The notes below the pieces were generated by a model, which did not search any database, was not told where the DNA came from, and worked only from the letters and a program-made list of their open reading frames with translations. Below are positions 1-64,000 of a stretch of DNA of 64,000 nt, one piece after another. The position numbers and the translations under genes are program-made. Each line of letters begins with the position of its first letter. Position 1 is the stretch's first letter. This DNA comes from Branchiostoma floridae (lineage: Eukaryota > Chordata > Leptocardii > Amphioxiformes > Branchiostomatidae). The stretch lies in the NCBI RefSeq assembly GCF_000003815.2, contig NC_049985.1, positions 19,775,893 to 19,839,892 of the forward strand, given 5' to 3'.

Positions 1-34
1 AAAACGTTCATTTTATCCATTCTTGTGATGACAG

Positions 35-160
35 ATCCAAAGTGTCGGTACTGGTCTGTGCCTGGACAGTGACGGGCTAAACTCTGAGGATCCCGTGGTC
101 CTGAGAAGATGCAGAGACAGACAAGGGGCATTTGGATTGACAAAAACTTATCCCAACCAG
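35..160 (+). CDS. Polypeptide GalNAc-transferase, lectin-domain exon (alpha repeat)
   Basis: This exon encodes 42 residues in phase 0, starting IQSVGTGLCLDSDG and ending KTYPNQ. It follows an acceptor ending ACAG at 34 and precedes a donor GTACGT at 161. The GTGLCLD stretch followed by PVVLRRC matches the first repeat of the ricin B-type lectin domain found at the C-terminus of UDP-GalNAc:polypeptide GalNAc-transferases, the Golgi enzymes that start mucin-type O-glycosylation. The wording is closest, from memory, to the GALNT10 group, but the subfamily is not proven. The catalytic domain would lie upstream, outside the window. The exon joins in frame to 494-637. Family assignment is fairly sure because both exons independently fit the same domain. 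Confidence 0.75.
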
Positions 161-261
161 GTACGTATCTTCAAAAAGTACCGTTTGGGAGAAAATATTT
201 TCTGTGCACTAAAGTGATGAAAAGACGTTGATAGGGACGGTATCCCCCCTCCCCCAAATTT

Positions 262-402
262 GCTTGATAAATGCTTTCCCAAATGCTAGGTGCTAAGCAG
301 AGAAAGCAGCATGTACCATTTTTAAAGTCTTTGGTTACGTATAACTCGGCCGGGAATCGAACTCAATCTACCCCCTCTACCCACTCGACCATTCGGCACC
401 GG
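262..402 (-). mobile_element. tRNA-derived SINE, truncated
   Basis: Read on the minus strand, this begins with a tRNA-like head (A box around 378-397, B box around 351-362 as GTTCGATTCCCGG). The following body (ACTTTAAAAATGGTACATGC, then a CTTTCTCTGC stretch) is shared with the SINE at 2104. It lies in the intron between the two GalNAc-transferase exons, opposite to the gene. Confidence 0.75.
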
Positions 403-493
403 TCTGTTATGTGCTAAGGGTAGAAATATTTCATGGAATCTGTTATAGCCACAATATATTCCAGAAACGATATTTTGCTGTTTTTAACTGCAG

Positions 494-637
494 AATTTCA
501 CGTATACGGGACTGAAGGAAATAGAAATCACGGACCGCCATCTTTGCTTCGACGTCGATTCCTTGTCCCGGGAGAAGACTTTGGTTTTCTTGACGTGTCA
601 TGGGGAGGGGGGCAACCAGATGTGGGAATATCACAAG
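494..637 (+). CDS. Polypeptide GalNAc-transferase, lectin-domain exon (beta repeat)
   Basis: This exon encodes 48 residues in phase 0. It follows the acceptor TTTTTAACTGCAG and precedes the donor AAG|GTAAGA at 637/638. The protein starts NFTYTGLKEIEITDRHLCFD and ends LTCHGEGGNQMWEYHK. CFD followed by a CHG-GGNQ-W signature is the second repeat of GalNAc-transferase lectin domains, with the QxW-type motif near the end. Phase and content match exon 35-160. I found no later exon for the rest of the domain before the minus-strand gene at 5132, so the 3' exons are either unrecognised here or lost. A retroelement sits seven bases past the donor and has duplicated it. Confidence 0.8.
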
Positions 638-643
638 GTAAGA

Positions 644-1093
644 TCCGTAAATAGTTTCATCAGTTTGCTAAATATAGAATACAACACGGTATATTCCGTA
701 TCACCCGAGGTACCAGCCCGACCGAGGGTTGGATCGCCCGACGGCCCATGGCCGCAGCCCAGGTATGACATAAATACTCATATGGTAAGGTTCTTGCAGG
801 ACAACAAAGATAGTACTTAATTCACGTCTATTATACAGTATCATCATGGTAAAATGTCTGGATCTACTTCTCACGTTTGGGACGGCATTCACTATCATCA
901 GGGTAAAATGGCTGGATCTACTTCTCACGTTTGGGACGACATTCTTGTTGCTGCAGCGCCACCTACATCGGCTATAAGTAGCAGTGAGAAGTACATCCAG
1001 CCATTCTACCCTGATGATGGAGTCTGATATATATAGACACCGAAACGTTGGAAGTAAGTACAATCTTGGTTGTGTAAGAAGAACTTTAACTAC
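644..1093 (+). mobile_element. 450-bp retroelement insertion, Penelope-like suspected
   Basis: The insertion is flanked by a perfect 14-bp direct repeat, ATCACAAGGTAAGA, at 630-643 and 1094-1107. Inside there is a tandem direct repeat around 840-935 (GGATCTACTTCTCACGTTTG twice). An inverted partner lies around 984-1016, enclosing a GCGCCACCTACATCGGCT core that also occurs at 4760-4790 (inverted), 23145 and 32405. Near the 3' end, CTGATGA...GAAACGTTGG frames an imperfect stem, as in hammerhead-like motifs reported in Penelope-like elements. No reverse transcriptase is present, so this is a non-autonomous or truncated copy. The class assignment is inference; the insertion and its target-site duplication are seen directly. 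Confidence 0.7.
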
Positions 1094-1107
1094 ATCACAA
1101 GGTAAGA
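1094..1107 (+). promoter_or_regulatory. Duplicated splice donor created by target-site duplication
   Basis: This copy of ATCACAAGGTAAGA repeats the GalNAc-transferase exon end and its 5' splice site at 630-643. Either donor could be used. Splicing here instead of at 637 would retain 464 nt and run into a stop near 818-820, after 60 extra codons. Confidence 0.65.
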
Positions 1108-2103
1108 AATGGAAATATTTTTTTGTTTGTTTCAGCCTTGACTAAATTGGAATTTGACCATTTTAAAGTATGATCACACGTCTTTGTATTATTGTATGTA
1201 ATTGTTGGTAAATTTTCTTTTGTTTAATCAAAAATAATTACTTTGTTATTACATCAGACGATGAGTATGTATCAAGATGGGCGACATACGTTTGTAGCTT
1301 TACACACAAAAAAAAACATAGTTTAATAGTTCCGGTCCTTTTTTTTCTCAGAACAAAAGCATATAATATTAAAGGCAATAAAATATGCTGACGTCATCCG
1401 CAAGGTTCAAACATTACATTTAGAATTTGTCCAGATAACATTTCAGAGTATAATTACAAATCTTTTATCAAAAGCAAAAGAGAGAAAGAACATGTGCCAA
1501 TCAAACAAGTATTGGTTAATGCTCCGCTTTCTCCTCAGTTTTTATAACAGCACACTGCCTGATCAGTGACCTATAACCACATAACAAACCACAATTACCT
1601 TCGCTCTATAAGCAATGAACTTAATTACTATAATTACTGAACTGAACTGAACTATAAGTAATAGAAATGGACCTCTGATCGGTGTTTTAATTTTTTTCAC
1701 ATAGACCACCCTATTTTGTTGGAATTCAAAACTTGATATTCCCTTTAGTTTTTTTTCACCGTTCTGTAGGTAACGGGGCTGCTGCGCCACCTTGTGAGCA
1801 AGCTTTGTATAGCAGTTGACAACGGATCGTATCAACCGACCATGATGCCTTGCGACTACTCGTCAGAGTCACAACAATGGATATTCATTTCTTGAAGACT
1901 GTCGGTGCTTGTGTGTGTGTGTGTCTGTATGTGTGTATGTGTGTGTGTATGTGTTTGGTGTGTTACCACTTTTAATTAGTGCTATTGATCGTAGAAGACA
2001 TTCAAAAATATGTTTTGTTTCTATAATGGAAGTACCGTAGTTCATTTCTCTTGCCATTGCCTTTGCTGTTTTCTACATTAATATTTGTAGGGAATACGTT
2101 GAA
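1108..2103. other. AT-rich intronic or intergenic DNA
   Basis: I see no convincing exon here. A GT-rich microsatellite (interrupted GT/GTAT) lies at about 1908-1958. Confidence 0.6.
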
Positions 2104-2400
2104 GCCGGTGCAATGGCCTAGTGGGTAGAGTGTTCGCCTTGCATTCGGAAGGTCGTGAGTTCGATCCCGGCCGAGTCATACTAAAGACTATAAAAATGGT
2201 ACATGCTGCTTTCTCTGCGTAGCACTCAGCATTCGGGAAAGAGTATGGAAGTTGAACACACACCACTACCAGTGGAGAAGCCCCCTGCTGTAGTGATTGC
2301 GTTGTGTGTGGCCCAGGGCTAACGAAACAGAGATGGGCACCGCCCTATGCGCCAGAAATGGGCACTGCCCTTGGCGCGGGAAGGGTTTAACTTTTTAACT
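2104..2400 (+). mobile_element. tRNA-derived SINE
   Basis: The head has an A box at 2114-2128 (TGGCCTAGTGGGTAG) and a B box at 2159-2170 (GTTCGATCCCGG). The body continues with AAAAATGGTACATGCTGC and a GGGCACCGCCC/GGGCACTGCCC direct repeat before running into T/A-rich sequence. It is the fuller relative of the copy at 262-402. The 3' boundary is approximate. It is not a functional tRNA gene: the arms do not close into a cloverleaf. Confidence 0.75.
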
Positions 2401-3129
2401 AACGTTGAAGTGCTGCGCCCCGGGCCCCTTTTGCTAATCATAGAATGTCGGAATAACCAAGAGACTCTTCTTGAAACATATCCGCATTCTGGATTGAAAT
2501 AAAGCCAGTTTTATACGACATAAGTGTGTCATGTGTTGCATTTTTTGCGAACTCAATTAACTAATATAAAAACGGATAGCAGCGGATAGAGCAGCATGGC
2601 GAACAATGACGGCCCGCGTCAGTATGACCCAAAGCTGACATGCGGCGAAGAAGAAGAATATATTAAACTAATGTTCTTTTTTTACAAATCCTGATGCCAA
2701 AACCGGCCATCTTTGCTCTCCAAATAATTGATAGACTTGCAGGACAAGTCAACACCATACATCTGCTTGGAGACTGATATATGGATCAAAAGAATGGCTG
2801 GTAGCTAATATGAAAATTACGCGAACATCGCCTCCGCAATTTGTTCAGCTGTTGAGGTCAAGAGGAGTCAATTGGTCCACACCATTAGGAAGATTGCTTG
2901 GCTGTTTCCTGCATTGATTTTATTGTACTGACTGGAGTCGTTATACAGTGTTTTAGAAATTCTTTTCATGGTCAAAAATAATACTTTAGTGTGTGTTATA
3001 CTTACAACGTAAGGTTTCTGTCCAGTAGAGTCCATTCCAAGACACTATGAGGGTTTTAAGCGATATTTATAATTAGTCTGAAATATTTTGAATAAAAGAA
3101 TATCTGAGCCACGATAATTAAATTATTTT
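2401..3129. other. No recognised feature
   Basis: Mixed-composition DNA. No open frame, exon or mobile-element signature could be supported here. Confidence 0.5.
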
Positions 3130-3560
3130 CAAAAAATTGACTAAGAAAATACTCATTTATTTGAATTTCTTTGAATATTTTAGAAACATTTTGAAAGTAA
3201 CTGTACAAAAATATCTTTATTTAGAATAATTGTGAAACCTCTCTGTGATTATTTCACATTTACAAATATTTACAAAAAATGGTAAACCTGGCCAAAGCTG
3301 GTAAAATTAGTTTATTGCCCCCATAAGAGTAAGCCCTATTGTTGCATCTGTTTTAGATTTCACTGCTGGGCACTGGTGGATCCTTTGTGGTGGGCCATTG
3401 TTGCATGGCACCCAACCATACTTTGCAAGGATGTGTGAATTGCTATCTTCCCAGCCCACCGAACCGTTTACAAAAAATGGTAGAAAATGATAAATAATGG
3501 TAGAATGCTGTTATCATTATTTAGAAACCATTAGAAGTATCCAATTCCACACCATGAATA
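3130..3560 (+). repeat. Old dispersed repeat, partner of 59900-60300
   Basis: Diverged similarity to 59900-60300 includes the shared blocks TCTTTATTTAGAA, GGATGTGTGAATTGC and TCTTCCCAG-CCAC in the same order and orientation. It is rich in TTTAGAAA/TTACAAA words. No terminal repeats or coding potential were seen. The copies are well separated, so this is probably an ancient transposon or non-coding repeat family. Confidence 0.5.
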
Positions 3561-4650
3561 TTTCCAAAGTTTTACAGGACCAGGGAAATATTTATAAAGT
3601 TGAAACAGTGTTAAAAATATTTCTGAAGTACAAATGTCCTAGACATATAATACAAAACTTTAAAATCAATTCTAAACAATGGCAACAAACATCCGCATGG
3701 TGTCTTGGAATGGACTCTAAAAGACATTATTATTATTTTTAAAGATCCATCCACTTCGTCATGATGATTCAGGTGGGAATTTCAAATCATAAGTCAATGT
3801 AAACGTATCACACACAAATGTAGTCAATATTATAGTATCAGTAGTACGTCTATATTTTCATGGGTTATTCTGACAATAGATAAATGTCAGATATTACGTT
3901 ACGAATTGCTTGATGTTGACATATATGTCTGGATGTGCAATCGATTGTTGCAGTTCAGTGAAGTACAAAACATTAAATTATGGTATTTTTTTCCGATTGT
4001 AGATTTTTATAATGTGCACATCAGGAACTTATATTCTAAAGAAAAAACAAAGCTCAGGTAATTCAACATAATTTTTACTGTTTTATTTGCTGAGCACTAG
4101 TAGAAATCGGTGTGATTCTATTTTCGTGACGTTGAAAGAAATCAAATGTTCAATTTCCGTGATCTGGTTTAAGTAATAAGACATTTCTTTCACAAGTTCT
4201 TAAACAATACTTGCCGGCTGATAAATCATCACAGTTTCCCCACAATGATAATTTTTTTATTAATTTAAAGACCGACGACTTTTGTGATGATACGGTTTTA
4301 TTCAAAATTCAAAATACGGCCGCCCGTTTGAAAATCGATCACGCGAGAGCACGTCATAACGAGAACGCACGTGAGCTTGCGCCAAAGCGATGCCGTGATT
4401 GGTGTCTGGCTCCCCTAAGTACCAGATTAATTCTATAAGCCTTGCTACATAGTACAAACACCTTCTAGTGACATAGACAGTCTAGACTCTTTGAAATAAA
4501 TGTAACTATTATTGGTAATTCATAACGCTTCTTCTTGTATAGCTATTCTTGTTATGTTGAGATGACAGAAAAGTATTTAGCAGCAATTTTCGTGCAGTGG
4601 CACATAGGCAACTATAGCTCTCTTGATTTACTGTAAAGCTATTGTCTAAA
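3561..4650. other. No recognised feature
   Basis: AT-rich sequence. Only short unsupported frames are present, for example at 4211-4438, with no splice context. Confidence 0.5.
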
Positions 4651-4651
4651 T

Positions 4652-4914
4652 CACATAGTAAAGTTGTTTGCTGCACAACCAAATTTGTACTCACTTCCAA
4701 CGTTTCGATGTCTGTCAGACACGATCATCAGGGTTAGAATGACTAGGTCTGGTTCTTGCTGCTACTTAGAGCCGATGTAGGTGGCGCTGCAGCAGCAAGA
4801 ATTCCGTCCCAAAGTGGCTCAGCTTGTATCCCCCTCGTCTCTGTTCATCACTGATTTTCATAACCCAGCGTGTGAGTACAAATTTGGTTGTGTAACAAAG
4901 AACCTTACTATGTG
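4652..4914 (-). mobile_element. Retroelement fragment with 43-bp inverted arms (Penelope-like suspected)
   Basis: Arms at 4652-4694 and 4872-4914 are inverted copies of each other with a few mismatches, each containing AACCAAATTTGTACTCAC or its complement. On the minus strand the enclosed segment carries the CTGATGAT...GAAACGTTGG motif (about 4698-4727) and the GCGCCACCTACATCGGCT core (about 4770-4790), as at 644-1093. It lies downstream of the minus-strand gene at 5132-7740. Confidence 0.6.
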
Positions 4915-5131
4915 AGTAATTTACCAACCTTTTTACGGATATTTTCTAAATCATTTCCTTTTTTTACATCGTGTGTTTGTTTTGGTTCCAGCCTTCCCTA
5001 GACAATATTTACCTTCTAAGTATATTATCCTAAAAGTTTTAACTAATTTCCTATTATATAGATGTATACTGACGCAGACTTAAAACTTTTTTCAAAAGAG
5101 GGGCATAAAGATGAGAGAAGATAAAAGATTC

Positions 5132-5644
5132 CTAATTATGAAGTCTTTCTCTCAAACCTATTACTTCCCCATTAAGGGGAGACTCACAAAGTTTCTGGCA
5201 GTTCGTCTGGAGAACTCCGGGATCTAAGAAATCTTGACTGTGTGATCGTGATAAGACGCATGTCTTCTCGGTCGCACTGCTAGAATCGTCTTGATCTTCG
5301 CGACTTCTTACCGCTGACGCGCAAGGCGTGTCCAGTCCGAATCCGTCAGTAAGACGAAACGATGGCGTCTGAACCGCCACGGTTCGTCTCGAAATGTCTT
5401 CACCCTTTGCTTCATCGTTCGTCGTCTTTGAGTTGTCTTTCTTTCCTTCTGCAACGCCTTCGGGATAAACCACGTGCTCCTTCATGATGAACCCTCCATC
5501 TGCGGCCTTCTTCAGTTCTATGTAAGTCTTAGGCCCAGCGGGTTCGCAGGGGCTGCTGAGGGTCTCACTCTCGGGCGTGGGGGCGAGTTCCCCCGTACCG
5601 AACCCCGTAAGGACCTCCCCGCTCTGACCGTCTATGATGGCCAC
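5132..5644 (-). CDS. Unrecognised single-pass membrane protein, terminal exon
   Basis: This open exon follows the acceptor TTTTCAACCACTAG on the minus strand and starts VAIIDGQSGEVLTGFG in phase 0, matching the donor phase of 7507-7740. It adds 170 residues before a stop, for a predicted protein of 248 residues. The tail is hydrophilic and low in structure, with Ser/Thr/Pro-rich stretches (APTPESETLSSP) and a KTYIELKK segment and HVVYPEG with tyrosines that could be signalling sites. GC content is clearly higher than in the flanks, which supports real coding. The 1.9-kb intron between the exons carries a hAT-like element and a gap-containing retroelement. Function is unknown. Confidence 0.6.
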   Translation of the reverse strand: MAIIDGQSGEVLTGFGTGELAPTPESETLSSPCEPAGPKTYIELKKAADGGFIMKEHVVYPEGVAEGKKDNSKTTNDEAKGEDISRRTVAVQTPSFRLTDGFGLDTPCASAVRSREDQDDSSSATEKTCVLSRSHSQDFLDPGVLQTNCQKLCESPLNGEVIGLRERLHN

Positions 5645-5775
5645 CTAGTGGTTGAAAACGGATATGACAGAAGTTAAGAAAATTTTAAAAAAGATGAAAT
5701 GAGATGCATTTCCATTAGTTCTAGCTTAGGAAAGGCTACTCTTCCAATGATCTTTACACGGCAAACTTCCTTTGT

Positions 5776-6050
5776 CATCCTCCTACGCACGATCCTCAAC
5801 CGGCTAATCGCCTATGTGAGTACCCTGCTATCTGAAGGGCCACTCCCGCTGTCAGCCAATCAGAGAATGGCCATTCAGTTTTAAAAAAGGGAGCTCGCAA
5901 GGACCTGATTGGGCGCTGATTGCCTGGTTCCCATATAAGGCAAGCTCATTAATATTTATAAGCAGGGCGGTCAGTAACCGGGGGTGACCCTTCAGATAGC
6001 AGGGTCCCCACATAGGCGATTAGCTGGTTGGGACCGTGCGTAGGAGGATG
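5776..6050. mobile_element. hAT-like short inverted-repeat element (MITE), 275 bp
   Basis: Terminal inverted repeats of roughly 68 bp start CATCCTCCTACGCACG on each end and run inward to TATCTGAAGGG. The element is flanked by a perfect 8-bp target duplication, TCCTTTGT, at 5768-5775 and 6051-6058. An 8-bp duplication fits the hAT superfamily. There is no transposase. It lies in the intron of the minus-strand membrane-protein gene. Confidence 0.85.
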
Positions 6051-6121
6051 TCCTTTGTTTGCTTACTTTTTTATCGAAAAATTCTAATGTTGCATACACT
6101 GCAATGCATTGCAATAAGTAC

Positions 6122-6644
6122 GCCAAAAATAGTTACTCAAGCAACTGGATATGTNNNNNNNNNNNNNNNNNNNNNNNNNNNNNNNNNNNNNNNNNNNNNN
6201 NNNNNNNNNNNNNNNNNNNNNNNNNNNNNNNNNNNNNNNNNNNNNNNNNNNNNNNNNNNNNNNNNNNNNNNNNNNNNNNNNNNNNNNNNNNNNNNNNNNN
6301 NNNNNNNNNNNNNNNNNNNNNNNNNNNNNNNNNNNNNNNNNNNNNNNNNNNNNNNNNNNNNNNNNNNNNNNNNNNNNNNNNNNNNNNNNNNNNNNNNNNN
6401 NNNNNNNNNNNNNNNNNNNNNNNNNNNNNNNNNNNNNNNNNNNNNNNNNNNNNNNNNNNNNNNNNNNNNNNNNNNNNNNNNNNNNNNNNNNNNNNNNNNN
6501 NNNNNNNNNNNNNNNNNNNNNNNNNNNNNNNNNNNNNNNNNNNNNNNNNNNNNNNNNNNNNNNNNNNNNNTTAGCCATATCCAGTTGCTTGAGTAACTAT
6601 TTTTGGCGTATCTTATTACCTGGATGTCTAACCTACATCGACGT
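6122..6644 (+). mobile_element. Retroelement insertion with 14-bp target duplication, interrupted by a gap
   Basis: The insertion is flanked by ATTGCAATAAGTAC at 6108-6121 and 6645-6658. It begins and nearly ends with inverted copies (6119-6153 against 6576-6610) of a segment containing AGTTACTCAAGCAACTGGAT. Its last bases run CTTATTACCTGGATG then TCTAACCTACATCGACG. The same 3' end recurs as the tiny insertion at 9420-9480, pointing to target-primed retrotransposition with 5' truncation. A Penelope-like origin is possible but not shown. Confidence 0.65.
6155..6570. other. Assembly gap (416 N)
   Basis: Run of N inside the retroelement at 6122-6644. The flanking inverted arms may have broken the assembly. 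Confidence 1.
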
Positions 6645-6658
6645 ATTGCAATAAGTAC

Positions 6659-7500
6659 ATTGAATAAAGTCCAATAAGCCATGTTGAAGATGACATCCGC
6701 GAGCCCGTTCGTACATTTTCGATCATACTGTAATTTGCAAGAAAAACCTGCAAAGTCCATTCAAAAGTCAAAGAAGAAAAAGAACGAAAATGCAGAATCT
6801 AATGTTCGGTATACCGTACTCTGTGTCCACATAATTTGTTTAGCCTTCTGAGAATTCAACGTTTTTTTACCAAGCGTTTCTTTTCGCATGTTCATAATTG
6901 TTTGACGTCATATGTCACATTATCATATCAGTGTTACCCGTTCTGACCATGAAAATACTTAACTAACGTTAATTCTGGTATCTCCTTCAAGCGAGTACAG
7001 GGATGGATCTAAAAAATGAACCCAAAAGGTGAATTCTTGGGAAAATAATCTGTTTCTTCCTCTTTTCCTTTTCCCGCTCCAAGCAAGGAAGGTCATTGAC
7101 CCGGACCAGACAACTGTCACCATGGCAACTGGTACTGTGAAATAGCAGATGCCATGATGTTCAATTAATTACGTTATGTTGCAAGTGGCAGGACAGAGCG
7201 CATCGAAATACTAGTACATCTGAATGTTCTTGAGTAAAAAAAGACATTGCTTAAGCTATAAGCTAGGCCATTTGAAGGTTAGCATTATATATTTCCTGTT
7301 AATAGAATTTCATCACTCACTGACTGCGTTAGGTAAACACACGTACCTCCAAATGTTCGATGACTATCAGTCCATCTTGCTCACAGATTGACCTAGTTCT
7401 CGCGAGAGTTATACATTTCCTGCCAAATGTTATAACTAGTATCTTTCTTGTTATTTATCCATCCACTCATTCATTCACTCATTCGATATATAAAAAAAAT
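6659..7500. other. Intron sequence of the minus-strand gene
   Basis: No further exon or element was recognised. The short open stretch around 7085-7130 has no convincing splice sites on either strand. Confidence 0.5.
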
Positions 7501-7506
7501 GCCAAC

Positions 7507-7740
7507 CTGACATGACTTGTCTCTTCCTTCGTTCTCCTCGTCCACTGTGATGGTGATCTCACAGAGCTCGTCGTCCGGCGTGTCGTCGCTCTCATCCTCG
7601 GGCCCAACTGCCACCAGCGCCGCCGGCCGCACGCAGAACACCCGGTGGACGGAGTACGCGCACAGGAAGAGGAACCCGAAGGCAATTAGGCATCCCACCA
7701 TGATGGAGATGACCACACCGGGAGTCGCGAAGAACGTCAT
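7507..7740 (-). CDS. Unrecognised single-pass membrane protein, exon 1
   Basis: This exon encodes 78 residues, starting with ATG at 7740. The start is supported because an in-frame TAA lies two codons upstream and no AG acceptor occurs between that stop and the membrane segment. Residues 8-31 (GVVISIMVGCLIAFGFLFLC and the next few) form one strong membrane segment with a very short N-terminal side. Basic residues follow, so the C-terminus should be cytoplasmic. Next comes an acidic stretch (PEDESDDTPDDELCE). The donor is CAG|GTTGGC after residue 78, in phase 0, and joins exon 5132-5644. I do not recognise the family. A tRNA-derived SINE sits just upstream at 7775. Confidence 0.6.
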
Positions 7741-7774
7741 GTTTTAACATCAGCGTAGAAATTTTTCTGGTTTC

Positions 7775-7960
7775 GAACAGCTGAGTGGGTAGGCTAGCAT
7801 GTCGCGAGATCAACCAAGGGGTCACGAGTTCGATTCCCGGCTAGACCTTTTGTCCTTTTGAAAGGCTGTAAGAAAGAGCGCTTGACTTAGGTTAGGGAGG
7901 TGGAAGGTGGTGGAAGAAGAAGGATTGGCGTCGCCTTCCGATACCTATTCGCAGAGCTAG
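7775..7960 (+). mobile_element. tRNA-derived SINE, second family
   Basis: A tRNA-like head has an A box around 7781-7798 (CTGAGTGGGTAGGCTAGC) and a B box at 7826-7840 (GAGTTCGATTCCCGG). A GA-rich body follows. Its anticodon-arm region differs from the SINE at 2104, so it is a different family or an older copy. The end is uncertain. Confidence 0.6.
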
Positions 7961-8250
7961 TGGTGGTCGAAACATGACCGGTTCTTCAAAGTTGCAAGCT
8001 AAAACGATAGCATTCTGAAACTTCACAACTACATCCCAATTGTGATTTTTCTCCACTAATTATAAATCACTCTAAGTGCGACGTTAGAATCCTCCATGTC
8101 TGTGGTCACATCATTTTCTCTACGATCCACTCTTGTCCCATTAAATCACGCAAAGTCCGTTTTTTCTCCTCTTAAGTCTTGTCGGGAAGAAGAGGGAATA
8201 TCCCGGCGTCCCGACCGATGTGTGCCCGCCGGTACATTCGTTTCCTCGCT

Positions 8251-8287
8251 GGCTGTAACAGCAGCCAGACAGGCTGTAACAGCAGCC
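8251..8287 (+). repeat. 21-bp tandem duplication that is also a hairpin
   Basis: GGCTGTAACAGCAGCC occurs at 8251-8266 and 8272-8287. Each copy can fold on itself through GGCTG/CAGCC arms. No gene is recognised around it. Confidence 0.7.
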
Positions 8288-8532
8288 GGAAGAGAAGGGT
8301 GCCACCGAGTGATATTTTAGACCGAAATTGAGTTCCGAAATAGGGCTCGTATGCCGCGCGATAAGAGTGAGGAACTAGCTGGCTCATGTAGCAAAGTAAT
8401 TGGGTGAAGAGTCCATTACTTAATTACCCATGGGGCCATCAGTCGGGTTGAATATTTTTATCTTCGTAGCAAGCTACATGGATAGGATATTTCTCCTTTT
8501 TTTTCACTGAATAGAGAAGCTGGATTGAGTGT

Positions 8533-8670
8533 GTTTGTTGTGTACGTGTGTGTGTGTGCGTGCGTGTGTGTGTGTGTCTGTCTACGTGAGTGTGTGTCTG
8601 CGCGCGCGCGCGCGCGTGTGTGTGTGTGTCTATGTGTGCATGCGTGTGCGTGTCAGTGTGTGCCATTGTG
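8533..8670 (+). repeat. GT/CG microsatellite
   Basis: An interrupted (GT)n tract encloses a pure (CG)8 block at 8601-8616. Alternating purine-pyrimidine DNA of this kind can adopt Z-form. Confidence 0.85.
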
Positions 8671-9265
8671 TAAATGTGTATGTATTTGAAGTTAAGTGAT
8701 TGAATATATGGATAAATGAATTGTTTATTATTCTTCCTTGCCACACAAATCATACAGTAGATTCCATCATTAACTGAAATGCAGTATTATTCACGATCAA
8801 AAGCCATGTAAAAGCAAAAAAGATACACACACAAGCTAAACATGACAAACATTGAAGTTTGTAAATATATGTATACATGGACGTTATATCTAATATTACG
8901 TCCTTGATGTATACACGTATAGATGCTAACTTTCGGTGCTATCGCTTTGGTGTTGAGTTCATGTAGGTCTACCAGGTAAGAAAGTAAAACTTTTCCTATA
9001 CCTAGCAGTTGCATTTCCATTGATTTATCCGGTATTCAGAACTGGGATTCCTGCAATGGAGACTAATACCGCTTGGCGGCAGCAATTTTTATAAAGTCGT
9101 CGAGGTCAACAAGAAATACCTTTTTTTGTTTTTGCATAGAGGTAGGTTTGACAATTGATTCAAAGCCATATGGTATGATATGCATGCTGTTGCTAACAAA
9201 GTTCGGACCAAGATCTACAAAAACACGACATGGATGTATACAAAAATACTACATATTTGTAGTAT
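8671..9265. other. No recognised feature
   Basis: AT-rich DNA. No exon, terminal repeat or LINE motif was seen. Confidence 0.5.
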
Positions 9266-9410
9266 TATATTTTCTATCGCTCTAGATTGAGCATTAGTGA
9301 AACCAGGGTGCCAAACAGGGCATGCGAATTCTAATGTTGGCCGTATAAAGCAACAGAAACCTAGTGTCAAGTCTATAATGTCAGGAACATTTAGTACCCT
9401 CCACAGGTGC
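9266..9410 (-). pseudogene. LINE reverse-transcriptase C-terminal remnant
   Basis: On the minus strand the frame reads CCFIRPTLEFACPVWHPGFT then NAQSRAIENI. This is the conserved region following the RT domain in CR1/L2-type LINEs (compare YIRPTFEYAAPCWNAGLT at 28470). It is a short isolated fragment, cut on its 5' side by the 61-bp insertion at 9420-9480. Confidence 0.7.
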
Positions 9411-9419
9411 AGTCTGCGT

Positions 9420-9480
9420 CGATGTAGGTTAGACATCCAGGTAATAAGTTACGCCAAAAATTAGTTACTCAAGCAACTGA
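9420..9480 (-). mobile_element. 61-bp truncated retroelement insertion
   Basis: It is flanked by the 9-bp direct repeat AGTCTGCGT at 9411-9419 and 9481-9489. Read on the minus strand, the 61 bases match the 3' terminal part of the element at 6122-6644 (AGTTGCTTGAGTAACT...TTATTACCTGGATG...AACCTACATCG). It therefore looks like a severely 5'-truncated copy that still produced a target-site duplication, inside an older LINE remnant. Confidence 0.8.
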
Positions 9481-9514
9481 AGTCTGCGTTTTTTTTTTGT
9501 TGTTGTTGACCATC

Positions 9515-9862
9515 GGTTTAAAGCTAAGGGTACAATCCGCCTACGTGCAATTTCTCCGTACGTTACTTTGGAGGCCATGTCCGCCACGTATTTCTAAAAA
9601 CGTTCTGGCTGTACAGGGCAGGCGCGTCGCCAGTACTGGCACGCACGGGGGGCGAATCCACAGCCCGATGCATGGCACACAAAGTTTTGCCTGCACGCAG
9701 AGTTCTACGGCGTGTCTGCGTGCTCCAAAATCCGTCGGATTCCCTACGAGTTCGTACGGAGGCGCTACTTACCACTTACGGTTCCCAAAAGATTGCCCTC
9801 GTTTTGGCACGGGGACAGAACGTATGTGCACGTATGGCGGGTTGTGCCCTTAGCATTAGCTT
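9515..9862. mobile_element. CpG-rich inverted-repeat DNA element (family C)
   Basis: The ends are inverted: GCTAAGGGTACAATCCGCC at about 9521 and GGCGGGTTGTGCCCTTAGC at about 9838-9857. The interior is rich in TACG/ACGT words and has no transposase. TTAA or TTAAA sits near both ends, so a TTAA target site (piggyBac- or Kolobok-like) is possible but unproven. Related copies are at 10893, 11251 and 20985. Confidence 0.75.
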
Positions 9863-10023
9863 AACGTGGATGCCCCATTTATGTCAAATGAGTAAACAAG
9901 GTGTATGTGTGTGTGACCGCTTCACCCTCGGTCCCAGCTCTCCTGCGGGTCGGCTCATCCTCCGGCTGATCCAACTCTTGGTCAGACTGGTACTTCATGT
10001 GATGTTTTCTACATGTATCCTGT

Positions 10024-10820
10024 TTCTAACGCTAGAAAACCCAATACTGTTAGATATAGTGTGTGCTTAGAACTAAGTCTTTCAGTGGGTTTATTTTTGG
10101 ACTGGTCTAATTTGCAATTTTACATGGGTTGTGCTGGAAGAGTCCATTCGAGCATGGAGGCGGCATTTTTTAGCATTTATTATTGGGCTTTGGTGTCTAC
10201 TAGTATGTCAAAGTCTTTCAGTGGGGTTATTTTTGGACTGGTCTAATTTGCAATTTGACAAGGGGTGTGCTGGAAGAGTCCATTTTTGAGAGGAGGGGCC
10301 ATTTTTTTCAAATCAATTTTTGGACTTTGATGGCTATGTCAAAGTCCTTTTTAGCGGATGCATTTTGGACTGATTTACTTTACATATGGGTATCACATGA
10401 AGAGTCCATTCTTGCACACAGAAGGGTTTTTTTTTTCAAATTCAGTCTCGGACGGGTGATGATTCAAAATTCCATTTTAGCGGATTTAGTCGGTGTTTTT
10501 AGACTGGTCTATATACCTTTTCATGCACGGGGAGCCTTTTTTGCTAAATTCAATTTTGGAATGGTTTCTTATTTCAAAGGCCATTTTTTCTGTTGGAGTA
10601 TTTCTGGGCTGGTCTATTGTGCAAATTCACATTGGGTGCACTGGAGTCAATTCTTGCACAAAGGGATTTTGAAAGGTCCATTATTGGGTTAAGCCGTCAT
10701 TAGTAAGTGATTTTTCAAATGGTTGATTTTGGAACAGTCTAATTGTTGCATGGGGAGGGATATGGCTGAAATATGCTGTATTTGCTCTCAAGCAAATGTC
10801 GGCCTTTCCAGATATTAGCC
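10024..10820 (+). repeat. Degenerate tandem repeat (110-137 bp units), dispersed family
   Basis: At least five units begin near 10074, 10211, 10341, 10470 and 10581. Each carries a variant of TTTTTGGACTGGTCTA and then AAGAGTCCATT-type sequence. The segment 10024-10439 is repeated almost exactly at 13563-13976. The right end (GCTCTCAAGCAAATGTCGGCC) recurs at about 52270-52295. No coding capacity is apparent; the open frames only follow the T-rich repeat. Confidence 0.7.
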
Positions 10821-10892
10821 TCTTTTGAGGGCTACAGAAATTGACATTCACATGATGAATACTAGTAGGCGATCCGTAAGCCGCGACCACGT

Positions 10893-11250
10893 CTTTAGCT
10901 AAGGGCACAACCCCCAGTACTGGCAAATACGTGCTGTCTAAGTGACGAAAAGGGGACAAATCTTTAGGGGATCCTTAACTGGGTAAGTACCGCCTCCGTA
11001 CGAACTGGTAGGGAATCCGAAGGATTTTGGAGTCCGCAGAGCCGCCGTAGAACTTTACGTGCTGGCAGAGCAAAAAACTCTTTGTGTGTGCCATCGGGCT
11101 GTGGATTCCCCCCCCCCCCCCTTACGCGCCAGTACGGGCGACGCGCCTGCCCTGTACAGCCTGAACGTTTTCAAAAATACGTGGCGGACTTGGCCTACTA
11201 AATAAACGTACGGACAAATTGCACGTACGGTGGCTTATGCCCATAGCTTA
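10893..11250. mobile_element. Family C inverted-repeat element, first of a tandem pair
   Basis: It runs from TAGCTAAGGGCACAACC to GTGGCTTATGCCCATAGCTTAA. The interior matches 9515-9862 in the opposite orientation (CCTGCCCTGTACAGCCTGAA, TACGTGGCGGACTTGGCC). It includes a poly-C run of 14 at about 11107-11120. Confidence 0.7.
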
Positions 11251-11556
11251 AGGGCACAGCCCGCCGTACGCAAATACGTGCTGTCTACGTGCCAAAACGT
11301 GGGCAATCTTTTTGCATCCGTAGGTGGTAAGTACTGCCTCCGTACGAACTCATAGGGAATCCGACGGACCTGGGAGCACGCAGACACGCCGTAGAACTTT
11401 ACGTGCAGGCAAAACTTTGTTTTGCCGTCTTGACGTACTCCCTCCCTGCTATTGCCAGTCGTTCCCTACGTTTTCAAAAAATACGTGGCGGACGTGGCCT
11501 CCCAAAAAAACGTACGGACAAAAAGCACGTCCGGCGGGTTGTGCCCTAGCAAAATC
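11251..11556. mobile_element. Family C inverted-repeat element, second of a tandem pair
   Basis: It starts AAGGGCACAGCCCGCCGTACG directly at the end of the previous copy and ends CCGGCGGGTTGTGCCCTAGC. The two copies share the AGCTTAAGGGC junction, so one may have inserted at the terminus of the other. Confidence 0.7.
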
Positions 11557-11571
11557 CCATCGTAACCTTTA

Positions 11572-11671
11572 NNNNNNNNNNNNNNNNNNNNNNNNNNNNN
11601 NNNNNNNNNNNNNNNNNNNNNNNNNNNNNNNNNNNNNNNNNNNNNNNNNNNNNNNNNNNNNNNNNNNNNNN
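11572..11671. other. Assembly gap (100 N)
   Basis: A run of exactly 100 N, the conventional length for a gap of unknown size. Confidence 1.
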
Positions 11672-12064
11672 GGTCCAATTATTGCAAAGTTGCAAGCGAA
11701 GATATAATGACATCGTGGCTCGACATTTTCTACAAACAGAATTCGTTTGGTTTGATGTAGTCGGTAGAGTTCTATCCCTTCACTGTTGCAGTAGGCGTAC
11801 GTATACTTCCGAACTAATCTATTTGTACACAGTCGTCGTGACAGAGATGAGTCTGAACATGCAGGTAGTTTATATGTGGTGGCGGTCATCTTCAGGCTGA
11901 TGCTCAGTGTCAAACTCATCACCATGGGGATGGTGTAATCAGGTATAAACTATTATTTAGGTTTCTATACTAGTTAAACCACTATTATTTTTGTGACATG
12001 GCCAAAGAATTGTTTCTAGAGTATTCGCTTTTTTATTATGTTTATTAAGTAGTGATCCGCTCCC

Positions 12065-12304
12065 AGCCCTTCTAACAGAGTCTTTTATGCGATGGTCAGT
12101 TCGCAGTATTCTGTAGCACTTCATCTCCAGGACCTGGATTCTGCGGCTGTCACTAGCGTGTAGCCCTGACTCATAGTCATAGGTTACCACGTACGCACAA
12201 CACGGGCAGTGCTCCCAGGTTACATCTAGAGTTCGGAGGGCTGCACGAGCTGTTTCTAGGCGTATACTGACAGCTAAGCTGGCTATTTGTTCTATTGTGG
12301 GCAT
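12065..12304 (-). pseudogene. LINE C-terminal remnant
   Basis: The minus-strand frame contains YESGLHASDSRRIQVLEMKC followed by YRILRTDHRIKDSVRR. The LEMKCYR-ILR-DH pattern is typical of the region after the RT domain of non-LTR retrotransposons. The rest of the element is not recognisable, so this is a decayed fragment. Confidence 0.6.
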
Positions 12305-12385
12305 GGAGTACTTAGGTCCCGAGAATTGTAGTTGTTCTTCTCGTCAGGTGGCTGTTACTTAATTTTTGAATGGGTCTCTTGGTTA

Positions 12386-12628
12386 TACCCCCTTTCCACT
12401 AGGACGGCGCTCTCGCCGCGCTCTCTCTGCGACCTAGAATTTGACAGATCGCTCAACGAATTGTATCGAAAAGAAACGAATCTTTTTAGACTTTGTGTGT
12501 TTTGTTGTCCTCTCAGTCACACTTTTACATGCTGTATGATATACACAGTATGACATCAAAGATTACACATATCCTATTTAGGTCGCAGTGAGAGCGCAGC
12601 CCGATCGCCGTCTAGTGGAAAGGGGGCC
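12386..12628. mobile_element. Harbinger-like short inverted-repeat element (MITE), 243 bp
   Basis: Inverted arms of about 48 bp begin CCCCCTTTCCACTAG on both ends and reach CTGCGACCTA. TTA flanks both sides (12383-12385 and 12629-12631). A 3-bp TTA duplication fits PIF/Harbinger elements. No transposase is present. Confidence 0.75.
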
Positions 12629-13424
12629 TTACAGCTATTATATAAACATTCTTCCAAAATTGCCCCTAATTGTCATGCCCCCCGTGACCTAATACTGGTA
12701 ATTTACTTGCACAAAACCCTGAACTGTGCATCGAGTGGTCACTTGCAGCCACAGTTTTCTCAATATCATAAATCAAAACATGCCTATCATTTCCGGTTTA
12801 ACTTTCTGGTGGCCTGTGTAACGTCACTGTGTGACATGAAAACGTTCAACACGAGTACTATCCAGATACGTTAAGTTGTTGGAAATTTCCATCTAATTAC
12901 GGACAGACTACTATAGTTACATATGCAAAAGGCTATTATCTCCTTCAGTCTGTTCATTCGTGATTCATAATCACCGGTCTAACCAGATTTTAGGCATAAA
13001 GGCAGCTCCGAGTCCTACTTCCTACATACCAGACCATCTAAATCTACACGGGCTGTTCTCGGCATTGACAGGTAAAACTGCAAAACGTTTATCTTCACTA
13101 TTTGTTTGCATTGTAGTAGTTTCGTACTCTACAGAACGTTTAAATCGGTAACACCAATTCGGTAACATTTGTAACGTTCTTTATGTATCCGGATTTTCTT
13201 GTCCGGCTTAACTTGGTCACTCCCAATCCCTACATCCGAATGCCTGAGAATGCAGAGAATGAGTTAAAGCCTGTGTAGGCTTACGTGTGTTCATAACAAC
13301 ACCTACATGTATCTACTCGTTGATTTGTATTTCAGTCAATAACAGAAAAAGCAAGACAGAACATTCAGGCCGACTCTAGTATGTGGTTCATCTTTACGCT
13401 TGACAGGAAAATTGGGCAACATCT

Positions 13425-13545
13425 TTAAATAGCGTAAACCGTTGCCAGCCTTTCTGAATTTAGCGTAAAACGTTGCCGGCCTTCGTGAATTTAACGTAAA
13501 GCGTTGTCGACCGTCCCGAATTTAACGTAAAGCGTTGTCAGGACC
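13425..13545 (+). repeat. 31-bp tandem repeat, four units
   Basis: Units of the form AATTTARCGTAAARCGTTGY plus a GC-rich linker repeat four times with few changes. The same unit appears three times at about 50765-50865. Confidence 0.8.
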
Positions 13546-13562
13546 CTCCATTCAGACCCTCT

Positions 13563-13976
13563 TTCTAACGCTAGAAAACCCAATACTGTTAGATATAGTG
13601 TGTGCTTAGAACTAAGTCTTTCAGTGGGTTTATTTTTGGACTGGTCTAATTTGCAATTTTACATGGGTTGTGCTGGAAGAGTCCATTCGAGCATGGAGGC
13701 GGCATTTTTTTAGCATTTATTATTGGGCTTTGGTGTCTACTAGTATGTCAAAGTCTTTCAGTGGGGTTATTTTTGGACTGGTCTGATTTGCAATTTGACA
13801 TGGGGTGTGCTGGAAGAGTCCATTTTTGAGAGGAGGGGCAATTTTTTTCAAATCAATTTTTGGACTTTGATGGCTATGTCAAAGTCCTTTTTAGCGGATG
13901 CATTTTGGACTGATTTACTTTACATATGGGTATCACATGAAGAGTCCATTCTTGCACACAGAAGGTTTTTTTTTTC
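13563..13976 (+). repeat. Near-identical copy of 10024-10439
   Basis: Only a handful of differences from the first copy are visible. It ends abruptly in a poly-T run at the gap starting 13977. It may be a true duplication or a haplotype or assembly artefact. Confidence 0.8.
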
Positions 13977-14497
13977 NNNNNNNNNNNNNNNNNNNNNNNN
14001 NNNNNNNNNNNNNNNNNNNNNNNNNNNNNNNNNNNNNNNNNNNNNNNNNNNNNNNNNNNNNNNNNNNNNNNNNNNNNNNNNNNNNNNNNNNNNNNNNNNN
14101 NNNNNNNNNNNNNNNNNNNNNNNNNNNNNNNNNNNNNNNNNNNNNNNNNNNNNNNNNNNNNNNNNNNNNNNNNNNNNNNNNNNNNNNNNNNNNNNNNNNN
14201 NNNNNNNNNNNNNNNNNNNNNNNNNNNNNNNNNNNNNNNNNNNNNNNNNNNNNNNNNNNNNNNNNNNNNNNNNNNNNNNNNNNNNNNNNNNNNNNNNNNN
14301 NNNNNNNNNNNNNNNNNNNNNNNNNNNNNNNNNNNNNNNNNNNNNNNNNNNNNNNNNNNNNNNNNNNNNNNNNNNNNNNNNNNNNNNNNNNNNNNNNNNN
14401 NNNNNNNNNNNNNNNNNNNNNNNNNNNNNNNNNNNNNNNNNNNNNNNNNNNNNNNNNNNNNNNNNNNNNNNNNNNNNNNNNNNNNNNNNNNNNNNNN
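13977..14497. other. Assembly gap (521 N)
   Basis: Run of N upstream of the P450 exons. Missing upstream exons of that gene could lie here. Confidence 1.
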
Positions 14498-14543
14498 TGG
14501 GGCGGGTGTTGGCGGTTAGCTTCGAGAGGGGTGGGGAGTGGGC

Positions 14544-14595
14544 TTGTGTGTGTGTGTGTGTGTGTGTGCTTGTGTGTGTGTGTGTGTGTGTGTGC

Positions 14596-14643
<48 letters not shown>
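14544..14643 (+). repeat. (GT)n microsatellite
   Basis: About 100 bp of GT, interrupted twice by CTTG. Confidence 0.95.
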
Positions 14644-14644
<1 letters not shown>

Positions 14645-14799
14645 GATTTGATCACCACAGCTAAGACCATTTTCGACCTTCCTCCCCTAATTACCCTACC
14701 TCTTATATTACAAATACTTGCCGTTTAGTCAGGCTACATTTTTACGGAGGTAATGATATAATACCGTGTTTGAGAAGAACTCATGCTGTATATCCACAG

Positions 14800-14942
14800 A
14801 TCCGCAAGGGGGAGCGACTGCTTGGTAGTTGCTTCTGGGCGCAGAGGGATGTGTCGGTGTTTCTCCGTCCGGGGCTTTTCAGGAGCCGTCGCTTCCTCGA
14901 TGAGAAAGAAAAAAGGAGCAATCTTTTGTTTCCCCATGGAAG
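14800..14942 (+). CDS. Cytochrome P450, CYP74-clan-like, penultimate exon
   Basis: After the acceptor TATCCACAG the exon encodes IRKGERLLGSCFWAQRDVSV, then FLRPGLFRSRRFLDEKEK and NLLFPHG. It ends in phase 2 (AG) at the donor GTAGGC. The order KGE-LLG, A-RD, F-RP-F, RFLDE, LLFPHG is the segment between the K helix and the haem loop of P450s. The KGE-L-G opening and the short HG-type end resemble the CYP74 clan, whose animal members include epoxyalcohol and allene oxide synthase-like enzymes acting on fatty-acid hydroperoxides. The upstream part, including ExxR, is not in view. Frame and phase join exactly to 15519-15747. Confidence 0.65.
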
Positions 14943-15518
14943 GTAGGCAAGCGATTCGTTTATTCACCTATTTTCTGTCATTTTTATCTTTGGTGCTTGC
15001 CACTGCTTATTTCGCACAGGGGCCCTGTGTTAAATATACTTTTCCTGCGGTTTGTTTTAGCGTAGCCAATCTCACCAAACAATCCATACACCTTACAAAT
15101 TTCAGTATTATGTATCATGTTCGTTGGACGGAATAGTTTCAAGTCATTAAAAACAATACTATAAACTCCTTTTAAAGAAAATATTTGCACTGTATATGTG
15201 TTGTATATATCATTTTATGTTGTCCTTAGTGTATTGTTGGATGTCTGTGTGAGGGGGGGGGGGGTATTGATTATTTTACATGCGACCATTAAACTGGCCT
15301 CTTCCAAATTTTGGTGAATACTTCTAGTAAAGAAATAAAAATAATAAAAACAGATGCCTTACTATTTGATTACTCTTACATATGACAAAGGAGACACATT
15401 ATCTAGCTCAAGAAGGATAATCATAGGGCAAGGTAGATTAAAGGGGACACATAATGGATTTGGCTATGTTCATATTTAAGATAACGTGTTGAGTTTTGAT
15501 ATATATTTTTTTTTTCAG

Positions 15519-15747
15519 TTTCTTAGAGGCGGCCAGCCTTGACAGCCACCAGTGCCCTGCAATGGACATTGCATTTATCTTGATGAAAGCGACCCTAGCG
15601 GTTTTGCTGTGCTACTGCAAATGGGAGTTACAGGACACCCCTGAGTGGTCGGACAAGATAACTCGACTGGGAAAACCGGACGGTCTGGTCTCCTTGACAT
15701 CGTTTGGCTTTGATTTAGTGGAGGCTCGACGTGTCCTGGAACTGTAA
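15519..15747 (+). CDS. Cytochrome P450, CYP74-clan-like, last exon with haem-binding Cys
   Basis: This exon follows a strong acceptor (a T-rich tract then CAG at 15516-15518). Its first base completes an AGT codon with the previous exon. The join reads PHGSFLEAASLDSHQCPAMD and continues IAFILMKATLAVLLCYCKWEL, ending with a stop at 15745-15747. QCPAMD-A followed by a helix and KWEL fits a P450 haem-thiolate loop and L helix. The canonical FxxGxR before the Cys is absent and Ala replaces the usual Gly after CP, as expected for a CYP74-type loop rather than a standard monooxygenase. Such enzymes rearrange hydroperoxides without O2 or reductase. The exact enzyme activity is not determinable. Confidence 0.65.
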
Positions 15748-16359
15748 AGTATACGAATAATGAATGAATTAAGACCTTTATTGTGCGTTAACGTTTTTGC
15801 TTTGTAACAAGCTAAGTACAGGCCAAGGTGAATAGGATACATCTAGTGATTCTATGTACAATTTGTGTAGGGTGTGATACATGACTAAGAATACAAAGTC
15901 TAAAGTATACTAGTACTAGTATGCATAGGTTAAACTTCTTCTCGCTTTTTAAGACAGTTGTAAATGTAGTTGCAGGTGGAGTTTAGAATACATGGTTTAC
16001 ATGTGAAATGTGAATTTTTCAGGGTTATTTAAATACCGAAAGCATGGAACTTGTACACAATTGAAGATACGTTTCCATAAGGCCTTGTTAGGCCTTGTTG
16101 ATAAATTTAATTACACAGATTACATCTGCACGCGCATACCTTCCCCCGACCAAGATTTCAAACATACTGCAAATTGCAAGGTTGCTACAAAAGGAAAACA
16201 TTGGCCATAGGTTGCAAAAAATAGAAAAATTCGCTCATGAAATAGAATGAGATGGTCATAGAAAAGATGTAAAAGAACAAAAAGGAAAATCTATTACTCA
16301 GTTCAATTTTTTTACTTAGATGTCATAATGAAGGGATGTTTTTTTTTCAAACTTTATTT
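15748..16359. other. 3' flank of the P450 gene
   Basis: AT-rich, with AATAATGAATGAATTAAG soon after the stop, a possible weak polyadenylation context. No other feature was recognised. Confidence 0.5.
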
Positions 16360-17010
16360 GTACGCTCGCGTCACTTTTGGGGTTCCTAGAGGATGTCATT
16401 TATTTAATCAAATCAACATGGCCTATCCCAGATTAGCTAGACCGCACTAACTGTTTGTTTTGAAGGTACACCCGCGCCCCCTGGCTACCACACAGCGCAG
16501 TGCAGAACATCTGGCCAAGACAAGGTTAAAGAGAAGTTTAGAAAATCTTTCAAAGTCATGCGTATTCTTTTGAACAACTTGGTCGGTGATAAATGATCAA
16601 TTAGCAATTCGAGGGTTGAACCCAATCACTTTGAGGTTTTTGTTACTAAATGCATCAAAGATCTGCTACTAGTTATATGTAGAATATAGAATATAGTGTC
16701 CTTGGTAGACACACACGCACACACACACATGTCCTGTTTACGTTGACCAAAGGTGAAATTTAGCCAAAATATTGCAGCAGTTTTACCGCGCTATGATCAA
16801 TCAAAGCTAGGAGAATACAGAGGCCAATGCCCTTTTCATCGGGGCGGTTCACTAATCTAGAAGGCTTAGTTATGAATCACTAAGTATCATTTCTTTAAAT
16901 TTATTACATTCGTCAAGATCTAGAAGTTTATGCTTTCAGTCATGCCTTGGTGTTCGTCTGTATGTAGGTTGAGAACATAAAGTCAAGCATCCTATGTATG
17001 GATTTTTATG
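16360..17010 (+). repeat. Duplicated block, partner of 20340-20960
   Basis: Shared, in order: CACCCGCGCCCCCTGGCTAC, CAATTCGAGGGTTGAA, GTGAAATTTAGCCAAAA, AATACAGAGGCCAATGCCC and the GTATGTAGGTTGAGAA end. It contains several sub-blocks of the large array (CAAAGTCATG, TGTCCTGTTTACGTTGACC) and is the leftmost trace of that array. Confidence 0.75.
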
Positions 17011-19250
17011 ATATTCAGTCTTCAAGTAGCGGTTGTAGGAACGAAGGTCAAGCTCAATAGTGGTTCTCTTGACATTTTCCGTCTGTGCTGTAACGCTAGT
17101 GGGCAAGGAAACAATCATGATATTGCAGTGTAAGTTTGGGCCACCTAGCAACTTGATTGGAATTACAATTAGCGTTTTCATTTTAAGATTTGGGCAGAAA
17201 CAACTCATAAAGGGGTTGTCGTATCATCATGATGTATGTTATGTATACATAGCTTCAGTGATGTATTACGTGATTACATACTAAATTTGCAAATAATGAG
17301 CTCATCTGGATTATTAATGATAAAGGTTTATCAATCCCACAGGAAATGTTTTAACTGAGAAAGAGGAAATAATTATATTTATGGGCACCTTATTGATATA
17401 ATGGATTAAAAAATACAGTCATACTTAAGCGGTAAATGATTGGACTTTCCTTCTTGCAGCAATTGGAACTTCAGTAAAGGTGAATATCATGAAACATAAA
17501 TCATACAAATCCTTGTCTTATTTACATGATTTATGAGCATACATTAGCTTTCTTTGTTAAGGTTGTTAACTTAGTTAAGCTTAGGCATGCTGCAGCTCAT
17601 CAGGTATGACGTCGGTTGTCAGTCTTCACCATTCGGGTTCTCCCCTGTGGACTCGGCTCAACACATGTTGTCAAGTTATGACCTTCAGTTTATGCAGGGA
17701 TCAATATACGCCACATAGTGTGTTAGAGGAAGAATTTCAGGACTTAATAATATTTGTACTGTACTTAACAGCCAGTACAAACAGATGTCTGCGTATAGGT
17801 GTCACTAATGTTAAGGAAAAAGGTGGCGGATTATCGGATGGAGTTATTTCTCACTTAAAGATTGCATAAAGGTAATTGTTTCGGTTAGTGTGAGGGTACT
17901 AAGCTCTGTAGAAAATGGTGTACACATTTTATGAATTGCTTAGTGTCAAATTGAGCAAAGGATGAAAATAAAAGTAGTTGGGATCACAACACCCATGGTA
18001 GATTCCATGGTGAAGGCATTAGGGACAAACTGTCTGTGTTTTCCACAAAAGCGAAAATTTTTAGCTCTTTTAATCATTTGTGTTTACTACTATACATGTA
18101 TCTGAGGTATGAGTTCATGTATTGGGCGTAAAGGATGAGTAACAACTTGAATAGAAAGTTGAGACGCATTATACATGTATATACACCTGTCTACAAGACG
18201 GTTACCCCCCCCCCCCCATTGATACAACAATACTGTGTTATGCTCTTTTGTTTTTCTGATTGTCCAATATCAATACGGTTAACACAGAAATGACATCTAC
18301 AGTAAAGATGTCTCCCGATATTATTCCTACCTCCATCAGGCAAATTAATAACTGTTACACTCTTCCCTGTTTCTTAGGTTTATGATTCAAATGCTTGGAG
18401 ATGCAGGAGTAATAGACCGCTGCATCGGTGGCGGCGCTAGCTATACTATGTAACACATTACCTAGAGCAATCTTGGACCTTACCTACCAAGCTATACAAG
18501 TGCGTAGGCTTCATAGCTTTGGATGATCCACAAAGGTCGGAGATATTCATCTGTTAGAACGCAGCCCAATACGAAACCTGCTGCTCCTTCATGACCAAAC
18601 AAAGACATAAGACAAACACTTCTTGTTAGACTGCGTCCGGTCCGGCTCACGGTTCACTTGTCTTGAACTCACGCAAGTGGAAATCTCGTGAGAGTTTATT
18701 CCACTGTGATATTAGTGGGAAAAGCATCCAGTCAACACGGATGTTGCCAAGCAGATGTGATAAACGTATTTGTATCTTCTTTGAGTAGATTAAATTCAGA
18801 GGTCAACGCCATTGGTACACCTCCTCAAATACAAAATAATGTAACCAGCCTTATCCAAAAAGGATTTAATATACCTGTCCACATGTGACCTCCGTTATTT
18901 CAAACAATGTTTGTGTCTGATTTGGAGACATTTAGATGTTTTCTTCTATGCTGATACATGGTTTTAATCGAAATAAATATTCTCCAAATCCAACTATGGC
19001 AGCCAGCTGGCTGGCTACATATACCAGACTTTGCAAAACAATTCACCAGTGGATAAAAGGTAACGTTGTTTACGGATAGAAAGCGTTGAACAAATATCAA
19101 AACGTAGTATCAACAAAAGTACACTAGGTTTTTAACCTGACAGTGTGTTACACAACCACATTCTGCATCCCCCGGCACAAGAATGTAAAACGATAAACTA
19201 TCGGTGTCTTTAGAGTGAGATTATCGGGACGATTGTACGACAATCTTTAC
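17011..19250. other. No recognised gene
   Basis: AT-rich DNA with a poly-C run at about 18206-18218. Open frames at 17606-17869 and 18688-18888 lack splice or family support. Confidence 0.5.
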
Positions 19251-19253
19251 TAC

Positions 19254-19323
19254 TTTGTCGTGTTTTGCATCTAGGTATATAGGGGGCTGGGGGACTATAT
19301 ACCTAGATGCAAAACACGACAAA
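19254..19323. repeat. Perfect 29-bp hairpin with 12-nt loop
   Basis: Arms at 19254-19282 and 19295-19323 are exact reverse complements (starting TTTGTCGTGTTTTGCATC). The loop is GGGGCTGGGGGA. A small 6-bp hairpin (GATTGT/ACAATC) precedes it at about 19231-19245. It lies at the left edge of the promoter-donor array. Confidence 0.9.
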
Positions 19324-19383
19324 TATATTCAATCGGATATATTTTGGCCACGTCTCAGCATGCGACCTATATTTTGTGGTGGG

Positions 19384-19665
19384 TGACATCATTTTGCACC
19401 AATCACAGCGTTCAAAAGTATCATCGACCGATTTATGTGATACGCGCTAACCGGACTCTGTGGCGCAGTATGTTTAAGACCACTCCGACAAACCACACGT
19501 ACCCAACTGTAAATCAGGTCTTCAACTTGTCTCAGTCCATTACATCCAGTTTCTCTCGACACTGGCAAGATTGAAGGTAAGATTGACTGTTGATGACTTC
19601 AGGTCGAGCTTGTCCGATAGATTGTTCGACAGCTAGCGAACCGTACACTGTATCCAGCACCCAGG
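19384..19665 (+). promoter_or_regulatory. Promoter-donor module 1
   Basis: The core is at 19384-19403 with ACCAATCAC. The donor CCAG|GTAAGATAG is at 19664/19665. The first-exon block is the most diverged of the set (AACCACACGTACCCAACTG). Confidence 0.55.
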
Positions 19666-20984
19666 TAAGATAGCTGCCTACTAGTGCTGTTTTCTACAAA
19701 CGTTTGATTGTGTACAACTGTGTTTGTTGAGCTCTAGATCTACTGCTGCTTGTTACTGTATTCTCCCGAGGATGTATGTCCCAAAGACGCGCCGCGCCCC
19801 CTGCATACAGAACCGTCCAAATCCCCTGTCCGGAATGTGGGTGAGGGAACTCGCCGACAAACGTTCTAAGTCATGCATCTTCTTACTAACGGCTTAGTTT
19901 GTGATGAACGATTATGTAGGAAGCAGAAGTATGAACTCAATCACTAAGAGGCCATCAAAGCATCGCTAAAGGTAGAAAATATCCTTGGTAAAAAAAGACA
20001 TTTCGGCCAAGTATATGTAACGTTACATGTATGCGGCCGGCGCGTGCGTTTGTTTCATTGTAGAATATAATATCCATGGTTAAAAAAACATGTCCTGTTA
20101 ACATTGACAAAAGGTTAAAGTTGGCCAAAATATTGCAGTAGTTTTACCATGCTACAATTGCTTATAGGTAAACATGAGGCATACAATATTTCCACATTAC
20201 ATTTACAATAACGCCCAAAAATGAGTCCACGTGTTGACAAAAAATGTAACTATGAATTCAAACAAAACTCATAATTTCCCAAAAAGAGATGAATAATGGC
20301 TAAAATATTGAAAGATTGTAGCGTCGCCTTTTATTTCTGTCAGGTACATTTCAGCCACGTATCTGCATGCGGTCAGTGAGTCCGTTTAAGTTTGGCCAAT
20401 CTTAGATAAGCAAAACCACACTAACTGTTTGTTTTAAAGACACACCCGCGCCCCCTGGCTACCGCACTATACAGTGCAGAACCCGGGCCAAGACAAGGCC
20501 GAACACAAGTGTAAAAAAAACTTTTAAACTTTCGAACAACTTGGTTGGTGATTAATAATCAAATAGCAATTCGAGGGTTGAATCGAATCTCTAAGTTTTT
20601 TTGTTACTAAATGCATCAAAGCATTGCTACTTGTTATATGTAGAATATAGTGTCATTGGTAGACACACGCACACATACACAAACATGTCCTGCTTACGTT
20701 GACCAAAGGTGAAATTTAGCCAAAACATTGCAGCAGTTTTACCGCGCTATAATCAATCATAGCTAGGAGAATACAGAGGCCAATGCCCTTTTCATCAACT
20801 TCGATTCACTAATCTAGAAGGCTTACTTATGAATCACAGTACCTTTTTAAAACTTTATTACATTCGTCAAGATCAAGAAGAATATATGTTTTCAGTTATG
20901 CCTTAGTGTGGGTCTGTATGTAGGTTGAGAATATAAGTAAAGAACCTTTTATGATATTTACATATAAATGTCACGGGTGTTAAG

Positions 20985-21340
20985 CTAAAAAGGGCACAAC
21001 CCGCCGTACTTGCAAGTGCGTGCTGTCTACGTGCCAAAACGTGGGCAATCTTTTGGTATCCGTAAGTGGTACAGTACCGTCTCCGTACGAACACGTGGTG
21101 AATCCCACGGATTTGGGAGCACGCAGACACGCCGTAGAAATTTAAGTGCATGCACGCAGACACGCCGTAGAAATTTAAGTGCATGCATGCCTTTCTCTGC
21201 GTTCGGGCTGTGGATTCTCCTCCCGTACATGCCAGTGCGGGCAACGCACCTGCCCTGTACAGCCTGAACGTTTTCAGAAATACGTGGCGGTTTTGGGCTC
21301 CCAAAAAAACGTCCGGAAAAATTGCACGTACGTACTTAGC
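20985..21340. mobile_element. Family C inverted-repeat element
   Basis: The left end TTAAGCTAAAAAGGGCACAA is intact. The right end GCACGTACGTACTTAGCTTTAA lacks the usual GGCGGGTTGTGCCC. A 33-bp internal direct repeat (GCACGCAGACACGCCGTAG, twice near 21120-21180) distinguishes this copy. Confidence 0.7.
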
Positions 21341-23099
21341 TTTAACAAGAAAACCGGTTGGGTATCGGTGTGGGACACGTCTAAGTTCACCAGGGACATA
21401 CTACAAAATTTACATCAAATAAATATTTAAAAAAAAAGTATTCAAATAAAGACAGTGTCTTGAATAAACGGATTATTCAAGTTATTAGACAGACGCACCA
21501 TCGGAAACCAGCCCGGCAAACGTAATGGGCTGCGTGTCATTTCTCTCGTCCTTGGTCCTTTGTTCTTTGTCGTTGGTAACTTGGATGGGTGCTTGGTTTG
21601 CCTGTAGGAAGAATCCCGACTATGCCTACATGCTTTGTATTCTGAGGTCTGTATTACATTAGACACTTCAAATGGACATGATTAAACATTAATCTACAAT
21701 GTTCATTTAATTTGATAAAGTGCATAAATGGAATTTACAGTTTGTCTTGAAAATAGCGTAATGGTGACTTACAAATTGAAAGAAATGTGTGAAGACACGT
21801 TTTTGAATATGTAATGTTTTTGAGAGTGGACCATTGTTGCCCGTCGGTTGTATGAGAACTATTCATGCTCAGAGCAGTAACATCTTGTACTAACTAACCA
21901 TTAGAACTACCCTGTGAACGAGACCCGCAGTTTCATGATCCCCGGATGGGCAACGATGGTGGACGATATGGAAATGGTAGGGACAGGCCGTAAAAATACC
22001 GGGACGGGTAGCACAGTTAGTTTTAGACCCCCCCCCCCCCAACCGCACACGTCATTTGTATTTTGTTATGTGGCGCTGTTGAAATAAGTTGTTAAACTTG
22101 AGTGCATTGTCATTGTTATGTGTTTTTGAATAAAAAAAAAATGCGCAGTGACCTTGCGTCTAACGTAGTCATGTTTTTTCCCTCAAATTTTCTGGTTGAC
22201 CCAAAACTTGGAACACTTTACACCGATCCGTTCTTCATTTAAACAAAAGCTCTATACATGAACTTGTATTATCATTTAGTAGTGTGGATGAAAATGAACA
22301 TTGATCACTTCTGTATATATGAGAAGTATGTCCCAACATTAACGTTACCACATATGCGTACCACTGTTGTCGGGCTGAGAAAATGCTACTAGTATTCTCA
22401 CTGTCGGTATGCGTTGGTAAAAAGATTATCACGCGAGCACGCAACTTTTAACCTAGACTTTCATAGAATCGCGAAAACACCAGTGGAATCAAAAGACTAA
22501 GTGCTGGCATACTACACACCCTGTGTGTCCTCGACTTGACGGACCTCGAACACAACATAGAACCCGATCAATGTTTACATGGAGCAGGGATAGGGTAAAA
22601 CTGACTTGTTAAGTTTGCAAAACTAAAATCAACAAAAGATAAAACTAACACATAAAATTTCCTTGATAAATCTCATACAATTACAGATTGTTCTAGCCCT
22701 AGAAATATAGACACTTTTGGGGTATTAATCTCATAAGGTTCGATAGCTACGGTCGTTGAACCGGGGTCGTTGACCTCATTTCGAACAACATTCTGATGTT
22801 CTAAAGGTGTTGTACAGTTTGATGTTGATTGCTAGTATATTTTAAGAATTTTGCTTTAAAACATCGATTGTTTTGTGTCTATATGGGCCCAAATGACCAA
22901 AAAGCGGTGTCTCATGCGACGACCTACCAGCTTGCTAAATTTCAACTTATTTCAAGGTCTAAACGTGTTTTTTTCTCTTGGAGAAGAAGAGGAAACATCC
23001 TGATTTCCTCTTGCGAAGTTTAACAAAATAATTACGAAAATAATTTCATCAGGTTGGTAGAATATAGGAGAATTCTTGTACGCAACCAAAGTTAAACTT

Positions 23100-23260
23100 A
23101 ATACACGTTTGAGATAATGTTCTCGCCGCAAAAGCGCCACCTACATCGGCTACATATCGCGGCAAGAAGCAAAACTCCAGTCAGAAGCTCTGAAGAAGGT
23201 GCCTCATAGACACCGAAACGTCAGCCGTTTGTGCCGTTGTGATACATTTTTATTTCTACC
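23100..23260 (+). mobile_element. Penelope-like motif fragment
   Basis: It holds GCGCCACCTACATCGGCT and then CTGAAGAAGGTGCCT...AGACACCGAAACGTCAG, a stem-forming motif equivalent to the one at 1000-1060. A near-identical copy lies in the second segmental duplication. Confidence 0.55.
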
Positions 23261-23827
23261 ACGTTTGCCCAGAGACGCGCCCGCACCCTCTGCGCACAGA
23301 ACCGTAAAATAACTCTTACCGGGACCCGGACGAGGCTGCAGGCACCCGCCGACTAACATTCAAAGTCATGCATCTTCTTACGAACAGATTCGTTCGTGAT
23401 AAATGGTTTAGTAGCAGGTAGAGGTTTGAACCCAATCACTTAGAGAATTTCTGTGTATATTACATGCATCAAAGCATGGCTATAGTAGTAGAATATAGTG
23501 TCATTGATATTAAAAAAAAACATCTCTTGTTTACATTGACCAAAGGTTAAAGTTTGCCAAAATATTGCAGCAGTTTCATGGTGCCATAATTGATCATAGG
23601 TAAGCACAGAGGCCATTGTCTACATTTCATTTACAATTATACCAAAAAAACTGTAACTATGAATTAAAGAAAAACTTGCAGTTCCACAAGAATCGACGAT
23701 TAAAATCGAAAAGATTTTTTATGACTGTTGTGCCGCCATTTATTTCTGCCAGTTGCATTTTTTGCAGCATTTCTGCATGCGGCCGATGCGTGCGTTTGCT
23801 GTGGATGTCAATATTCTTTGTTGTGGG

Positions 23828-24084
23828 TGACATCATTTTGCACCAATCACAGGGAAGTAAATTCCCCTAGATCAATCTACATAATACGGACATCGCGGAC
23901 TCTGTTGCGCAGTTTAATTTAGAATACTTGGACAAACAAGACGTATCGAACTGTAGACCGGGTCTTCAACTGGTCCTGGTCCTCCACATCCAGATCTACT
24001 TAAGATCTACTTTGGGTGACTTCAGATTGTCCGATAGATTGTCCAACATCTAGAGAACCGTATCGACTGTATTTAGCACCCAGG
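23828..24084 (+). promoter_or_regulatory. Promoter-donor module 2
   Basis: The core is at 23828-23847. The donor CACCCAG|GTAAGTTTT is at 24083/24084. A second TATCTAGCACCCAG|GTAAGA donor follows at 24274/24275. Confidence 0.55.
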
Positions 24085-25093
24085 TAAGTTTTCCATTAGC
24101 GCTGCTTTCTACACTGTTGAACGAGACCGAGATTGTCCGAAAGATGGTCCTGATGGTTGTTGGACCGTACCGAACCTGACAGTGACTTCAGGTCGAGATT
24201 GTCCGAAAGATTTTTTGACATATATATACACGATATGCACCTAGCGCACCGTACCGACTGTATCTAGCACCCAGGTAAGATAGTTTCCCTACTGGCGCTG
24301 CTTTCTACAAACGCTTGACCTTGTAGAATTAATAGTTGTTGAGTTATACTGCTCCATATTGCTGTATCCTTCGCAAGACATGGCAGGTTTGTGATGGTAG
24401 AACAAATGTTTGTCAAAAAAGGCGCGCCTGCCCTTGTCCGCTGCATTCAGAACTGTCCAAAATTCATGGCCGAGACTTGATTGGAGACACACGCAGACCA
24501 ACTATCAATGGCAAGCATCTTCTTAAGAACGGCTTCGTATGTTATAAATGATTAAGACGCAAGGAGAGAGTTGAACACAATCACTGAAAGTCTTCCTATG
24601 TATTAATTCCATGCATCAAAACATCGCTAATAGGTTGAATGAAATGTCCTTGTTAGGACAAAATAAAACGATGTCCTGTTTACAGTGACCAGAGGTTGAG
24701 GTTGGCCACAATAATTCAGCAGTCATATCATGCTAGGTTTCATTAACGGTAAATAAGGACGCCTATGCGCTCAGAGCCGTAAAATAAACCTGACCGAGAC
24801 GACCAACTTTCAAAGTCATGCATCTTCTTACGAACGGCTTCGTTTGTGATAAATGATTAAGTAACAACTAGAATTTTCAATCCAATCATTAAGATAATAT
24901 CTGTATATTCATTAGATGCATCAAAGCATGGCTAATAGAAGAATACAGTGTCCTTGGTACAAAAACAATGCGCTGTTTACATTGACGAAAGGTTAAAGTT
25001 TGCCAAATATAGCAACAGTTTTATGGTGCTATAATTGATCATAGGTAAGCACAGAGGCCTTTAATTTGACTCCAATTTTTTTTTTACAATTAT

Positions 25094-25438
25094 TGTTTGT
25101 TTGTTTGTTTATTTTTATTTAACCAGGGATACATATCGCCTATTTAGGCGTTTTTCAAAGTTCCCTGAGGGGCAACCCCGAAACATACATGCAACATAAA
25201 AGCGATATCAAGTAACATAAATGGTAACATATCGAGTACTAACGAAAATTAACAAAACTTAGCTTACAAATGATAAAGTAAAACAAATCAATTATACAAC
25301 GAAAGCATAATATAACTCGAAATCATTATCAAAATGAAATAAATGGAAATGGATAGAGATTTGCATACCAATGTGAACAAAACAAGAAAAGACATAATAG
25401 TTACGTTTTAGACCATGTGGTATTCTGTTTTGTATACC
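25094..25438 (-). mobile_element. LINE-type 3' fragment, 345 bp
   Basis: Inserted in an array block with a 6-bp duplication, AATTAT, at 25088-25093 and 25439-25444. On the minus strand it ends in an (AAAC)n tail. The TTTATTTAACCAGGG sequence near that end is typical of LINE 3' ends. No coding part remains. Confidence 0.7.
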
Positions 25439-25647
25439 AATTATACCAAAAAAACTGTAACGATGAATTAAGAAACCAAACTTACAGTTCCGCAAGAATC
25501 GACGATTAAAATCGAAAAGATTGTATATGATTGTTGTGCCATGTGCCATGACGGATTGATGTTCGATCCGCCAGTTACATTTCTACGACCTTTCTACATG
25601 CGGTCGGTGCGTGCGTTTGTTGTGGATGTCAATATCTTTGTTGTGGG

Positions 25648-25920
25648 TGACATCATTTTGCACCAATGACAGCGTAGTAAAGTCCCCTCGATCAATCTAC
25701 ATAATACGGGCATCGTGGACTCTGTTGCGCAGTTGATTTTAGAATACTCGGACAAACAAGACGTACCGAACTGTAGACCGGGTCTTCAACTGGTCCTGGT
25801 CCTCCACATCCAGTTTCTCTCGGCACTGTTAAGATTGACTGTTTGTGACTTCAGGTCGAGATTGTCCGAAAGATTATCTGACAATTTCGCAAACCGTATC
25901 GTCTATTTTCAGCACCCAGG
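25648..25920 (+). promoter_or_regulatory. Promoter-donor module 3
   Basis: The core is at 25648-25667, with ACCAATGAC downstream. The donor CACCCAG|GTAAGATAG is at 25919/25920. The GTTGCGCAGT block lies about 70 bp after the CCAAT box, a usual distance for a start site. Confidence 0.55.
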
Positions 25921-26873
25921 TAAGATAGCTTTCCACTAGCGCTGCTTTCTACAAAGTAATGTTTGATCGTGTTAACCCATTAATGTCTGTTGAGCTCTAC
26001 TTCTGCTTATTGTTGTATCGTTCGCTAGACATGACAGGGTTGCAACTTGTGATGGTAGAACAAATGTTTGCCCCAAAGACGCGCCTACCCGCGTCCCCTG
26101 CGTACAGAACCGCCCCTATCCCGGACGGAGACGAAGGTGCACACACACATGTAGACCGACTTCAAAGTCATGCATCTTCTTACAACCAACTTCGCTTGTG
26201 ATGAATGATTAAGTAGCAAGGAATGGATTGTAAACAACAATAAATATGCTCTCTGTATGCTCTGCTGCTGCTGACTGCTGTATCCTTCCCGAGACATACC
26301 TCATTGGTAATGTCAAACCACATTAATCTTGACAGACTTTTCGAAGGCGTTAGACCGTGTGTGTCATACCACTACCATCAACAAACTTTTATCCATGGGT
26401 ACACGAGCATCACTGATTCCATGGCTATGTAGCTTTATGTCTAACCGCAGACAGCGTGTCCGGTATCAAAATTCCATGTCCGACTGGGAAACCCTAACGT
26501 CCGGAGTGGCCCAGGGGACCTTACTTGGCCAACTGGTGTTCCTAGCCATGATCAACGACGCCACGCCCACAAGTTTTTGTTGGAAGTAACAACTAAGTTT
26601 CACCACGCCCACTACTCAATACCCAGCCTTGGAGAAGTTAGGATAGGGACAAATCCATCAAATCTTCAGACCGACCTTGACTCTCTTGACACTTGGTCTG
26701 AACAGAACTCTATGTTGCTTAACCCCAAAAAATGTAATGCAATGCACTTTTGTTTTATGCGTATTCCTCCGGCGATGCCTCCTCTAACCCTCGGTGGACA
26801 GACACTTGGCATCGTCACACAAGCCAAACTACTCGGTTTGCACATCCGGTCAGACTTACGGTGGTCCGATCAA

Positions 26874-28349
26874 GGTAGCAGAACACAGTATTAATGGGCG
26901 AACCCCGGGGTGTATGACGCGGGTACATAAAATAGTACGGATAAACTTGTTGAAGGAGAGGTACAAAGCCTTATTTGAGGGGCAGCCAGATATAACCTGT
27001 GCTACGTGGTCACGGAAGGTGTCGACTCTGAGACTGCATGGTTTGGATTGTGAAAGTTTTCTATTTTGTGTATAAATGCGCCCCATTACGCAACTGCCTT
27101 TCTAGCGTGAGCCGGCTGCAGTTCTGTGACCTCCGCAGAGGGGCATTTCAAAGAGGGCGTGAGAAGACGATACGCCGACAGTATTTTGTTGTTTTTTAAT
27201 ATATTGTGGCTTGTACCTTCAACTCAAACATCTCCGATTTTGGTATTCCAAAAGTGCACCCTACTATATTTTTCAATGCGTCGAAGCTAGTCACCTTGAG
27301 GCCCTTAACTATAGAAATCCCCATAGGCCGAAAACTGTGTTCTGCTACCTTCAACCGCAACGGGTATTGGCCAAAAACTGACAAAAGCGTTATATTTGGG
27401 CAAAGTTGCTTGGTATGTCAGGTCCTGGCGTAGACTCCCTTGAAATAAGCCTGTTTGCTCTACCGTCAGACGGCCGTTGCCATGGCAACGGCCACTATGG
27501 GCCTTTCCCTATGCTTAACTATGGGACTTAGTGTGAAAGCGCCTTTGGCCCGAAACCCGCACCCCCCCCCTTTTTCTGCGGCAACTAACCTTGAATCTAA
27601 CCCTAAATCACTTCTAACGTAACAACAGACACAGATTGTCTCCGTTTTCATGAAAAAAGCAGCCAGAATAGTGAATTTGATCAGATAATGAGACCACTAA
27701 ATGGCCCGTTCTATGAGCCCTGTACGGGGCCTAGCTAGTGGCAGGTGCCAAAGTACAAAGTTGCCGAAATCTCAGCAACCGCTTGAAAGTGGGGAAAGTT
27801 AATTGGCAGAAGTTTACATCTTTACTAGTTTCGTTGTATGAACGAAAAAAAATCCAAGGTCAAGTTCGTTCAAGGTAGCAGAACACAGTATTAATGGGCG
27901 AACCCCGGGGTGTATGACGCGGGTACATAAAATAGTACGGATAAACTTGTTGAAGGAGAGGTACAAAGCCTTATTTGAGGGGCAGCCAGATATAACCTGT
28001 GCTACGTGGTCACGGAAGGTGTCGACTCTGAGACTGCATGGTTTGGATTGTGAAAGTTTTCTATTTTGTGTATAAATGCGCCCCATTACGCAACTGCCTT
28101 TCTAGCGTGAGCCGGCTGCAGTTCTGTGACCTCCGCAGAGGGGCATTTCAAAGAGGGCGTGAGAAGACGATACGCCGACAGTATTTTGTTGTTTTTTAAT
28201 ATATTGTGGCTTGTACCTTCAACTCAAACATCTCCGATTTTGGTATTCCAAAAGTGCACCCTACTATATTTTTCAATGCGTCGAAGCTAGTCACCTTGAG
28301 GCCCTTAACTATAGAAATCCCCATAGGCCGAAAACTGTGTTCTGCTACC
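26874..28349. mobile_element. Composite element with 476-bp direct terminal repeats
   Basis: Two 476-bp direct repeats, 26874-27349 and 27874-28349, appear identical base for base at an offset of exactly 1000. They flank a 524-bp non-coding middle. Each repeat begins GGTAGCAGAACACAGT and ends with its exact complement ACTGTGTTCTGCTACC. The whole unit is bounded by TCAA at 26870-26873 and 28350-28353, and the interrupted LINE reads through when it is removed. The layout is like a terminal-repeat retrotransposon in miniature, but the ends are not TG...CA and no primer-binding site was recognised. A DNA-transposon composite is the alternative. Confidence 0.85.
27472..27493. promoter_or_regulatory. 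Perfect 22-bp palindrome containing an RFX X-box
   Basis: GGCCGTTGCCA followed by TGGCAACGGCC is self-complementary. Its centre GTTGCCATGGCAAC (27476-27489) is an ideal RFX-family X-box. It lies in the non-repeated middle of the composite element. The same 14-mer occurs at 63962-63975. Confidence 0.75.
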
Positions 28350-29183
28350 TCAAGTTGATGTCATGGTGTCATGGTGTCAAAGGGCAGCAGACGGCTGTAT
28401 CTCCTCAGTAGGCTTCGTCGAGCGGGTCTCACTTGCGCTGACCTCATCACCGTGTATTGTGGATACATAAGACCTACATTCGAATATGCTGCTCCGTGCT
28501 GGAACGCAGGGCTCACAAAAAGTCAATCTAACAGTCTAGAAAGAATCCAGAAACGGGCTTGCAGAATCATGTTGGGGAGTCAGTACTTGTCGTACTCTGA
28601 AGCCCTTATCACACTTGGCCCCCAACGCCTGTCAGAACGCAGATTGTCTCTGTGCCAGGACTTTGCCCTTGCAGTATCCAAATCTGCAAGGTATGCCCCC
28701 TGGCTGCCCCCAGCCCGCAACCAGCCATACAGCATGCAGCTCAGGCGCACTCGGCCCTACAAACTGCCAACTGGTACCAAGCGGTACCTCACTAGCCCAG
28801 TCCCTTCAATTTTGAACATTCTGAACGCACTATAAGTAACACTGAAGTTGAACTGTGCTTCAGATTCTCTCTGTACCCTTGTCGATTGTCAACAGTGAAT
28901 AACTGACTGTGTTTGTACAATATTATATTCCGATGTAAATAGTTTAAACGATTTTTAAAAGTGACATAGTTTTTATATGATAAATATGTATCTAGCAGTA
29001 AATCGTGTACATGTACTTGTCGATATCCGCACTCGTAATTTACATTTTAAATTGTGTTTGCATCTAAGCCACTATTGTGATTGAAAAGCTGCACAATTCA
29101 GCCTCCTCTGGTGGCTGCAAGGTTACTTTTATTTCGTGTCATCTATATTTCTGTGAAACGAATAAACCAGTCTACTACTACTA

Positions 29184-30600
29184 CATGCGCTAGTAATGTC
29201 TACCCCCGAAGACGCCCCCTTGCGATTCGGGCGGATGTAAGGTCCTTGTCCTTTCATTAAGTTGGTAGAAAATATTAGATAGAAGGCAAAATAAACCTAT
29301 GTCCTGTTTACATTGACCGAGGGTTAGGGCTGGCAATACATTTCGTTGTTTAATAAATACAAGCGCGTCCAGTCAACACAGATGCTGTCAATCAGGTATT
29401 GTAAGCTAATATGACTTATACGGATTCTGATGTCAATCCGTAACAGTCTGAATGATATATATATATATATATATATATGTGCCTTGAAAAAACACTTAAC
29501 GCCTAATTTCCTCAGTCTACTCAGGTAAAAATTAATACATAGCTTCTTTTACCGCCGTCAGTGTTTTATTGGGCTAAAACTCTGGCAGTTTAAAGTTACT
29601 TACAATTTGAATGTACAAAGTTTACGTAATAAAAAACAACAGCAACACTAGAAGTACGTACATTTGCTCGGGAAAAAATACATCACTTTTCTTTCCAGTA
29701 CAGTGAGAGAAATGTTGCCACTATAGACATATGGCCACTATAGAAAAAATGCTGATCTATTGACGAAGAGCAATAAGTTACACATAATTTTAGCACCCAT
29801 TGATCTTTATTCATATAAAAATTGCATATGTAAGCCAATTGTTTAGATTTACAGTTCAAATAATTATGACGAGAAATATTGATGAGAAATTAATCAATTT
29901 CGCCAATGTCAAACCTACGTATCAAAACTAAACGCAAACTGGCCAATTTTCCCGCGTTTTCCGCCATGTAACATTTTCTCAAATGTCTCAACTAACCCTA
30001 CCAAAGTAAGCTCTGCCGAAAATGATTGATATCGCCATGCGGAATGTTGATTAATTCAACGACAAAGACAGGTATTCTAACGTTCAATGCATGCGTACCG
30101 TCCTCTACCTCTCAAATGACCCTATCTGAACTCCAAAACCTCGCAAACTACTATTTTAAACCGGGCAAAGGGTGACACACACATGTATGGCCACTGTAAG
30201 GCTGTAATATGCATGTGTTTCTGTCTGTATATACGGCATTGGAAGTCAGGTTATGAAAATTAATTAGCATTCGCCTTTCTCGGCGCTGATTGGCTGGCCC
30301 TATTAAATTCAATTAACTCGCGAAAGCCCAGACTGCCGCAGGTGTGTGGGGTCACTGGAGTTCACGGGTGGAGGCCGAAAGAAAACCAATTTCTCCTCAG
30401 AAAAGTGCTGAAATTAAGCATTTTAAAGTAGTTAATGCCACAAATTTTACTTAGATCATTTTACCAACTATCTAATGCCTATCTACACTAAATGTCAGGC
30501 CATTCCATTGTAAGACCAGGGTACAGGGGGCCAAAATATACCGTTTTGGTCAAAAGATAACCTTTAAACCTCAATAAAATCATTTTAGAGGCAGATATGA

Positions 30601-30676
<76 letters not shown>

Positions 30677-30740
30677 AACATTACGAATACAATATATTTC
30701 ACCATACTATGTATGGCTGAAATATAATAAACGGATAAGG
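29184..30740. other. Array spacer without recognised gene
   Basis: It has an array fragment near 29280-29330, an (AT)n run at about 29457-29478 and a pure (AAAG)n microsatellite at about 30600-30679. Otherwise nothing was recognised. Confidence 0.6.
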
Positions 30741-30742
30741 GA

Positions 30743-33350
30743 GTTATTAGACTGACACACCATCGGAAACCAGCCCGGCAAACGTAATGGGCTGCGTGTC
30801 ATTTCTCTCGTCCTTGGTCCTTTGTTCTTTGTCGTTGGTAACTTGGATGGGTGCTTGGTTTGCCTGTAGGAAGAATCCCGACTATGCCTACATGCTTTGT
30901 ATTCTGAGGTCTGTATTACATTAGACACTTCAAATGGACATGACTAAACATTAATCTACAATGTTCATTTAATTTAATAAAGTGTATAAATGGGATTGAT
31001 AATTTATCTTGAAAATAGCGTAATGGTGACTTACAAATTGAAAGAAATGTGTGAAGACACGTTTTTGAATATGTAATTTTATTGAGAGTGGACCATTGTT
31101 GCCCGTCGGTTGTATGAGAACTATTCATGCTCAGAGCAGTAACATCTTGTACTAACTAACCATTAGAACTACCCTGTGAACGAGACCCGCAGTTTCATGA
31201 TCCCCGGATGGGCAACGATGGTGGACGATATTGAAATGGTAGGGACGGGCCGTAAAAATACCGGCACGGGTAGCACAGTTAGTTTTAGACCCCCCCCCCC
31301 CCACCACCACCACCGCACACGTTATTTGTATTTTGTTATGTGGCGCTGTTGAAATAAGTTAAACTTGAGTGCATTGTCATTGTTATGTGTTTTTGAATAA
31401 AGAAAAAAATGCGCAGTGACCTTGCGTCTTACGTAGTCATGTTTTTTCCCTCAAATTTTCTGGTTGACCCAAAACTTGGAACACCTTACACCGATCCGTT
31501 CTTCATTTAAACAAAAGCTCTATACATGAACTTGTATTATCATTTAGTAGTGTGGATGAAAATGAAAATTGATCACTTCTGTATATATGAGAAGTATATC
31601 CCCACATTAACGTTACCACATATGCGTACCACTGTTGTCGGGCTGAGAAAATGCTACTAGTATTCTCACTGTCGGTATGCGTTTGTTAAAACATTATCGC
31701 GCGAGCACGCAACTTTTAACCTAGACTTCATAGAATCGCAAAAACACCATTGGAATCAAAAGACTAAGTGCTGGCATACTACACACCCCGTGTGTCCTCG
31801 ACTTGACGGACCTCGAACACAACATAGAACCCGATCAATGTTTACATGGAGCAGGGATAGGGTAAAACTGACTTGTTAAGTTTGCAAAACTAAAATCAAG
31901 AAAAGATAAAACTAACACATAAAATTTCCTTGATATATTTCATACAATTACAGATTGTTCTAGCCCTAGAAATATAGATACTTTTGGGGTATTAATCTCA
32001 TAAGGTTCGATAGCTACGGTCGTTGAACCGGGGTCGTTGACCACATTTCGAACAACATTCTGATGTTCTAAAGGTGTTCTACAGTTTGATGTTGATTGCT
32101 AGTATATTTTAAGAATTTTGCTTTAAAACATCGATTGTTTTGTGTCTATATGGGCCCAAATGACCAAAAAGCGGTGTCTCATGCGACGACCTACCAGCTA
32201 AATTTCAACTTATTTCAAGGTCTAAACGTGTTTTTTTCTCTTGGAGAAGAAGAGGAAACATCCTGTTTTCCTCATGGGAAGTTTAACAAAATAATTCCGA
32301 AAATAATTTTATCAGGTTGGTAGAATATAGGATATAGGAGAATTCTTGTACGCAACCAAAGTTAAACTTAATACACGTTTGAGATAATGTTCTCGCCGCA
32401 AAAGCGCCACCTACATCGGCTACATATTGCGGCAAGAAGCAAAACTCCAGTCAGAACATCTGAAGAAGGTGCCTCATAGACACCGAAACGTCAGCCGTTT
32501 GTGCCGTTGTGATACATTTTTATTTCTACCACGTTTGCCCAGAGACGCGCCCGCACCCTCTGCGCACAGAACCGTAAAATAACCCTTACCGGGACACGGA
32601 CGAGGCTGCAGGCACCCGCCGACTAACATTCAAAGTCATGCATCTTCTTACGAACAGATTCGTTCGTGATAAATGGTTTAGTAGCAGGTAGAGGTTTGAA
32701 CCCAATCACTTAGAGAATGTCTGTGTATATTACATGCATCAAATCATGGCTATAGTAGTAGAATATAGTGTCATTGATATTAACGGTTAAAGTTTGCCAA
32801 AATATTGCAGCAGTTTCATGGTGCCATAATTGATCATAGGTAAGCACAGAGGCCATTGTCTACATTTCATTCACCAAAAAACTGTAACTATGAATTAAAA
32901 AAAAACTTACAGTTCCACAAGAATCGACGAATAAAATCGAAAAGATTGTTTATGACTGTTGTGCCGCCATTTATTTCTGCCAGTTGCATTTTTTGCAGCA
33001 TTTCTGCATGCGGCCGATGCGTGCGTTTGCTGTGGATGTCAATATTCTTTGTTGTGGATGACATCATTTTGCACCAATCACAGGGAAGTAAGTTTCCCTC
33101 GATCAATCTACATAATACGTACATCGTGGACTCTGTTATGCAGTATATTTTAGAATATTAGGACAAACAAGACGTACCGAACTGTAGACCAGGTCTTCAA
33201 CTGGTCCTCCACATCCAGTTTCTTCTGGCACTGATAAGATCTACTTTGGGTGACTTCAGATTGTCTGATAGATTGTCCAACATCTAGCGAACCGTATCGA
33301 CTGTATTTACCACCCAGGTAAGTTTTCCACTAGCGCTGCTTTCTACACTG
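30743..33350 (+). repeat. Segmental duplication, copy 2
   Basis: Partner of 21482-24100. It includes the minus-strand open frame at 30928-30707 and the Penelope-like motif at about 32370-32530. Differences include loss of the TGTTTACATTGACCAAA block near 32780 and an expanded poly-C/CCA run at 31290-31310. Confidence 0.85.
33059..33318 (+). promoter_or_regulatory. Promoter-donor module 4
   Basis: The core is at 33059-33078. The donor CACCCAG|GTAAGTTTT is at 33317/33318. The second donor position, at about 33505, has decayed to GTGGAATGG. Confidence 0.55.
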
Positions 33351-34324
33351 TTAAACAGACCGAGATTGTCCGAAAGGTGGCACTGAAGATTTTTCGACTG
33401 TACAGAGCGTGACAGTGACTTCAGGTCGAGATTGTCCGAAAGATTTTTTGACATATATATACGATATTCATCTAGCGAACCGTACCGACTGTATCTAGCA
33501 CCCAGGTGGAATGGTTTCCCTACTAGCGCTGCTTTCTACAAACGCTTGACCTTGTAGAATTAATAGTCGTTGAGTTACACTGCCACCTATTGCTGTATCC
33601 TTCGCAAGACATGGCAGGTTTGTGATGAAAGAACAAATGTTTGTCAAAAAACGCGCGTCAGCCCGTGTCTCCTGCATACAGATCTGTCCAAAAATTCATT
33701 GCCGAGACATATTTGAAGACACACGCAGACCAACTTTCAAAGTCATGCATCTTCTTAAGAACAGCTTCGTATGTGATAAATCATTAAGAAGCAAGGAGAA
33801 GGTTGAACACAATCACTAAACGTCTTTCTGTACATTCATTCCATGCATCAAAACATCGCTAATAGGTGGAATAAAATGTCCCTGTTAGAAACAAATATAA
33901 ACGATATCCTATTTACAGTGACCAAAGGTTGAGGTTGGCAACAATATTTCAGCAGTTATATCCTGCTATGTTTCATCAACGGTAAATAGAGAAGCCTTTA
34001 CATCTACTATTGATGGCCTTTATCAACCTTGAATGCCCTTTGTGCTAAGTATTGTTTTTCAATCTTTACTGGAGAATACACAAAACTTCACATTGAATTC
34101 ACAATTATTCTTAAAAATGTGTCAACATGTTGGCAACATTTTTCACTATTAGCTAAAGTAAACTAGCAATCCTCTTGAAAAAAGACAAATAATAGCGGAA
34201 ATATTGTCCATGATTCTTGTATTACTTTTTGTCTTTTATCGGGTATATTTCTGCTACGTTTCTGCATGCGGCCGGTGCGTGCGTTTGCTGTGGATGTCAA
34301 CATAAAAATATTCTTTGTTGTGGG

Positions 34325-34546
34325 TGACATCATTTTGCACCAATCACAGCGTAGTAAAGTCCTCTTGATCAATCTTTATGAAACGGGCATAGTGGACTCT
34401 GTTGCGCAGTATATTTTAGAATACAACAACACCTACCGAACTGTAGACCAGGTCTTCAACTTTTCTTGGTCCTCCACATCAAGCTTCTTCCGGCACTGGT
34501 ACAAGTGATCGTCCAAAAGATTGTCAGGCTGTATTTAGCAATCAGG
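34325..34546 (+). promoter_or_regulatory. Promoter-donor module 5
   Basis: The core is at 34325-34344. The donor AATCAG|GTAAGATAG is at 34545/34546, in the AATCAG rather than CACCCAG subtype. Another donor, ATCCAG|GTAAGATAG, lies at 34815/34816. Confidence 0.55.
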
Positions 34547-35216
34547 TAAGATAGTTTTCCACTTGCGCTGCTTTCTGCAAAGTAACGTATGACCGTGTAC
34601 ACGAATCTTTCCACCAAAGACGCGCCCGTCCGCGCAACCGTCCAAAACCGTCCAAAACCCCGGACCTGGGATGGGGGGGGGGGGGGTACACACGTGTGCA
34701 GACCAACTTTCAAAGTCATGTTTCAAGTTATTTCAAGGACTAAATGTGGGGTTATGTCCGAAATATTTTTGACATACGCCTCTAGCGAACCGTACCGACT
34801 GTATTTAGCATCCAGGTAAGATAGTTTTCCACTCGCCCTGCTTTCTGAAGAGTAACGTTTGGCCGTGTGCACGAATGTTTGTACATGTTGATCCCAACTG
34901 CTGCTTCTTGCCGTATCCTTCGCGAGACATGATAGTGCCATGTTTGCAACCATAAAAGCAGTTTTATGGTGCTATAATTGATCATCGGTAAGCACAGAGG
35001 CCTTTGTCTACCTTTCATTTACAATTATACCAAAAAAACTGTAACGATGAATTAAGAAAACAAACTTACATTTCCACAAGAATCGACGATTAAAATCGAA
35101 AAGATTGTTTATGATTTTTGTTCCGCCATTTACTTCCACCAGTTACATTTCTGCCACGTTTCTACATGCGGTCGGTGCGTGCCTTTGTTGTGGATGTCAA
35201 TATTCTTTGTTGTGGG

Positions 35217-35482
35217 TGACATCATTTTGCACCAATAACAGCGCAGTAGAGTCCCCTCGATCAATCTACATAATACGTGCATCGTGGACTCTATTGCGCA
35301 GTTGATTTTAGAATACTCGGACGAAAAACACGTACCGTACTGTAGACCGGGTGTTCAACTAGTCCAATTCCTCCATATCCAGTTTCTTCCGGCACTGATA
35401 AGATCTACTTTGGGTGACTTCAGATTGTCCTATAGATTGTCCAACATCTAGCGAACCGTATCGACTGTATTTAGCACCCAGG
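35217..35482 (+). promoter_or_regulatory. Promoter-donor module 6
   Basis: The core is at 35217-35236, with ACCAATAAC downstream. Donors are at 35481/35482 and 35669/35670. Confidence 0.55.
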
Positions 35483-36752
35483 TAAGTTTTCCACTAGCGC
35501 TGCTTCTAAACTGTTGAACGAGACCGAGATTGTCCGAAAGGTGGTCCTGATGATTGTTGGACCGTACCGAACGTGACAGTGACTTCAGGTCGAGATTGTC
35601 CGAAATATTTTTTGACATATTTATACGATATGCATCTAGCGAACCGTACCGACTGTATCTAGCACCCAGGTAAGATAGTTTCCCTACTAGCGCTGCTTTC
35701 TACAAACACTTGACCTTGTAGAATTAATAGTTGTTAAGTTATACTGCTGCCTATTGCTGTATCCTTCGCAAGACATGGCAGGTTTGTGATGGTAGAACAA
35801 ATGTTTGTCAAAAAAGGCGCGCCTGCCCGTGTCCCCTGTATACAGAACTGTCCAAAATTCATGGCCGAGACTTGGTTGGAGACACACGCAGACCAACTAT
35901 TAATGGCAAGCATCTTCTTAAGAACGGCTTCGTATGTAATAAATGATTAAGGAACAAGAAGAGGGTTGAACACAATCACTGAAAGTCTTCCTATGTATTA
36001 ATTCCATGCATCAAAACATTGCTAATAGGTGGAATAAAATGTCCCTGTTTTTATACAAAAATATAAACGATATCCTATTTACAGTGACCAAAGGTTGAGG
36101 TTGGCCACAATATTTCAGCAGATATATCCTGCTTTGTTTAATTACCGGTAACTAGAGAAGCCTTTACTCATCTACTATCGATGGTCGACGTCTTTCATAA
36201 CCTTAGATGCCCGTTATGCTAAGTATAGTTTTTCAATATTTATTTGAGAATACACAAACGTTTACTTTACATTCACAATTATACTCGAAAATGTGTCCAG
36301 ATGTTGACAAAATTTGTCACTATCAATTCAAGCAAAACTACTAATCCTCTAGAAATAGAAGTGGAATAGCGTAAATGGTGTCCATGATTCTTGTGCTGCC
36401 TTTTTTTCCTTTTGCCGGCTATATTTCTGCCGCTACTCTGTATGCAGTGGCAAAGTTGGCAAAAATATTGCAGCGGTGTTACCGTGTTATTATCATTAGG
36501 TAAACATGAAGGCCTACAATCTTTTTACATCACATTTACAATCACACCGAAAGATGTCTCCAAATTTTTACAAAAATTGTAACTATGAATTCAAAGAAAC
36601 TCACGATTCCACTAATATTGACGAATAAAAGCTAAAAGATTGTTTATGATTGTTGTGTAGCCTTTCATTTCTGCCAGGTACATATTTGCCCCCTTTTTTG
36701 CATGCGGCCGGTGCGTGCGTTTGTTTTGTATGTCAACAGTCTTTGTTGTGGA

Positions 36753-37032
36753 TGACATCATTTTGCACCAATAACAGCGTAATAAATAAAGTCCCCTCGA
36801 TCAATCTACATAATACAGGCATCGTGGACTCTGTTGCGCAGTCTATTTTAGAATACTCGGACAAACAACACGTACCGAACTGTAGACCGGGTCTTCAACT
36901 GGTCCTGGTCCTCCACATCCAGTTTCTCTCGGCACTGTTAATCAAGATTGACTGTCGATGACATCAGGTCAATAGTGTCCGAAAGAGTGTCCGACATCTA
37001 GCGAACCGTACCGACTGTATCTAGCACCCAGG
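36753..37032 (+). promoter_or_regulatory. Promoter-donor module 7
   Basis: The core is at 36753-36772. The donor CACCCAG|GTAAGATAG is at 37031/37032. Confidence 0.55.
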
Positions 37033-37680
37033 TAAGATAGCTTTCCACTAGCGCTGCTTTCTACAAACGTTTGACCTTGTAGAACAACAGTTGTGGAATT
37101 CTACTGCTGCTTATTGTTATATCTTCCGCGAGACATGACAGGTTAACGTTTATGATGTTAGAACAAATGTTTGTCCTAAAGACGCGTCAGCCCGTGACCC
37201 CTGCATACAGAACTGTCCAAAGCCCTGTCCGAGACCTAAGTATAATTTATTTCTATCTTTATTTGAGAATGCACAAAAGTTAACATTACATTCATAACTA
37301 TACTTGAAAATGTGTCCACGTGTTGACAAAATTTTCACTATCAAGTCAAATAAAACTAGTGATGCAATTAAAAAAGACGAATAATAGCGGAAATATTGTC
37401 CAAGATACTTGTGCTGCTTTTTTTTTTACTTTCGTCGGGTACATTTCTGCCACTACTCTGTATGTGGCTGGGTGCGCGCGTTTGCAGTATAATCGCACAT
37501 AAGACGGGCATCATGGACTGTTGCGAAACTCACAATTCAACTAAAATTGACGAATAAAAGCTGACATATTGTTTATGATTGTTGTGCCGCCTTTAATTTC
37601 TATCAGTTACATATTTGCCACGTTTCTACATGCGGCCGGTGCGTGCGTTTGATGTGGATGTCAACATTCCTTGTTGTGGG

Positions 37681-37934
37681 TGACATCATTTTGCACCAAT
37701 AACAGCGTAGTAAAGTCCCCTCGATCAATCTACATAATACTGGCATAGTGGACTCTGTTGCGCAGTATATTTAGAATACTCGGACAAACAACACGTACCG
37801 AACTGTAGACCTGGTCTTCAACTTGAATGTCCTGGTACTCTACATCAAACTTCTCCCGACACTGGTACAAGGGATTGTGGTGACTTCAGGTCTAGATTGT
37901 CCAGAAGATTGTCAGGCTGTATTCAGTAATCAGG
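37681..37934 (+). promoter_or_regulatory. Promoter-donor module 8
   Basis: The core is at 37681-37700. The donor AATCAG|GTAACTTGA at 37933/37934 is weaker. The next donor position, at about 38196, is broken (CCAGTTAAGATAG). Confidence 0.5.
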
Positions 37935-38942
37935 TAACTTGAAGATAGTTTTCCACTGGCGCTGCTTTCTGCAAAGTAATGTTTGACCTTGTACACGGAT
38001 GTTTGTACCGAAGACGCGCCCGTCCGCGCAACCGTCCAAAAGCGTCCAAAACCCCGGACCCCTGGGTACACACGTGTGCATATCAACTTTCAAAGTCATG
38101 TTTCAAGTTATTTCAAGGACTAAATGTAGGGTTATGTCCGAAATATTTTTTGACATACGCATCTAGCGATCCGTACCGACTGTATTTAGCATCCAGTTAA
38201 GATAGTTTTTCACTCGCCCTGCTTTCTGAAGAGTAACGTTTGTCCGTGTGCACGAATGTTTGTACATGTTGATCCCAACTGCTGCTTCTTGCCGTATCCT
38301 TCGCGAGACATGACAGTGCCATGTTTGCACCGAGGACGCGCCAGCCCGTGTACCCTGCATACAGAACTGTCCAAAACCCCTGGCCAAGATATGGTTCAAG
38401 ACGCACGCAGACCAACTTTCAAAGTCATTCATCTTCGTCATACATCACAAACAACTTCGTCTTCGATTGTAATAGATAATTAGGTAGCGAGGAGAAGGTT
38501 GAACATGATCACTAAACCTTTCTCTGTACATTCATTCCATGCATCAAAACATCGGTAATTGGTAGAGTGAAATGTCCTTGTTAGGAAAAAAAACAAAAAC
38601 AATTGCCTATTCACAGTGACCAGAGGCTGAGGTTGGCCACAATATTTCAACAATTATGTCCTGCTATGTTTCATCAACGGTAAATGGGAAGCCTATGAAT
38701 CTGCGATTGATGCCCTTTATTAAAAACCCGTTTTGCTAAGTATAGCTTTTCATTCTTTATATAAGAATACACAAAAGTTTACATTGAATTCACAATTATA
38801 CTCGAAAATGTGTCAACATGTTGACAACATTTTTTCACTATCAATTCAAGCAAAACTAGTAATCCTCTTAAAAAAGACGAATGATAGTGGAAATATTGGC
38901 CAGGAAAATTGTGCTGCTTCTTTTACTTTTTTCGGATATATT

Positions 38943-39960
38943 TGAACTTTGAACTTTATTAAAATCACCACTTTGCAGGCAATTTAGCCTGAATTGTGTT
39001 GGTGTTTACAAGCTTCGTTATTAAACATTGTTTAAAAAGTTATTACAATTTTAAAGGCATACTTTACATTGACTTATAATTTTGCTTAAAATCACAAATT
39101 ACAAACGTTTACTATACAATATTTGTAACAATGAGTTCGGTACACGTCATACGGATGTGATAGTGCGTTAATTGTCATTCAACAGAGCAAGGGCCCTGGG
39201 GATAAACGATTGCGAATGTCTGTTGGACCGGCTCAGTGGCAGCTTAAAACGGGAAGCCCGTCGTAGCTGGTACTGACACTCTGTAGCCGGCTGCAGGAAC
39301 TCCTGACAAGGGTGAGTGGCGTCGGCCACCACCCTTCTCAGTTCACGTACAGTCGCATCCCGTCTCCGGGACTCCAAGGTAGGTAGCTGTTCGTAGGGTA
39401 TACCGATGATCCTGCAACAGGACTCTGGACTTTCTCCAGCTCTTCAGCCAGACCGCGGGGTAGACCTCCCCACACCGGTGAGCCGTACTCCAGTACTGGG
39501 CGGATGAATGTCTTGTAGATCTGGAGAAGTACGTCTGCTGGTAGCCCGGCTCGTTTGGACAGTCGCAGGTAGTGAATCCTGGGGCTGACTTTCGACAACA
39601 TGTACTCAATGTGTGGGCCCCAGGACAAGTCATCGCTGACTATCACTCCAAGGAGTTTGAACCTCCGCACACGCTCTACGTTCTCCCCGTTCAAAGTAAG
39701 TGGAGGGGGGTTCACTGCCTCCTTACGACAGCTGACCACCATGTCTTTGGTCTTTTTCACATTAGCTGCCATACTGTAGGACTTCGCCCAAGAGTCAACT
39801 TCATTGATGGCAAGTTGCATTTGGCCTGGTAGCGATCCCATGAGAAGTTCTGTGTTTGTCAGGTCATCAGCGTACTTAACTGGGGCTACACTGATCGGGA
39901 TGCCTTTGTCAAGACTGTTCATGGCCAGGACAAACAGATAAGTTTTTCTGATAAGTGTCT
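38943..39960 (-). mobile_element. CR1/L2-like LINE fragment
   Basis: On the minus strand the frame from about 39948 reads LFVLAMNSLDKGIPISVAPV, then KYADD (RT motif C), NVKKTKDMVV, RFKLLGVIVSDDLSWGPHI and FIRPVLEYGSPVWGG. A frame change near 39415 is followed by a C-terminal frame ending SFIPRALALLNDN at 39168. The 5' two thirds are missing. A (GTTCAAA)-type tail lies at 38945-38965. It is inserted in an array block and inactive. Confidence 0.85.
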
Positions 39961-40189
39961 GCATGCGGCTGGGTGCGTGCATTTGCTGTTGATGCCACGA
40001 TTCCCACATAAGACGTTCATCATGGACTGTTGCGAAACTAACAATTTAACTAAAATTGACGAATAAAAGCTAAAAGATTGTTTATGATTGCTGTGCCACC
40101 TTTTATTTCTATCAGTTACATTTATGCCACGTTTCTACATGCGGCCGGTGCGTGCGTTTGCTTTGGATGTCAATATTCTTTGTTGAGAA

Positions 40190-40440
40190 TGACATCATTT
40201 TGCACCAATCACAGCGTAGTGAAGTCCCCTTGATCAAGCTACATAATACGGGCATAGTGGACCCTGTTGCGCAGTATACTTCAGAATACTCGGACAAACA
40301 ACACGTACCGAACTGTAGACCTGGTCTTCAACTTGTCTTGGTCCTCCACATCAAACTTTTTCCGGCACTGGTACAAGTGATTGTGGTGACTTCAGGTCGA
40401 GATTGCCCAAAAGATTGTCAGGCTGTATTTAGCAATCAGG
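40190..40440 (+). promoter_or_regulatory. Promoter-donor module 9
   Basis: The core is at 40190-40209. The donor AATCAG|GTAAGATAG is at 40439/40440. The upstream block ends directly at the LINE fragment at 38943-39960. Confidence 0.55.
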
Positions 40441-41306
40441 TAAGATAGTTTTCCACTGGCGCTGCTTTCTGCAAAGTAACTTTTGACCGTGTACACGAAT
40501 GTTTGAACCGAAGACGCACCCGTCCGCGCAACCTGCGAACAGAACCGTCCAAAACCCCGTACCTGGGACGGGGGTACACACGCGTGCAGACCAACTTTCA
40601 GGGTCAATTCAAGTTTCAAGTTATTTCAAGGTCTAAATGTGAGGTTATGCATGTTTTTGATTTGCTGAGAGAAGAGGAAAATTAAGAAAAATTATAATGT
40701 TTGCCTTCTGTGAAAGTAAACATAATGATTGTTTGTGCCTCTGTGTTACATTTTAATTTCATCCACGTTTGTCGCAAAGACGCAACCGCACCCTCTGCGC
40801 ACAGAACCGTAAAATAAGCCTGACCGAGACGACCAACTTTCAAAGTCATACATATTCTTACGAATGGCTTCGTTTGTGATAAATGATTAAGTAGTAACTA
40901 GAATTTTCTATCCAATCAATCAGATAATATCTGTATATTCATTAGATGCATCAAAACAGGGTTAATAAAGAATGTAGTGTCCTTGGTACAAAAACATGTC
41001 CTGTTTACATTTATGAAAGGTTAAAGTTTGCCAGATATTGCAGCAGTTTTATGGTGCTATAATTGATCATAGGTAAGCACAGAGGCCTTTAATTTGACTA
41101 CAATTTATTTACAATTATACCAAACAAACTCTAACAATGAATTAAGAAACCAAACTTACAGTTCCAGAACAATCGACGATTAAAATCGAAAAGATTGTTT
41201 ATGACTGTTGTGCCGCCATTTACCCCCGCCAGTTACATTTTTGCCACGTTTCTACATGCGGTCGGTGCGTGCGTTTGTTGTGGATGTCAATATTCTTTGT
41301 TGTGGG

Positions 41307-41578
41307 TGACATCATTTTGCACCAATAACAGCGTAGTAAAGTCCCCTCGATCAATCTACATCATACGGGCATCGTGGACTCTGTTGCGCAGTATATTTTA
41401 GAATACTCGGACAAACAACACGTACCGAACTGTAGACCGGGTCCTCAACTGGTCCTGGTCCTCCACATCCAGTTTCTCTCGGCACTGTTAAGATTGACTG
41501 TCGGTGACTTCAGGTCAATATTGTCTTAAAGAGTGTCCGACATCTAGCGAACCTTACCGACTGTATCAAGCAACCCGG
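41307..41578 (+). promoter_or_regulatory. Promoter-donor module 10
   Basis: The core is at 41307-41326. The donor CAACCCG|GTAAGATAG at 41577/41578 has lost the consensus A at -2. Confidence 0.5.
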
Positions 41579-42536
41579 TAAGATAGCTTTCCACTAGCGC
41601 TGCTTTCTACAAACGTTTGCCCTTGCAAAACAATAGTTGTTGAATTCTACTGCTGCTTATTGCTATATCTTCCGCGAGACATGACAGGTTAACGTTTATG
41701 ATGTTAGAACAAATGTTTGTCCTAAAGACGCGCCAGCCCGTGTTCCCTGCATACAGAACTGTCCAAAGCCCTGTCCGAGACACACGCAGACCAACTTTCA
41801 AAGTCATGCATCTTCGTACGAACGGCTTAGTTTGTGATGAATGATTAATAAGCAAGGAGATGGTTGAACACAATCACTAAACGTCTTTCTGTATATTCCT
41901 ACCCCCAGTAATAGGTAGAATGAAATGTCCTTATTAGGAAAAAATGAAAACGATATCCTATTTACAGTGACCAAAGGTTGAGGTTGGCCACAATATTGCA
42001 GCAGTTATATCCTGCTTTTTTTTATCAACGGTAAAAAGTAAAGCCAATGAATGTATCATTGATGCCCTTTATTAAACTTGAATGCCCATTACCCTAAGTA
42101 TAGTTTATTTCTATCTTTATTTCAGAATGCACAAAAGTTTACATTACATTCATAACTATACTCGAAAATGTGTCCACGTGTTGACAAAATTTTCACTATC
42201 AATTCAAGTAAAACTAGTAATGCAATTAAAAAAGACGATTAATAGCGGAAATATTGTCCATGATATTTGTGCTGTTGACTTTTTACTTCTGTCGGATACA
42301 TTTCTGCCACTACTCTGTATGTGGCTGGGTGCGCGCGTTTGCAATATAATCCCACATAAGACGGGCATCATGGACTGTTGCGAAACTCACAATTCAACTA
42401 AAATTGACGAATAAAAGCTGACATATTGTTTATGATTGCTGTGCCGCCTTTAATTTCTATCAGTTACATATTTGCCACGTTTCTGCATGCGGTCGGTGCG
42501 TGCGTTTCCTTTGGATGTCAACATTCCTTGCTGGGG

Positions 42537-42787
42537 TGACATCATTTTGCACGAATCACAGCGTAGAAAAGTCCCCTTGATCAATCTACGTGATACGGGC
42601 ATAGTGGACTCTGTTGCGCAGTATATTTCAGAATACTCGGACAAACAACACGTACCGAACTGTAGACCAGGTCTTCAACTTGTCTTGGTCCTCCACATCA
42701 AACTTCTTCCGGCACTGGTACAAGTGATTGTGGTGACTTCAGGTCGAGATTGTCCAAAAGATTGTCCGGCTGTATTTAGTAATCAGG
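42537..42787 (+). promoter_or_regulatory. Promoter-donor module 11
   Basis: The core is at 42537-42556, but the CCAAT box is mutated to ACGAAT. The donor AATCAG|GTAAGATAC is at 42786/42787. Confidence 0.45.
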
Positions 42788-43277
42788 TAAGATACTAGTA
42801 GTTTTCCACTGGCGCTGCTTTTTGCAAAGTAACGTATGACCGTGTACACGAATCTTTGAACCGAAGACGCGCCCGTCCGCGTGACCTGCGTACAGAACCG
42901 TCCAAAACCCCGTACGTGGGACGGGGGTACACACGCGTGCAGACCAACTTTCAGTGTCAAGTTTCAAGTTATTTCAAGGTCCAAATGTGGGGTTATGCAT
43001 GTTTTTTATTTGCTGAGAGAAGAAGAGGGAACTAAAAAAAATTATCATGTTTGCCTTTTGTGAAAGTAAACATAATGATTGTTTGTGCCTCTGTGTTACA
43101 TTTTAATTTCATCCACGTTTGTCGCAAAGACGCACCCGCACCCTCTGCGCACAGAACCGTAAAATAAGCCTGACCGAGACGACCAACTTTCAAAGTCATG
43201 CATCTTCTTACGAATGACTTTGTTTGTGATAAATGATTAAGTAGCAACTAGAATTTTCAATCCAATCATTAAGATAA

Positions 43278-43938
43278 CGGTGCACACCCCAGTTCTTCCG
43301 CGACCGGGGTCCGTGGTAGTCCGCGACCAAAAAGTGACGAAAGGCTTCCGAGGGCCCATGTTTGAGTTGACATTTCTCATTATTTCCTGCGAAATGACAT
43401 TAAACGGTTACATGGCTGAAAAGCGTAGGAAATGGTGTGTTTTTGGTGCAAATTGTGTTTTGGTCCGCGCGTTGCTTCCGCGATATCCCTACGCCTGAAT
43501 GTAAAGAGGCCGGTGACCTAGATTTACCTCTGAAGCGCTGTGTCAAGCAAAGTTGCAATGCCGCGCGCCGTGGATGATTAAAAAAACTGTAGTACTAGAA
43601 TTTTCTTTATAATTGGCTGGATTAGTCTTTAGATTTTCCTCTTTCTGGCAGTATCAGTCGTGCTTGCCGGAAAAATCTTCTTCATCTGTTTTATCCAATG
43701 CGAAAATGCCCGATTTTGTGCATCATTTTTGACATGAAAATAATGTTTTTTCCCTATAATTTTTCAAAATTAGAGAAGTTGAAGGATCGAAACTCAGTTG
43801 GTCTTGAAGCTGAAGGTATATCCTCTCACCCCATATACAGTTATTTTCCTTCAGGATAATTCCCTGGAAGAGATGGTCGCTAGACTTGAGGGTGTGCCGC
43901 CTCCATTTGAACCCCCAAATAAACTGGTGTGTGCCCCC
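43278..43938. mobile_element. 661-bp DNA element with imperfect inverted ends
   Basis: Inserted in an array block with a 4-bp duplication, ATAA, at 43274-43277 and 43939-43942. The empty sequence AAGATAATATCTGTATATTC is seen at about 24890. The ends pair as GGTGCACACCCCAGTT with the complement of AACTGGTGTGTGCCCCC. A short + frame at 43280-43498 contains CVFGANC, but I could not link it to a transposase. Confidence 0.7.
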
Positions 43939-44319
43939 ATAATATCTGTATATTCATTAGATGCATCAAAGCATGGCTAATAGAAGAATATAGTGTCCTT
44001 GGTACAAAAAAAAAATGTCCTGTTTACATTGAAGAAAGGTTAAAGTTTGCCAGATATTGCAGCAGTTTTATGGTGCTATAATTGATCATCGGTAAGCACA
44101 GAGGCCTTTGTCTACCTTTCATTTACAATTATACCAAAAAACTGTAACGATGAATTAAGAAACCAAACTTACAGTTCCACAAGAATCAACGATCAAAATC
44201 GGAAATATTGTTTATGATTGTTGTGCCGCCATTTACTTCGGGCAGTTAAATTTCTGCCACGTTTCTACATGCGGTCGGTGCGTGCGTTTGTTGTGGATGT
44301 CGATATTCTTTGTTGTGGG

Positions 44320-44585
44320 TGACATCATTTTGCACCAATAACAGCGTAGTAGAGTCCCCTTGATCAATCTACATAATACGGGCATCGTGGACTCTGTTGC
44401 GCAGTTGATTTTAGAATACTCGGACAAAAAACACGTACCGTACTGTAGACCGGGTGTTCAACTAGTCCAATTCCTCCATATCCAGTTTCTTCCGGCACTG
44501 ATAAGATCTACTTCGGGTGACTTCAGATTGTCCGATAGATTGTCCAACATCTAGAGAACCGTATCGACTGTATTTAGCACCCAGG
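44320..44585 (+). promoter_or_regulatory. Promoter-donor module 12
   Basis: The core is at 44320-44339. Donors are at 44584/44585 and 44771/44772. Very similar to module 6. Confidence 0.55.
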
Positions 44586-45107
44586 TAAGTTTTCCACTAG
44601 CGCTGCTTCTAAACTGTTGAACGAGACCGCGATTGCCGAAAGATTGTCCTGATGATTGTTCGACCGTATCTAACGTGACAGTGACTTCAGGTCGAGATTG
44701 TCCGAAAGATTTTTTGACATATATATACGATATGCATCTAGCCAACCGTACCAACTGTATCTAGCACCCAGGTAAGATAGTTTCCCTACTAGCGCTGCTT
44801 TCTACAAACGCTTGATCTTGTAGAATTAATAGTTGTTGAGTTATACTGCTGCCTATTGCTGTATTCTTCGCAAGACATGGCAGGTTTGTGATGGTAGAAC
44901 AAATGTTTGTCAAAAAAGGCGCGCCAGCCCGTGTCTCCAGCATACCAGAACTGTCCAAAAGTCATGGCCGAGACTTGGTTGGAGACACACGCAGACCAAC
45001 TATCAATGGCATGCATCTTCTTAAGAATAGCTTCGTATGTTATAAATGATTAAGAAGCAAGGAGAGAGTTAAACACAATCACTGAAAATCTTCCTATGTA
45101 TTAATCC

Positions 45108-46847
45108 ATGTCAGCTGGTCCAAACAAAATACAAATTGGTACCAAAAATACCGAAAATAAAGATGAAACATGTAATGAATTCAATGATTTTTTCACTAAT
45201 ATTGGACCTTCACTTGAAAGTAAAATCCCAAAAGGAACACAAGATCCTCTTAGCTACATCACTTTACAAGTAAATTCTAACCTATCAACTTTTGTGCAAC
45301 CAACTGATGCTGAAATTACAGATATTGTAAAAAACTTAAAAGACTCAGCTGCTGGTCATGACGAAATTAGCCCTAAAGTACTAAAGTTGTCACTACCCTA
45401 TGTTATTGCCCCTCTAACACATATTCTTTCTCTATGCTTGCAAAATGGAATTGTTCCCCACCCACTAAAAGTCGCAAAAGTGACGCCTATTTTTAAAAGC
45501 AGTGACCCACTAAATGTTAACAACTATCGACCAATATCTGTCCTTCCCTGCATATCTAAAGTCTTGCAAAAGCTAGTATATAGTCGTCTTTTGAAACATT
45601 TAAATCAAAATAACATCCTATATAAACATCAATATGGTTTCCGAAAGGGCTATTCTACCTCTCTGGCACTCATACACTTAATGGAAAAAATTTCTACCGC
45701 CATAGATAATTCAGAATACACAATAGGAATCTTTCTCGATCTATCAAAAGCATTTGATACGGTTAATCATTCCATTCTACTCAATAAACTAAAACGATAC
45801 GGTATATGTGACTCCGCAATAAAATGGTTCTCGTCTTATCTATCCAATAGACAACAATACGTAGCTCTTAACGATAATAAATCACAACCCAAAATAATAG
45901 AATGTGGTGTCCCACAGGATTCGATATTAGGACCACTACTTTTTCTGATTTATATAAATGATCTCGAAAAAGCATCCTCAATTATATTCTTTATCCTATT
46001 TGCAGATGATTCAAATCTTTTTCTTTCAAACTCGAATTTTGATACGCTAGTAAAACTTGCTAACGAAGAAATGAAGAAGTTTATGTCGTGGTTTGAGGCA
46101 AATAAATTATCAGTAAATGTTAAGAAGACATATTATCTAATTTTCTGTAATAGAAATAAAACCTATAACAAAAGTGCCAAAATCTTTTTAAAAAGTGTGC
46201 CCCTGTCTCAAGAGAGTCAAGCCAAATTCTTAGGTATAATCATTGATGATCGACTGACCTGGAAATCGCATATAACTATGTTAGGTAAAAAGATTTCAAA
46301 AACTATCGGTATCATTGGAAAACTTAAACATATTCTTACTCAAAAAACCATTATTACCTTATATAATAGTTTAATATACCCGTATCTAACCAACGGGAAT
46401 ATAGTCTGGGGATGCGCCTACAAAACCACACTACAGCCCCTGATATTGCTCCAAAAAAGATTTGTTCGTTCAGCCACGGGCGCCAGTTTTCATGCACATT
46501 CTGCACCTTTGTTTACAAAACTTAAGATTTTGAATATTTTTGATATCAACAGACTTCATCTGATGCTATTTACGTTTAAATTCCTAAACTGTTCTCTTCC
46601 AGAAACATTTAATGGTCTACTAAATCTTAATTCTCATTTTCATAATTACCAAACTCGACAAAGTGCTCATTTCCATATTCCCCTAGTTAGAACGTCAGTA
46701 GCCCAAATGAGTGTAAAACACAAATGTATAATTAATTGGAATAATCTCCCCCTCCATCTAAAATGTTTAACATCAATACTTAGTTTTAAACGCAATCTAA
46801 AAATCACCTACTTTCCTTTCCCACTGACATTTGACATCTTATCTTAA
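45108..46847 (+). CDS. Non-LTR retrotransposon reverse transcriptase, partial
   Basis: An uninterrupted 579-codon frame. Order of RT blocks: YRPISVLPCISKVLQKLV, QYGFRKGYSTS, FLDLSKAFDTVNHS (about residues 208-221), GVPQDSILGPLL (about 266), ILFADDSNLF (about 295), NVKKT and FLGIIIDDRLTWKSH. The C-terminal region includes LYNSLIYPYLTNGNIVWG. The usual GVPQGS has Asp in place of Gly, and the N-terminal endonuclease is absent, so activity is doubtful. The ATG start comes from host DNA at the insertion point. Clade is Jockey/CR1/L2 group by general pattern only. Confidence 0.85.
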   Translation: MSAGPNKIQIGTKNTENKDETCNEFNDFFTNIGPSLESKIPKGTQDPLSYITLQVNSNLSTFVQPTDAEITDIVKNLKDSAAGHDEISPKVLKLSLPYVIAPLTHILSLCLQNGIVPHPLKVAKVTPIFKSSDPLNVNNYRPISVLPCISKVLQKLVYSRLLKHLNQNNILYKHQYGFRKGYSTSLALIHLMEKISTAIDNSEYTIGIFLDLSKAFDTVNHSILLNKLKRYGICDSAIKWFSSYLSNRQQYVALNDNKSQPKIIECGVPQDSILGPLLFLIYINDLEKASSIIFFILFADDSNLFLSNSNFDTLVKLANEEMKKFMSWFEANKLSVNVKKTYYLIFCNRNKTYNKSAKIFLKSVPLSQESQAKFLGIIIDDRLTWKSHITMLGKKISKTIGIIGKLKHILTQKTIITLYNSLIYPYLTNGNIVWGCAYKTTLQPLILLQKRFVRSATGASFHAHSAPLFTKLKILNIFDINRLHLMLFTFKFLNCSLPETFNGLLNLNSHFHNYQTRQSAHFHIPLVRTSVAQMSVKHKCIINWNNLPLHLKCLTSILSFKRNLKITYFPFPLTFDILS

Positions 46848-47427
46848 CTTCTCCATTTGATAGCTTAAGTTGCTATTTAGTTGATATATTTCCCTGCTTT
46901 TAATAATTTAATTGTTGTTTTAATCATTTGGTATTTAGCTGCTACATTTCCTTGTTTTAGTCATTTGATAAAAGCTTTATTTGTGTCACTTTAGCTACGA
47001 TATATCCTTGTTTTTTCTTAATTCGTTAACTTTAGCTTCTCTATTATATTATATAGCTTCATTTGTGTTACGATAGTTTCAATATTTAAATTGTTGCCAT
47101 ACTTTTTCCTTAACTTCTCCATTTGATAGCTTAAGTTGTTATTTAGTTGATATATTTCCCTGCTTTTAATAATTTAATTGTTATTTAGCTTCTCTATTTG
47201 ATGGCTTTTTTTGTGTTAATTTAGTTGATACATTTCCTTGTTTTGTTATCAATTGTTTATCACCTCAACTATTTCATTAGAATTGCATATGTTATAGGAG
47301 GAGGGCTCGCATAAGCCGTTAGGCTTCCTCCCTTCCTCCCGCACAGTATTTGTTTTATCCAATGTACATTTCTTTGTTTTTGTGTTCTACGTGCGAATAA
47401 ATAAACTCAAACTCAAACTCAAACTCA
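45111..47427 (+). mobile_element. 5'-truncated non-LTR retrotransposon, 2.3 kb
   Basis: Inserted in the array block that elsewhere reads TTAATTCCATGCATCAAAAC, with ATG at both junctions (45108-45110 and 47428-47430). It holds an RT open frame, a 3' UTR with a 75-bp direct repeat (about 46849-46923 and 47108-47182), and a conserved-looking stem-loop at about 47297-47340. AATAAATAAA is followed by an (AAACTC)n tail at 47403-47427. The endonuclease domain and ORF1 are missing. Confidence 0.9.
47297..47340 (+). other. LINE 3'-UTR stem-loop
   Basis: GGAGGAGGG...CCTCCCTTCCTCC encloses the small hairpin AAGCC-GTTA-GGCTT. Comparable hairpins near LINE 3' ends are thought to be recognised by the reverse transcriptase. 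Confidence 0.6.
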
Positions 47428-47430
47428 ATG

Positions 47431-48888
47431 CTTCAAAACATCGCTAATAGGTGGAATAAAATGTCCCTGTTAGAAAAAAATAGAAACGATATCCTATTTA
47501 CAGTGAAGGTTGAGGTTTGTCACTATCAATTCAAGCAAAACTACTAATCCTCTTAAAAAAAGAAGAGGAATAGCGTAAATGTGGTCCATGATTCTTGTGT
47601 TGCTTTTTTTCCTTTTGTCGGGTATATTTCTGCCACTACTCTGTATGCGGTGCGTTCGTTTGCTGTTGATGCCACGATTCCAATAAGACGGGCATAATAA
47701 TGGACTCTGTTGCGCAATGTATTTTAGAAAACTCAGACCAGATGTTCATCTTTTACGGGTACTCGAAACCTATTATCTCCTGGCACTTGAAAAAATGACT
47801 TTAGACCAAGACAACATCCAAACCAATAGGAAAATAAATAGGAAGTATTGTCTACGTACAATTGCCTTTCATTATAAAAGGTACGCAGTATTCTTAGAAA
47901 AGTTCAAACAGTAGTCTTTATTATCTTATATTACGGACCTAACTGTCTACTAAAGATGGAAGTCCAGAACAAAGGCATGTGTTCAACACAGGTGTCAAAT
48001 TGATTAGGTGACAGTCAAAATTCTGCCGCCGCCCTCACAGCGACACCAGCACGGCGCACGCCCGAAGCACGCATCTAAAAGTCAGACAGAATACCGTCCG
48101 GTTATTGCAGGAAGCCCAAATAGGTCTGGCGCGAGGCCAAAGAGTTCGGGCAAACTCCGACCGAAAAAAAGAAAGTCTAAAACTGTCTGATTTCAGGCGG
48201 AAATTGTCAAAAGATTGTCCTAAAGATTGTTCGACCATACCAAACCGTGTCGATTATATTTAACAATCAGGTGAGTTAGTTTCACCACCAGCGCTGCTTC
48301 CTACAAACACTTGACTATCTTCACCCATGTTTGTTGAGCTCGGCTACTGATTGAGTATCCTTATCAAGACACACCCGGTTGGCCATGCCAGACCATCTGC
48401 TAGTCAGATAGGTCCTAAAGACGCGCCCATACAATTTCGGTGTTAATAAATCATTAGATAGTAAGTAGATGTTTGAACCCAATCACTAAAAGGATTGCTG
48501 CATATTCATTGCATGCATCAAGGCATGGCTATCAGGTAGAATATAATGTCACTGGTAAAAAAATGTCCTTTTTACTTTGACTAAAGGTTAAAGTTAACAA
48601 AAAATATTGCAGCGGTGTTACCGTGTTATAATCATAAGTGAACATAGAGGCCTACAATCTTTCTACATCACATTTACAATCGCACCCAAAAATGTCTCCA
48701 AATTTTGACAGAAAATGTAACTATGAATTCAAAGAAACTCACAATTCCACTAAAATTGACGAATAAAAGCTGAGAGACTGTTCAGTAATTTTTGCGTCTT
48801 TTGTTTCCTGCTAGTTACATTTCTACCACGTTTCTGCATGCGGCCGGTGCGTGCGTTTGTTGTGGATGTCAATATTCTTTGTTGTGGG
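47431..48888 (+). repeat. Diverged array units
   Basis: Array blocks resume after the LINE. A module lacking the core ends in the donor ACAATCAG|GTGAGTTAG at 48270/48271. A GC-richer stretch at 48010-48190 has no recognised coding content. Confidence 0.6.
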
Positions 48889-49161
48889 TGACATCATTTT
48901 GCACCAATAACAGCGTAGTAAAGTCCCCTTGATCAATCTACATAATACGGGCATCGTGGACTCTGTTGCGCAGTATATTTTAGAATACTCGGACAAATAA
49001 CACGTACCGAACTGTAGACCGGGTCTTCAACTGGTCCTGGTCCTCCACATCCAGTTTCTCTCGGCACTGTTAAGATTGACTGTTTGTGACTTCAGGTCGA
49101 GATTGTCGGAAAGATTATCTGACAATTTCGCAAACCGTATCGTCTGTTTTCAGCACCCAGG
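48889..49161 (+). promoter_or_regulatory. Promoter-donor module 13
   Basis: The core is at 48889-48908. The donor CACCCAG|GTAAGATAG is at 49160/49161. Its exon block matches module 3 most closely, including CAATTTCGCAAACCG. Confidence 0.55.
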
Positions 49162-50275
49162 TAAGATAGTTTTCCACTAGCGCTGCTTTCTAAAAACTAA
49201 CGTTTGACCGTGTAAACCAATCAATGTTTGTTGAGCTCTACTTCTGCTTATTGCTGTATCGTTCGCTAGACATGACAGGTTTGTGATGGTAGAAAAAATG
49301 TTTGTACCGAAGACGCGCCTGCCCGTGTCCCCAGTATACCGAACTGTCCAAAACCCCTGGCCAAGATATGGTTTGAGCACGGTGGTTGGAGGCACACGCA
49401 GACCAACTTTCAAAGTCATGTATCTTCGTACGAACGGCTTAGTTTGTGATGAATGATTAATAAGCAAGGAGATGGTTGAACACAATCACTAAACGTCTTT
49501 CTGTACATTCATTCCATGCATCAAAACAGCGCTAATGGGTGGAATAAAACGTCCTTGGTAGAAACAAAATAGAAACGATATGCTATTTACAGTGACCAAA
49601 GGTTGAGGTTGGCCAATATATTTCAGCAGATATATCCTGCAATGTTTCATCAACGGTAAATAGAGAAGCCTTTACATCTACTATTGATGGCCTTTATTGA
49701 TTTGAATTTTCTGTTATGCTAAGTGTAGTTTTTCAAACTTTATTTCAGAATACATAAAAAGGTTACATTAAGTTTTACATTTTTACACAATTATACTCGA
49801 AGATGCATCCACATGTTGACAAAAACTGTCTATCAGATAAAACAAAACTACGAATCCTCGTTAAAAAAAAGACGAATAAAAGCTGAAATATTGTCCATGA
49901 TCTTTGTGCCGTTGTGCTCTTTTTTGATTTGTCGGGTATATTTCTGCCACGTCTCTGCATGGACCCCTTGTTTACCCCAAAGACGCACCAGCCCGCGCCC
50001 TCTGCGTACAGCACCGCCCCTAACCCCGACTAGGACGATGGTGTACACACGTGCAGACGGAATTTTAAAGTGATGCACCTTCTTACAATCTTTTACGTTT
50101 GTGATAAAGGATTATGTAGTAAGTAGAGGTTTAAACACAGTCATTATACTTTCTGTATATTCATTCCATGCTTTAAAACATTGTTGATAGGTAAAATGAA
50201 ATGTCCTTGTTAGAAACAAAATAAAAACCATGTCCTGTTTACATTAATTGACCGAATGTTGAAGTTGGCAAGTAT

Positions 50276-50520
50276 AGTCTGCCAGCAAAATTTTTCCTCA
50301 AAGTGAGGAAATAGCGTTTCAGAGGATCCAGCTTTCAAAATTTCCCTTTACCTACCTTGTGACGGCTCGTTCTTTCGGCGGTCGAAATTGCGTTGGGGCG
50401 AAAAAAAGTTGGATTTCTAGTAGAAATGCCATTCACCTTAGCTTAGTCTGCCAACAAAATTTCCCCTCAAAATGCAGAAAATAGCGTTTCAGAGGGTCAA
50501 GATGTTATAATGTTCCCAGG
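50276..50520 (+). repeat. Direct repeat pair
   Basis: AGTCTGCCAGCAAAATTT and AGTCTGCCAACAAAATTT, each followed by CCTCAAA and AATAGCGTTTCAGAGG, lie about 170 bp apart. Confidence 0.7.
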
Positions 50521-50764
50521 GGAGCATGCCCCCCGGACACCCAAAGGTCTGTCCCGCCTCCGCTACCGGCGCTACAAGTGCTGAAAAGTTATGTCACATA
50601 ACTGCTGCCGCTGCCTCTTGCCAGCGCTTTTATATCGTTTAAGTAAGGTTTGAATATTGTTGATGGAATTATCAGTTTTGTTTAGTGTTTAGATCTCCTC
50701 TTTAGCTGTTCTGCCGTCCGCGAAATTCACCCAAAAGGCGATTAGGATTTGCATAATGCGTTTG

Positions 50765-50865
50765 AGAACTTCGTAATTTAGCGTAGAGCGTACTGAAGCT
50801 CCAGAATTTAGCGTATTAGGTAGCCGGCCCTCCCGAATTTAGCGTACAGCGTTGTCGGTATCCCC
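50765..50865 (+). repeat. Tandem repeat, three units, same family as 13425-13545
   Basis: Units AATTTAGCGTAGAGCGT, AATTTAGCGTATTAGGT and AATTTAGCGTACAGCGTTGT are separated by GC-rich linkers. Confidence 0.75.
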
Positions 50866-51029
50866 CCTTGGGGGCCCTTCTAAAAGTCAGGTAGGTAACT
50901 TATGACAGCCTCTTTCTCCCATGATTCCCATTGTTAAGAATATGTATAGTAAATACTGCAATGTAGCCAAGGGGTTCCTCCTACCCCTGACTCGTGCGTC
51001 ATGTCTGAACTATGGCCTGTCACTGCCAC

Positions 51030-51187
51030 AAAAGCCTGTCACTGCCACTAGCCGCAGCTAAGTTAAGTGAGGGAAGTCGTGAAAAATGCATTTCCCAAGG
51101 GCACAGAATCGTTGACAAGGCAGCCGGATTCGAACTCAGGACCTCTTGGGCCCGAGACCATGCGCTGACGATTGCGCCATGCGGTCG
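51030..51187 (-). mobile_element. tRNA-derived SINE, third type
   Basis: On the minus strand, GACCGCATGGCGCAATCGTC begins a tRNA-like head with the A box at about 51161-51179 and B box GAGTTCGAATCC at about 51125-51136. The T arm is mismatched, so it is not a working tRNA. A body of about 90 bp follows. Confidence 0.65.
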
Positions 51188-51527
51188 ATTCCTATAGCCA
51201 CCGAATACCGAATACACAGTCTGCTGTCGAAAACTCGAATAAGGGATTCAGACGCTGGAATTGATTTTTTTTACAAGTCTTTTTCTAAACTTTGCTTTGA
51301 CAAGTGTTATTTTGTCATATGTTGTGAATAAAATGTATGAAATACGAGTTGTAAGATACCAAATAACAATTGCGAGTGGATCGATCCATAGTCTTCCATT
51401 TTGCAAGTTATACATAATGTATAAAACTAGGACATTACGTACAAAGGCGGCTTAAATGTCGTTTGAAATAAGTGAAACTAAAACATTATCTAACTTCCAG
51501 GTTCCTTCCAGCCTTGTAAAAGTGACC

Positions 51528-51591
51528 ATGTGGAAGGAAGTCCTGCTGTGCGTGTGTGGGGTCACAGCCTACGTCATGGCAGCACCGTCTG
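51528..51591 (+). CDS. Unrecognised secreted protein, exon 1 (signal peptide)
   Basis: MWKEVLLCVCGVTAYVMAAPS encodes a compact signal peptide. The exon may start at 51501 after the acceptor TAACTTCCAG, with the 27 bases before ATG being 5' UTR. The donor TCTG|GTGAGT is in phase 1 and joins 52484. The gene is spread over more than 12 kb and continues off the right edge. Confidence 0.65.
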
Positions 51592-52189
51592 GTGAGTGTA
51601 TTGATTTAAAAAAAATTCACCTTACTTCGACATTTCGAAATGAAGGCCTTATTTGAGAGTTGCTGTCTGAATACAATGTGCTCACTTTTATATGTATTTG
51701 TACTGATAATATCATTGCAGTGCAGCCATGATATCCAATCGGATTTTTTTTTAAATGTACTTCGCTATAAACAGCCAATAAGCATATGTTTGTAAAGAGT
51801 TAAACGTGTAGTGTAGGTTGTTTGGTGAGCTGCTTGTATGAAGATTAGTAAAAAAAAAGATGACTGCTTGTAACAACCTTGAATAAGTGCAGTAACTGCC
51901 CTTTCCATGTGTGAATATGCAAGAAAACATTAATCATAACCACGATATTGTCTGCTGTGGGTACGTAATACCGATGTTTAGGGTCGCATAACGTGTTGCA
52001 TCCGTAGAAAACATGCAACACAATTTCCGTTTGTGAAATAAATTTTTCTTTCTTGAATTACAACGGTGCCGTCTTTGTTAATGCGTGAAACACTAGCATG
52101 CTGTGTGCGTGTTGCAATCAAGAAATAAAAGTTTGATTACCGTACAGTACTACTAAAATTACGCAGCATAGTTCCGGGTTATTCTCACA

Positions 52190-52310
52190 TTGGATTTTTT
52201 TTTCAAGTTCAATTTCGGAACAGTCCATTTTTTTCATAAAGGGGGAGAGCGGAGTGAAAATAGCTGATTTGCTCCTAAGCAAGTACCGGCCTTTCTAGTT
52301 TGATTTTTTT
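52190..52310 (+). repeat. Fragment of the 10024-10820 repeat family
   Basis: It shares TTTTTTTCAAGTTCAATTTC, GGAACAGTC and GCTCCTAAGCAAGTACCGGCC with the right part of 10024-10820. It sits in intron 1 of the secreted-protein gene. Confidence 0.6.
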
Positions 52311-52483
52311 TTTTAATTTTAATTTTATTTTCTTCTTTTACTTAGAGTTCTACGTATGTCTTTATCAATAGCAACACAGGGGTGTTATACCTACAAGCCA
52401 TGGAGTAGCTAAGAGCAGGTGATGTAACGTCAATATCTTATGCCTACACACAACAAAAAGCTGCTTTCTCTTTCAACATCCAG

Positions 52484-52635
52484 TGCCGGCGAGGCAGACG
52501 CACCGCGCGAAGCGGGCGGTCCCGCCTGCCGTGGCCTCCTTCGTGGCGGACGCCGCTGAGGATGTGGGCGGGAAGGTGGTGGACGCCCTCGGGGACAGAA
52601 TCGCGGAGGGAGTCGTGGAGAACCATCAGGAAAAG
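52484..52635 (+). CDS. Unrecognised secreted protein, exon 2
   Basis: After the acceptor TTTCAACATCCAG, the first two bases complete a Val codon, then PARQTHRAKRAVPPAVASFV and a helical segment follow to VVENHQEK. RAKR is a furin/dibasic cleavage motif, so a propeptide of about ten residues after the signal peptide is likely. The donor AAAAG|GTAGGC is in phase 0. This exon is much more GC-rich than its surroundings. Confidence 0.7.
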
Positions 52636-53340
52636 GTAGGCACCAAAAGGCAGTGATAGTGAGGAACAGCTATTTTGACAGAGGCGACACTATGAATCCG
52701 AAAATTATACAAATGTTTGAAGTATCGTTAATGATCTTTAAATCAAATAATCCGCTGGGCCGAATACTCTCTCTTCGTGAGGCAGAGAACGCCTCTCTTT
52801 CTAAATTGCGAGAAGTTTGCAATAGGCGGGCTAAATCGCAAGGTTCTGGATATGCTACCATTCGTTGCTAACTCAGGTGACATCAGGCAGTAAATGCCCC
52901 AGGAGCGGTCATATGCAATTGCAGAAAGATAGAGAGGTAGACAGACAAAGAGGAAGACAGACAAGGTTGCAGACAGACAGACAGATAGACAGGCAGACAG
53001 ACAGGCTTGCAGACAGATAGATAGCTAGAAAGAAAGAAAGAAAGAGAGAAAGCCAGATAAGGCAAGGATATAGACGGACAGGGTTTTCAGACAGACAGAG
53101 AGGTAGACAGGCTATATTGCAGACAATTAGAGAGGTAGACACGCGAATAGGATGCCAGACAAGGATACAGACAAAAAGGCAAGGAGACAGAGTGGCAGAA
53201 TGAAAGGAATGCAGACAGACAGACAGACAGGCAGACAGACAGGGTTGCAGAGAGACGAGAAAGCCAAAGATACAGACAAAAATAGTTGCAGACAGATTCA
53301 GAGGTAGACAGGCAAAGAGGAAGCCAGGCAAGGATAAAGA

Positions 53341-53562
53341 TTTCTAACACGATGTCAGGCGTAGTTATCTGTTATGGCTTGTGAAAAGGCCGCGGTTTAC
53401 TGGAAACGCCCGGTATTACGGCTTACCGTGACAGAGACCCGGCGCCCGTACGTGTGCTGGGGAGGGAAGCCAGTCTCGACAAGCACACGGATACGGTATC
53501 GGGCCATGTAGCCGCGTTGTACAAAAAATCCCGAATAACTACGTCTGACATCGTGTTAGAAA
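53341..53562. mobile_element. 222-bp inverted-repeat element
   Basis: Ends of about 28 bp are inverted copies starting TTTCTAACACGATGTCAG. An internal stretch (GTACGTGTGCTGGGGAG then CTCGACAAGCACACGG) is repeated just outside the right end at about 53575-53620. No clear target duplication was seen. Confidence 0.7.
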
Positions 53563-53875
53563 CTTCTCCCATGTACGTGTGTTGGGGAGAGAGGCTTAAA
53601 ACTCGACAAGCACGCGGATATTTAGGCTAAAACTCGATGTTTTGCTTGCCGGGCGTGCGGTACGCCGCCATTTTAACACTGAAGACTGGTGATATCGATG
53701 TTCTGCCGCGCGGGCGGCTTTTTTTCCAACATGCCTCAATTTTTAATAAAAAACTATCATTACCTCGCGAGGTATGACGTTTGTCGAGAGCACTGACGGG
53801 GTTAAAGTTTTGGATGTTGTGATTTAGATGAACTAGAAAGGGATTTGTCGGGTTAGCGGCCGATTCCACGGGCTG

Positions 53876-54050
53876 GCGGGGGTGTTGGAGGGACGTCCCC
53901 TATGCCCGATGACCATACCATTTCCGGAGGAGCGTCCCCTAATTGAGGGAGAAACATCCCCTTTCCAAGAGGAGCGCCCCCTTGAAAGTCGAGGAGTGTC
54001 CTATTTTCTAGAGGAGTGTGCACATTCGCGAGGGATGTCCCCATTCGATT
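53876..54050 (+). repeat. Imperfect tandem repeat of about 20 bp
   Basis: Units of the form AGGAGYGTCCCCTTTYYNAG repeat about six times between two blocks of the minisatellite. Confidence 0.65.
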
Positions 54051-57000
54051 GGTCGGGGTGAAAAAGGCAGCCAGACAAGGATACGGACAGACAGGGTCGC
54101 AGACAGACAGACAGTCGGGCAGACTAGCTAACAGACAGAAAGAGAGGTAGAAAGACAAAGGGGAAGCCAGACAAGGATACAGACAGACAGGATTAAGACA
54201 GATGGAGAGGCAGACAGACTGGCTTGCAACAGGTAGAGAGGCAGATTGACAGGCCTGCAGACGGATAGAGTAGTAGACAGACAAACAGGAAGCCAGACAA
54301 GGATATAGACATACAGGTTTGAAGCTCAACACAGAGAAAGACAGACAAAGATTAATCTAGACAAGGATACAAATAGACGGGGTTAAAGGCAGACAGACAG
54401 GCTTGCAGACAGAGAGGAAGACAGATACGCTTGCGTACAGGGAGAGAGGGATACAAACATAGAGAAAGACAGATAAGGACAAACAGACAGGCTTGCAGAC
54501 AGACAGATAGTCAGGCAGACTGGATTGCAGACAGGTAGAGAGGTAGACGGACAAATAGGAAGCCAGGCAGGGTTACAGACAGACAGAATGGCAGAAAAGC
54601 AGACAAAAGGCAAAGATGAGGCCAGACAAAGATACAGACGGGCAGGGTTGCATACAGAAAGAGAGGCAGACAGACAGGCTTGCAGACAGATAGAGAGGTA
54701 GACAGACAAAGAGGAAGCCAGACAAGGATACAGACGGACAGGGTTGCATACATATAATGAGGCAGACATTCAGGGATGCAGACAGATTGAGAGGTAAACA
54801 GGCAATGACGAAGCCAGACAGACAGAGAGGCACACAGACAGTCTTGCAGACAGATAGAGAGATAGGCAGATAAAGAGAGTTAGACAAGGATACAGACGGA
54901 TAGGGTATACAGACAAAAGGGGAAGCCAGACAGGTTGCAGACAGACAAAGAGGAAGCCAGGCATGGTTGTAGATAGACATAAAGGTAGACAGAAAGCATT
55001 GCAGACAGATTGGGGGATAGACAACCAAATAGAGAGCAAGACAAGGATACAGACAGACAGGGTTGCAGACAGACAGAGAGGCACACAGACAGTCTTGAAG
55101 ACAGATAGAGAGATAGGCAGACAAAGAGGAAGCCAGACAAGGATACAGACACACAGGATCGCGGACAGACAGGCAGGCAGACAGACAGGCTTGCAGATAG
55201 ATAGACAGGTAGACTGATAGAGAGGTAGACGGACAAAAGACAAAGACGAAGCCAGACAAGGATACAGACATACAGAGAGGCCAGCAGAGAGAAAGAAAGA
55301 AAGACAGACAGTCAGGGTTACAGACAAGTAGAGAGCTAAAAGGACATGGTTACAGACAGATAGAGGGGTACCGAGACAAAGGGGAAGCCCGGTAGGGTTA
55401 AAGACAGACAAGGGGACAGACAGACAGGCTTGTAGACTGATAGAGAGGTAGGCAGACAAAGAGGGAGCCAGACAAAGATACAGACGGACAGGGTTGCAGA
55501 CAGACAAAGAGGCAGACAGAGAGGCTTGCAGACAGATAGACAAATGGACAGACAAAAAGGAAACCAGACAATGATACAGACAGATAGGATTGCAGACAGA
55601 CAACGGAGAAGCCAGAGAGGGTTGCAGACAGACAGAGAGGCTGACTGACAGGCTTTTAGACAGATAGAGAGATAGACTGACAAAGAGGAAGCCAGACAAG
55701 GATACAGACAGACAGGGTTGCAGACAGACAACGAAGAAGCCAGAGAGGGTTGCTGACAGACAGAGAGGCAGGCAGACAGGCTTGCAGACAGATAGAGATA
55801 TAGCCAGACAAAGAGAAAGCCAGACAAGGATACAGACGGACCGGGTTGCAGACAGACAAAGACACAGGCGGGCGGGCCTGCAGACAGATAGATGGGTAGA
55901 CTAATAGGGAGACAGACAGACAGGATTGCAGACAAACAGAGAAGTAGACAGACAAAGAGGAAGCCAGACAAAGTTGCAGACAGAGTCAAAGGCAGACCGA
56001 CAGGCTTGCAGACAAACAGAGAGATAGACAAATAGAAAACCAGACAAGAATACAGACACACAGGGTTGCATACAGACAGAAAGCAGAAAGGCAGGCTTGA
56101 AGACGGACAGAAAGGTTTTCATACAGATACGATTGCAAACTAACAGACTAGCAGACAGACAAGCTTGCAGACATATAGATAGGCAGACAGACAAAGAGGA
56201 AGCGATACAAGGATACAGACAGACATGATTGCAGACAGAGAGGTAGATAGACGAGAAGAAAGCGAGGCAAAGATATAAACAGACAGGGTTGCAGACATAT
56301 AATAAGTCAGACATGTAGGGTTGCAGACAGATAGAAAGGTAAATAGACAATAAAGAGGCCAGAAAATGTTGCAGACAGACAGAGTGGCAGACAGACAGTC
56401 TTGCAGACAGATAGAGAGGTAAAAAGACAAAGAGGAAGCCAGGCAATGATACAGACAGACAGGGTTGCAGACAGACGGAAAGACGCAGGCAGTCATGTTT
56501 GTAGACAGATAGAGAGGTAGACAGACAATGAGGGATCCAGACAAAAACAGACAGGGTTGCATGCAGACAATAAAAGGCCTGACAGGGTTGCACACGGATA
56601 GAGAGGCAGACCCACAACGAGGATTCCAGACAAGGATACAGAGAGACAGGCTTAGCTTGCAGACAAACAAAGAGGAAGCCAAACAGGGTTGCAGACGGAT
56701 AGAGAGGTAGACAGACAAAAGACGAAAAGGAAGCCAGACTATAATTCAGACAGACAGAAAGGCAAGCAGACTGAGAGGCAGACGGACAGGGTTACAGACA
56801 TACAGAGAGCTAGACAAACAAGGTTCCAACTGATAGAGAGGTAGACAGACAAAGAGGAAGCCAGACAGGGTTTTAAAGACAGAGAGGCAGACGGACAGGC
56901 TTTCAGGCAGATAGAGGGGTAGGCAGACAAATAGAATGCCAGACAAAGATACCGACAGACAGGGTTCCAGACAGACAAAGAGGAAGCTTGACAGGTTTGC

Positions 57001-57078
57001 AGACAGACAGAGAGATGCAGACAGACAGGCTTGCAGACAAAGTGAGAGATAGACAGACAAAGAGAAGCAAGACAACGA

Positions 57079-57830
57079 TACATGTCCCCTTACCAGTTTT
57101 GTGGTCAGACATTAGAAACCACAAAAACCCACCCATACCTTGGTGTTACATTAACAACTGGGCTGAAGTGGGGTGTCCATGTTAACAAAATAACAACCAA
57201 GGCTAAACAGACATTGGGAGTAATCAAACGTAACTTGTGGGCATGCCCAACCAGGGTAAAATCACTTGCATACACGTCACTAGTAAGACCTAACCTTGAA
57301 TATGCCACTATACAGTATGGGACCCGTATACAAAGAAAGACAAAGATAAACTTGAAAGGGTACAGAACCAAGCTGCCCGATTCTGCACAAACAACTATAA
57401 CAGGGATTCTAGTGTTACCAAAATGAAAACAGATCTACAGTGGATGTCACTTGAAGACAGAAGGAAAATGTCCAGACTTTCCATGATGTACAAAATGACC
57501 AATAAACTGGTGGACGTACCAACGGATAAGTATCTAATACCAGCTCAAAAAAGAACAAGAAACAGTCATGCCTTCAAATACCAGAGTTACCAACCTAGGA
57601 TTGATGTGTTCAAAAATTCGTACTTTCCCAGAACTATCGCAGAGTGGAACTTGTTATCATCAAGTACAGTAGGGGCATCTTCTCTCGGTAGTTTTAAAGA
57701 ACGCTTGCAGAGAGATGTGCAAAAGTTAGGGGTAACGAGTCGTTCGGTGTAATGTAACCAGCTGCTGCCGCGCCGCGTGCCTGGAAAGCTGGTGTGTTAC
57801 GCCGAACGGCGGTTATACCGGCTATATAGA
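57079..57830 (+). pseudogene. LINE C-terminal fragment inside the minisatellite
   Basis: Frames at 57079-57420 and 57423-57752 read FCGQTLETTKTHPYLGVTLT, LKWGVHVNKITTKAKQTLGV and SLVRPNLEYATIQYGTR, then TDLQWMSLEDRRKMSRLSMM, NSHAFKYQSYQP and YFPRTIAEWNLL. This is the post-RT C-terminal part of a non-LTR retrotransposon, with a frame change near 57330-57420. It ends TATAGATACAGATACAGATA, merging with the repeat. Confidence 0.8.
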
Positions 57831-59148
57831 TACAGATACAGATACAGACGGACAAGGTTGCATACAGACAGAAAGGCAGGCAGGCAGGCTTGCAAATTGA
57901 TAGAGGGGTAGACAGACGAAGTAAAGGCCAAACAAAGATACAGACGGACAGAGTTGCAGACAAACAGAGATGCAGACAGACATACTTGCAGACAGATAGA
58001 GGGGTAGGCAGACAAAGAGGAAGCCAGACAGGGTTGCACATAGACAGAGAAGCAGGCAGGGAGGCTTGCAGACGGACAGACAGGGTTGCTTGCAGATACG
58101 ATTGCAAAGTAACAGACTAACTGACAGACAAGCTTGCAGACAGATAGAGAGGTAGACAGACAAAGAGGAAGCCATAATATGATACAGACGGACAGGATTG
58201 CAGACAGAGAGGTAGACAGACAAAGAGGAAGCCAGACAAAGGTACAGAAAAACATGGTTGAAGACGTATGATAAGGCAAACATACAAGGATGTAGAGTGA
58301 TAGAGAGGTAAACTGAAAATGACGAAGCCAGATGGGGAAGACAGACAGAGAAACAGACAAACAGGCTAGCAGATAGATTGAGTTATAGACAGACAAAGAG
58401 AAAGCCAGGCAATGTTTCAGACGTGTCTAGACAGACAGAGACGCAGGCCCTAAGGCTTGCAGACAGATAGATAGGGAGACAGATAAAAATGAAGCCAGAC
58501 AAGGATACATACAGACAGGGTTGCAGACAGACAGAGAGGCATACAGACAGGCTTGTAGACAGATAGGTGATTAGACAGACAGACTTATGACAATAATGCA
58601 GACGGACAGGGCTGCAGACAGGCGAAGAGGCAGACAGACAGGCTTGTAGACAGATAGAGAGGTAGACAGACAAAGATGAAGTAAGACAAGGATACAGACA
58701 GACAGGGTTGCAGACAGACAAAGAGAAAGCCAGACAGGGCTGTAGACAGACAGAGAGGCAGACAGACAGGCTTGCAGATCAGACAGATGGAGAAGTAGAC
58801 AGACAAAGAGTTAGCCAGACAAAGATACATACGGGCATGGTTGCAGACAGACAAAGAGGCAGACAAACAGACTTACAGACAGATAGAGAGGAAGTCAATG
58901 AGGAAGACAAAGATACAGGCCGACAGGGTTGCAGATATATGGAAAAGCGGACATGCAGGGATGCGGACAGATAGAGAGGTAGACAGACAAATAGAAGCCA
59001 GACAGGGTTGCAGACGGACAGAGAGGCAGACAGACAGGCTTGCAGACAGATAGAGTCGTAGATAGACAAAGTGGAAGCTTGACAAAGATACAGATAGATA
59101 GGGTTGCAGACATACAGAGAGGCAGACAAACAGGCTTGCAGACAGATT

Positions 59149-59740
59149 AATGTAAAACTTCCAATCAAAATAACGGATTTACCCAAATACGCCGCCGTAT
59201 CCGTCAGGATTCGAAGAAACTCCTCTCCGAGACGTATACGGCATCGGAATCGGTCGTATTTGCAGTGCATCGTCGCATCTAGAATATCTTTCTGAATTGA
59301 ATATGGATAAATTATGCTTTGATATCGTTTACGGCCAAAGTCCAAGATGGCGTACCCTATGACCAGATCAAGAATTAGTAGCTTATTATCACTTAAAATT
59401 TCATAACTACCTGTCATTTAAAAAAGAAACGTTGTAATGAACTTTTTAAGTAAATTTGAACTGTCCTTTGCGATCATTTGTTGAAAAAATGTATTTGAAA
59501 AATCAATTTGGCTGATATATGATGGCTAAGCTCAACTGGTATGTTAGATATGCATGTACAGTTTTTTAACAAAAAAACATTTCTTAACAAAAAATGACGT
59601 CGATGATGTTGCTATTGGCAACACAAGTGGTAAAAAACATTGCAATTCTTTTATGTGCACCTAGTATTTCATTTTTGTAGCATACTTTGTTGTCAGGGAA
59701 TGCCCTTTTTCAAAGTTCCAGCCAATATAGTTAAATTTAT
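59149..59740. other. No recognised feature
   Basis: AT-rich intron sequence. An ATGACGTCGATGATG segment near 59594 contains a TGACGTC CRE-like site. Confidence 0.5.
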
Positions 59741-59770
59741 GATGTCATAATTACGTCATATTACGTCATT
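59741..59770. promoter_or_regulatory. Three CRE-like words at 10-bp spacing
   Basis: GATGTCATAA, TTACGTCATA and TTACGTCATT follow each other directly, so the two ACGTCA half-palindromes repeat once per helical turn. The role is unknown. Confidence 0.45.
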
Positions 59771-59899
59771 ATAGCCTCATATTTCCTAACATATTCAGAT
59801 ATTACAGTTCATTCAGAGTCACTGAGAGGGTTTCGAAATAATATAAGTAGTAGATTGAACCATTTGAAGCAAAAGAATATTTCAGTCACTAAAGTTATG

Positions 59900-60300
59900 A
59901 ACTGTTCAATCAAATAGAAATGAAAGTCTCAATTCGTTTTAATGTATCTAGATGTATTTGAAACATTGGGAAAGTAAAGGTATAAAAATCCCTTTATTTA
60001 GAACAATTTAGAAACATCTTTGTGTTTTGTCATTGTTGGAACATGTTCTCACATATTCTAACAATTTGTGTAATTTTTCCTCCCTAAAAAATTTTATTGC
60101 ACCATAAATGAAGCTGCTAAGCTGGGTCTTTAGTTTTGGGTGTTGTATTTCAAGATTTTCTTCAGTACACACTGGTGACTTTCATGAGAAGCTGTCAGAC
60201 AGGCAAAAGTTCCTGTACTTGGCAGGGATGTGTGAATTGCCCTCTTCCCAGTCCACTAACACAGTTTGAATGTTCGAACATGAGATCAAAAATTGTGAAT
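59900..60300 (+). repeat. Old dispersed repeat, partner of 3130-3560
   Basis: Colinear blocks with the copy at 3130-3560, including CTTTATTTAGAACAATTTAG and GGATGTGTGAATTGCC followed by TCTTCCCAGTCCAC. Confidence 0.5.
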
Positions 60301-60718
60301 CTATATTGTAACAGTTTAGAAACTAACAGAAATAATGTATTTGATGTCGGAACTGTTTCTAACATGTATGAATACTGTAGAAAATATTCATAACATCCGA
60401 AACATGTTATAAACAGTTATAAACAGTGACTAATTACAGTTAGAATGTTATAAAGTTTTCCAAAAAGTTTGAAAAAAATTTGAGAAAAACCTTCTTGGTA
60501 ATGTGGAATTAACTCTATGTTTTCATCATTCTCTTAAACATGGTGGTCACGTGATAAGTCGTTTAAGAATAACAAGGATCATCCCCCCTACCACCCCCCC
60601 CCCCCCCAAGTCCTGGAATGCCTAAAAAACACGGTCTGAATAAGTATGCGGTGTTCCGTCCGGAATACAATGAGATACTACTTAACGTGAAATAGTGACT
60701 GGCTTTGGTATTTCTTAG

Positions 60719-60838
60719 GTTGTCAGTGCCCTGGAGGACTACTTTTCCGGACAGTTTGACAAAGCGGACGAGGAATTTGACAAAGTCCTGGCGCGAGGTG
60801 GAGACCTCCTGTCCAGCGCCGGTGGCGACATTGAAGAG
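60719..60838 (+). CDS. Unrecognised secreted protein, exon 3
   Basis: The acceptor TTGGTATTTCTTAG is followed by 40 codons in phase 0, VVSALEDYFSGQFDKADEEF then DKVLARGGDLLSSAGGDIEE, and the donor GAG|GTGAGA. The sequence is acidic and probably helical, with a repeated FDKADEEFDK pattern. It continues the acidic helix-prone character of exon 2. Confidence 0.65.
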
Positions 60839-60993
60839 GTGAGAAGATGTTTTATTGTATCGTACGGCAAAGGCGCCTGTAAGGGACCGAAAGGCATATT
60901 ATCATATACCTTGCAGAAAACTTCGTAGTTGATATTGTCTCTACATCCATATCTTGATTACCTCCATGAAATGTCATGCAGGTTATATTTTCA

Positions 60994-60998
<5 letters not shown>

Positions 60999-61052
<54 letters not shown>
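60999..61052 (+). repeat. (GT)n microsatellite
   Basis: About 27 GT units, followed by GTCTGTCCGTCAACAAGATA, the start of a dispersed repeat that extends to about 61420. Confidence 0.9.
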
Positions 61053-61059
<7 letters not shown>

Positions 61060-61734
61060 TGTCTGTCCGTCAACAAGATATCTCAAGAACGGCTGGATGG
61101 ATTAGTTTCATACTTTGTGTGTTGGTGGGGTGTGATGAAAGCTGGAAGTGATTAGATTTTGGGTCCCCTAGCGGCTTTCCTTGGTACTACAGCGCAACTT
61201 CCGGTTTTGTTATCTCGTGTTCTCAACAAGATATGGTCCCAAATTCTGGGTGTAAGATAGCTCTTGTACTTAGGAATAAGTGACATAAGTTTGGGCTCCC
61301 TAGCTGGGATAGCATTTTTGTCAAAAACGTCTGAAGTGGATAACCGAAGAAGGGAACAATGGATTTGCATGACTTTTTGTATGTAGGTACCTTTGACAAT
61401 GTTATACAAGATATAATACTAATTATGCAAAATTAGATTACGTTTACATAATTAATGAGCTTATTCTATCATATCGTGTTTTTTTAAGTATCTCTTGGAC
61501 CGGACATGATATGGTTTTAACATTAGGGTGGAAGCTTTCAACATAATAACAAAGCGGAGCAAATTTTATCACCCTAACATTTAATTGTGGAACTGCACGG
61601 GCATTTTTGTCACGACATTCCAAAGAGGATAACTGCAGAAAGGAACGACGTTTTGCCTTCATTTTAGGCATGTAGGTGAGAACTTAATTACCTTTGCCAG
61701 AATGGCTAAGGTTATATTTCCGGTCCGGTTGTGT

Positions 61735-62330
61735 GTTTTCCCCCTGTTTGTGAACAGCATAACTCGAGAAGACTGCGACGGATGCGGCTGATATTTAGTG
61801 GGTGGGTAGGGGTCTGGAGAATGAAGGGGGAGTTCGATAATGGGCCCCCTAGCGGCTTGCTAAGGTACTGCAACGGACCCTGCATGCTTGATATCTCGCA
61901 TGCAGGGTCCGTTGCAGTACATGCTGCGGTCGTGATTTTTGAGCGGTAGGGACCCCTTAAAGCAGAGAGTGACTGCTGCGAGTTTAAGCCCCCTGGCGGC
62001 TTTCTTGGAAGTGCAGGCGCCGGTTTACTTGCAAACTTTTGTCCGTGGACAGCATAACTCGAGAACACTTCGACGGACGCTGATGATATTTGGTGGGTGG
62101 GTAGGGGTCTGAAAAACGGAGGTCAAGTTCGATGATGGGCGCCCTAGCGTCTTGCTGAGGTACTGCAGCAGAACATCCATGTTTGATATCTCGCGTTCTG
62201 ACCACGCTGCGGTCGTGATTTTTGAGCGGTAGAGAGCCCTCGGGGCAGAGAGTGATTGCTGCGTGTTTGGGTCCCCTTGCGGCTTTCTTGGAACTGCAGG
62301 CGGCGGTTTCCTTTCAAACTTCGGGCGAGA
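61735..62330 (+). repeat. Two tandem units of about 295 bp
   Basis: CAGCATAACTCGAGAA starts at 61755 and 62050. Shared blocks include GGTGGGTAGGGGTCTG, CCCTAGCG-CTTGCT-AGGTA, GCTGCGGTCGTGATTTTTGA and GCGGCTTTCTTGGAA-TGCAGG. The first unit contains a perfect hairpin that the second lacks. Confidence 0.8.
61865..61920. repeat. Perfect 23-bp hairpin with 10-nt loop
   Basis: Arms at 61865-61887 and 61898-61920 are exact reverse complements (starting GTACTGCAACGGACCC). The loop is TTGATATCTC. Confidence 0.95.
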
Positions 62331-62399
62331 ATAACTGGAGAACGTGTTGACGGATCATCATGATTTTTGGTATGAAGATGGAATGAGTGATGACCTGCA

Positions 62400-62710
62400 T
62401 AATGAGATGCTTATTATGGAAATATGCAGCTCATTTGCATAATTAATGAGGAAAGTTTATAAGTCCACCTCAGTCCATGATGGGACTTTAAAACTTGTGA
62501 CATGTGTGGCTCGGAAAGAGAGAAATGTCGAAAGATATCAATTATGCAAATGGCGAGCTTATTTGCATAATTAATGGGAAATATGAACTTGTTGCCGGAT
62601 CGTCATGATTTTCTATATGTGGATAGCCTTAGTGAAAACGTTTATAATGAGATGCTAGTTATGCAAATTAACAGCTAATTTGCATAATCAATGTGGGAAG
62701 TTTATAAATC
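62400..62710 (+). repeat. Tandem units with inverted octamer pairs
   Basis: ATTTGCAT occurs at 62433, 62561 and 62678, each followed by AAT(T/C)AATG. Its complement ATGCAAAT occurs at 62544 and 62661. The last two pairs are 17 bp apart internally and 117 bp apart from each other. Confidence 0.75.
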
Positions 62711-63614
62711 CACTGTCCCTTCTTACCTCTGCTTGGACGTGTCTTATTGACAGCTGCAGGTGCCATGCAAGTAGATCAAGCTAGCAGGCTGACCTAACCT
62801 TGACCCCTGCCCCTGGGTGCCAAATACTCTTACCGACTAGAGCAGGCTTATTTTCAAGGAAAATTATGGAGGATAGGTTGATTTCATGTGTTTTGAACTT
62901 CTGCGGTTTTGTTAATAGTTATTTCCATGACAAATGGAGATATAGTTTGGAGTGTGCCTGCGTGTTTGTGTTTCCGGGTCATCTTCCACCTGCAATGTGA
63001 CCTTACAGTACCAACGTCCTTGCTACTCTCGAGTATCAGGTTGCTCAGAGCATTCACTATTATCACGACAACGTCAGGCCAGTCCAATTCAATGTCTTGG
63101 TTCACGGATTCTATTTTTCTGAATTTCAGAAAAACAATTGTATCTCAGCTCTAGACTACCAAAATGAAATCGTCTTAGCACAAGCTTTTGCTTGCAGTCT
63201 TGCACTCATAGAGGTGTGACTTAATCAAATAACATATGTAATTATATGTAATGAGTAGCATACATATGTCTACAGACATCTTTCTACATAACAAACCTGG
63301 TTCATTTGGCAAAGGTATGATTTCGTCGAACTCTAGTTTCAGTTATATTCATGTTGATAAGGACCACAGAAAGATGATCTGCCATGTACTTGCATATTGT
63401 TCATCTATTTGTGGATCTGAATAAACTTTAGAAATATTGAATCTTTTGTCGACAAGAAGGCTGAATTCTGTAATTTGTGGTTGTAGATAACCAATTCTAT
63501 AATATGGTTCTAGATAACCAACTAAGATAACAACGTAGATTGATACAATGCAAACATGAAGTCAGATTTTCATTGTATTTACCTAAAGTCGCTTTTTCTG
63601 TACTCTCTACTCAG

Positions 63615-63715
63615 GCCCGGGTACAGCTTATTCACGGCAGAGGCACTAACACCGGAGACACCTTCTCACCGGCGGGTTACGAACTACGCCTTGGCTTCGA
63701 ACGAGAAGATGATGG
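63615..63715 (+). CDS. Unrecognised secreted protein, exon 4
   Basis: After the acceptor TACTCTCTACTCAG, 33 codons read ARVQLIHGRGTNTGDTFSPA then GYELRLGFEREDD. The likely donor is GATGG|GTTTGT, in phase 2. Reading through instead gives a stop within a dispersed repeat after 14 more codons. The four exons give 145 residues so far. VQLIHGRGTNTGDTF might be the start of a folded domain, but I do not recognise it. Confidence 0.55.
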
Positions 63716-64000
63716 GTTTGTATTATTACCTTCACCAAGAAGGTTATGTTTTGGGTAGCGTTTGTATGTATGTATGTATGTATGTATATATGTATGCAAG
63801 CATGTATGTATGTATGTAAACTATGTATGTATGTAGAAGACCAGCATACCTCAAGAACGTCTGAATGGATTGTATTGATATTCGGTATATAAGTAGGTCT
63901 TGGTGGGACCAGAAAACGAAGTTTAAAGTTGAAGTTTAAAATAAGTTTAAAAACTTTACGTGTTGCCATGGCAACGAGTTTCTGTAAGGCAAATTTTACA
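63716..64000 (+). repeat. Dispersed repeat with (GTAT)n and an X-box palindrome
   Basis: It starts TTACCTTCACCAAGAAGG, carries (GTAT)n at about 63763-63833, then CTCAAGAACGTCTGAATGG, similar in wording to the repeat after 61075. GTTGCCATGGCAAC lies at 63962-63975. Confidence 0.65.

Follow-up and report, generated by a model that had tools for sequence, protein, structure and literature searches.

The analysed stretch of 64,000 nucleotides (hereafter the window) carries near its start three exons of a gene and, at the 3' end of the second of these exons, an inserted repeat element. We assign the gene to the polypeptide GalNAc-transferases on the basis of the lectin domain within the window, the catalytic domain lying outside it. 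The features are as follows.

35 to 160, plus strand: GalNAc-transferase exon, start of the lectin domain (phase 0; genome match over 35-163; acceptor 34/35, donor 160/161)
494 to 637, plus strand: penultimate lectin-domain exon, 48 codons, ending in MWEYHK (phase 0; homology)
630 to 643, plus strand: 14-bp target-site duplication, first copy, holding the exon end at 637 and the donor GTAAGA
644 to 1093, plus strand: 450-bp element (copy A), assigned to the Penelope-like elements (PLEs) and 5'-truncated (family comparison, ORF remnant)
644 to 677, plus strand: tail-like 5' end, beginning TCCGTAAATAGTTTCATCAG, common to other copies
778 to 874, minus strand: inverted degenerate copy of the terminal repeat, foldback arm (self-comparison)
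894 to 928, minus strand: second, shorter inverted copy, pairing with 984-1018 at 94%
923 to 994, plus strand: remnant of the PLE ORF end, SHVWDDILVAAAPPTSAISSSEKY (intact counterpart in genomic copy L046)
956 to 957, plus strand: acceptor-like site inside the element (956/957; top 2.5% of AGs, matrix not fitted to this species)
1011 to 1047, plus strand: hammerhead-like core, CTGATGA, stem II and CGAAACG (pattern; Rfam negative)
1094 to 1107, plus strand: 14-bp target-site duplication, second copy, with the duplicate donor 1101/1102
1770 to 1895, plus strand: last coding exon, VTGLLRHL to WIFIS and stop (homology, frame)
4640 to 4953, minus strand: copy B, consisting of the element (4654-4939) and 14-bp direct repeats at 4640-4653 and 4940-4953 with one mismatch (sequence comparison)

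Exons 35-160, 494-637 and 1770-1895 join in phase 0, and their product matches the ricin-type lectin domain of Pfam with E 2.5e-21. When the joined exons were compared with the PDB, six of the seven distinct sequences matched were polypeptide GalNAc-transferases (the best being 1xhb, E 3.4e-14), and the seventh was ebulin (E 3e-4). The alignment with 1xhb (GalNAc-T1) runs without a gap across the junction 637/1770 (MWEYHK/VTGLLRH against LWEYDPVKLTLQH), and the exon therefore ends at 637. A genome search with the three exons returned their own matches and a single distant locus at 42% identity (E 0.001), with no uninserted copy of the gene among the exon matches in this assembly. The empty site was likewise not found in the same assembly with the intron flank 1094-1769, which gave one full-length match and five weak partial ones. 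Two stretches beside these exons, a tRNA-like one at 2105-2245 downstream of the gene and its antisense relative at 274-413 in the preceding intron, look like a SINE, although no tRNA gene was reported by ARAGORN.

Exact copies of ATCACAAGGTAAGA lie at 630-643 and 1094-1107, and no other site with up to two mismatches was present on either strand of the whole window. The bases outside both copies differ, so that the repeat does not extend beyond 14 bp; the insert between them occupies 644-1093, with a net gain of 464 bp. The donors at 637 and 1101 are identical from -8 to +6 and score the same, within the top 0.55% of 3996 GTs, by a frequency matrix that, like the other splice-site matrices used here, was not fitted to this species. 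As a control for a chance match, we counted 14-mer pairs within 1 kb: one pair was found in 2 of 10 base-shuffled windows, and the real window holds 1950 because of its other repeats. The pair at the donor is nevertheless significant, because its two copies coincide with both ends of a member of a repeat family, and direct repeats are found at the same ends of other members, namely copy B and further genomic copies. Chance was rejected as the origin of the pair on these grounds, and we regard a chance match or an assembly artefact as scarcely credible.

The insert matches three further places in the window, copy B (4654-4939, minus strand) and copies C and D near 23033 and 32296. The ends of copy A (TCCGTAAATAG at the start and ACTTTAACTAC at the end) are the same as those of copy B (TCCGTAAAAAGG and ACTTTACTATG). 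The direct repeats beside copy B, TGATTTAGAAAATA and TGATTTAGACAATA, differ at one of their 14 positions. Copies C and D are near-duplicates of each other, and no target-site duplication was found beside either. The stretches 21741-23513 and 31003-32783 are themselves near-duplicates (96.6% over 1789 columns), which may represent a tandem duplication or an uncollapsed haplotype. Elsewhere in the window, a 580-codon open frame at 45105-46847 encodes a reverse transcriptase domain (RVT_1, E 1.4e-35), and a long stretch of the minus strand at 52909-59417, in which numerous open frames with a high content of Cys, Leu and Ser overlap, is probably a tandem array, as judged from these frames.

The insert belongs to a repeat family of the window's own genome (513,431,437 bases). 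In a search of this genome, 40 of 2078 first-look candidates were scored, and the 39 scored places besides copy A were studied. For direct repeats, the region from 520 to 30 bases before the conserved core was compared with one that starts 20 and ends 75 bases beyond the GAAACGTT anchor. Scores of at least 10 were obtained for 11 of the 39 genomic copies, against 14 of 312 mis-paired controls, and scores of at least 12 for eight of the 39, against one of 312. As judged by eye, the left repeat stood directly before the tail-like start, (T)CCGTAAATA, slightly changed in some copies, in 12 of the 39; the repeats in these 12 copies were 8-16 bp long, and three of them contained one mismatch. L019 and L030, both among the 12, scored no better than the control mean and were counted for position only, and L014 and L025, also among the 12, have almost identical repeats and may represent one event. 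A further high scorer, L015, has no tail, and a duplication beside the tail-like end was not found in 27 of the 39 copies. The target-site duplication in this family is thus of variable length, 14 bp in copies A and B and 8-16 bp in 12 of the 39 genomic copies. These results support the initial annotation, which had read the two ATCACAAGGTAAGA copies as a 14-bp target-site duplication spanning the exon 3' end and the first intron bases, with a 450-bp element between them and two identical donors left by the insertion: the copies are exact and bound a family member, other members are likewise flanked, the homology-supported exon end at 637 falls within the first copy, and the two donors agree in sequence and score.

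As for the identity of the family, an open frame of 255 amino acids was found in L046, reaching 343 amino acids in the longer stretch L059. This frame matches the GIY-YIG endonuclease domain in Pfam at E 5e-4 and 20.7 bits, below the curated cut-off of 22.6, and the L046 frame gave no match in the PDB. The reverse transcriptase domain was not matched in the 343-residue L059 frame, which may be 5'-truncated. The stop codon of the L046 frame falls inside the shared terminal repeat, and its end, SHVWDGILAAATPPTSAISSSKK, corresponds to SHVWDDILVAAAPPTSAISSSEKY at 923-994 of copy A, in which only the last codons are kept; PPTS or PPTA in frame was seen in 30 of the 39 genomic copies. We take this ORF end to resemble those of other PLEs. 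Sequence comparison thus points to a family with a GIY-YIG ORF ending near or inside its terminal repeat, as expected of endonuclease-type PLEs, the Pfam match being below threshold. The layout of the family, a pseudo-LTR with an inverted copy and a short tail, is also that of PLEs. Within copy A, about 100 bp (678-775) are absent from copies B-D and may be captured sequence or mark another subfamily; part of them (700-735) matches 9968-10003 on the opposite strand at 81%.

In copies A and B, the sequence of the 3' part recurs in inverted orientation nearer the 5' end, and both are foldbacks (z about -8, relative to 40 base shuffles per copy). This strong folding, together with the inverted repeats of copy B (44 bp at 91%) and the 14-bp duplications of both copies, would also be expected if the insert were a foldback or terminal-inverted-repeat DNA transposon (MITE) and not a retroelement. 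That origin appears very unlikely, however. The duplications of 12 genomic copies vary from 8 to 16 bp, where a DNA transposon of this kind should give a fixed length, a tail stands beyond the inverted arm, and the copies retain the terminal part of an ORF in which a GIY-YIG motif occurs; the variable duplication length and the ORF remnant led us to reject a DNA transposon. Another pair of inverted repeats in the window (39 nt at 82%, about 630 nt apart, at 3019-3726) is possibly a further foldback or MITE.

The core pattern CTGANGA...CGAAACG is present in all four window copies and, with slightly wider spacing, in 20 of the 39 genomic copies, while shuffled windows contained a mean of 0.03. 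A looser pattern ending in GAAAC still gave four in the window, against a mean of 1.09 and a maximum of 4 in the shuffles. Rfam recognised no hammerhead (copy B being covered by the whole-window search at gathering thresholds), and for this reason we call the motif hammerhead-like only. The core of copy A folds weakly (-5.4 kcal/mol, against -9.9 for a commoner form), and the core sequence was not found in viral contigs. Minimal hammerheads are described in PLEs (PMC11167929, PMC7229834). The family does not fit a metazoan retrozyme, as no canonical type I hammerhead was recognised by Rfam and the PLE ORF end is present.

From these observations we favour, with a probability of about 0.8, the insertion of a 5'-truncated endonuclease-type PLE at the end of the GalNAc-transferase exon, with duplication of the donor 14-mer and, most likely, normal splicing of the gene. 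With the element family, the duplication, the donor identity and the reading frame taken directly from the sequence, we infer a staggered cleavage at the exon border, at which the truncated PLE copy would have been inserted, the repair copying the 14 bp ATCACAAG/GTAAGA to both sides. The eight final bases of the exon and the six that open the intron would thereby have stayed in place, with a second set beyond the element. With the upstream donor at 637 intact, 638-1769 would be removed, and the element and the second donor would be discarded as intron. In exon definition, the donor that bounds the shorter exon is expected to win. The upstream donor should dominate because it bounds an exon of 144 nt and not one of 608 nt, and mostly normal splicing from it is the likeliest outcome predicted.

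The donor at 1101 would then be a competing site, the use of which would keep 464 nt, add 60 codons, deprive the lectin domain of its last 41 residues and yield an mRNA probably open to nonsense-mediated decay. Translation continued from the exon into the insert gives the 60 codons and ends at a TAA (818-820) that precedes the second donor by 281 nt. The initial annotation had taken the insert for a retroelement and had stated that splicing from the downstream donor would retain it and add 60 codons before a stop; the Penelope-like family, with its ORF end kept and direct repeats at the ends of its members, and the frame translation bear out both points. Real use of the second donor, by which the enzyme would be lowered or modified through retention of the element, the added codons and the early end, is an unlikely outcome that still deserves some weight: the donor sequence is the same from -8 to +6, its score is equal and the frame runs as described, but the 608-nt exon would have to be used instead of the 144-nt one.

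Two other outcomes involve the second copy of the 14-mer. The remnant might be exonized from the acceptor-like site 956/957 to the duplicated donor 1101/1102, and the resulting exon of 145 nt, in which a stop comes early, would be a poison exon. By the acceptor matrix the site 956/957 scores 3.03, and the real acceptors 34/35 and 493/494 score 1.96 and 3.33; we consider such exonization improbable, more so than use of the second donor in itself. If it occurred, the element would have been exonized by way of the duplicated donor, with no mutation inside the element required for the gain of a donor. In recursive splicing, 638-1101 would be removed first, with the duplicated AAG/GTAAGA serving as acceptor and then as donor. 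AG/GT does stand exactly at the second copy, but as an acceptor it ranks within the top 24% of AGs, with a score of -2.35 where the three real acceptors of the gene reach 2.0 to 6.5, and recursive splicing was rejected for this poor context as a highly improbable course. A separate acceptor-like site, 1135/1136, is in the top 0.1% of AGs by the same matrix and lies 34 nt downstream of the second donor and 498 nt downstream of the first. In the absence of the insert, its distance from the donor would be too short for an intron; with the insert it is reachable from the donor at 637, which would lead to CCT TGA.

The locus offers a clean natural experiment in splice-site choice, in which a single insertion has left two donors that share 14 identical bases and are separated by 464 nt. 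An insertion onto a donor would be tolerable here in that the target-site duplication restores the donor of the exon. Should the second donor be in use, retroelement sequence could become exon by a simple route. Among the titles and the opening lines of abstracts covered by our literature search, no PLE at a splice donor was described, though such cases may exist.

Several known systems are comparable. Pen2a_Av of the rotifer Adineta vaga has pseudo-LTRs, one of them inverted, an optional 31-bp tail and target-site duplications of 8-10 bp (PMC3846280). The present family resembles endonuclease PLEs of this type in the inverted pseudo-LTR, the short tail, the short duplications, the GIY-YIG ORF in the family and the 5' truncation; copy A differs in being a non-coding 450-bp remnant with a 14-bp duplication and about 100 bp of extra sequence (678-775). 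Metazoan retrozymes are also short, contain a hammerhead motif and have target-site duplications of more than 4 bp (PMC7229834), features to which the short element, its hammerhead-like motif and its duplications longer than 4 bp can be likened. The hammerheads of retrozymes are of the canonical type I and often occur in tandem, whereas this family has a PLE ORF end and a core unrecognised by Rfam. With regard to the splice site, the dog merle allele has a tRNA-derived SINE at a splice acceptor of PMEL with a 15-bp duplication and a documented effect on splicing (PMC7349775). Both cases have a retroelement at an intron-exon border and a target-site duplication involving the splice site, but the merle SINE lies at an acceptor, whereas the PLE here lies at a donor. 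Introners can take a splice site from their own target-site duplication (PMC9860276), and here too a second splice-site sequence has been supplied in this way; Introners create new introns in exons, whereas in the present gene the insertion extended an intron that was already there and gave it a second copy of its donor. Duplication of a splice site by a retroelement is already known, and a PLE at a donor appears to be the new case.
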